Origin: an uncultured Pelagibacteraceae bacterium
GTDB taxonomy: Bacteria; Pseudomonadota; Alphaproteobacteria; Pelagibacterales; Pelagibacteraceae
Direction of reading: 5' to 3'
DNA: 45,205 nt
NCBI GenBank assembly: GCA_902597425.1
Contig: CACJXT010000004.1
Coordinates: 1 to 45,205 of the forward strand
Shown here: positions 1 to 45,205 of the stretch, in pieces
How positions within the stretch are numbered: the first letter of the stretch is position 1
Layout of the letters: every line of letters starts with the position of its first letter
The notes under the pieces: model-generated
Seen by the model: the letters and a program-made list of their open reading frames with translations, nothing else
Told to the model about the DNA's origin: nothing
The model's database searches: none
Position numbers and translations under genes: made by a program

Positions 1-149
1 CCTTTTTCTTCTAATTTTTTGGCCTTTTTTATTAGATAAGCTCCTTTGTCATAATTAGAAGAACTGCCACTATCTGAAGAGGCAGCACCATATGAAGATA
101 TAATTAAAGCAAAATATAGTATTATTATTAATAGTAAATTTTTTTTCAT
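1..149 (-). CDS. Exported small protein, N-terminal fragment (TPR-like / lysine-rich repeat start); runs off the left edge
   Basis: Reading from cat at 147-149 on the minus strand gives MKKNLLLIIILYFALIISSYGAASSDSGSSSNYDKGAYLIKKAKKLEEKG..., a signal peptide followed by a charged helix; no stop before the window edge. Confidence 0.6.
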   Translation of the reverse strand, partial: MKKNLLLIIILYFALIISSYGAASSDSGSSSNYDKGAYLIKKAKKLEEK

Positions 150-157
150 AATATTAA

Positions 158-1285
158 TTATGAATTTAATAATTTTTGATATAATTCTTCATCAGCATCA
201 CCTTCACAACCAAATAAAAGGACATTTGAGTTTTCGTTTAAACTTAATTCTTTTTTTGCATCAGATTCATTGCATAAAGCAATTAAACTCGAGACTCCTG
301 GAGTTGAACATTCTCCTCCAATAATTTTTTCGTTAGAAAACTCAGAGTTGGCAAGAGATTTAACAGTTTTTGCAATGTAATTATCAGAAATAGTTACACA
401 ATGGCTTACAGAATTTTTTAATATTTCCCAGGGAACTAAAGATACTTCATCACAAGACATTCCACCCATTAAACTTTCTTCTTTAATAATAATTTTTTTT
501 ATTTTATTAACTTTAATGCTTTCTAAAACGCAAGCGGCGCTTTCTGGTTCTACTACAATAATTTTAGGCACATTATCTAAATACCTAGCTATGCCTGCCA
601 CCATTGCAGCTGCCATTCCTCCAACTCCTGCCTGAAGTATTACATGTGAAATTTGCTGACTATTTAACTGTTCTGAAATTTCTTTCATCATTACCGCGTA
701 TCCTGCCATAGTTAATTTTGGTACCAATTTATAATCTTGCCACGCGACATCCTGAACGATTTGCCAATTATTTTGTTTTGACTGTTTAATACACTCTTTC
801 AAAGAGTTATCATAATTTCCTCTAACTCTTACTATATCTGCTCCAAAACTTTTCATTACTTTTGCTCTAAACTCACTTACATATTCGCTTATAAAAATTT
901 TACATTTAAGTCCTAATTTTTTGGATCCCCACGCAACAGACCTTCCATGATTTCCAGCAGTAGCAGTAGAAACAACTATATCTTTATTTCCTTTTGTTAT
1001 TTTTTCAACAGCGTAAGCTCCACCTAGAGCTTTAAACGATTTTAGATGAAATCTTTTAGATTCATCTTTGTAAAAAATTTTATTGAGATTTAATTTTTTA
1101 GATAGTTTATTTAAAAATATTAATTGAGTAGGCGAATAATTGTCCCACTTTGATATTGTTTTGTATGCTTCGTCTATGTCTTGTTTAGTAAGTATATTTA
1201 AAATATCACTTTTACTAAAATTACTATTTTCATTTTTCAAAAAACTTGAATATTTCCAACTTGAAACTTCAGGTTCAGAAGACAT
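158..1285 (-). CDS. dpaL: PLP-dependent diaminopropionate ammonia-lyase-like / threonine dehydratase-family enzyme
   Basis: 375 aa; PLP-lysine motif KSFKALGGAYAV, STATAGNHGRSVAWG, and glycine loop QAGVGGMAAA typical of fold-type II diaminopropionate ammonia-lyases. Confidence 0.75.
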   Translation of the reverse strand: MSSEPEVSSWKYSSFLKNENSNFSKSDILNILTKQDIDEAYKTISKWDNYSPTQLIFLNKLSKKLNLNKIFYKDESKRFHLKSFKALGGAYAVEKITKGNKDIVVSTATAGNHGRSVAWGSKKLGLKCKIFISEYVSEFRAKVMKSFGADIVRVRGNYDNSLKECIKQSKQNNWQIVQDVAWQDYKLVPKLTMAGYAVMMKEISEQLNSQQISHVILQAGVGGMAAAMVAGIARYLDNVPKIIVVEPESAACVLESIKVNKIKKIIIKEESLMGGMSCDEVSLVPWEILKNSVSHCVTISDNYIAKTVKSLANSEFSNEKIIGGECSTPGVSSLIALCNESDAKKELSLNENSNVLLFGCEGDADEELYQKLLNS

Positions 1286-1288
1286 TTA

Positions 1289-2614
1289 TTAGCAGTCTAA
1301 AGTATTATTTTTTTCCCAATGAGTAACAGAAGATTTTTTATCAAATCTTTCGTTGTTATTAAAATCATCAATTTCTTTATTTTTTAATTTTAAATAACTA
1401 TTGATTACATCATCACCAAAAGACTCTCTAAGTTCTTTGCTTTTATCTAGCTCATCTAAAGAGTCTTCAATTTGATTTGGAAGTTTCTTTAATTTTGGAT
1501 ATTTTTTATAATCAGTATACATATTACAAGTTAATGGTTCACCCGGATCTAATTTATTATCCATACCATATAAGCCCGCACCAATAACTCCTGCCTGTAT
1601 TAAATATGGATTTGCTGAGCCATCCATTAATCTAAGCTCAAATCTCCCTGGATCTGGAATTCTTATCATGTGGGTTCTATTATTTCCTGTGTAAGATATA
1701 CTACTTGGTGACCAAGAAGCTCCTGATTTTGTTGGTGGAGCATTTATTCTTCTGTAACTATTAATTGTTGGATTAAAAAAAGCAGACAAAGGTTGAGCAA
1801 GTTTCATTATTCCGCCTAGGAAATTATAAGCAAGTTTGCTTAATCCATAACGATCACCATTATCTAAAAACTTATTAGTTTTTTCATTCCATAAAGAAAC
1901 ATGAGCATGACACCCATTTCCTGTTAAACTTTCAAAAGGTTTAGGCATAAAAGTTGCTCTAAGACCATGTTTTTCAGCTAAAGATTTAACCATATATTTA
2001 AAAAAAACATGTCTATCTGCAGTGACTAAGCAATCATCATAGTTCCAGTTCATTTCAAATTGGCCATTAGCATCTTCATGATCATTTTGATAAGGACCCC
2101 ATCCCATATCAATCATACAGTCACAAATTTCCTTAATTAGATCATATCTCCTCATCAAGGCTGATTGATCATAACATGGTTTTGATTGAATATCCCTTGT
2201 GTCGACAATACCTGAGCCGTCTTGAGTAATTAAAAAGTATTCACACTCCACTCCTGATTTCATTTTTAAATTATTCTTTGAAAGTTTTTTTATTTGATCT
2301 TTTAGCATTACTCTTGGCGAAGCTTTTACTGGTTTGCCATTCATAAATAAATCTGAAGCAAGCCAACCAACTTCTTTATTCCATGGTAATTGAATTAAAC
2401 TACGTGAATCTGGAATAGCAAACATATCTGTATCTGCTGGTGTCATATCCAACCATGTTGCAAAACCAGCAAAACCAGCACCATTCTTTTGCATTTCAGC
2501 AATTGCTTGAGTAGGGACAAGCTTTGATCTTAGTACTCCAAACAGATCTACAAAACTTATTAGAAAGTATTTAATTTTTTTTAGTTTTGCTACTTTGGAT
2601 AAATTTTTTGACAT
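1289..2614 (-). CDS. gmaS: Gamma-glutamylmethylamide synthetase (glutamine synthetase type III-like)
   Basis: 441 aa; IKYFLISFVDLFGVLRSKLVPTQAI...GAGFAGFATWLDMTPADTDMFAIPD...NDHEDANGQFEMNW...NGCHAHVSLW matches GmaS proteins as I recall them. Confidence 0.85.
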   Translation of the reverse strand: MSKNLSKVAKLKKIKYFLISFVDLFGVLRSKLVPTQAIAEMQKNGAGFAGFATWLDMTPADTDMFAIPDSRSLIQLPWNKEVGWLASDLFMNGKPVKASPRVMLKDQIKKLSKNNLKMKSGVECEYFLITQDGSGIVDTRDIQSKPCYDQSALMRRYDLIKEICDCMIDMGWGPYQNDHEDANGQFEMNWNYDDCLVTADRHVFFKYMVKSLAEKHGLRATFMPKPFESLTGNGCHAHVSLWNEKTNKFLDNGDRYGLSKLAYNFLGGIMKLAQPLSAFFNPTINSYRRINAPPTKSGASWSPSSISYTGNNRTHMIRIPDPGRFELRLMDGSANPYLIQAGVIGAGLYGMDNKLDPGEPLTCNMYTDYKKYPKLKKLPNQIEDSLDELDKSKELRESFGDDVINSYLKLKNKEIDDFNNNERFDKKSSVTHWEKNNTLDC

Positions 2615-2633
2615 AAATTAAATTAATATATTT

Positions 2634-2795
2634 TTACTTTAAAAAAGAAAAAATAGCATCACGATAATAAATTAGATTTATAACTATTATAATTATTATT
2701 GCTAGAATAACACCATACTTTGATTTAGGCCATGCCAATCTAGCCATTCGAGCAGGAGTTTTATTTTCATTTTCTTTGGAATTAGTATCAGACAT
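2634..2795 (-). CDS. Small single-TM membrane protein
   Basis: ORF track begins at 2843, but MSDTNSKENENKTPARMARLAWPKSKYGVILAIIIIIVINLIYYRDAIFSFLK (start at 2795) is the likelier start because the upstream extension crosses the terminator hairpin at 2816-2840. One TM helix. Confidence 0.55.
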   Translation of the reverse strand: MSDTNSKENENKTPARMARLAWPKSKYGVILAIIIIIVINLIYYRDAIFSFLK

Positions 2796-2815
2796 ATCTT
2801 GATTATAAACTATTA

Positions 2816-2840
2816 AAGGGCGCAATAATATTGCGCCCTT
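2816..2840 (-). terminator. Perfect 11-bp hairpin, likely transcription terminator of the amt unit
   Basis: AAGGGCGCAAT-aat-ATTGCGCCCTT, GC-rich stem in an AT-rich context, just 3' of the 73-aa ORF; only a weak U tract follows on the minus strand. Confidence 0.7.
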
Positions 2841-2855
2841 CAAATTAAAACTTAC

Positions 2856-3077
2856 TTACCATTCAGTAATATTGCTTTTGTGATCATTAGCGCTATGTCT
2901 TTTTCTAGCTAGTTGTTCTAATTCTTTAGATTCGGTATTGTTCGTAAGAACATGCCACCCAATCCAAATTACAAGACCAACTATCACCAAAACGCCTTCA
3001 GTGCCGACTCCGGGATAAACTGCTCCTGCAACTTCTTCCGCACTTAGATGATCTATCCAGTTTGTTACTGTAGCCAT
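2856..3077 (-). CDS. Small membrane protein co-located with amt
   Basis: 73 aa, one TM segment (GVLVIVGLVIWIGWHVL), 12 bp downstream of amt. Confidence 0.6.
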   Translation of the reverse strand: MATVTNWIDHLSAEEVAGAVYPGVGTEGVLVIVGLVIWIGWHVLTNNTESKELEQLARKRHSANDHKSNITEW

Positions 3078-3089
3078 AATTTATCTCCT

Positions 3090-4490
3090 TTACCTGGTTG
3101 ATGAGGAAACTGCTTTTTCATCGTCTCTTGCAGCCTCCAACAAGTTATAGTCTAGTCCAGCTATTTCAACTTCACGAGGAATTCTCAATTTACCCATTCC
3201 ATGAAGAACTTTAGCTATGATCCAGCCTGGTATTAATCCAAGAACCACAAACATTATAATTGCACCTATAAACATTCCCAAAGGATTAATTGGTGCATAG
3301 TCTGTTCCTACCCACATAGATCCAACACTGTATCCAGATGAAGGATATCCATTTAGAACAAAACCACAAATTATAAGTCCAGCGACTCCTGCATAACCAT
3401 GTACTGCTACTGCGCCAACCGCATCATCAATTTTAAATTTACGCTCAACCCAATAATGTAATTTATAAGCAACCATTACTCCAATCATAGCTATGATCAT
3501 TGATTGTATTGGATGATATAAATCATTACCTGCTGAAGCGCAGATGATACCTGCTAGTCCACTTGAGTATGTCCAGAATGGATCACCTTTTGCAATCCAA
3601 TATCCTGCCAACAATCCACCTGATAAAGACATCAAGAAGTTCATTGTGATACCACTAAGTGTAGTAGGTGTTACGTATATGTTTGTTGCCGTAAAGTATG
3701 TTACGCCTTCCATTCCATACTCAGGTCCAAGATTAAATATCGGTATATTACAAGCCGCATAAAATCCCCAGAAGCCAGTATAAATTAAAAATAATCCAAT
3801 TGTTACTAGCCAAGGATTTCTTGGTCCTATATTTCTTGGTTCACCACTAGAGGAGAATTTTCCAATTCTCGGTCCTAAAACAATAAGAATACCTAGAGCA
3901 AATCCACCTGCTATTGCGTGAATTACACCTGACGCGTAAGCATCATGATATCCCAAAATTTTAAGCATCCAGCCATCAAAATGCCAACCCCATGCAGCGT
4001 CAATTGTCCAAAATACAGATCCAATTGCAATTGCTAAAATTCCAAATGCAAAAGTTGTAATTCTTTCAATAACAGCTCCAGAGACAATTGATGCAGCAGT
4101 CCAAGAGAACAGTAGGAACGCAGCCCAGAATACTCCACTTATATGGTCGCCTAAATTGACAGCCATTAAATCGCTAGTAGGAACGTACCATTTTGCACTA
4201 AATGCAGAATCATCTGTAATAAGTGCAGCACTTTCATTCATTATTGAAGGTGCTAATCCTGGTCCTGTTGGAAATGCCCAGTAAATCCACCAACCAAAGA
4301 AAAACCATGTGACAGTTACCAAAGGTATCAGCATTGTATTTTTCATTAAGGTATGTTGGTGATGTTTGTAACGAGATGCGCCCACTTCATACATACAGAA
4401 ACCTACGTGTATTAAAAACATAAGTACTACTGTTATCCAGTAGTAAAATTCCGTAAATATGGTTGACAGTGCACCCAATTCGTCAGTCAT
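3090..4490 (-). CDS. amt: Amt/MEP/Rh-family ammonium (possibly methylammonium) transporter
   Basis: 466 aa polytopic protein; MYEVGASRYKHHQHTLMKN, DAYASGVIHAIAGGFALG and AVGAVAVHGYAGVAGLI correspond to Amt conserved segments including the two pore histidines. Confidence 0.85.
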   Translation of the reverse strand: MTDELGALSTIFTEFYYWITVVLMFLIHVGFCMYEVGASRYKHHQHTLMKNTMLIPLVTVTWFFFGWWIYWAFPTGPGLAPSIMNESAALITDDSAFSAKWYVPTSDLMAVNLGDHISGVFWAAFLLFSWTAASIVSGAVIERITTFAFGILAIAIGSVFWTIDAAWGWHFDGWMLKILGYHDAYASGVIHAIAGGFALGILIVLGPRIGKFSSSGEPRNIGPRNPWLVTIGLFLIYTGFWGFYAACNIPIFNLGPEYGMEGVTYFTATNIYVTPTTLSGITMNFLMSLSGGLLAGYWIAKGDPFWTYSSGLAGIICASAGNDLYHPIQSMIIAMIGVMVAYKLHYWVERKFKIDDAVGAVAVHGYAGVAGLIICGFVLNGYPSSGYSVGSMWVGTDYAPINPLGMFIGAIIMFVVLGLIPGWIIAKVLHGMGKLRIPREVEIAGLDYNLLEAARDDEKAVSSSTR

Positions 4491-4633
4491 ATCTTCCTCC
4501 CTTATTTTGTTTATTTAACTGTATGATAATTTATAGTTAGCTACAAATAGGAAGAATTTTTTTTTATTTAAGTAAATTGCGAATAATAGAAGATTAATAA
4601 ATTAACATACAACTTTTAATTGAAACTTTTTAA

Positions 4634-5035
4634 TTAAAATTTTAAGTAAGCTTTTTTTAAATCTACTAACGGATGATTAGGAGACATTTGGAACTTAACT
4701 AAAAGTTCTCTAGCAATCATATCTCTATCTTGTTGACTAGCAGGTAATTTAATTTTTTTAGGAATAGTTACCCAACCATTTGCATTTCTATCAAATACAG
4801 CCGGTTTATTTTCTTCGTAACCCATATGTACATCTTCTAACCAATTAAGATCGTCCCAACCCATGTGTTCAATATATTTTTTTAGAAATGGAGTAAGTTT
4901 TTTATAATCAGGTAATAAGTTAACATCATATCGATATCCAATAGTCTGACCAATCATTTTTTCTCTAGCTGTTTCTTTTTTTTTCCCCAGCTGACCTTTA
5001 ATTTCTTTAACTTTTTTCTTTTTTTTTTTTACCAT
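4634..5035 (-). CDS. Conserved hypothetical protein in the mgs/glxD operon
   Basis: 133 aa, 8 bp downstream of the FMN glutamate synthase-like ORF on the same strand; lysine-rich N-terminus. Confidence 0.55.
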   Translation of the reverse strand: MVKKKKKKVKEIKGQLGKKKETAREKMIGQTIGYRYDVNLLPDYKKLTPFLKKYIEHMGWDDLNWLEDVHMGYEENKPAVFDRNANGWVTIPKKIKLPASQQDRDMIARELLVKFQMSPNHPLVDLKKAYLKF

Positions 5036-5043
5036 GTCTACCT

Positions 5044-6423
5044 CTAAATTTTATGAAAGTCGTCAACTCCTACTGTATGATTTGTTCCTGATAATGGAAC
5101 TTTTGCTAACGCAGAAGCTTCCATAGTTAATGCTGCCATATCTTCTGGCTCTAAAGAATGAATATTTGTTTTACCACATGCTCTAGCTAATAATTGAGCT
5201 TCTAAAGTCATTGTGTGTAAATAATTGTAAACCCTTAAAGCTGCATTATCTGGATTCAATCTTTTTCTTAGTTTTGGATCTTGAGTTGCAACACCTACTG
5301 GACAACGACCTGTATGACAATGATAACAATGTCCTGCTGGTACTCCCATTTCTTTTTCAAAATTAGATTCTGGAATTTCTTTATTACAGTTAAGAGCAAT
5401 CATAGCACCAGTTCCAATAGCGATTGCATCAGCACCTAAAGCAAGTGTTTTTGCCATATCAGCACCATCTCTAACACCTCCAGCATAAATTAATGTTACT
5501 CTTCCAGTTTGACCTACATCGTCCAAAGCTCTTCTCGCTTCTCTTATTGCAGCTATTCCAGGAATTCCTGTATTAGCGGCAGCTATGTGCGGACCCGCAC
5601 CTGTTGAACCTTCCATTCCATCTAAATAAATTGAATCAGGATCACATTTCGCTGCCATACGAACATCATCGTAAACTTTGGCAGCTCCAAGTTTTAATTG
5701 AATAGGTACTTTATTTTTAGTTAATTCTCTAAGTTCTTGAACTTTTAAAGCCAAGTCATCTGGTCCTAACCAATCTGGATGTCTGGCAGGAGATCTTTGA
5801 TCTATTCCAGCAGGTAAAGATCTCATCTCAGCTACTTGGTCAGTTACTTTTTGACCCATTAAGTGACCTCCCATACCAACTTTTTGTCCTTGACCAATAA
5901 ATACTTCTATCCCATCTGCAAGTTGTGCGTGGTGGGGATTAAATCCATATCTAGATTGAATACATTGATAATACCATTTTTCTGAATATCTTCTTTCATC
6001 AGGAATCATTCCACCTTCTCCTGAACAAGTAGCACTTCCAGCCATTGTAGCACCTCTTGCTAAAGCAGTTTTTGCTTCATACGAAAGAGCACCAAAACTC
6101 ATACCAGTGATATAAACGGGAATATCTAATTCTATGGGATTTTCACATCTTGGACCTATTACAGTTTTTGTTTCACACTTTTCTCTGTAACCTTCAATTA
6201 CAAATCTTGTCAATGTTCCTGGCAAAAACACTAAATCGTCAAATGTTGGAATTTTTTTCATTAATGCCATTCCACGCATTCTGTATCTTCCTAGCTGAGC
6301 TTTAATATGAATGTCGTCAATTACATCGGGGGTAAAAATTGAATTGTAACCCAATAAACTTTTATTTCTTTTACTAAAATTACTTCCATTATTTTTTCCA
6401 TTAGATTTATTTTTTTTTGCCAT
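5044..6423 (-). CDS. mgsC: Glutamate synthase-like FMN-binding subunit; N-methylglutamate synthase subunit C-like
   Basis: 459 aa; GltB FMN domain motifs (TGMSFGALSYEAKTALARGA, QLKLGAAKVYDDVRMAAKCDPDSIYLDGMEGSTGAGP, CYHCHTGRCPVGVATQDP). Stand-alone domain, as in Mgs/Glx systems. Confidence 0.8.
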   Translation of the reverse strand: MAKKNKSNGKNNGSNFSKRNKSLLGYNSIFTPDVIDDIHIKAQLGRYRMRGMALMKKIPTFDDLVFLPGTLTRFVIEGYREKCETKTVIGPRCENPIELDIPVYITGMSFGALSYEAKTALARGATMAGSATCSGEGGMIPDERRYSEKWYYQCIQSRYGFNPHHAQLADGIEVFIGQGQKVGMGGHLMGQKVTDQVAEMRSLPAGIDQRSPARHPDWLGPDDLALKVQELRELTKNKVPIQLKLGAAKVYDDVRMAAKCDPDSIYLDGMEGSTGAGPHIAAANTGIPGIAAIREARRALDDVGQTGRVTLIYAGGVRDGADMAKTLALGADAIAIGTGAMIALNCNKEIPESNFEKEMGVPAGHCYHCHTGRCPVGVATQDPKLRKRLNPDNAALRVYNYLHTMTLEAQLLARACGKTNIHSLEPEDMAALTMEASALAKVPLSGTNHTVGVDDFHKI

Positions 6424-7277
6424 TAAATAGCTCCTTTTTTCTCAGTCGGTTCTAAAGCATCGTAGTTCCAAAGTTTTTTACCAGCAACAATTTTAGTCAT
6501 TTTAGAAACATCAAAATTATTTCCAATTTCAGCAACTTTTAATTTTCTTTCTAACCAACTAATATCATCAGATGTCATTTTTGATTCAATAGCATCACTA
6601 CCAAATGAACCAATTTTTCCACCTACATATATTGTTCCATCATACATAGAGTCACCTAAGTTAATTCCAACGTCTCCCAAAATAACAATTCTTCCTCTTT
6701 GCATCATAAAACCTGTGAATGCACCAGCGTCACCGCCCACAATTATTGAACCACCTTTTTGATCAATTCCTGTTCTTGCACCAACACTCCCTTTACAAAT
6801 TAAATCACCACCTCTTAAAGCAGCCCCAAAACATGAACCAGCATTTTTTTCTATTACAACTTTTCCAGCCATCATATTTTCTGCACAAGACCAACCAACA
6901 CGACCATTAACCCTAACTATTGGTCCATCTATTGAACCAACACCAAAATAACCCAAACTTCCTTCAAAAATTAAATTGAGTTTATTTAATATTCCAACAC
7001 CTAAACTGTGTTTTCCTTGCGGGTTTTTTATTACAATTGTTCCATAGCCTTCACTCATAAGTCTATCAATTTTGTTATTTGCTATTTTGCAATCCATATC
7101 TTTAACATCTAATTCGGTTCTTTTGTTAAAGTCCACTTCATGAGTTCCCCAGTAGAAAAAATTTTCTGCTTCATCAGGATTAAAAAACTTTTGTTGAGTT
7201 TTTCCAGTTAGAACTTCCGTATGCATACCCATTGATTGGGCTTTAGTTTTTTTAGTAACAGTTTTTAAATTTGCCAT
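6423..7277 (-). CDS. mgsB: GXGXG-domain glutamate synthase-like protein; N-methylglutamate synthase subunit B-like
   Basis: 284 aa; beta-helix repeats (GGDLICKGSVGARTGIDQKGGSIIVGGDAGAFTGFMMQRGRIVILGDVG...); overlaps both neighbours (1 bp and 13 bp). Confidence 0.8.
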   Translation of the reverse strand: MANLKTVTKKTKAQSMGMHTEVLTGKTQQKFFNPDEAENFFYWGTHEVDFNKRTELDVKDMDCKIANNKIDRLMSEGYGTIVIKNPQGKHSLGVGILNKLNLIFEGSLGYFGVGSIDGPIVRVNGRVGWSCAENMMAGKVVIEKNAGSCFGAALRGGDLICKGSVGARTGIDQKGGSIIVGGDAGAFTGFMMQRGRIVILGDVGINLGDSMYDGTIYVGGKIGSFGSDAIESKMTSDDISWLERKLKVAEIGNNFDVSKMTKIVAGKKLWNYDALEPTEKKGAI

Positions 7278-8206
7278 ACTTTCACTTCTCCATCATAAGG
7301 ATCATAAGTTGTTATTTCTTGAGGAAGGATAGATCTAATAGCTATTTCTTCCGACCCCATTGCAACTAAATCATCTGACTCATATAACACTAGCGGTTTT
7401 GCTGCCATTGTATCTTTTGCCATACCTAGAGAGTCTTTTGTTGCAACAAAATAAGTAAAAACACCATCAAGTCCTGATAAAGATTCTCTCATCCCTTCTT
7501 CTAAAGTTGCTCCATTTCTCATTTTTTCTGCAAGAAAAACAGCAATCAATTCTGAATCGCATTCAGACATAAATCTCATTCCTTTATTTTCAAGTGCTCT
7601 TCTATTGTTCCAATAATTTGTTAGTTGTCCATTATGAACCACTGATACATCGCTAAATGGATAACCCCAAAAAGGATGAGCAGATTTGATATCAACACCA
7701 GACTCTGTAGCCATTCTGGCATGTCCTATACCATGTGTTCCTTTTACTTTATCTAATCCATATCTTTCAGATACAACAGTTGCATCTCCAAGATCTTTTA
7801 TTAGTTCAAGAGATTTTCCTATAGAAAGTATTTCAACCATCTCAACACTTTCAATTTTTTTTGAAAAATCCATTAGATCCTTGTCATATTTAATTTCATA
7901 CCTAAAAGAATAAGGAGTTAATCTTTCTTCTTTAACAATTATTGCTCCTAAATTAGCAAGGTTTTTGTCTACAAGTTTTTTTCTACTATCGTAGACACTT
8001 GTGTCTTCATTAGCTGATGAGCTTCCTTCTGCTACGTTTTCACCTACTTTAAATCTCATTATGAAGTTTTGTCCTTCGTTATCAGCATAAAGAGCGTATC
8101 CTGTTGAGTCAGGACCTCTATGTTTTAAAGCTTGTAGCATGCTTTGAAGTTCAGAGCCTATATTTACAGATTTACCCTTATGAATTAATCCTGCTATTCC
8201 ACACAT
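7265..8206 (-). CDS. mgsA: Class II glutamine amidotransferase; N-methylglutamate synthase subunit A-like
   Basis: 313 aa; MCGIAGLIHKG N-terminal nucleophile Cys, LQALKHRGPDSTGYALY, GIGHARMATES. Confidence 0.8.
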   Translation of the reverse strand: MCGIAGLIHKGKSVNIGSELQSMLQALKHRGPDSTGYALYADNEGQNFIMRFKVGENVAEGSSSANEDTSVYDSRKKLVDKNLANLGAIIVKEERLTPYSFRYEIKYDKDLMDFSKKIESVEMVEILSIGKSLELIKDLGDATVVSERYGLDKVKGTHGIGHARMATESGVDIKSAHPFWGYPFSDVSVVHNGQLTNYWNNRRALENKGMRFMSECDSELIAVFLAEKMRNGATLEEGMRESLSGLDGVFTYFVATKDSLGMAKDTMAAKPLVLYESDDLVAMGSEEIAIRSILPQEITTYDPYDGEVKVWQI

Positions 8207-8233
8207 ATATTTTTACTCTTTGTTGTTTTATTA

Positions 8234-9706
8234 TTATGGTAAACAATCTAAATAAGTATCCAGATCCCATTGGGTTGTAGCACCTAAGAATTTTTCCCAT
8301 TCGTCGTTTTTGTACCAGTGAAAAACTTTATACATTTCATCTGGCATAGCAGATTGAATAACTTTATCTTCTTTTAAACGATCTAAAGCTTCACCAAGGC
8401 TTAATGGTAATTTTTTAACATCTTTACCTGCTTTTTGAGCTTCGTAAATGTTTCTTGATTCAGGTTTACCTGGATTAATATTATTTGTAATCCCATCATC
8501 AAAAGCTTTTAATAAAGCAGAACCCATTAAATAAGGGTTATGCATTGAGTCTACTGAACGATATTCAAATCTTCCAGGAGCAGAAACTCTAAGTCCACAA
8601 GTTCTATTTTGATATCCCCAGTCAGCATAAACAGGTGCCCAAAATCCTTGATCCCATAGACGTCTATATGAATTAACGGTTGATGAGCCGATAGCTGTTA
8701 ATGCTGGAAGGTGTTTCATAACACCACCAATTGATTTTAATCCAATTTTACCAGGTAACTGAACATCTTTTGTATCAGGCATAAAAGTATTTGTTCCACC
8801 CTCAACATAAGAAAAAACTTCATCTACACCTGGCAACGATTTATGGTGTAATTTTTTTACTTTGTCTTTCCCACCTGTCCAAAGAGACATATTTGTATGA
8901 CACCCGCTGGCTGATACTCCCATAAAAGGTTTTGTCATAAAACATGCAATTATTCCATGTTCTCTAGCAACCTGCGCACATATTTGTCTATAAGTTGAAA
9001 GTCTGTCTGCATTTCTTAAAACATCATCATACATCCAATTTAATTCTAATTGTCCAGGAGCATCTTCATGATCTCCTTGGATCATGTCTAGACCCATAGC
9101 ATTTGAGTATTCAATAACTTTCATAAACACTGGCCTTAAAGATTCAAATTGGTCTATGTGATAACAATATGGTTTGGAAAAACCTTTACCAGTTGGTGTT
9201 CCATCTGCATTTCTAGTTAACCACATCATTTCAGGTTCAGTTCCAATTCTTAATTTTAAACCTTTGTGTTTTTTTGTAAATTCTTCGTGATGAATTCTTA
9301 AATTACCTCTACAATCCGATGTTAAATGTCCACCAGGATTATCTCTTTCTTCTCTATTTCTAAAACAAGTACAATATACTCTTGCAACTTTTTTATCCCA
9401 AGGTATTTGAACAAAAGTTTCTGGATCAGGAATTCCAACTAATTCTTTGGCTTCTGGTCCATAACCAATATAGTTTTTATGACGATCTACAAATAAATTA
9501 GCTGTCGCTCCGTAAACTAATTGAAAACCTTTTTCTGCAATTCTTTCCCAGTGATCAGCAGGTATACCTTTTCCAACATTTCTTCCTGTTACTGAAATAA
9601 ATTGAAAATAAATATATGTAATTCCTAATTCGTTAATTTTTTCTCTAACTTTTTTAACTAGTTTGGCTCTACCTGGTTGATTAACGTGTTTTTCTAGATC
9701 GGTCAT
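8234..9706 (-). CDS. glnT: Second glutamine synthetase type III-like protein
   Basis: 490 aa; GTEPEMMW, QGDHEDAPGQLELNWMYDD, SASGCHTNMSLW, NSYRRLWDQGFWAPVYADWGYQNRTCGLRVSAPGRFEYRSVD. Confidence 0.75.
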   Translation of the reverse strand: MTDLEKHVNQPGRAKLVKKVREKINELGITYIYFQFISVTGRNVGKGIPADHWERIAEKGFQLVYGATANLFVDRHKNYIGYGPEAKELVGIPDPETFVQIPWDKKVARVYCTCFRNREERDNPGGHLTSDCRGNLRIHHEEFTKKHKGLKLRIGTEPEMMWLTRNADGTPTGKGFSKPYCYHIDQFESLRPVFMKVIEYSNAMGLDMIQGDHEDAPGQLELNWMYDDVLRNADRLSTYRQICAQVAREHGIIACFMTKPFMGVSASGCHTNMSLWTGGKDKVKKLHHKSLPGVDEVFSYVEGGTNTFMPDTKDVQLPGKIGLKSIGGVMKHLPALTAIGSSTVNSYRRLWDQGFWAPVYADWGYQNRTCGLRVSAPGRFEYRSVDSMHNPYLMGSALLKAFDDGITNNINPGKPESRNIYEAQKAGKDVKKLPLSLGEALDRLKEDKVIQSAMPDEMYKVFHWYKNDEWEKFLGATTQWDLDTYLDCLP

Positions 9707-9777
9707 TTTTTCTCCTTCAAAGAATTTTTATAAAATAAAAGTTAACTGAAAATTTAATTCGTGTCCACATCGTAAGT

Positions 9778-11106
9778 TTAACTCCAAGGGAACGGACTAT
9801 TAGAAAGAGGATGGAGTTTTCCATTCTCGTACCGGTTGAATCTAAAAGGTTTTAAAAGTTCACTTTCATTTCCTAAAATTTCTCCAGCAACTAATTGCCC
9901 AACACCTATCATTTTATAACCATGATTTGCATCTGCTATCATATAAACATTTTCACAAAATCTATCAAAGATCGGAAAAGAGTCTGGAGTTAAACAACCA
10001 AGACCACCTGATGGTCCTTTACGATAAACATTATATTTTCCTTCAAATCTTTTTTGACAATGAGCTAAAGCAGAAACCCACATTTCAGAAAACTTATCAG
10101 TTGTTTGATATTCTTTTGACTCTATTCCATAAGGATCTACCACAACATCATTAAAGTGTTTATCTACGATGTAAGGAGAAGTTCCCCCTTGAACGCCTAA
10201 ACCTTCTATATCAGGCTTATAATATATACCCCATATTTTATCTGTAATTAGTTTTCCATCTACATCTGAATAAAGAGGAGCAGTAGTATCTACATGTGTA
10301 ACTGGAGGCAACTTACCATCGTTTGTTTTTAAAAAATTTTTATCAACTCCTAGCACTCCTTCTTGTAGGAACCAATATGTCCACATTGGTACTTCTTTAC
10401 TTTCTCCATTTCCATTTTTTATGTTTACAGTTTGTGGGAGCTCTAACATATTCCATATATCTCTTACCCATGGTCCAACACCAACAACTACCTGTTCACA
10501 ATCAATATTTCCTTTGTCTGTTTCTACACCAGTAATAGCTTTACTATTACTTCCCCTTTTAAAACCAGTAACTTTAACTCCTGTTATAATTTTAGAACCG
10601 TTTGCCTCAGCTTTTTTTGCAATACCTTTTATAGAATCTTTATTAAATGCATATCCACCTTTTTTTTCATGAAGCACAGATGTAATTTCTTTAGCTTGCC
10701 AATCATCATAAATAGTTTTCATATATTTCATACAATCTGCTTCGCCCTCAATTAATTCTGAATCATAACCAATTGTTTTTTGTTGTTCATATATTGAAGC
10801 TACATCTTTGTGCATAACTTCTGGAGATATTTGAAGATATCCAACTGGATTATATTTAAATTCTTTAGGATCACTTTCCCATACACTGACAGAGTGAGCC
10901 ATTAGTTCTCTCATCGCAGGTTGAAAGTAATTATTTCTTACCACTCCACATGCTATTCCACTAGCTCCTGCAGCAATATGAGATTTTTCAAGAACTACTA
11001 CGTCATTTTCATTTTTATATTTTTGAGACAAGTGCCAAGCAGTACTTAGTCCGTGTATTCCACCACCAATTATTACAACTTTAGCTTTAGAAGGAACTTT
11101 TGACAT
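9778..11106 (-). CDS. FAD-dependent DAO-family oxidoreductase (sarcosine oxidase beta / dimethylglycine dehydrogenase-like)
   Basis: 442 aa; N-terminal AKVVIIGGGIHGLSTAWHLSQKY Rossmann FAD motif, GASGIACGVVRNNYFQPA, NHGYKMIGVGQLVAGEIL C-terminal DAO motif. Confidence 0.8.
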   Translation of the reverse strand: MSKVPSKAKVVIIGGGIHGLSTAWHLSQKYKNENDVVVLEKSHIAAGASGIACGVVRNNYFQPAMRELMAHSVSVWESDPKEFKYNPVGYLQISPEVMHKDVASIYEQQKTIGYDSELIEGEADCMKYMKTIYDDWQAKEITSVLHEKKGGYAFNKDSIKGIAKKAEANGSKIITGVKVTGFKRGSNSKAITGVETDKGNIDCEQVVVGVGPWVRDIWNMLELPQTVNIKNGNGESKEVPMWTYWFLQEGVLGVDKNFLKTNDGKLPPVTHVDTTAPLYSDVDGKLITDKIWGIYYKPDIEGLGVQGGTSPYIVDKHFNDVVVDPYGIESKEYQTTDKFSEMWVSALAHCQKRFEGKYNVYRKGPSGGLGCLTPDSFPIFDRFCENVYMIADANHGYKMIGVGQLVAGEILGNESELLKPFRFNRYENGKLHPLSNSPFPWS

Positions 11107-11257
11107 ATATTCTATATAGTTAAGGAATCCCTAACAAAAAGTGGAAATTATTAAAGTTTTTTTTTAATATCTAAAAAGTATATATAAAAACAATACCTTA
11201 ATATTATTGCTTTATTATATTATTTTTTAGAATAGGTAAAAAATTATACTGATCGAT

Positions 11258-12196
11258 ATGAGTCATCAGTATTATAGGCCTGCAAAGTCTAGGTTGCAAA
11301 GAAGTGAATTGGCAGTTCCTGGATCATCCCCAACGATGTTTGAAAAAGCTTTAAATTCAAAAGCTGATTATATTTTTCTAGATCTTGAAGACGCAGTTTC
11401 ACCAAATGATAAAATTTCTGCGCGTCAAAATATCATTAAAGCACTTAAAGAAATTAAATGGAGAGAAAAAGGTAAAACTATATCAGTTAGAATAAACAGT
11501 CTTGATACACATTATATGTATAGTGATCTTATCGAAATTGTAGAACAAGTTGGTGATAAAGTTGACACTATATTGGTTCCAAAAGCTGGCACTGCTAGCG
11601 ATATATATATGGTTGATTGCTTGCTGACTCAGATTGAAACTAATAAAAAATTTAAAAACAAAATTGGAATAGAGTGTTTAATCGAAACTGCGTTAGGAAT
11701 GTCTAACATTAAAGAAATTGCAAAGTCGAGTAATAGATTAGAAGCACTGCATTTTGGAGTTGCTGATTATGCTGCAAGTTTAAGAGCAAGAACAGTTATA
11801 ATAGGTGGACTAAATCCTGATTACCCTGGCGATCAATGGCATCACGGTTTATCACAATTAGTTATGACTTGTAGAGCTTATGGTTTGAGAGCGATTGATG
11901 GTCCTTTTGGAGATTTTAATGATCCAGATGCATATATTGCATCTGCAAAAAGAGCAGCGGCAATTGGCATTGAGGGTAAATGGGCAATACACCCATCGCA
12001 GATTGATCTCGCTAATAAAGTTTTTTCTCCACCTGAAACAGAAGTAACTAAAGCAAAAAAAATTATTGAAGAACTAAGTAAAGCGGCAAAAGAAGGAAAA
12101 GGTGCTGCACAGTTAGATGGAAGAATGATTGATGCTGCTTCAGCACGCATGGCTGAAAACATAGTTAACATAAATAAATTAATAAAAAATAAATAA
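11258..12196 (+). CDS. mcl: Malyl-CoA lyase / HpcH-HpaI/CitE family
   Basis: 312 aa; RSELAVPGSSPTMFEKAL, DYIFLDLEDAVSPNDKISARQNI, TILVPKAG, IGIECLIETALG, EGKWAIHPSQI; adjacent to mtkAB-like genes. Confidence 0.82.
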   Translation: MSHQYYRPAKSRLQRSELAVPGSSPTMFEKALNSKADYIFLDLEDAVSPNDKISARQNIIKALKEIKWREKGKTISVRINSLDTHYMYSDLIEIVEQVGDKVDTILVPKAGTASDIYMVDCLLTQIETNKKFKNKIGIECLIETALGMSNIKEIAKSSNRLEALHFGVADYAASLRARTVIIGGLNPDYPGDQWHHGLSQLVMTCRAYGLRAIDGPFGDFNDPDAYIASAKRAAAIGIEGKWAIHPSQIDLANKVFSPPETEVTKAKKIIEELSKAAKEGKGAAQLDGRMIDAASARMAENIVNINKLIKNK

Positions 12197-12197
12197 A

Positions 12198-13373
12198 ATG
12201 GACATACACGAATATCAGGCAAAAAAAATACTTTCAGGTTTTGGGATAGAAATTCCAAGAGGAGGAATTGCATATAGTCCAGAAAATGCTGAAAATAAAG
12301 CTCGTGAAATTGGTGGATTAAAATGGGTTGTAAAAGCACAAGTACATTCTGGAGCAAGAGGTAAAGCAGGGGGAATTATAATTTGCAACAGCGCTTTAGA
12401 AGTTGCTCAAGCAGCTGACAAACTTCTTGGAAAAAAGTTAATTACAAAACAAACAGGTCCACAAGGCAAAATTGTCCATAGAGTTTATATTGAAGAAGCT
12501 ACGGATATTAAAAAAGAATTATATCTAGGATTAGTTTTTGACCGTAGTTCTGAATGTATAATGGTAGTTGCTTCAACAGAAGGTGGAATGAGTGTGGAAG
12601 AAATTTCTAAAGAAAAACCAGAAAGTATTATTAGATCTAAAATAGAAGTTGCAGTTGGAATGCAAAAATTTCAAGCAAGAGAGATTGCTTTTGGCCTAGG
12701 TATTGATTCTAAGCTTATTTCAAGAACTGCAGAAGTAATTATAGGGTGTTACCGTGCATTTAGTGAATTAGATGCAACTATGGTAGAAATTAACCCGCTA
12801 ATAATATCTAAAAATGATCATATTTTAGCTCTCGATTGTAAAATGAGTTTTGACAATAATGCTTTATTTCGTAGAAACCAAGTTTCTGAGCTAAGAGATA
12901 AAGCACAAGAAAATTCAAATGAAGTTTATGCTTCAGACAGGGGCCTTAATTATGTTAGCCTTGAAGGTAATATCGGTAATATCATTAATGGAGCTGGTTT
13001 AGCTATGGCTTCAATGGATATGATTAAATTGGCAGGAGGTGAACCAGCAAATTTTCTTGATGTTGGTGGAGGAGCTACTCCCGAAAAAATGGTTAAAGCT
13101 TTTAAATTAATTTCTCAAGATAAAAAAGTGAAAGTTATTTTAGTAAATATTTTTGCTGGTATAAATAGATGTGATTGGGTCGCTGAAGGAATAATTCAAT
13201 CTCTGCAAAAAATAGAAATTAATATGCCTCTTGTAATACGTTTAGCAGGCACAAACGTAGAAAAAGGTAATAAAATTTTAAAAGAAAGCAAAATAAATTA
13301 TATTGAAGCTTCAACTCTAGAAGATGCAGCAAACAAAGCTGTCAAAGCTCTTAAAGAATTAAGGAAAAGTTAA
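12198..13373 (+). CDS. mtkA: Malate-CoA ligase (malate thiokinase) beta subunit / SucC family
   Basis: 391 aa; MDIHEYQAKKILSGFGI, WVVKAQVHSGARGKAGG, NFLDVGGGATPEKM; placed between mcl and ppc, which favours Mtk over succinyl-CoA synthetase. Confidence 0.78.
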   Translation: MDIHEYQAKKILSGFGIEIPRGGIAYSPENAENKAREIGGLKWVVKAQVHSGARGKAGGIIICNSALEVAQAADKLLGKKLITKQTGPQGKIVHRVYIEEATDIKKELYLGLVFDRSSECIMVVASTEGGMSVEEISKEKPESIIRSKIEVAVGMQKFQAREIAFGLGIDSKLISRTAEVIIGCYRAFSELDATMVEINPLIISKNDHILALDCKMSFDNNALFRRNQVSELRDKAQENSNEVYASDRGLNYVSLEGNIGNIINGAGLAMASMDMIKLAGGEPANFLDVGGGATPEKMVKAFKLISQDKKVKVILVNIFAGINRCDWVAEGIIQSLQKIEINMPLVIRLAGTNVEKGNKILKESKINYIEASTLEDAANKAVKALKELRKS

Positions 13374-14266
13374 TGTCAATATTAATTGATAAAAAAACAA
13401 AAATAATAATTCAAGGTTTTACTGGTAAGTTCGGTTCTTTTCATGCAGAAGAGATGATAAAATATGGAACTAATATTGTTGGTGGAGTCACACCTGGAAA
13501 AGGTGGACAAACACATTTAAATCTTCCTGTTTTTAACACTGTTAAAGAGGCAGTAAAAAATACAGGCGCAACAGCATCAATTTTATTTGTACCTCCAGCA
13601 TTTGCGGCAGACTCTGCAATGGAGGCAGCTGACGGTGGAATTAAAACTTGTGTTGCAATTACAGACGGAATTCCATCTCATGATATGATTAGAATTAAAC
13701 GTTACATGAGAAGGTATTCTAAAACAGAAAAAATGACACTCATTGGACCTAATTGCGCTGGAGTTATAAGTCCCGGAAAAGCTATGTTGGGTATAATGCC
13801 TGGACACATATATAAAGCAGGCAAAGTTGGAATAATTGGACGTTCAGGTACTCTTGGATATGAAGCCGCTCAACAATTAAAAAATTTAAATATAGGAATT
13901 TCAACTAGTGTTGGTATTGGAGGAGATCCCATAAATGGAAGTTCATTTAGAGATATTATAGAAAAATTTGAAGAAGATAACGAAACTAATGCTGTGTTAA
14001 TGATTGGCGAAATAGGAGGACCTCAAGAAGTTGCAGCAGGTAAATTTGTTAAAGAAAATATGAAAAAACCAGTAATAGCTTATATTGCAGGATTAACCGC
14101 ACCCAAAGGAAGAGTTATGGGACATGCTGGTGCAATTGTGTCGGCATATGGAGAAAGTGCAGTTGAAAAAGTTGAACTTTTAAAACAATGTGGAGTTAAG
14201 ATTTCAAAAAATCCATCAGTTATGGGTGAAACTGTAAAGTCAGCTTTAAATGGTAAAAAAAATTAA
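13373..14266 (+). CDS. mtkB: Malate-CoA ligase alpha subunit / SucD family
   Basis: 297 aa; IIQGFTGKFGSFHAEEMIKYGTNIVGGVTPGKGG, GIIGRSGTLGYEAA, active-site GHAGAIVSAYGES; 1-bp overlap with mtkA. Confidence 0.78.
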   Translation: MSILIDKKTKIIIQGFTGKFGSFHAEEMIKYGTNIVGGVTPGKGGQTHLNLPVFNTVKEAVKNTGATASILFVPPAFAADSAMEAADGGIKTCVAITDGIPSHDMIRIKRYMRRYSKTEKMTLIGPNCAGVISPGKAMLGIMPGHIYKAGKVGIIGRSGTLGYEAAQQLKNLNIGISTSVGIGGDPINGSSFRDIIEKFEEDNETNAVLMIGEIGGPQEVAAGKFVKENMKKPVIAYIAGLTAPKGRVMGHAGAIVSAYGESAVEKVELLKQCGVKISKNPSVMGETVKSALNGKKN

Positions 14267-16967
14267 ATATAAAATCGCAAATATTGAACTTTCTAAGATT
14301 GTTAGTTTATTAGGAAAAATTTTAGGAATTGTTGTTAAAGAACAAGAAGGAACTACTCTTTATAATAAAATAGAGGAAATAAGATCACTGTCTAAAGCAA
14401 GCAGAGGAACAAAAAATAAGAAGAAAATTAAGTTAAACGAAACAAGAAAATTTCGCCAACTCATATCTACAATTAACAAATTAAAACCAAAAGAATCATT
14501 AGTTATAGCTAGATCTTTTAGTAAATTTTTGAATTTTTCAAATTTAGCAGAGTCACTTGATAGTGTTCATAAAATTGACGAAGGAAATATTCAAAAAACA
14601 CAAGGCACAAATGCATTTATAATTTTAGAAGATGGTATAAATAGATTATTAAAACAGAAATTTGTTTCTAAAGAAAAATTTTATCAAACAGCAAAATCAC
14701 TTAAAGTTGATTTAGTTTTAACTGCTCATCCAACAGAAGTAAAAAGAAGAACGCTTATACAAAAATATACTAATGTAAATAATATTTTAGAAAAATTTAA
14801 CAAATCAAGAATATTTAAACTCAAAAATATTAAAATAGAAACATTAGCCATGGAAAGAAATCTTCATGAAGAAATCACATCAATATGGAAAACAGATGAA
14901 TTAAAAAGATCAAAACCAAAACCAATTGAAGAGGCTCAATGGGGGCTAGCAGTAATTGAAGATAGCTTATGGAATGCAGTTCCAAAAATTTGTTCAAGGT
15001 TTAATGAGTCTGTTGAAACTTATACTGAAAAAAAATTACCAATAGATTTTTCCCCATTAGTGTTTGGATCTTGGATGGGTGGAGATCGAGATGGAAATCC
15101 AAATGTTACTGCTAAGACAACTGAAGAAGTTGTTTTGTTGTCTCGATGGATGGCAGCAAACTTATATGAAAAAGAATTTACAAAAATAATTCAAAAACTA
15201 TCTATGCATGAGTGCTCAAAAGAATTAAAGAAAAAAGTTGGAGATAGTCAAGAACCTTATAGAGCTTATTTAAGACCAATAAGAAACAAACTAAAAACTA
15301 CTCAACATGAAATTGAGATATTTTTAAATCAGAAAAAACCTTTAAAAGATTCTCAATTAGTACAATCTGTTAGTGAAATAATTAATCCTTTAAAAGCTGT
15401 TTACAACTCTTTATGCGAAGTTAAATGTAAAGCAATTGCTGATGGTTCGATATTAGATTTACTTAGAAGAGCTTATTCTTTTGGTCTAAACTTAGCTCGC
15501 CTTGATATACGTCAAGAATCTAAAAAACATTTAAAATTGATGAGAAATATTTGTAAGCATTTAGGTTTGGGAAATTTTGAAGAATGGCCGGAAGATGAAA
15601 AAATTTCTTTTTTGTCTAAGGAATTTAAATCAAAAAGACCTTTGATACCAAAAGATATTTCTTTTGATAAAGAGGACAAAGAAACTTGGTCTACATTTAA
15701 AATGATTTCAAAATTACCAAAAGAATGTTTAGGAGCTTATATTATTTCAATGTCATCTAAAGCATCAGATATTTTAACTGTAGTACTTTTACAAAAAGAA
15801 GCTGGAATGAAATCATGCTTAAGAACAGTTCCTTTATTTGAAACTTTAAGTGATCTTGAAAATGCTCACTATGTGATGCAAGATATTTATAAAATATCTT
15901 GGTACTTAAAATATTTTAAAAACAAACAAGAAGTAATGATTGGATATTCTGATTCAAGTAAAGACGCTGGAAAATTAGCTGCAAGTTGGGCTCAATATTG
16001 CACTCAAGAAAAATTACAAGAATTATCTAATAAATATAAAGTCGACCTTACACTGTTCCATGGACGAGGAGGTTCAGTCGGAAGAGGTGGAGGACCAATT
16101 TATGAAGCTTTATTATCTCAACCTCCTGGAACAGTTAATGGAAGAACACGTGTGACTGAGCAAGGAGAAATTATACAGCAAAAATATGCAACTGAATCAT
16201 TAGCTGAGTACACTCTAGGTACTTATATTGGATCTGTATTAGAAGCAACATTGGCACCACCAATTAAACCAAAAAAAAATTGGCGAGAACTAATGAACAC
16301 TATGAGCAAAGTTTCTACTAGTGCTTATAGAAAAAACTTCATTAATAAAGATTTTTTAAGATATTATTTTAATATTACGCCTCAAAAATTGTTAGAACAA
16401 CTTTCTATTGGTTCAAGACCAGCAAAAAGAAACAATTCAAAAGATGTAAAAAGTTTAAGAGCAATACCTTGGGTTTTTGCTTGGACACAGATACGTTTTC
16501 TTTTGCCTGCATGGCTAGGAATTTATGAAGCATTAAATTTTTCTATTAAAAATAAAAATATTAATATTTTGAAAGATATGTTGAAAGAATGGCCGTATTT
16601 TTACGCTATGATGGATATGTTGGACATGGTTTTAGCAAAAACAGATCAAAGAATAATTAAATTTTATGAAGAATGTCTTGGAGACAAGAATCTAAAAAAT
16701 ACAGGTGAAAAGTTGAGAAAACAATTGTCTACTTTGATCTATTTAAATAGAAAAATAATACCAACTTACATTTTAGAACAAAGAAAAGAATACAGAGATT
16801 CTATTAGAAAAAGAAATACTTATGCAGAAGTATTAAATATCTTACAGGCAGACATTATGAAAAAACTTTATAAAAAGAAATTAAAAGTTAAAGATAAAAA
16901 ACTTCTAATAGATTCGATGTTAATTACAATTGCTGGAATAGCTGCAGCAATGAAAAACGTTGGTTAA
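14250..16967 (+). CDS. ppc: Phosphoenolpyruvate carboxylase
   Basis: 905 aa; VDLVLTAHPTEVKRRTLIQKY, SWMGGDRDGNPNVT, LDIRQES, MIGYSDSSKDAG, LFHGRGGSVGRGGGP, TEQGEIIQQKYA. Overlaps the mtkB end by 17 bp. Confidence 0.92.
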   Translation: MVKKIKYKIANIELSKIVSLLGKILGIVVKEQEGTTLYNKIEEIRSLSKASRGTKNKKKIKLNETRKFRQLISTINKLKPKESLVIARSFSKFLNFSNLAESLDSVHKIDEGNIQKTQGTNAFIILEDGINRLLKQKFVSKEKFYQTAKSLKVDLVLTAHPTEVKRRTLIQKYTNVNNILEKFNKSRIFKLKNIKIETLAMERNLHEEITSIWKTDELKRSKPKPIEEAQWGLAVIEDSLWNAVPKICSRFNESVETYTEKKLPIDFSPLVFGSWMGGDRDGNPNVTAKTTEEVVLLSRWMAANLYEKEFTKIIQKLSMHECSKELKKKVGDSQEPYRAYLRPIRNKLKTTQHEIEIFLNQKKPLKDSQLVQSVSEIINPLKAVYNSLCEVKCKAIADGSILDLLRRAYSFGLNLARLDIRQESKKHLKLMRNICKHLGLGNFEEWPEDEKISFLSKEFKSKRPLIPKDISFDKEDKETWSTFKMISKLPKECLGAYIISMSSKASDILTVVLLQKEAGMKSCLRTVPLFETLSDLENAHYVMQDIYKISWYLKYFKNKQEVMIGYSDSSKDAGKLAASWAQYCTQEKLQELSNKYKVDLTLFHGRGGSVGRGGGPIYEALLSQPPGTVNGRTRVTEQGEIIQQKYATESLAEYTLGTYIGSVLEATLAPPIKPKKNWRELMNTMSKVSTSAYRKNFINKDFLRYYFNITPQKLLEQLSIGSRPAKRNNSKDVKSLRAIPWVFAWTQIRFLLPAWLGIYEALNFSIKNKNINILKDMLKEWPYFYAMMDMLDMVLAKTDQRIIKFYEECLGDKNLKNTGEKLRKQLSTLIYLNRKIIPTYILEQRKEYRDSIRKRNTYAEVLNILQADIMKKLYKKKLKVKDKKLLIDSMLITIAGIAAAMKNVG

Positions 16968-16969
16968 GC

Positions 16970-17317
16970 TTAAAGAACTAAATTTTTTAAAGTAACTATA
17001 TAATCATCAAATTCTTTTAGAAAACTTTTGCTAGGTTTTATATTTTTTTTTCTTTGGTCAATTGATGTTTTTTCTAAATAAAAAAAACCTTTTTCACAAG
17101 CTTCATTAATTATTAATGCAGATTTAGGTCTAGAAGTTTTAAATAATTTTGTTTTCAGTTCTTCTACAGACAATTTTATATTATGTTTATGTGCAGAAAT
17201 AACTAACAACATCATATGATAGTGTGATGGTGATTTTCTAAAAAAATAGTTGCTAGAACGATGAGAGTGTCTCATTTGTTCTTCCCAAAACTCCAATAAG
17301 TTTTTAGTTTCTTTCAC
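16970..17317 (-). CDS. Small protein, possible MarR-like winged-helix regulator downstream of tdm
   Basis: 115 aa; C-terminal half KLSVEELKTKLFKTSRPKSALIINEACEKGFFYLEKTSIDQRKKNIKPSKSFLKEFDDYI resembles a recognition-helix/wing layout. 1-bp gap from tdm, same strand. Confidence 0.5.
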   Translation of the reverse strand: MKETKNLLEFWEEQMRHSHRSSNYFFRKSPSHYHMMLLVISAHKHNIKLSVEELKTKLFKTSRPKSALIINEACEKGFFYLEKTSIDQRKKNIKPSKSFLKEFDDYIVTLKNLVL

Positions 17318-17318
17318 C

Positions 17319-19643
17319 TTATCCTTTAACTTTTGATTTTGTTGGATTGTAGAATGGAAAAGCTATAACTTTTGCTCCAATTCTTTTTTGATGACCATCT
17401 ATTTTTCCAACTTCAACTTCTGTACCTATTTCTGAATATTTTGTATCTATTCTACAAAGGGCAATATTTTTATTAAGTGTTTTTGACAGCATTCCACTAG
17501 TTACAATTCCTACTTGTCCTCTACCAACATGAACCGTATTACTATTTGCAGCTGGCTCATGACCTATAAGTTCTAGGCCAACTAGTTTTTTCTGTGGATT
17601 TACTTTTCTTTTTATTAATTCTTCCTTGCCTATAAAATCATCTTCTTTTGTTTTAAGAGGTACGGTAAATCCTATTCCTGCTTCAAATGGGTCTGTTTTG
17701 TCATCAAATTCATATCCATAAAAAATTAATCCTGCTTCAATACGAACCATGTCTAAGGCCTCTAAACCAAGAGGAGATATATTAAACTCTTTTCCTGATT
17801 CCCATACTTTATCCCAAACAGCTCCGGCATCTTTTGGATGGCACCATATTTCATAACCTAATTCTCCAGTATAACCTGTTCTTGAAACAACAATAGGAAT
17901 TCCTGTTACACCATCTATTCTTGCTATTGTTAATCTAAACCATTCAAGATTTTGGATGGAAGGCTGTGTGTCAGGCGTCCATACGAATTTTTGTAATATT
18001 TTTCTGCTGTTTGGGCCTTGAACAGCGATATTATGAATTTGATCTGTTGATGATTTTACCCAAACTTTAAATTTTTTCTTTTTAGCCTGTTCTTTTAACC
18101 ATTCCCCACCATATTCTTGACCACCAACCCATCTGAAATTATCTTGTCCTAATTTCATTATAGTGCCATCATCAATCATACATCCATTTTCGTAACACAT
18201 TGCTGTATACACAATTTGTCCAACAGACAATTTTTTTACATTACGAGTAAGAGTATATTGCATTAAATTTTCTGCATCTGGACCCAAAATTTCAAATTTT
18301 CTCAAAGGAGAAAGGTCTGTTACAATCGCACTTTCTCTACACGCAGTATATTCTTTTATTGCACCATAATTTGTATAATTATTTGCTAACCAATATCCAT
18401 TATAATTTATAAAATTTTTCGTAAGACTGGATGTTTTTTTATGAAAACCAGTCTCTTGTGTTATTTTTGGTTCAGAATCTGTGTTCACTCTAAAAGCTAC
18501 TCCCTTCGAAATTTTTTTTTCTTTAGGATAAGTTCTAACAAAAATATCAGTAGGATTCCATCCATTTGCTGGGTCAACATCACAAGGACAAGCTGAAGAA
18601 GCACAAGTTAAATCTTTTAAAGCTCTAAATAATACATAATCACCTGGTCTTGACCATGGCTCATCAAAAGATGCAACATTATTGGCATCAATTGCAGTAT
18701 TAAAAAAAAGATTTATTGCTGTCCAACCTTTTCTTGATTTAACATCGTACTTTTTTAAAACACCATTAAAATTTTCTGAACAATTGATATGACCCATATA
18801 ACCCATATCTTCATAATACTTTGCAGTGCATGCATAATTAAAAGTGTCATGCCTACCAACTGTGTCTCTTATAACTTCGATTACTGGATCATGTTCTGCA
18901 TCAAAAAATTTTGAAAACAAACCTGGGGTGGGGTAGGCGGAACCCATGAAAGTTCGAGTTGCAGTAGGATCTATTAAACTTTCAATTCCTTCATTTAATT
19001 TACGTGAGTCAAAAGCTAAAAAATCAGAACATTGTCTTCCAGCAGGATCAATTATTTGGATATATTCTCCAGCTTTTACCTCATAAGTTTCAGCAGTTCT
19101 TCTTTTAACAAGTTTTTCAGTAGTTGGATCATAAAGTGGATCTGGTAAAACATATTGTTCTTCTGTTTCTTTAAACTTAGATTTATTTAAAAAAACTGTT
19201 AAATCTGTTGGAGGATTTTGTTCATGAATATTCATTGGTTCTCCAGGTGCAGCAAGCATAACAGTGCATTTATCTTTTGATTGCAAAGTTATCTTTTCAC
19301 CCATCACACAATCTTTATCAAATACTATTGATGATTTTGCTTTACTTAGATCAAAATTTTTACGTTTAAATAATTTAGAAATTTTTTCATCTTGAGAAAT
19401 TGTTTTTTTTGAAAAATTAGCATTTGAATTTTCTTTTAAATTTAAAATTGATAAATCGCTTTTACCCCTTGAGTTAAAAACAATTATTTCACAAGTTTGT
19501 TTACCTTCATCATTTACAATTTCTATTTTGTCTTCAGGCAAGACTTCTATTACTGATAAACCACCACCTCTTACATAGTATCTTTCAACTCCAGGTGGTA
19601 ATGTTCTTAAACCGGGATTTTTAATATCAAGACTTGTTAGCAT
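17319..19643 (-). CDS. tdm: Trimethylamine-N-oxide demethylase (N-terminal DUF1989 region, C-terminal GcvT-like THF-binding domain)
   Basis: About 774 aa. Likely start is MLTSLDIKNPGLRTLPPGVERYYVRGGG (19643) rather than 19661. DUF1989-like GEYIQIIDPAGRQCSDFLAFD and CASSACPCDVDPANGWNPTDI; GcvT part VSRTGYTGELGYEIWC and GLEALDMVRIEAGL. Confidence 0.88.
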   Translation of the reverse strand: MLTSLDIKNPGLRTLPPGVERYYVRGGGLSVIEVLPEDKIEIVNDEGKQTCEIIVFNSRGKSDLSILNLKENSNANFSKKTISQDEKISKLFKRKNFDLSKAKSSIVFDKDCVMGEKITLQSKDKCTVMLAAPGEPMNIHEQNPPTDLTVFLNKSKFKETEEQYVLPDPLYDPTTEKLVKRRTAETYEVKAGEYIQIIDPAGRQCSDFLAFDSRKLNEGIESLIDPTATRTFMGSAYPTPGLFSKFFDAEHDPVIEVIRDTVGRHDTFNYACTAKYYEDMGYMGHINCSENFNGVLKKYDVKSRKGWTAINLFFNTAIDANNVASFDEPWSRPGDYVLFRALKDLTCASSACPCDVDPANGWNPTDIFVRTYPKEKKISKGVAFRVNTDSEPKITQETGFHKKTSSLTKNFINYNGYWLANNYTNYGAIKEYTACRESAIVTDLSPLRKFEILGPDAENLMQYTLTRNVKKLSVGQIVYTAMCYENGCMIDDGTIMKLGQDNFRWVGGQEYGGEWLKEQAKKKKFKVWVKSSTDQIHNIAVQGPNSRKILQKFVWTPDTQPSIQNLEWFRLTIARIDGVTGIPIVVSRTGYTGELGYEIWCHPKDAGAVWDKVWESGKEFNISPLGLEALDMVRIEAGLIFYGYEFDDKTDPFEAGIGFTVPLKTKEDDFIGKEELIKRKVNPQKKLVGLELIGHEPAANSNTVHVGRGQVGIVTSGMLSKTLNKNIALCRIDTKYSEIGTEVEVGKIDGHQKRIGAKVIAFPFYNPTKSKVKG

Positions 19644-19703
19644 TATGCATAATCGTATCAATACATGGCGTCTAAGTAAAACCTATATTAGACGTATTCC
19701 AGG

Positions 19704-19733
19704 TTGACTATCCATTACAAATAGATGCATAAT
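19704..19733 (+). promoter_or_regulatory. Candidate sigma70 promoter for the tmoX-like gene
   Basis: TTGACT (19704-19709), 18-bp spacer, CATAAT (19728-19733); RBS AAAGGAGGGG about 10 nt before ATG 19784. Confidence 0.4.
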
Positions 19734-19783
19734 TAGAAATATTAATAATTATTAATACAAATAAATATAAAGGAGGGGTAATA

Positions 19784-20725
19784 ATGAAGAAAATATTATC
19801 TTTAATATCTGCTGTTTTGATATCGTTAGTGAGTTTTACTACCGTTCAAGCAGCCGACAGTAAAAAACCCACTCGAATTCCAACACACAATTGGTCAAGC
19901 CAAGTTGTAATGGCTTACGTGATTGGTGGAATTATAGAAGACATGGGTGGAAATGTAGAATATGTACCAGCTGACTCTCAGGCAGTTTATGAGTCAATTC
20001 GAATAGGTGATGTAGACATATCACACGAAGTTTGGGAATCTGCTTTTGGTAAATCATTTACTACAGCTCTAGATGCTGGTGGTTTACTTGACTGGGGAGA
20101 TCACGAAGCAAGAACTCTTGAAGATATGGGATATCCTAACTGGGTAACTGACAAAGGATTATGTCCAGGTCTTCCAGATTGGACTGCTTTAAAAAATCCT
20201 GATTGTGCTAAAAACTTTGTAACACCTGACTCAGATGGAAAAGGAAGAATGTTAGAAGGTCCACAAACTTGGCACGGTGACTTAATACCTCAAAGAATTG
20301 ATGCTTTAGGTTTAGGAGATCTTTGGTGGGTTAAATTTGCTGGAAGTGCAGATGCACTTTGGGCAGAATTAGCAGCAGCTGAGAAAGAAGGAAGAGGAAC
20401 TATTATATTTAACTGGACACCAAACTTTACAGATGGTGCTGGTTTTACATTTATAGACTTTCCTCCATACACTGCTGGTTGTAGACCAGAAGATGGTGGT
20501 GATGGAAAATGTGGTTCGCCAGATGGTTATTTGAAAAAGGCTGTAAATGCCGACTGGACAAAAACTCATCCAGCAGCAGCTAAAATGTTCAAAAGACTTT
20601 CATTCTCTACAGGTCAAATTGGTGCAATGGCGGCTTTAGTTGACGTTGACAAAATGACTCACGAAGATGCAGGTAAAAAATGGTTAGCTGATAACGAGTC
20701 TGTTTGGAAAGCTTGGACTAAATAA
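19784..20725 (+). CDS. tmoX: Periplasmic substrate-binding protein of a TMAO/quaternary-amine ABC transporter (TmoX/OpuAC-like)
   Basis: 313 aa with signal peptide (...FTTVQAAD); aromatic-rich binding protein (RIPTHNWSSQVVMAYVIGGIIEDMGGNVEYVPADSQAVYESIRIGDVDISHEVWES), divergent from tdm. Confidence 0.8.
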   Translation: MKKILSLISAVLISLVSFTTVQAADSKKPTRIPTHNWSSQVVMAYVIGGIIEDMGGNVEYVPADSQAVYESIRIGDVDISHEVWESAFGKSFTTALDAGGLLDWGDHEARTLEDMGYPNWVTDKGLCPGLPDWTALKNPDCAKNFVTPDSDGKGRMLEGPQTWHGDLIPQRIDALGLGDLWWVKFAGSADALWAELAAAEKEGRGTIIFNWTPNFTDGAGFTFIDFPPYTAGCRPEDGGDGKCGSPDGYLKKAVNADWTKTHPAAAKMFKRLSFSTGQIGAMAALVDVDKMTHEDAGKKWLADNESVWKAWTK

Positions 20726-20747
20726 GCACAAAAGCTAATAAATTATA

Positions 20748-20784
20748 AATCTCTCCCAACAATGTTGGGGGGGGATTTTTTTTT
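20748..20784 (+). terminator. Rho-independent terminator after tmoX
   Basis: AATCTCTCCCAAC-aat-GTTGGGGGGGGATT hairpin followed by T9. Confidence 0.85.
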
Positions 20785-20831
20785 AAGTTTGTAAATCCAC
20801 ATGGATTAGAATTAGAAAAGAAATTAGTTAA

Positions 20832-21293
20832 ATGTTAAAGTGTTTTTTATATATATCTCTCGGCTTATTGTTCTTTACTATATCATTTGCTAAAAATGTA
20901 AATATACAAGAGGATATTGAACTTGGTTTTGTATGCGAGTTAGAAAAGAAAATACTTAAGAATTCAGAATATAATTATACAACTTTTCTAGCCAAAGATT
21001 TAGATGAAAAAGGGTTAGATAAGTTTGAAATTTTTGCAAAACAACCAGAAACACTATTGATTAATGGACTATCATTGTTCTTTTCAAAAACCGTAAAATT
21101 TGATGTCAAAGTTGTAAATAAAGACATAGTTTTATTTAAAGCTTTTAATAAAGAAAAGAATTACTCAGAGTCAGGCATAATAACTAGAAAATCTGGTGAA
21201 TTAGTTCATGAAATTACAAGAAATTTAAAAAGTGACAACTTAGAAAAAGATATTTCCTTTTATTCTTGTAGAAAAAAGGAGAAAAAAGTCTGA
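20832..21293 (+). CDS. Exported protein of unknown function
   Basis: 153 aa; N-terminal signal peptide MLKCFLYISLGLLFFTISFAKN; two Cys (one near each end of the mature protein). Confidence 0.6.
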   Translation: MLKCFLYISLGLLFFTISFAKNVNIQEDIELGFVCELEKKILKNSEYNYTTFLAKDLDEKGLDKFEIFAKQPETLLINGLSLFFSKTVKFDVKVVNKDIVLFKAFNKEKNYSESGIITRKSGELVHEITRNLKSDNLEKDISFYSCRKKEKKV

Positions 21294-21324
21294 TTTTTTT
21301 TTATATAATTTAGTGTAAAATATA

Positions 21325-21702
21325 ATGATGAAAAAATATCTCATTTACATAATTTTAAGTTTTTTAATTACAAATTCAGTATTAGCTCGAAAAACAGGTT
21401 GTGAGGGAAACTGTGTAGATGGTTTTGGTAAATGGACCTATACAGATAAAACAACTTATGAAGGAGAATGGGTTGGAACAAAAAAAAATGGTCAAGGACT
21501 TGAAATTTGGCCTAATGGATATGTTTATGAAGGTGAATTTAAAAATAGCGAGTGGAGTGGACAAGGAATTTTAACTTTTCCAAATGGTGCAACTTATGAA
21601 GGAGAGTGGGCCAATGGTTTCATGAATGGTGAAGGAACATTTACTTGGTCTGATGGAAAAGAAAAAACAGGCACTTGGGTAAACGGTGAATTGCAAGAAT
21701 AA
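21325..21702 (+). CDS. Exported MORN-repeat protein
   Basis: 125 aa; signal peptide, then repeats YEGEWVGTKKNGQGLEIWPNGYVYEGEFKNSEWSGQGILTFPNGATYEGEWANGFMNGEGTFTW. Confidence 0.8.
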   Translation: MMKKYLIYIILSFLITNSVLARKTGCEGNCVDGFGKWTYTDKTTYEGEWVGTKKNGQGLEIWPNGYVYEGEFKNSEWSGQGILTFPNGATYEGEWANGFMNGEGTFTWSDGKEKTGTWVNGELQE

Positions 21703-21710
21703 TTAAAACA

Positions 21711-22262
21711 ATGCTACAAGGTAGATATTTAAATAAATTAAAGGAGTTACCCGAACCAGTTAGACAATTCGGTGGTCTTATTACTATAACATTTATCGTA
21801 ATTTTATCTTTTGCTATTTTAAATATTTTTTGGGGTGGAGGTGATGAATTAGTTAGAAAAATGAAATTAGAAGAGGAAAGAATTGCAAAAGAAAAAGAAC
21901 TAAGCAAACTGATTTCAAGCCTTCCATCAGGTATTCTAGTACCCTATGAAGGAACAGAAGGCCATAAATTGTCCGAAGAACAACACGAAGCAGTTTGCAA
22001 TGCAACAAAAATTGTATCTCAGCGTTCTGTTATGGGCGCTAATTTAACAAATTTTAAAGCTAAACACATATATACTATTAACGGTAATGATATTAAAGAA
22101 ACATTTGTTAAGTGGGACAAAGAGAAAAATAAATGCTTTGCTGGTTTTACTGTAACTGGAAGTAATGTTGGAGTAAATGAAACAATTACTGTTAGTGGAG
22201 AGGTTTTAAGTTTTTTCAATACTGGAATTGATACAAGAGTTTATTTTATTAAAAATTTTTAG
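21711..22262 (+). CDS. Membrane-anchored protein of unknown function
   Basis: 183 aa; one TM segment (GGLITITFIVILSFAILNIFWG), then a charged linker and a soluble beta-rich domain. Confidence 0.6.
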   Translation: MLQGRYLNKLKELPEPVRQFGGLITITFIVILSFAILNIFWGGGDELVRKMKLEEERIAKEKELSKLISSLPSGILVPYEGTEGHKLSEEQHEAVCNATKIVSQRSVMGANLTNFKAKHIYTINGNDIKETFVKWDKEKNKCFAGFTVTGSNVGVNETITVSGEVLSFFNTGIDTRVYFIKNF

Positions 22263-22327
22263 GGAGGTAAAACAACAATTATATAGACTTTATTTTTACT
22301 AAATTTCGTATAACTTGTTAAAAGATT

Positions 22328-23359
22328 ATGGCTGATGCGGTAATTAAATGTGATTCTGTATATAAAATTTTTGGGGTAAATGCCAAAAAGATGCTTCAAG
22401 AAGCAAATGGAAATGTGGATGCAAAAACATTCCAAGAAAAAGGATGCATTGTAGGAGTGAACAATGCTTCTTTTGAGGTTTCAAAAGGAGAAATGTTGGT
22501 TGTTATGGGTTTATCAGGCTCAGGAAAATCCACATTATTAAGATGCATTTCTAGATTAACAGACGCCACAGATGGAAAAATTTATATAGAAGGCCAAGAT
22601 TTACTCTCATTAAAAAACAAAGAACTAATTGAACTTAGAAGAAATAAAATGGGAATGGTTTTTCAAAGTTTTGCTTTACTTCCACACAAAACAGTTTTGG
22701 AAAATATTGCTTTCCCACTTCAAATTAAAGGAATTAAAACTCAAGATAGTATCAATAAAGCTATGGACATGGTTAAACTTGTTGGTCTTGATGGAAGAGA
22801 AAATTATTTTCCAAGAGAGCTTTCAGGTGGACAACAACAAAGAGTAGGTATCGCACGATCATTAGCTGTGGAACCTGACATTTGGTTTCTAGATGAACCT
22901 TTTTCTGCACTAGATCCATTGATTAGAAAAGAAATGCAGGATGAATTTTTAAGACTTCAAGAAAAATTAAAAAAAACAATCATGTTTATTACTCATGATT
23001 TTGATGAAGCTCTAAAACTAGCTGATCGTATAGCAATTATGAAAGATGGAATAATTGAACAGTTAGATACACCAGCAAAAATTGTATTAAGTCCAGCTAC
23101 AGAATATGTAAAAAAATTTACTGAAGAAGTTCCTAGGGAAAAAGTTTTAAAAATAGAAGATGTAATGGAAAAACCAAATAACGACAGTTTGAGTGATTTA
23201 AAAGTTTCAAAAAACGAAATAATTGAAAACGTAGCTGAAAAGATTTTAAGTCAAGAAAAATCCGTAGCTGTAACTGACGAAAATAATAAAATTGTTGGAA
23301 CTGTTCATCCTTCAAAAATAATTCATACTGTTTTTGGGGGGAGAAAAAATAACGAATAA
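22328..23359 (+). CDS. tmoW: ABC transporter ATP-binding subunit, glycine betaine/TMAO type, with C-terminal CBS-like tail
   Basis: 343 aa; Walker A GLSGSGKST, LSGGQQQRVGIARSLA signature, Walker B DIWFLDEPFSALDP. Confidence 0.85.
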   Translation: MADAVIKCDSVYKIFGVNAKKMLQEANGNVDAKTFQEKGCIVGVNNASFEVSKGEMLVVMGLSGSGKSTLLRCISRLTDATDGKIYIEGQDLLSLKNKELIELRRNKMGMVFQSFALLPHKTVLENIAFPLQIKGIKTQDSINKAMDMVKLVGLDGRENYFPRELSGGQQQRVGIARSLAVEPDIWFLDEPFSALDPLIRKEMQDEFLRLQEKLKKTIMFITHDFDEALKLADRIAIMKDGIIEQLDTPAKIVLSPATEYVKKFTEEVPREKVLKIEDVMEKPNNDSLSDLKVSKNEIIENVAEKILSQEKSVAVTDENNKIVGTVHPSKIIHTVFGGRKNNE

Positions 23360-23362
23360 AAC

Positions 23363-25387
23363 ATGGAATTATTAAAAAAATATCCAAAATTATTTCAATG
23401 GTTATTTTTGTTAGTTGTATTTTTTGCCTTATGCTTTGCAATTGATGTTCCTGAAACTTACAAATTTATAAGAGGTCAAGCCGAATTCATTAAAGACCCA
23501 AATCAAAGTACTTACACACTATTTGGCAAAGAAGTAAGATATTATGCATTTGATGTTCTTTGGCGACTACCTCCTTTACTTGGGTGGTTGCCTATTTGGG
23601 TAAATGACTCTTTGTTTTTCTTATTGAATGAATGGATGCCAATGGAGTTTTGGAATGAAGATCTTCAAGAATACAAAACTCGACCTTTAGTACTACAAAT
23701 AACAAGAAATATAACTGCATCTATGACATTTCTTATTGAATTGATTAGAGAAGTTTTATTAGGTGGTTCTAAAACAGTTGTTGCATTTACCAGTTGGGAC
23801 TGGATAGATAAAAATCCATGGGCAGAACTGCCAGGTTTACCTTGGACAATCGTTGCAGCGGGTGCAGTAATATTATGTTACAAACTGAGCGGTAAGGGTC
23901 TGGCTATATTTGCTGGTTTAGTCATGATTTATATTTCTGTATTTGGTCAATGGAAACCTTCGATGCAAACACTTTCTTTTATATTGGTGGCAGCACCACT
24001 TTCTTTTATTTTTGGTTTGAGCTTAGGCATTATGGCTTACAAAAGCAAACGTGTTGAGAAAGCTTTATATCCTATACTCCTAGTGATGCAGACTATGCCA
24101 CAATATGCAGTGCTAGTTCCTGCAATGGTTCTGTTTGGCATTGGCGATCATGCTGCAGTTATTATAACAATGGTTGTTGCTATTCCTCCAATGATCTTAT
24201 TAACCTTGTTAGGTCTTAGAGCGGTACCTTCCGAAGTTATTGAAGCTGGCAAAATGAGTGGATGTAATAATTGGCAACTTATGACCAAAGTATTAATTCC
24301 AACAGCAAGAAGAGACATTTTAATTGGAGTGAACCAGGTAATAATGGTGTGTTTCTCTATGGCGGTTATTTCAGCTTTTATAGGTGCTAAAGGATTAGGG
24401 TGGAATTTATTGTTAGCTTTAAATCAGCTAAATATTGGATTAGCATTAGAAGCCGGCTTATGTATTAGCATGATTGCAATACTGTTAGATAAAATGTCAT
24501 TGGCTTGGGCAAATAAACAAGAAGATTATTTTGGTAACCTGACTTTTTTTCAGCGTTATAAAAATACATTGTTTTTTGCTGGAGCAGTATTGATTGGATT
24601 AATATTTGCCTACGCTGGATCTTTTTTGTTTAAAGATAGTTTTAATTACTTTTCTGAGATTCCACATAATAAAGGAATATCATTTGCAGATTTCTGGAAT
24701 AAAGGTGTTGATTGGATTTGGGATACATTCTTTCAAACTTTAAAAATATTTAATACTTGGCTAATAACAGAAGTTCTTCAACCAATGAGAGCCTTGTATC
24801 TAAGAATGCCAGCAGTTGCTACTTTAGTATTAGTGGTTGGAGCAGGTTATATAATTGGTGGAATTCGTTCAGCTTTTACAGTGGGTGGATTAGCATTATT
24901 TATAGCGCTAAGCCCATGGTGGGATAGAGCTTTAGTCACAACATACATGGCAACTTTTGGAGTTATTGCTTCTTGCACAATTGGACTAACTGTTGGAACT
25001 TTATGTCAACAAAATCAATATACCACAAAATTTATGTTGGCAGTTTGTGATATTTTTCAAACATTTCCTTCTTTTGTATATTTAATTCCAGTAATGATGC
25101 TTTTTGGAATCACTGATACATCAGTATTAATTGCAGTAATTGTTTACGCAACTATACCTGCTACAAGGTACACTATTGAGGGATTGAGAAGTGTTCCACC
25201 TGCTTTGCATGATGCGGCCACAATGTCAGGTGTAACGAAATTACAAAGATTAATAAACATAGAATTTCCAGTAGCGTTTCCTCACATGATGCTTGGTGTA
25301 AATCAAACAATAGTATTTGCTTTGTTTATGGTAATTATAGGAGCATTTATTGGAACAGAAGATTTAGGACAATATATTCTAAAAAAT
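23363..25387 (+). CDS. tmoV: Permease part of a hybrid ORF: Tmo/ProW-type double-TMD permease, C-terminally truncated
   Basis: Residues 1-675 of the 1126-aa ORF; two OpuAB-like TMDs (LRAVPSEVIEAGKMSGCNNWQLMTKVLIPTARRDILIGVNQ and LRSVPPALHDAATMSGVTKLQRLINIEFPVAFPHMMLGVNQ). Ends IGTEDLGQYILKN, before the expected last TM segment. Confidence 0.8.
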
Positions 25388-26743
25388 GGGTGGGTAGAGC
25401 ATAATCCAAATGAGATTTGGAACACAACAAGAAAAGTATTAATTGATGTAATTGCAAAAAGTAAAAAATTAAAAGGCAAAATCCTAACGATTGGTATTAC
25501 AAATCAAAGAGAAACAACAGTTTTATGGGACAAATCAAATGGGAAACCAGTTTATAATGCAATTGTATGGCAAGATAGAAGAACAGAAGATTTTTGTAAT
25601 GAACTTAAAAAAAGAAATAAAGAAAAAAAAATTAGGAAAAAAACAGGCTTATTTTTAGATCCTTATTTTTCAGCTACAAAAGCAAGATGGATAATTAAAA
25701 ATGTTCCAAAAGCAAAAAAATTAATTAAAGAAAAAAAATTATTATTTGGAACAATCGATACTTTTTTAATATGGAAACTTACTTCTGGAAAAGTTCATGC
25801 AACAGATGCCACTAACGCATGTAGAACCATGTTATATAATATTAATAGCAACAAGTGGGATAATGAAATCTTAAAACTTTTTAATATTTCAAAAAACATT
25901 TTACCTGAAGTAAAAAATTCTGCGGATAATTTTGGAATCACAAAAAAATCTATAATAGGAAAATCAATTCCTATTAATGGTGTAGTTGGTGATCAACAAG
26001 CGGCAACTATAGGTCAGTGTTGTTTTTTGCCAGGTTCTGTAAAAAGCACATATGGAACAGGGGCTTTTGTATTGATGAATACTGGTTCAAAAAAAATATT
26101 TTCAAAAAATAAACTGCTAACTACTATTTGTTATAGAATTAACAACAAAACTACTTATGCACTAGAGGGATCAATATTTACTGCTGGTGCAGGAGTGCAA
26201 TGGATAAGAGACAAAATAAAATTAATAAATAATGCTTATGAAACAGAAAAAATTGCAAAGTCTAGAAAAAATAATAACGGAGTTTATTTAGTTCCTGCTT
26301 TTACCGGACTAGGGGCTCCTTATTGGAGTCCTAATTCTAGAGGATTGTTGAGTGGATTGACAAGAAATACGGATTGGAAAGATATTGTTAGAGCAGTTCT
26401 CGAGTCAGTTGCTTATCAAAGTTTTGATTTATTTAAAGCAATGAACAAAGATGGTCTAAAACCTAGAGAAGTTAAAGTTGATGGTGGAATGGTTTTAAAC
26501 AATTGGTTTTCACAATTTCTCTCAGACATTCTAGATATTAAAGTAATAAGGCCAAAAATTAATGAAACTACTGCTCTTGGGGCAGCATTTGTTGCGGGGC
26601 TTTATATTGGAGAATTCAAATCTTTCAAATCTATCTCCAGAGAGTGGAAAATCGATAAAAGATTTGACCCTAAAATTAATAAATCAAGTAGAATTAAACT
26701 ATTGAAAGGTTGGGAACAAGCAATTAAGAGAACTTTGATTTAG
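25388..26743 (+). pseudogene. glpK: Glycerol kinase lacking its N-terminal ~48 residues, fused in frame to the permease
   Basis: Residues 676-1126 begin GWVEHNPNEIW...[30 protein letters not shown], aligning with internal E. coli GlpK GWVEHDPMEIW...[30 protein letters not shown]. The N-terminal DQGTTSSR loop is absent. Confidence 0.85.
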
Positions 26744-26752
26744 GATATAGAA

Positions 26753-27781
26753 ATGAAAAAAATTGTTATTATAGGAGCTGGTGCAATGGGTTCGGCATTT
26801 ACTGTCCCCTGTGCAGATAACGACAATGATGTAACATTAATTGGTACTCATTTAGAAAATGAACTCATTACATCTATTAAGAAAAATAAAAATTTTCATC
26901 CTACTTTAAAAACTAATTTACCCTCAAAACTTAAAATTGAAAGATTTGAAAATTTAAAAGCTATAACTAAAAAAGGTGCAGATGTAATTGTAGCGGCAAT
27001 CAGTTCAATAGGTATAAAATGGTTTGCAGAAGAAATTTCAAAATTTTACAAAAAAAAACTTCCAATAGTTTTATTAACAAAAGGTCTTTCAGTAGAGAAA
27101 GATGAACTAATTACCCTTTCAGAAAAAATAAGTATTTTATTAAAAGAAAAGGGACACAATGAAATAAATATTTCAGCAATTAAAGGACCTTGTTTGGCAA
27201 CTGGCTTGGCAAATAAAATGAGAACTGGAACTGTAATAGCTAATCCAGATATTAAAGAAGCACAATTTCTTAAAAAAATTATTTCAACGGATTATTATTC
27301 AACAGAAATATCAAATGATATTATAGGTGTTGAACTGTCGGGCGCTATTAAAAATATTTACTCAATGCTGATAGGTGCTTCGGAAGGTTTAAGTAATTCA
27401 AAAGCTCCAATCGAGATACAATCTAAATATTATTTAAATACTTCAGCATCGTTAATTCATAGATCAATTTCTGAAATGGTAGAATTTGTATCTCTTTATG
27501 GTGGTAATTCAGAAACGGTTTATGGACTAGCTGGTCTAGGAGATCTTTATGTTAGTGCTATCGGAGGAAGAAATAGTTTGATGGGAAAGTATCTTGGCCA
27601 AGGTCATTTATATAAAGATGCAAAAGAATTATACATGAAAGATATAACAGTAGAAGGTGCTGAACTTGCATTTGAAATAGGTCCAAAAATTTTTAAAGAT
27701 CTTAAAGCAAACAAATTTCCTTTAATGTTTAGCGTTCTAAAATCTATATGTGAAAACAAAAAATTAGAAATTAATTGGTAA
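26753..27781 (+). CDS. gpsA: NAD(P)-dependent glycerol-3-phosphate dehydrogenase-like
   Basis: 342 aa; KKIVIIGAGAMGSAFTVPCADNDNDVTLIG, IKGPCLATGLANKMRTG, GVELSGAIKNIYSMLIGASEGL, GLAGLGDLYVSAIGGRN. Confidence 0.85.
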   Translation: MKKIVIIGAGAMGSAFTVPCADNDNDVTLIGTHLENELITSIKKNKNFHPTLKTNLPSKLKIERFENLKAITKKGADVIVAAISSIGIKWFAEEISKFYKKKLPIVLLTKGLSVEKDELITLSEKISILLKEKGHNEINISAIKGPCLATGLANKMRTGTVIANPDIKEAQFLKKIISTDYYSTEISNDIIGVELSGAIKNIYSMLIGASEGLSNSKAPIEIQSKYYLNTSASLIHRSISEMVEFVSLYGGNSETVYGLAGLGDLYVSAIGGRNSLMGKYLGQGHLYKDAKELYMKDITVEGAELAFEIGPKIFKDLKANKFPLMFSVLKSICENKKLEINW

Positions 27782-27940
27782 ATGAATACTAAAATTATAA
27801 ATATTGCTGGATGGATTTTATTTTTGATCTCTGCAATTGGTTTTATTATGTCTAGCTTTGGAAATTTTTGGGCTATGTTTGGAAGTCTTTTCTTTTTAGC
27901 AGGCTGTGTAGTTTTTTTGATACCTTATTTTTTTGATTGA
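27782..27940 (+). CDS. Small two-TM membrane protein (52 aa), not in the ORF track
   Basis: ATG immediately after the gpsA stop; MNTKIINIAGWILFLISAIGFIMSSFGNFWAMFGSLFFLAGCVVFLIPYFFD*. Convergent 16-nt overlap with the tmm 3' end. Confidence 0.55.
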   Translation: MNTKIINIAGWILFLISAIGFIMSSFGNFWAMFGSLFFLAGCVVFLIPYFFD

Positions 27941-29265
27941 TTTAAAAAAGTTTTTGAAGAATCATCCATTGCGGAAGCCCATGGGGTATGATGAATTGGT
28001 GCAACAGAACCAGTAACTGGTGAAGAAAAAGATTTGTTTCTATAAGTCATAATATCTTCTACTTTGTGGTGTTCCCATTCTTTAAAATGCTTTCTAATTA
28101 ATTCAAAATCAATTTTTGGATAATCAGACAGCCCATGAAGTTCTTTAGTATATTCAGTTTGAAAATCTATCATTTGATCAGGATTTTCTAATTTTTCTTC
28201 CATAGCAACCCATTTATTAATATCTTTTTCTATTTCTGAATTACTTGGAATTTTAATCTTACCCATTATTACATCTCTTGCATACCAAGCCTGACAATCA
28301 AACATGTTAAAGGTATGAAATTGATCCTGCATACCCAAGTACAACAATTTATGATTATTTTCCCAAACCACACCTTTATACAATTTTGGTGGATATAATC
28401 TGTTTCTAGTTTTTAGTTTAAGGTCTTCAGTTAAAAAAGGGAAATGATGAAGATAACCTGAACATAAAATTATTGCATCAGCTTCTTGTTTGTGACCATC
28501 TTTAAAGATTGCTTTATTTCCATCTAGTCTGTCTAAATAATGTACTTCTTTCATTCCATTAGGCCATTTAAATCCCATTGGGTTATTTCTATAACCTATA
28601 GTTACACTCTTCGCTCCATACTTATAACACTGAAGAGCAACATCTTCAGCTGAATAACTACTTCCTAAAACAATAACATTTTTACCTCTGAATTCTTCTG
28701 CGTCTCTAAAATCATGTGAATGTAATATTCTTCCTGGAAAAGATTTCATTCCTGGATATTCTGGAATAAATGGAACAGAGAAATGTCCTGTAGATACAAC
28801 TACATAATCAAATGTATCTTTTGAAAACTTATCATTTTTTTTATCATGAGAAGTAACTTCAAAATTATTTTCATTATAAGTTACAGTCATAACAGTTGTG
28901 TTAAATCTTACTTTGTTTTTAAGATTACCTTTTTTTACTCTACTAATTATATAATCATATAAAACTTCTCTTGGAGGAAATGATGGAATTGGATGTCCAA
29001 AATGCTCATCAAATGAATAATCAGCAAATTCTAAACATTCTTTAGGACCATTAGACCAAAGATATCTATACATGCTGTTAGGAACAGGGTCTCCATATTG
29101 ATCAGATCCAGTTCTCCAATTGTAGTTCCACAATCCACCCCAATCTTCTTGTTTTTCAAAACAAACTATTTCAGGTATTTTTTCACCTTTTTTTTCAGCT
29201 TGCTCGAAAGCTCTTAACATTGAAAGACCACACGGTCCTGTCCCAATAATGGCTACTTTTGTCAT
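27925..29265 (-). CDS. tmm: Flavin-containing trimethylamine monooxygenase
   Basis: 446 aa; FAD motif IGTGPCGLSMLRAF, FMO fingerprint-like FRGKNVIVLGSSYSAEDVALQC, QEDWGGLWNYNWRTGSDQYGDPVPNSMYRYLWSNGPKE as in bacterial Tmm. Confidence 0.92.
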   Translation of the reverse strand: MTKVAIIGTGPCGLSMLRAFEQAEKKGEKIPEIVCFEKQEDWGGLWNYNWRTGSDQYGDPVPNSMYRYLWSNGPKECLEFADYSFDEHFGHPIPSFPPREVLYDYIISRVKKGNLKNKVRFNTTVMTVTYNENNFEVTSHDKKNDKFSKDTFDYVVVSTGHFSVPFIPEYPGMKSFPGRILHSHDFRDAEEFRGKNVIVLGSSYSAEDVALQCYKYGAKSVTIGYRNNPMGFKWPNGMKEVHYLDRLDGNKAIFKDGHKQEADAIILCSGYLHHFPFLTEDLKLKTRNRLYPPKLYKGVVWENNHKLLYLGMQDQFHTFNMFDCQAWYARDVIMGKIKIPSNSEIEKDINKWVAMEEKLENPDQMIDFQTEYTKELHGLSDYPKIDFELIRKHFKEWEHHKVEDIMTYRNKSFSSPVTGSVAPIHHTPWASAMDDSSKTFLNQSKK

Positions 29266-29344
29266 TGAATTTTTCCCATCTAAAAAATAAATTTATAAAT
29301 GTATTTTTCTAACAAAAAAGTAAAAATTGCAATAATATTTTGTT

Positions 29345-30502
29345 ATGAAAATAAATTGGAATTATCCTACTTCTGTATGGGTAGGGGAAGATAGGATTAA
29401 AGATTTGTCTCAAGCTTGCAAAAATTTAAAAATTTCAAGCCCACTATTAGTTACCGACAAAGATCTTATAAATCTTGATATGGTTAAAAATGTCATTTTA
29501 GAAATTAAAAAAAATTTTAATAATCTGTCTATTTTTTCAAATTTTTCAGGAAATCCTATTGGAGAAAATGTAGAAGAAGGAGTTTCTCAATTTCAAAAAA
29601 ATAAATGTGATGGAGTTATAGCTTTTGGAGGAGGTAGTGGTCTAGATGTTGGTAAGGCTATTGCATTTATGTCAGGCCAGTCTAGACCTATATGGGATTT
29701 TGAAGATATTGGTGACTACTGGAAAAGAGCTGATGAAACTAAAATTGCTCCGATAATTGCAGTTCCAACAACCGCTGGAACTGGGTCCGAAACAGGTAGA
29801 GCTTCTGCAATTATAAATAAAAAAACTGGAATAAAAAAAATTATCTTTCATCCAAAAATTCTACCTTCTATCGTAATACTTGATCCTTGTTTAACTATTG
29901 ATCTTTCTCCAAGATTAACCGCAGCAACCGGTATGGATGCTTTGGCTCATAACTTGGAAGCTTTTTGTGCGCCAGGATTTCATCCAATGGCAGATGGAAT
30001 TGCTCTCGAAGGAATGAGACTAGTAAAAAAATCATTATTAATTTGTGCCAAAGATGGCAAAAATATCGCTGCACGATTAGATATGATGGTTGCAGCAAGC
30101 ATGGGATCCACAGCTTTTCAAAAAGGTTTAGGAGCAATTCATTCCTTAAGTCATCCTGTCAATGCACAATTTAATATTCATCATGGGCTGTCAAATGCAA
30201 TTTTTATGCCTTATGTTTTAACATTTAATAAAAATTTAATAGAAAAAAGAATTATTTCTATTTGTGATTATCTTAATTTAAAAAAAAATTTTGAAAGTTT
30301 TTTAAATTGGATTTTGGATTTAAGAAAAGAACTAAGTATTCCACACAAACTTTCAGAAGTTTTAGAGCAGGATAAAATAAACTTAGATCAATTATCTAAA
30401 ATGGCTCTAGAGGATCCATCTACAGCAACAAATCCAAAAAAAATGACTGTTGACGATATGAAAATTTTATACGAACATAGCATTTCAGGAAAATTATTTT
30501 AA
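29345..30502 (+). CDS. Iron-containing alcohol dehydrogenase
   Basis: 385 aa; GVIAFGGGSGLDVGKAIAFM, AVPTTAGTGSETGRASAI, GMDALAHNLEAFCAPGFHPMADGIA, GAIHSLSHPVNAQFNIHHGLSNAI (metal-binding His motifs). Confidence 0.88.
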   Translation: MKINWNYPTSVWVGEDRIKDLSQACKNLKISSPLLVTDKDLINLDMVKNVILEIKKNFNNLSIFSNFSGNPIGENVEEGVSQFQKNKCDGVIAFGGGSGLDVGKAIAFMSGQSRPIWDFEDIGDYWKRADETKIAPIIAVPTTAGTGSETGRASAIINKKTGIKKIIFHPKILPSIVILDPCLTIDLSPRLTAATGMDALAHNLEAFCAPGFHPMADGIALEGMRLVKKSLLICAKDGKNIAARLDMMVAASMGSTAFQKGLGAIHSLSHPVNAQFNIHHGLSNAIFMPYVLTFNKNLIEKRIISICDYLNLKKNFESFLNWILDLRKELSIPHKLSEVLEQDKINLDQLSKMALEDPSTATNPKKMTVDDMKILYEHSISGKLF

Positions 30503-31299
30503 TGAAAAATTTAAATTTATTAGTTGTCGAAGGAAATATACCAAAAGAAAATGATAATTTTCGAAAATATGGAATTCAAACTCATGCTGATAGTTTAAAA
30601 GATAGTCTTGAATATTATTCAAAAGATTTAAATATTGAAGTGTTTAACCCATGTTCAGAAAAAAGTTTTGATAAAATATTGCCAAAAATTACCAAATATG
30701 ATGGATTAATTTGGGGAGGAAGTAGTTTAAATATTTATAATGATTGTATTGAAATTCGTAGGCAAATTTCTTTTATGAAAGAATGTTTTAAAAACATCAA
30801 AAAAATATTAGCAATATGTTGGGGAATGCAAGTTGCTGTTACTGCTGCTGGAGGTAAGGTAAAAAAATCAACAAATGGTGCACATATAGGAATTGCTAAT
30901 GATATTGAAATTAATACAAATGGGATAAATCATCCCCTATATACATCAAAAAATAAAAAATTTAATTCACCAGCTTTTAATTTTGATGAAGTAGTCACAT
31001 TGCCTGAAGGAGCAATAAATTTAGCATCTAACAAAATTAATAAAATTCAAAGTATTCACTTTAAAAATGAAAAAAGTGATGTATGGGGGTTACAATATCA
31101 TCCTGAAATTACTTATCATAAAATGATTACTTTAATTAATTTAAGAAGAGACAGGCTGATAAATGACAGAAAATGTTTTAAAGATGAAAAAGAAATTCAA
31201 AATCATATTAAATTTATTGAAGAAGAAATTAAACGTTCAGAAAAAAATTCTAGAATGTTAGAATTAAGAAACTGGTTAAACTATTTAAAAGCTGCTTAA
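30502..31299 (+). CDS. Class I glutamine amidotransferase (GMP synthase glutaminase-like), stand-alone
   Basis: 265 aa; nucleophile elbow ILAICWGMQVAV and GLQYHPEITYH; overlaps the ADH stop by 1 bp. Confidence 0.78.
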   Translation: MKNLNLLVVEGNIPKENDNFRKYGIQTHADSLKDSLEYYSKDLNIEVFNPCSEKSFDKILPKITKYDGLIWGGSSLNIYNDCIEIRRQISFMKECFKNIKKILAICWGMQVAVTAAGGKVKKSTNGAHIGIANDIEINTNGINHPLYTSKNKKFNSPAFNFDEVVTLPEGAINLASNKINKIQSIHFKNEKSDVWGLQYHPEITYHKMITLINLRRDRLINDRKCFKDEKEIQNHIKFIEEEIKRSEKNSRMLELRNWLNYLKAA

Positions 31300-32985
31300 T
31301 TAAAATAATCCTTCAGTTTCTCCTTTGGAATTTAATTTAATTGAGTCCGCAGCAGGTACTCTTGGAAGACCGGGCATAGTCATTATTGCTCCACAGATTA
31401 CTACAATAAACTCAGCTCCTGAAGAAAGCCTAATTTCTCTTATTGGCAAAACATGTCCAGATGGAGCTCCTTTTAAACTAGGATCTGTAGAGAAACTGTA
31501 TTGAGTTTTAGCAATACATATTGGAAGATCTCCATATCCTTTTGACTCAAAATCTTTTAATTGGTCTCTTATTTTTGTATCGGCAACAGCTTCACTTGCG
31601 TGATAAATTTCCTTAGCAATTGTTTCTATTTTTTTAAACAAAGGTGTTTTATCTTCATATAAAAATTTAAATTTATTTTTTTCTTTTTCACACAATTCAA
31701 CAACATTTTTAGCAAGTTCTTTTGTTCCTTCTCCTCCATTTGACCAATGAGTACAAAGTGTTGCTTTAACATTAAGTGTTTTACAGTAATCAATTAAAGC
31801 TTTTACTTCTTTATCAGTATCAGTAATAAAATGGTTTATAGCTACTGTAACAGGTAGTCCAAATTTCTGTGTATTAACAATATGTCTTTCTAAATTTACC
31901 AAACCTTTTTTAAGAGCTACTACATTTTCTTTTTTAAGTTCGTCTTTTGCTACTCCACCATGCATTTTTAATGCTCTGATTGTTGCAACAATTACAACAC
32001 AACTTGGTTTTAATCCTGACTTTCTGCATTTTATGTCTAAAAATTTTTCAGCACCAAGATCCGCACCAAATCCTGCTTCAGTTACAACATAGTCACTTAA
32101 TTTTAATCCTGTTTTTGTAGCAATAACCGAGTTACAACCATGTGCAATATTTGCGAAGGGCCCACCATGAATAATTGCAGGATTATTTTCTAAAGTTTGT
32201 GTAATATTAGGTCTAATGGCATCTTTTAAAAGAACTGTCATTGGACCTTGTGCTTTCAAATCTTTTGCGTAAATTGGTTTTCTTTCTCTTGTGTAGCCAA
32301 TTGTAATATTTCCAATTCTATTTTCTAAATCTTTTAAATCATTTGATAAACAGAAAATAGCCATAATTTCTGAAGCTACTGTAATATCAAATCCATCTTC
32401 TCTAGGATATCCGTTAGCAATTCCACCTAAATTAATATTAATTGATCTTAATGAACGATCGTTCATATCCATTACTCTTTTCCAAACAATTCTTCTAACA
32501 TCAATATTCAATTTATTTCCCCAATAAATATGATTATCAATTAAAGCAGATAAAAGATTATGAGCAGAAGTGATTGCATGAAAATCTCCAGTAAAGTGTA
32601 AATTAATTTGTTCCATTGGTACTACCTGCGCATATCCTCCGCCGGCTGCTCCACCTTTCATTCCAAATGATGGCCCCAAACTTGGTTCTCTAAGACAAAC
32701 AATAGATTTTTTTCCTATTTTATTTAAACCATCGGTCAAACCAACAGAAGTTGTGGTTTTTCCTTCACCAGCAGGAGTTGGGGTTATTGCAGTAACTAAA
32801 ATTAATTTTCCGTCATTTTTATTTTTTAATTTTTCTAAATATTCGAGCTTAATTTTTGCAATGTATCTACTTATTGGGCTATAGACTTCAGCTTCATCCG
32901 GAACATTAATACCATCAAGAATTTCTTTAATAGGTTTCATTTTTGCTGCTCTTGCTATTTCTATGTCTGATTTGACTGCGCTCAT
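31300..32985 (-). CDS. fhs: Formate-tetrahydrofolate ligase
   Basis: 561 aa; [79 protein letters not shown]. Confidence 0.95.
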
Positions 32986-33056
32986 TTTGACTATTCCTAT
33001 ATATTCAAATTTCTTTGAAGATGGATTAATATCTCTTTTTATGGATTTTTTAAAGT

Positions 33057-33080
33057 TCTAAAAAATATATATAAAAAAAA
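33057..33080 (+). promoter_or_regulatory. 24-bp AT-rich motif shared with 11170-11193, in the divergent fhs/mgdA intergenic region
   Basis: TCTAAAAAATATATATAAAAAAAA versus TCTAAAAAGTATATATAAAAACAA, 22/24 identical. Confidence 0.3.
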
Positions 33081-33118
33081 TAAAGAACTATTTATATTTA
33101 TTGCTATAAAATTTAATC

Positions 33119-34375
33119 ATGCAAAAATATTCTGTATTTAACCTTATTAAAAATGCTTTTACGGCTCATAAGAACTGGGAGGTGGCATGGAAAGACCCAA
33201 CACCAAAGTCTCAATATGACGTTGTAATTATTGGTGGTGGAGGACATGGCTTAGCTACCGCATTTTATTTAGCAAAAGAACACAAAATTACAAATGTTGC
33301 TATTATTGAAAAAGGTTGGATAGGTGGAGGAAATGTTGGAAGAAACACTACAATAATTAGATCAAATTATATGCATGATGAAAATGCTCTATTTAGTGAA
33401 TTTGGAATGAATTTATGGAGAGACATGAGTCAGGAATTAAATTTTAATGTGATGTTTTCTCCAAGAGGAATAATTAATCTTGCACATTCAGATGCTCAAA
33501 TGAATGTTTATTCTAGAAGAGGAAACTCTATGAGATTAAACGGTATTGATGCAATTTTGTTAGGAAGAGAAGAGGTAAAAAAAATAATCCCAATGGCAGA
33601 TTTTTCAGAAAATGTTCGTTTTCCAATTTTTGGTGGATTGATGCAACCAAGTGCTGGTACAGCAAGGCATGATGCTGTTGCGTGGGGTTATGCACGTCAA
33701 GCAGATTCAATGGGAGTAGATATTATTCAAAATTGTGAAGTTACAGGCTTTGATGTTGTTGGAGGAAAGATAAAAGGTATTAGGACGTCAAAAGGTAATA
33801 TTAAAACAAATAAAGTTGGATTATGTGTTGCTGGAAGTACATCTATTCTTGCAGAAAAACTAAATATGACACTCCCAATAGAAACACATCTTTTACAAGC
33901 ATGTGTTTCTGAACCAATCAAACCAATTTTACCTAACGTTGTAACTTTTGGTGCGGGACATTTTTATTGCAGTCAATCAGATAAAGGCGAAATGGTAATG
34001 GGGGGAGATCTAGATGGATATAATAGTTATGCCCAAAGAGGAAATTTACCAACACTTCAACATGTTTTAACAGAGGGAATTGCCATGTTTCCTTTCCTTA
34101 GTAAATTAAAAATGCTTAGAACTTGGGGTGGAATAATGGATATGTCAATGGATGGTTCACCAATTATCGACAAAACACATATAGAAGGATTATATTTAAA
34201 CTGTGGATGGTGTTATGGAGGATTTAAAGCAACACCAGCATCTGGATGGACTTTTGCTCATACAATAGCAAAAGATAGAGTTCACGAATTAAATTCAGGA
34301 TATAGTTTAAACAGATTCCACACCGGCCATTTAATTGATGAAAAAGGTCTTGGCACGAAAACTTGGATTTCATAA
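33119..34375 (+). CDS. mgdA: N-methylglutamate dehydrogenase / sarcosine oxidase beta-like subunit
   Basis: 418 aa; YDVVIIGGGGHGLATAFYLAKEH, GGGNVGRNTTIIRSNYMHDENALF, GWCYGGFKATPASGWTFAHTIA. Confidence 0.85.
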   Translation: MQKYSVFNLIKNAFTAHKNWEVAWKDPTPKSQYDVVIIGGGGHGLATAFYLAKEHKITNVAIIEKGWIGGGNVGRNTTIIRSNYMHDENALFSEFGMNLWRDMSQELNFNVMFSPRGIINLAHSDAQMNVYSRRGNSMRLNGIDAILLGREEVKKIIPMADFSENVRFPIFGGLMQPSAGTARHDAVAWGYARQADSMGVDIIQNCEVTGFDVVGGKIKGIRTSKGNIKTNKVGLCVAGSTSILAEKLNMTLPIETHLLQACVSEPIKPILPNVVTFGAGHFYCSQSDKGEMVMGGDLDGYNSYAQRGNLPTLQHVLTEGIAMFPFLSKLKMLRTWGGIMDMSMDGSPIIDKTHIEGLYLNCGWCYGGFKATPASGWTFAHTIAKDRVHELNSGYSLNRFHTGHLIDEKGLGTKTWIS

Positions 34376-34642
34376 ATGCTACATATTAAATGTCCTTATT
34401 GTGGAATGAGATCACAAAATGAATTTGCATATGGTGGTGATGCAAGCGTCAAAAGGCCAGAGCTTAATAAAGAAATTTCAGATTCAGAGTGGGATAATTT
34501 TGTTTATTTAAGAAAAAGTTTAAGAGGGAAACATTTGGAATTTTGGCATCACATTTCAGGATGTAGACAATGGTTTAAAGTCCAAAGAGATACTGCAACT
34601 CATGAAATATTTAAAACATTAAAACCGAACGAAGATATTTAA
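34376..34642 (+). CDS. mgdB: N-methylglutamate dehydrogenase / sarcosine oxidase delta-like subunit
   Basis: 88 aa; CPYCGMRSQNEFAYGGDA...HHISGCRQWFKVQRDTATHEI, the typical SoxD Zn-site pattern. Confidence 0.88.
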   Translation: MLHIKCPYCGMRSQNEFAYGGDASVKRPELNKEISDSEWDNFVYLRKSLRGKHLEFWHHISGCRQWFKVQRDTATHEIFKTLKPNEDI

Positions 34643-34644
34643 TT

Positions 34645-37641
34645 ATGCAACAAAATTTTCGATTAAATAATATTGGCTTAATTAACAGAGATAAAAAAAT
34701 TTCTTTTAAATTCAATGGAAAAAGTTATTTTGGCTATGAAGGCGATACTCTTGCATCTGCATTGATTGCAAATGGAGTTCACCTTGTTGGAAGAAGTTTT
34801 AAATATCACAGACCAAGAGGTTTTTTTGGAGCTGGCATAGATGAGTCATATGCAATTGTTCAATTATACAGAAACAATGAAACTGATCCTAATGTTCGAG
34901 CCACTGAACAAGAACTTTTTGAAGGATTAGAGGCTAAAAGTGTGAACTGTTGGCCTAGCATTAATTTTGACATTGGCGCGATAAACAATTTTTTAAATAA
35001 ATTTATTCCCGCAGGTTTTTATTACAAAACTTTTATGTGGCCAAAGAGTTTTTGGTATAAAATTTATGAACCATTCATTAGAAAGGCCGCAGGATTTGGA
35101 GTTGCATCTATAAAACATGATAAAGAAAGATATGAGCATAAGTATGAATATTGTGACTTACTAATTACTGGTTCAGGACCATCTGGATTAGCAAGCGCAT
35201 ATGCTGCAGCAAAAAATGGAGCAAGAGTGATCTTGGCAGAAGATAAACCAAGGTTTGGAGGAAGTTTATTAACTAGCGAAGTAACTATTGGAAACCAAAG
35301 TGGAATAGAATGGGCGAATAGCATTATAACTAAACTTAAACAAATGCCTAATGTGACAGTAAAAAATAGAGCTCAGGTCTTTGGTTACTACGATCATAAT
35401 ATGCTTGTAATGTCAGAACGAATAAATGATCATTTACCAAAATCAAAAAAATATAGTCCTAAACAAAGACTTTGGTACATTAGAGCTAAGGAAGTTGTGA
35501 TTTCTTCAGGCTCAATAGAAAGACCTTTAGTTTTTGGAAATAATGATACACCAGGAGTAGTACTTTCTTCTGCAGCAAAAGAATATTTAAAAGTTTATGG
35601 AGTTTTGGTTGGCCGAAATCCACTTATATTTACAAATAATGACAGTGCATATGAAACTGCTATTGAGTTTAAAAAAAATGGAATCTGGCCTATAGTTTTA
35701 GACACAAGAAGTAATCCTGATTCTGAAATTATTGATGAAGCAAAAAGAATGGGAATTAATATAAAATTTTCATATGTTGTTATAGCTGCAAAAGGTTATA
35801 AAAAAGTAAAATCAGCTGAAATTGCAAAAATATCGGAAGATAAAAAGGAATTAGGACAAATTGAAAATATTAAATGTGACTGTATATGTGTTTCTGGATT
35901 TTGGACACCAACAATACATTTAGCTTCACAATCAGGAAACAAAACAAAATTTAATAAAGAAATTGATGCATTTATTCCTAGTCAGTCTAAACAAGAAGAA
36001 ACAACCGTTGGATCTGCAAATGGAGTATTCACTTTAGAAGAGACTTTAAAAACATCTTTTGCAGTTGGTCATGAACTATCAAAAAAAATAACAAATAACG
36101 ACAATAGGCTTCCAGTTCCACAAGTTGTAGAAAAAAAATCTACGCATCATGACAAATTTTGGTGTGTACCTCTTCCAAAAGGAAAAAAATATAAAAGATT
36201 TTTAGATTTTCAAAATGATGTTGCGGTTACTGATATAGAGCTAGCCTTAAGAGAAGGTTACAGATCAATAGAACATGTTAAAAGATACACAACATTAGGA
36301 ATGGCAACTGATCAGGGCAAAACAAGCAATCTTAATGGATTACAACTTGTATCAAGTATTGAAAATAAAATAGTACCAGAAATAGGTCATACAACGTTTA
36401 GACCGCCATATACTCCAGTTACAATAGGGGCAATTGTTGGAAGAGAAGTTGGAAAACATTCTAAACCAACAAGAAAATCACCAATGCATTTATGGCATGA
36501 AAAAAATAATGCTGTATTTGTGGATGCAGGAGTTTGGTTAAGACCAAGATACTATAAACAAGGAAATGAAACATTATTTGAAGCTTCAAAAAGAGAAGCA
36601 GCCCATGTTAGAAAAAATGTAGGAGTATGTGATGTTACAACTTTAGGAAAAATAGATATTAAAGGACCAGATGCTGCTGAGTTATTAAATAGAGTTTATA
36701 CAAATGCTTGGATGAAACTCCCAGTTGGAAAAGCTAGATACGGCGTAATGCTTAGAGAAGATGGAATTGTAATGGATGATGGTACTACAACTAGAATTTC
36801 AGAAAACCATTATCATATGACAACAACTACTGCGCAGGCTGCAAATGTTTTGTCCCATCTAGAATATTATTTACAAGTTGTTTGGCCAGAGCTAAAAGTT
36901 AATGTAGTTTCAACTACAGAACAATGGGCTGGTGCAGCAATTGCAGGGCCAAAATCAAGAAATGTATTACAAAAACTATTTCCAGATACCAATGTTTCAA
37001 ATGAAGGCTTGCCATTTATGGGATATGTCGAAGCTAGTTTGTTTGGTATTTATGCAAGAATTTTTAGGATTTCTTTTTCTGGTGAACTTGCTTACGAAGT
37101 TAATGTTGAATCAGACAATGGAAATTTTATGTGGGAAAAAATAATGGAAATAGGAAAAGAATTTGAAATTCAACCATATGGAACAGAAGCTTTATCTACA
37201 TTAAGAATTGAAATGGGACATGTGGCAGGCTCAGAATTAGATGGAAGAACTATACCTTACGATAATTCATTAGAAGGATTAGTTAGCAAAAAGAAAGATT
37301 TTATTGGAAAAAGATCTCTAAATAGAGATGCGTTTGTAGCAAAAGACAGACAAAAGGTAGTAGGTGTTGTTCCTCTCGATAAAAAAACAAATATTCCAGA
37401 AGGTTCACACTTAGTACAAGATGCTAATGCAAAACTGCCAAATCCAAAACTAGGTCATATCTCTGCTTCATGTTGGAGCGTTGAATTTAATAATCCATTT
37501 TCTTTAGCTATTCTCCACGATGGAAAAAATATGATTGGCAAAAAATTATTTGCTTTATCACCACTAAAAAACAAATCTATTCCTGTTGAAATTGTTTCTT
37601 CACATTACGTTGATCCTAAAGGAGAAAGAGTAAGATCATGA
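34645..37641 (+). CDS. mgdC: N-methylglutamate dehydrogenase / sarcosine oxidase alpha-like subunit
   Basis: 998 aa; N-terminal 2Fe-2S/NAD domain ([36 protein letters not shown]), Rossmann fold ([28 protein letters not shown]), C-terminal GcvT domain. Confidence 0.88.
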
Positions 37642-38225
37642 CATCAATATCTGCATTAGAGAATATTCACAATAAAGGTCTTTTTGGAGATCATGAAGGT
37701 AAAAATGAAACTGAGTTATTAAAAATTTTTGAAAGAAAAAATTTATTAATTGTTCAAATTGTCCAATTTGAAAATTCTTCTTCTACAATAAAAGAAATTA
37801 ATATAGATGGTCTTAATTTTATTGATGAAGCACAAAAAGTAAGTAGCAACAATGACACTAGAATTTTGTGGTGTGGACCTAAAAATTGGCTTTTAACATC
37901 AAAAAATAAAAATTTGATAAAAACTATTCAAAAAACATTTAATGAAAGTGATTTTGCAATTACAGACTTATCTCATTCAAGAGCTATAATTGAACTAGAA
38001 GGAAAAAACTCAAAAGAAGTATTAAAAAAAGGATGCCCTTTCAATTTTAATGAATTAAAAAAAGACAATTGTGTAAACTCTGTATTCAATGGTATTACAA
38101 TCACTATAGATATGATCGATGAAGATACAAATAAAATAAGATTATTTGCTCTTAGAAGTTTTGGTCAATCGCTATATCACTCTATTACAGATGCCTGTTT
38201 GGAGTTTGGTTACCAAAATCTTTAA
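37638..38225 (+). CDS. mgdD: N-methylglutamate dehydrogenase / sarcosine oxidase gamma-like subunit
   Basis: 195 aa; 4-bp overlap with mgd[14 protein letters not shown]...[29 protein letters not shown] pattern of SoxG. Confidence 0.8.
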
Positions 38226-38352
38226 ATCTAAATAAAAAAACCTTTTAATTGTTGTAAAATTCAGTGTTTTAATAAAGTACTTAAGAAAGATACTAATCAA
38301 CTTCTATCTTGAGTTGAAGAAATTAAACATATAAAATGAAATTAGGGAAACA

Positions 38353-38685
38353 ATGAAAAATAAAAAAATAGTTTTTATTTTAATGTCAGTAGTATTGCTT
38401 TCTGGTTGTGCACAATCTACTGCATTTATAGGTCCTGCAATAACAGTTGCAGCAACTGGTAACGTTGGTCAAGCAGGATTCACTTATGGAACTAATGAAG
38501 TTTTTAAGAAAGAAACTGGCAAAGATACAGTGCAGTATGTAACTAGTTTATTTGAACTTGAAAATGAAAATTTATTGAAATCTGAAGAAAAAAAATCAAA
38601 AATTGATGAAGATTTAATTGCATTAGTGGAAGGTAGCATTAAAAAAACAAGGCAAAAATTGCTTCAAGAAAAAGCAATTAACTAA
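38353..38685 (+). CDS. Small lipoprotein
   Basis: 110 aa; lipobox VVLLSGCAQS. Confidence 0.75.
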   Translation: MKNKKIVFILMSVVLLSGCAQSTAFIGPAITVAATGNVGQAGFTYGTNEVFKKETGKDTVQYVTSLFELENENLLKSEEKKSKIDEDLIALVEGSIKKTRQKLLQEKAIN

Positions 38686-38698
38686 TCTCAAATAAAAA

Positions 38699-39049
38699 TT
38701 ATTTTTTAAGAAGTTCGTTTTTAGCTGTTTGAAAAACTAAAAGCAAACACCCAATTTTTGTGTATGAATAATGAGAAGATCCAGGCTCAAAAGTAACAAA
38801 ATCTCCTTTTTTAAAAATTTTGTTATCAAGATCAATTAATTCCCCATCTAGTATTAAAAATTCTTCATAGTTAGCATGTTTATGGGGTAAACTTTTAGCA
38901 CCAGGTTCCATTTTAAGAATGTAGCTACCTTGACCTTTTTCTTTATTATAAGAAATTTTATGCCAACTCATTCCAGAAATTGGATCACCATAATTATCAA
39001 ATGGTTCAAATTTTACATTTAAAGGATTAGTTATTTTTCTTTTACTCAT
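38699..39049 (-). CDS. Cupin-domain protein (ChrR-like)
   Basis: 116 aa; MEPGAKSLPHKHANYEEFLILDGELIDLDNKIFKKGDFVTFEPGSSHY. Confidence 0.8.
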   Translation of the reverse strand: MSKRKITNPLNVKFEPFDNYGDPISGMSWHKISYNKEKGQGSYILKMEPGAKSLPHKHANYEEFLILDGELIDLDNKIFKKGDFVTFEPGSSHYSYTKIGCLLLVFQTAKNELLKK

Positions 39050-39090
39050 GTTTATTTGTTCATAATATTTAAATAAAAAATTATATTTTT

Positions 39091-39843
39091 ATGAAACATA
39101 TATATATTGGCGATGAAGGAAAAGGATTTCCTTTAATATTAATCCATGGATTTTTAGGTTCATCAAAAATGTGGGAACCACAAATTAATTTTTTTAAAAA
39201 TTATTTTAGAGTAATCACACCAGATTTACCTGGTTTTGGAAAAAGTAACAAAGCAAAATCACACAATAACATTCAATCAATTGCTAATTTACTTATGGAT
39301 TGTCTTGAAAAAAAAAAAATAGATAAGTTTCATTTATTAGGTCATTCAATGGGAGGTATGGTTGCTCAGGAAATGGTAAAAGAATACGGAAATAAAATTG
39401 TAAAGTTAATTTTTTATGGTACTGGTCCTCGAGGTGAAATGCCTGGACGATTCGAATCAGTTGATCAATCTAGAAAAAATCTAAAAAAAAAAGGTTTAGA
39501 AATTACAGCAAAAAATATTGCAAAGACTTGGTTTGTAAGAAAAGAAAATGCAAAATATTTTGATATTTGTATTGAAGCAGGAAAACAAACTTCTATTAAA
39601 GTAGTTGATGATGCACTTATTGCATTTAAAAATTGGAATGGAGTTGATGCCTTAAAAAATATTAAAAATGAGACTTTAATATTATGGGGAAATCAAGACA
39701 AATCTTACAACTTACAACAAATAAAAATTTTAGAAAAAAGTATAAAAAAAAGCAAGCTAGTAATATTTAAAAATTGTGCACACAACGTACATTTAGAACA
39801 ACCAGATAAATTCAATATTATTACTAAGAATTTTTTATTATAA
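39091..39843 (+). CDS. Alpha/beta hydrolase
   Basis: 250 aa; FPLILIHGFLGSSKMW, LLGHSMGGMVAQEM nucleophile elbow, HNVHLEQPDKF catalytic His. Confidence 0.88.
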   Translation: MKHIYIGDEGKGFPLILIHGFLGSSKMWEPQINFFKNYFRVITPDLPGFGKSNKAKSHNNIQSIANLLMDCLEKKKIDKFHLLGHSMGGMVAQEMVKEYGNKIVKLIFYGTGPRGEMPGRFESVDQSRKNLKKKGLEITAKNIAKTWFVRKENAKYFDICIEAGKQTSIKVVDDALIAFKNWNGVDALKNIKNETLILWGNQDKSYNLQQIKILEKSIKKSKLVIFKNCAHNVHLEQPDKFNIITKNFLL

Positions 39844-39858
39844 TTTTTTTATTTTTGC

Positions 39859-39922
39859 TATTGGTTGAAATAAGCTATTAAATAAATTTTTAATTTATTT
39901 AATAAATATACTTCAACCAATA
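39859..39922. terminator. Nested inverted repeats between convergent hydrolase and cspA (bidirectional terminator / long hairpin)
   Basis: Outer TATTGGTTGAA (39859-39869) / TTCAACCAATA (39912-39922); inner TATTAAATAAATT (39876-39888) / AATTTATTTAATA (39892-39904). Confidence 0.65.
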
Positions 39923-39934
39923 AAAATTTGAAAA

Positions 39935-40141
39935 TTACGCAGTTTTTAGATTAATTGCAGAAGGACCTTTAGGACCATCTTCAACGTCAAAAGTTAGCGC
40001 TTGACCTTCATCGAGACCGCTCAAACCTGCATCTCTAACTGCTGACACGTGAACGAATACATCTTTTTCTTTATCTTCTCTTTCGATAAAACCAAAACCT
40101 TTGTTTTGATTAAACCATTTTACTTTTCCTTGTAGACTCAT
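39935..40141 (-). CDS. cspA: Cold-shock protein
   Basis: 68 aa; [31 protein letters not shown]. Confidence 0.95.
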
Positions 40142-40261
40142 ATTTTTCTTCTTACTTTATTTGTGTTAACTTTTATTACTTATAATTAAGTAATATTGCT
40201 TTCTTTATATTTATTTAGGTTTTGTCAACTAAATTTAACAATAAAATAAATTAAAAATGGA

Positions 40262-40723
40262 TTAGTTGCCAATTAGCATGCTCATATAACAAGAATTAGG
40301 ATCTTCTTTGTAATGAGCAAAAGGTTTACATAACTTAAATCCACATTTAGTAAATAATTTTCTAGCAGGAGAAAAAAAATTTCCAGTGCCAGTTTCTACA
40401 CTTATTCTTTTAATATTGAGCTTTTTAGCTTCAAAAATCAAATGTTTAAGTATTTTAATTCCATTACCTTTTTTTCTAAATCTATCCTCAACTCGAATAG
40501 ATTTAAATTCACCATGTTCTTTATTTAAAAATTTTAGAGCGCCGCAACCCATTAATTGATTATCTTCCCACAAACTCCAAAATTTAATATTTTGATCTTT
40601 AAGTCCTTCAATATCTAATACATGGGCACTTCCTTCAGGAGAAACAGATCTAAGTTCAATGAAATGTTTATTAAGCAAATCTAATACTTCAGAATTATCA
40701 AAATTTCCTTCTATAGATTTCAT
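40262..40723 (-). CDS. GNAT-family N-acetyltransferase
   Basis: 153 aa; QLMGCGALKFLNKEHGEFKSIRVEDRFRKKGNGIKILKHLI. Confidence 0.85.
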   Translation of the reverse strand: MKSIEGNFDNSEVLDLLNKHFIELRSVSPEGSAHVLDIEGLKDQNIKFWSLWEDNQLMGCGALKFLNKEHGEFKSIRVEDRFRKKGNGIKILKHLIFEAKKLNIKRISVETGTGNFFSPARKLFTKCGFKLCKPFAHYKEDPNSCYMSMLIGN

Positions 40724-40730
40724 AAAATAA

Positions 40731-41786
40731 TTAATCCAGTATTTTGTTTAATTTACTAACCTGGCCTATTTTAAATAGAATGGTATTATCTTTAGTGAAA
40801 CCATATTTTCCAGCATTATCTTTAAATCTAATTGGAGGCTCCATTATTGGTTCTAGAGATAAGACTACTGTTCCCCAATGCATACCCAAAACTTTTTTAC
40901 TTTTTAAATCTTGACCAATATTTAGTGCTTCCTCAGGATTTGAATGATAAATAGATTTATCTTTTTGTGGAGACATTGGATAAAAATTATATGCTCCTAT
41001 ATTAATAAAAGTTAAGTCAATAGGACCATATTTTTTTCCAAGTTCCTTATAAATATTTCCATAGCCTGTATCACACGCAAAAAATATTTTTTTATCATTA
41101 TATTCAATTAAAAAATTTCCCCATAAAGTTTTATTTGTGTCCCATAAACTTCTTTTAGACCAATGAACTGCAGGTAGAAAAGTAATTTTTAAATCATTTA
41201 CTTTTATTTCATCATACCAATCCATTTCGTTTACATCTGAAAAACCATTTTTAATAAAATATTTTCCAAGTTTGAGAGGAGTTAAAACTTTGGTTTTTTT
41301 GTAAGGAAATCTCCGTATAGTTCTAGTGCTCAAATGATCATAGTGATTATGTGTTAATAAAAACAAATTTATTTCAGGTATTTCCTCAAGGTTAATTGCT
41401 GGGTCTACATATCTTTTAGGACCAAAGATTAAAGGTCCCATATTTTTTTCAAAAACCGGATCAGTAATGATAGTTGTATTACCAAGTTTAATTAAAAAGG
41501 TTGCATGACCTATCCAAGCCACAAAATCATCATTTTTATATTTTTTAAGATTTTCTAAAACTTCTTTTTTATTTATAATGTGATCTACTGGAACATCCAT
41601 ATTAAGTTTTCTTTTTTCTTTATTGAATATTTTAAAACTCCAATTAAAAGATGAATCTCTCTGGGGAGAACCTTCAGGATTTCTAAAAGTTCCATCTGGT
41701 AAATGATGATAAGGCTTATTTTCCATAGCAATACATAAAGAGTTATAAACAAAAATTATGATTAGGAAACTTACAAATTTTAACAT
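40731..41786 (-). CDS. MBL-fold metallohydrolase (UlaG/NAPE-PLD-like), exported
   Basis: 351 aa; WIGHATFLIKLGNTTIITDPVF, LLTHNHYDHLS, FACDTGYG, MHWGT. Confidence 0.85.
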   Translation of the reverse strand: MLKFVSFLIIIFVYNSLCIAMENKPYHHLPDGTFRNPEGSPQRDSSFNWSFKIFNKEKRKLNMDVPVDHIINKKEVLENLKKYKNDDFVAWIGHATFLIKLGNTTIITDPVFEKNMGPLIFGPKRYVDPAINLEEIPEINLFLLTHNHYDHLSTRTIRRFPYKKTKVLTPLKLGKYFIKNGFSDVNEMDWYDEIKVNDLKITFLPAVHWSKRSLWDTNKTLWGNFLIEYNDKKIFFACDTGYGNIYKELGKKYGPIDLTFINIGAYNFYPMSPQKDKSIYHSNPEEALNIGQDLKSKKVLGMHWGTVVLSLEPIMEPPIRFKDNAGKYGFTKDNTILFKIGQVSKLNKILD

Positions 41787-41810
41787 ATCCCCAATCTGTA
41801 TATTTTATGT

Positions 41811-42857
41811 TTATTTAATTAGTGTTGTTAAATGACCCATTTTTCTTTTGTATTTAGTTTCTTTTTTTAAATAGTCAAAGAAAAATTCATTAGAAGCATA
41901 TTTTTTTTTTCTATAAATTGTTATTTGATCACCGATAATATTAATCATTTCAGCATTTGAAATTTTATTTAGCTTTACTCGGTCTAAGTTACATACTGCC
42001 CTTACATGATTTTCAAATTGACTAATATTGTATGCATTAATAGTTAAATGACCAGAATTATGAACTCTAGGAGCTATTTCATTTGCATATAAATTATCAT
42101 TTTTATCAATAAAAAATTCTACACATAAAGTTCCTATATAATTTAATTCTTCTGCTATCGCACGTGCATATTTTTTTGATTGTTCTAAAACTTTTTCATT
42201 AATATCCGCAGGAATTTTAGAATATTTTAAAATTTGATCTTCATGAATATTTTCAATTGGATCGTAAATTTCATATTCTTGATTTTTAAACCTTGTAATA
42301 ACTACTGAAATTTCTTTTTTTAATTTAACTAACTTTTCTAAAATATATTCTTTAGTAAAATCGATATTTAAATTTTTTAAATCATCAACTGAATTTATTT
42401 TATATTGTCCTTTACCGTCATAACCTAAAGTTGTAGTTTTTAGCAATCCAGGTAAAAATTCTTTATTAATATAGACTTCTTTTTCACTTTTAATCGAAAC
42501 ATATTGCGTTGTTCTAATATTTAATTTGTTTATATAATCTTTTTCAAATAATCGATTTTGCACTATTTTATTTATTGAAGGATTAGGTAAAACAGATTTT
42601 ATATTATTTATTTTATTAAGTGTTTCATACGAAATATTTTCAAATTCAAATGTAGCTATATCAATAGCATTCATGAACTCATCAATAATATTTTGATCAT
42701 CATATTTTCCACAAATAAATTTATCAGAAAAATTTTGTGCTGGAGCATCTTGATCGTCACAAAAAATAACAGTTTTAATACCTATCTTTTTTGCAGCAGT
42801 GGCTAGCATACTTCCTAATTGACCACCACCAATAATTCCAAGCACCGGTTTAGACAT
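41811..42857 (-). CDS. purK: N5-carboxyaminoimidazole ribonucleotide synthase
   Basis: 348 aa; LGIIGGGQLGSMLATAAKKIGIK, TTTLGYDGKGQY, NEIAPRVHNSGHLTINA. Confidence 0.93.
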   Translation of the reverse strand: MSKPVLGIIGGGQLGSMLATAAKKIGIKTVIFCDDQDAPAQNFSDKFICGKYDDQNIIDEFMNAIDIATFEFENISYETLNKINNIKSVLPNPSINKIVQNRLFEKDYINKLNIRTTQYVSIKSEKEVYINKEFLPGLLKTTTLGYDGKGQYKINSVDDLKNLNIDFTKEYILEKLVKLKKEISVVITRFKNQEYEIYDPIENIHEDQILKYSKIPADINEKVLEQSKKYARAIAEELNYIGTLCVEFFIDKNDNLYANEIAPRVHNSGHLTINAYNISQFENHVRAVCNLDRVKLNKISNAEMINIIGDQITIYRKKKYASNEFFFDYLKKETKYKRKMGHLTTLIK

Positions 42858-42865
42858 ATAAATAT

Positions 42866-43357
42866 TTATCTAGGTTTTTTTTTTACAGATTTAGTTTGAT
42901 TAGTGCGCCAATGATCTAAATTTTTTTTGACTTTTTTATCTTTAAGAGAAATAATAGAAGCTGCTAGTAATGCTGCGTTAATTGCCCCATCTTCTCCAAT
43001 AGCAAAAGTACCAACTGGTATACCTTTTGGCATTTGAGCTATAGACAAAAGGCTATCAAGACCTTTAAGTTTTTTGCTTTCAATAGGAACACCTAAAACT
43101 GGTAACGAAGTTAGTGCAGCAATCATTCCTGGCAAATGAGCCGAACCTCCGGCACCTGCTATTATAACTGCTATATTATTTTTTTCTGCTTTTTTAGCGT
43201 ATTCATACATCCTATGAGGAGTTCTATGTGCTGAAATAATTTTAGTTTCATATTTAATTTTTAATATTTTAAGAACTTTTTGACAAAGTTTCATGGTTTT
43301 AAAGTCTGATTGACTTCCCATTATAATTGAAACTTTATCTGAATTTATTTTAGACAT
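42866..43357 (-). CDS. purE: N5-carboxyaminoimidazole ribonucleotide mutase
   Basis: 163 aa; [53 protein letters not shown]. Confidence 0.95.
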
Positions 43358-43470
43358 TAGGCGCTAATTTTTTATGACCTAAACAGTTATTTCAAATTAA
43401 ACAATAGATTTCAATAAAATTAATAGAATTTATGTGTCTTATTGATATTCTTAATCTTTAATAAAACTAA

Positions 43471-44439
43471 ATGAATTTTAAAATTGATAATTTACAGTAT
43501 TGCAATTGGTCGAGAGAAATCTTTAAAATTAATAGGGAAGCAGGATTAGATGCTGTGCACGTTACTATTGTTTATCATGAAGACTTTGATGAACTTCAAA
43601 ATGTTATCAGCTCATGGAGTAAACATTTTAAAGAAAACTCAGATTTAATTTTTCTAGGTAAAAATTTTAAAGATATAGAAAAAGCAAAATCACAAAATAA
43701 AACAGTGATCTTTTTTGGTTTTCAAAATTGTTCTCCTATTGAAGATGATATTGGATTAATAGAAAAAGTTCATGAACAGGGATGTAGATTTATGCAACTT
43801 ACATATAACAACCAATCGTTATTAGCCACTGGTTGTTACGAAAAAAATGATGCAGGAGTTACTAATTTTGGCAGAGAAGCTATTAAAGAAATGAATAGAG
43901 TGGGTATTGTAATAGACATGTCTCATTCTGCAGAAAAAAGTACTTTAGATGCTATTGAAATAAGTCAAAAACCAATTGCAATTACACATGCCAACCCGTC
44001 TTTTTGGTATGCAGCCAAAAGAAACAAATCAAATGATCTATTAAAAACTTTAGCAGATAGTGGTGGTATGCTTGGCCTCTCTTTATATGCACATCATTTA
44101 AAAGATGGTACTAACTGTAAACTTGAAAGTTTTTGTGAAATGGCAGCAAAAACTGCAGAGATTATGGGGTCTAAAAATATTGGCATTGGATCTGACTTAT
44201 GTCTAAATCAACCTGATAGTATTGTTGAATGGATGAGAAATGGTACATGGACAAAAACCAAAAATTATGGAGAAGGTTCAAAAGATAAACCTAGTTTTCC
44301 AAAACAGCCTGACTGGTTTTTAGATGCTAGGGGTTTTAAAAATCTAGAATCTGGTTTAAAAAAAATTGGTTTTAATACTGATGAAGTAAATGGAATTTTA
44401 GGAAATAATTGGTACAATTTTTATAAAGGAATAAATTAG
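43471..44439 (+). CDS. Membrane dipeptidase-like protein (peptidase M19)
   Basis: 322 aa; GCRFMQLTYNNQSLLATGCYE, VGIVIDMSHSAEKSTLDAIEISQKPIAITHANP, NIGIGSDLC. Confidence 0.82.
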   Translation: MNFKIDNLQYCNWSREIFKINREAGLDAVHVTIVYHEDFDELQNVISSWSKHFKENSDLIFLGKNFKDIEKAKSQNKTVIFFGFQNCSPIEDDIGLIEKVHEQGCRFMQLTYNNQSLLATGCYEKNDAGVTNFGREAIKEMNRVGIVIDMSHSAEKSTLDAIEISQKPIAITHANPSFWYAAKRNKSNDLLKTLADSGGMLGLSLYAHHLKDGTNCKLESFCEMAAKTAEIMGSKNIGIGSDLCLNQPDSIVEWMRNGTWTKTKNYGEGSKDKPSFPKQPDWFLDARGFKNLESGLKKIGFNTDEVNGILGNNWYNFYKGIN

Positions 44440-45205
44440 TGAAAATAGAATTAAGAAATCCAAACATTGTAATGAAATTGTCGAGGTTAGGATCTTTTCA
44501 CCAATCAAAACTTTCTTTTTTGAGAAGTTTTTTAAAAGAATTTAAAGACTGGGAATTTAAAAGAGACTTATTTGAATTAAACGAGTTTGGTTATGGAACA
44601 GCAGTGTATTCATTTAAAAAAGGTACTAGAGTTTATTCTTTAATTTGTTTTGCAAATGAACTTAATGAAAAAGAAAGATCAGACAGAGTTATTGCAACTA
44701 AATGGGATGCTGCATTTACATTGTATGATGGAGTTCCAAGTAAAAAAGATATAGATCGTTTAAGAAATGAAGTTCCAAAGCAAGAAGTGGGAAGACTTTC
44801 TTATAAAGAATTGACTCTATCTAGGGCGAATAAATCTGTAAGATTATTTGATCATGTAGTTAAAAATTTAAGCGAAGGAAATCAGCCTGACATTGGACTA
44901 TTATCAAAAGTTGGTTATTTATACAGGACAACTGCTGTTTATGGATCGGGTAAATTTGGTTTAGCTGATAGATTTAGAATTAAAAATAGAGAAGAAATTT
45001 ATGGACCTTTTAGATTAGAAATGATGTTGGTTTATTTGGTCAGACAATTTACGTTTGATCAAGTTAATCATGTTGCTAAACAAAAAAATCCGAGAAGGGC
45101 TGTGACACTAGATTTAGAAATTTGTAGAAACCTTGGAATAGGAAATTCTACTGGCTTAGGAATGGCGCCATTTATAGTTAATCATCCGACTCTTTTAAAT
45201 AATTG
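44439..45205 (+). CDS. Conserved protein, 3'-truncated by window edge (possible DUF5943-type neighbour of M19 dipeptidase)
   Basis: GTG start at 44439-44441 overlapping the dipeptidase TAG by 1 bp; open to the end (255 codons): VKIELRNPNIVMKLSRLGSFHQSKLSFLRSF...WDAAFTLYDGVPSKKDIDRL...ELTLSRANKSVRLFDHVV. Not in the ORF track. Confidence 0.65.
   Translation, partial: MKIELRNPNIVMKLSRLGSFHQSKLSFLRSFLKEFKDWEFKRDLFELNEFGYGTAVYSFKKGTRVYSLICFANELNEKERSDRVIATKWDAAFTLYDGVPSKKDIDRLRNEVPKQEVGRLSYKELTLSRANKSVRLFDHVVKNLSEGNQPDIGLLSKVGYLYRTTAVYGSGKFGLADRFRIKNREEIYGPFRLEMMLVYLVRQFTFDQVNHVAKQKNPRRAVTLDLEICRNLGIGNSTGLGMAPFIVNHPTLLNN

Follow-up and report, generated by a model that had tools for sequence, protein, structure and literature searches.

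The window analysed here (45,205 bp) is the entire contig 4 of its assembly and carries an open reading frame of 1126 aa (23363-26743, + strand), in which a TMAO-type ABC permease (TmoW/ProW-like) continues directly into a headless glycerol kinase. We do not regard this hybrid as a new fusion protein. Most likely it is an artefact, and at most it represents a recent gene-breaking deletion in one cell. In either case, one repeat-mediated deletion of 256 bp would have joined a TmoW-type permease gene, in its 3' part, to the interior of the adjacent glpK gene.

An earlier note on this DNA had described the in-frame hybrid, and its description is confirmed by the open reading frame and by the order of Pfam domains within it. 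Two stretches of BPD_transp_1, the hallmark of a TmoW/ProW-type permease, are followed by FGGY_N and FGGY_C, and the peptide at the junction is ...GAFIGTEDLGQYILK|NGWVEHNPNEIW... Both partners are truncated where they meet, as had also been claimed: the second BPD_transp_1 match stops at profile position 146 of 184, and FGGY_N begins at position 30 of 245. The permease part (residues 1-674; 23363..25384, + strand) is devoid of its last 43 residues and its stop codon. In the closest intact locus, L038 (AG-464-P04), these residues include the last hydrophobic segment (residues 685-703), the C-terminal helix that completes the second permease domain; this segment was not found in the hybrid. The glpK remnant (25385..26743, + strand) lacks about the first 40 codons, including the start codon, according to the TIGR01311 and PDB alignments. 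It still scores 636.9 bits against the glycerol kinase equivalog TIGR01311 (cutoff 590.35), spanning profile positions 31-493 of 496. The N-terminal strand-loop DQGTTSSR, which is the phosphate-binding region in actin-like kinases, is missing from the hybrid and is present in the aligned sequences of L038 and other relatives. Genuine GlpK sequence restarts at GWVEH, as had been proposed; the matching position in the E. coli enzyme is close to residue 44.

The start of the hybrid (23363) comes immediately 3' of a gene for a tmoV/proV-like ABC ATPase (22328..23359, + strand; Pfam ABC_tran, TIGR01186 proV above cutoff). A tmoX-like periplasmic substrate-binding protein of the OpuAC family is encoded at 19784..20725 (+ strand; Pfam OpuAC, E = 1.1e-35; PDB 4xz6, E = 6.8e-79). 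The structure 4xz6 is that of TmoX from Ruegeria pomeroyi (PMC8918994). Downstream of the hybrid are an intact gene for an NAD-dependent glycerol-3-phosphate dehydrogenase-like protein (26753..27781, + strand; Pfam and TIGR profile matches) and a trimethylamine monooxygenase gene (27925-29265; profile match). Because the binding protein matches the TmoX structure and the monooxygenase gene is nearby, the permease is best named TmoW-like. Three small ORFs lie between tmoX and tmoV (20832-22262), one of them with MORN-like GEW/YEGE repeats.

The locus in L038 is collinear with the window and 93-98% identical over 11 kb. A global alignment of the two revealed a single large difference: exactly 256 bp are missing from the window after position 25380, which is inside the range of 0.25-0.35 kb previously estimated. 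The lost sequence comprises 43 permease codons, the stop codon, 4 nt, and 40 glpK codons. In L038, the deletion endpoints sit in ACAATATATTCTAAAAG on the permease side and in ACAATATTTTCCAAAAG on the glpK side, which form an imperfect direct repeat (14/16) at 256 bp spacing; one copy survives in the window (25369..25384, + strand). The repeat appears in two overlapping registers and is the only one of this quality in the two gene ends. Random blocks of equal size contain a mean of 0.13 such pairs, and the one observed pair is at the junction. Nearby segments are thus joined at a microhomology, as in chimeras generated by MDA. A hairpin bridging the repeats is not indicated, as the folding of the deleted sequence does not surpass that of shuffled versions (z = 1.58). 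Assembly collapse on a long repeat was rejected because the repeat has just 16 bp with two mismatches. An inter-strain chimera is not supported: the window matches L038 at about 97% identity up to the junction and at 98.6% beyond it, with no sharp switch.

The comparison with syntenic loci in close relatives, which the earlier note had proposed as a check, revealed two complete and separate genes in all 63 other Pelagibacteraceae loci where permease and glpK adjoin. The gap between the genes is 4 nt in 49 of these 63 loci, and glpK starts with GTG in 31, TTG in 28, and ATG in 4 cases. The prevalence of GTG/TTG starts (59/63), usually 4 nt past the permease stop, suggests that glpK is translationally coupled to tmoW. 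Permease and glpK are in different frames in 58 loci, and a stop codon separates the genes in each of the five same-frame loci (L025, L026, L027, L053, L076). In three of these (L025, L026, and L027 from genomes G017, G026, and G009; positions ~3619-3625), this is a single TAG, and read-through would result in a fusion of about 1200 aa; the 1201-aa "open frame" in these genomes was rejected as a natural fusion because TAG separates the genes in each. TAG terminates 29 of the 63 permease genes (TAA the other 34), compared to 79 of 706 ORFs of at least 150 aa in the window's own genome. In one MAG (L100, 2593-4280), about 1.7 kb lie between permease and glpK instead of the usual 4 nt. Of all whole genomes searched, G015 (L009) has the permease closest in sequence (95%); after position 2183, unrelated sequence takes the place of glpK there. 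As judged from this sequence past the permease stop, glpK is variable within the group.

The junction itself proved to be confined to the window's genome; L010, on the wrong strand, and L009, without glpK, were left out of the junction comparison. A degenerate search for GQYILKNGWVE covered 399 genomes from the genus, including 57 with a completeness of at least 90%, and matched this genome alone, so that conservation of the fusion in independent genomes was not found (1/399 genomes, the window's own; 0/63 adjacent loci). A second glpK was not found in the window's assembly, which is incomplete.

This assembly has 878,968 bp in 58 contigs and is 64.7% complete; its smallest contig has 2037 bp. 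Across the assembly, with its 11 contigs of less than 3 kb read as N, no 21-mers common to contig ends were found, nor was the inverted-repeat signature of MDA chimeras detected at contig ends. The matching relatives are Pelagibacteraceae (SAR11), nearly all of them single-cell genomes. The SCGC single-cell pipeline, from which most of the relatives come, applies a contig cut-off of 2,000 bp, with a benchmark of 1.5 misassemblies per 100 kb (PMC11247762, PMC6122165). From the number and minimal size of the contigs, the absence of shared end 21-mers, the SCGC cut-off, and the single-cell origin of the relatives, we infer that the window's genome is a single-amplified genome rather than a MAG. 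Chimeras formed by phi29 polymerase during amplification link segments that lie near each other, and they do so where short stretches are complementary (PMC1855051, PMC4595205); these have 2-21 nt at more than 70% of the chimera junctions (PMC1855051). For inverted chimeras, the overlap peaks at 6 nt and the distance at 250-300 nt (PMC4595205). Direct-orientation chimeras spanning less than 10 kb are a small minority (11/475; PMC1855051).

The glpK remnant and the gene downstream of it show no sign of decay. Synonymous and nonsynonymous differences from L038 number 12 and 3 in the glpK remnant (dN/dS 0.065), 43 and 22 in the permease part (dN/dS 0.137), and 12 and 4 in the downstream gene (26753..27781; dN/dS 0.089); further comparisons, among them those with L108 and L042, were out of register and do not enter these results. 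As an old deletion would have let nonsynonymous changes accumulate in glpK, the deletion is either very recent or absent from the cell, which agrees with the previous view that the event is very recent or an artefact. Collinear gaps were also listed between two rebuilt assemblies, those of the window's genome and of genome G423. Compared to G423, the window's genome has about 15 further large deletions, and almost all of these respect gene boundaries on both sides, with a less clean case at C6:26445; the large gap that breaks two genes is the junction on contig 4. The 442 ORFs that could be compared contain essentially one more clear interior break, on contig C11 (20558-22241): in comparison with G423, a +1 indel in an A-run divides the gene there into two overlapping ORFs. 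An error in sequencing or assembly or a newly arisen frameshift is the likely cause.

We thus consider it probable that the hybrid is an artefact of amplification or assembly. The junction would have been created in vitro, through a template switch of the polymerase while the genome of a single cell was being amplified or through a comparable error in the library or the assembly; it would then be absent from the living genome, and the frame across it would be open by chance (1 in 3). Such an origin is favored because every relative with adjacent genes keeps both of them complete, because the junction is restricted to one of 399 genomes of the genus, and because its endpoints sit in a 14/16 repeat, short homology being the norm at phi29 junctions. 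The undecayed state of the glpK remnant, the fact that the other large gaps nearly all take whole genes, and an assembly that is consistent with a single-amplified genome point in the same direction. Against this, direct-orientation chimeras of less than 10 kb are rare among MDA chimeras, and a chimera would need to dominate local coverage to enter the consensus. Moreover, the rest of the assembly looks clean at the gene level and devoid of a chimera signature at contig ends, and the assignment as a single-amplified genome and not a MAG is itself indirect. It is possible, though we consider it unlikely, that a genuine and very recent slippage deletion between the repeats occurred in the sampled cell or strain, inactivating the glycerol kinase and probably also the TMAO-type permease. 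The anatomy of the junction is identical to that of a slipped-strand deletion product. The repeat is far shorter than the usual assembly k-mers, so that DNA molecules bearing the junction probably existed, and the variability of glpK beyond a 95% identical permease in G015 indicates that its loss could be tolerated. However, no other genome of the genus carries the junction, the remnant has accumulated neither substitutions nor stops, other losses in the lineage remove whole genes, and the loss of a conserved permease would also be costly.

The earlier note had also entertained a functional fusion. Such a protein, under selection and linking solute uptake to the phosphorylation of glycerol, is highly improbable. 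It would account for the open frame of 1126 aa, the low dN/dS, and a remnant above the TIGR01311 cutoff, but the low dN/dS records the history before the deletion, the junction occurs once in 399 genomes and is unique to this assembly, and the 63 relatives with adjacent genes all keep two genes. Both parts also lose essential structure, the kinase its first ~40 residues with the conserved DQGTTSSR loop and the permease its last helix. Past the final helix, the native permease C-terminus carries many basic residues and, by the positive-inside rule, is assigned to the cytoplasm; without this helix, the appended kinase is expected outside the membrane, on the periplasmic side, as far as topology can be deduced from sequence. 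Both halves of the hybrid protein should therefore be non-functional. Another highly improbable reading is that some SAR11 lineage truly carries the in-frame fusion as an allele, with the truncated permease anchoring the truncated kinase in a new role.

The case is a caution for genomes obtained by amplification, from single cells or otherwise: a repeat-mediated deletion can mimic an in-frame fusion and would then enter annotation as a new protein of two domains. If the deletion is real, it would add to the gene-inactivating polymorphisms of SAR11, with glycerol kinase and probably TMAO-type import lost in one cell.

Compared to known systems, the locus resembles TmoXWV, the ABC importer for TMAO in SAR11 and Ruegeria (PMC8918994), in the order of tmoX, tmoV, and tmoW, in having a trimethylamine monooxygenase gene close by, and in its binding protein, a relative of PDB 4xz6; it differs in that the 3' end of tmoW, with 43 codons and the stop, is gone. 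Glycerol kinase GlpK (TIGR01311; PDB 1bo5, 4e1j) aligns end to end with the hybrid from residue ~44 onward, whereas the first ~40 residues with DQGTTSSR are missing. As in slipped-strand deletions between short direct repeats, a single repeat copy is retained and the DNA between the copies is lost, but the allele is devoid of population support. While its direct orientation belongs to a minority class and its origin by amplification is proposed, the junction resembles phi29 MDA chimeras (PMC1855051, PMC4595205) in that nearby segments are joined at a short homology and the intervening DNA is deleted.
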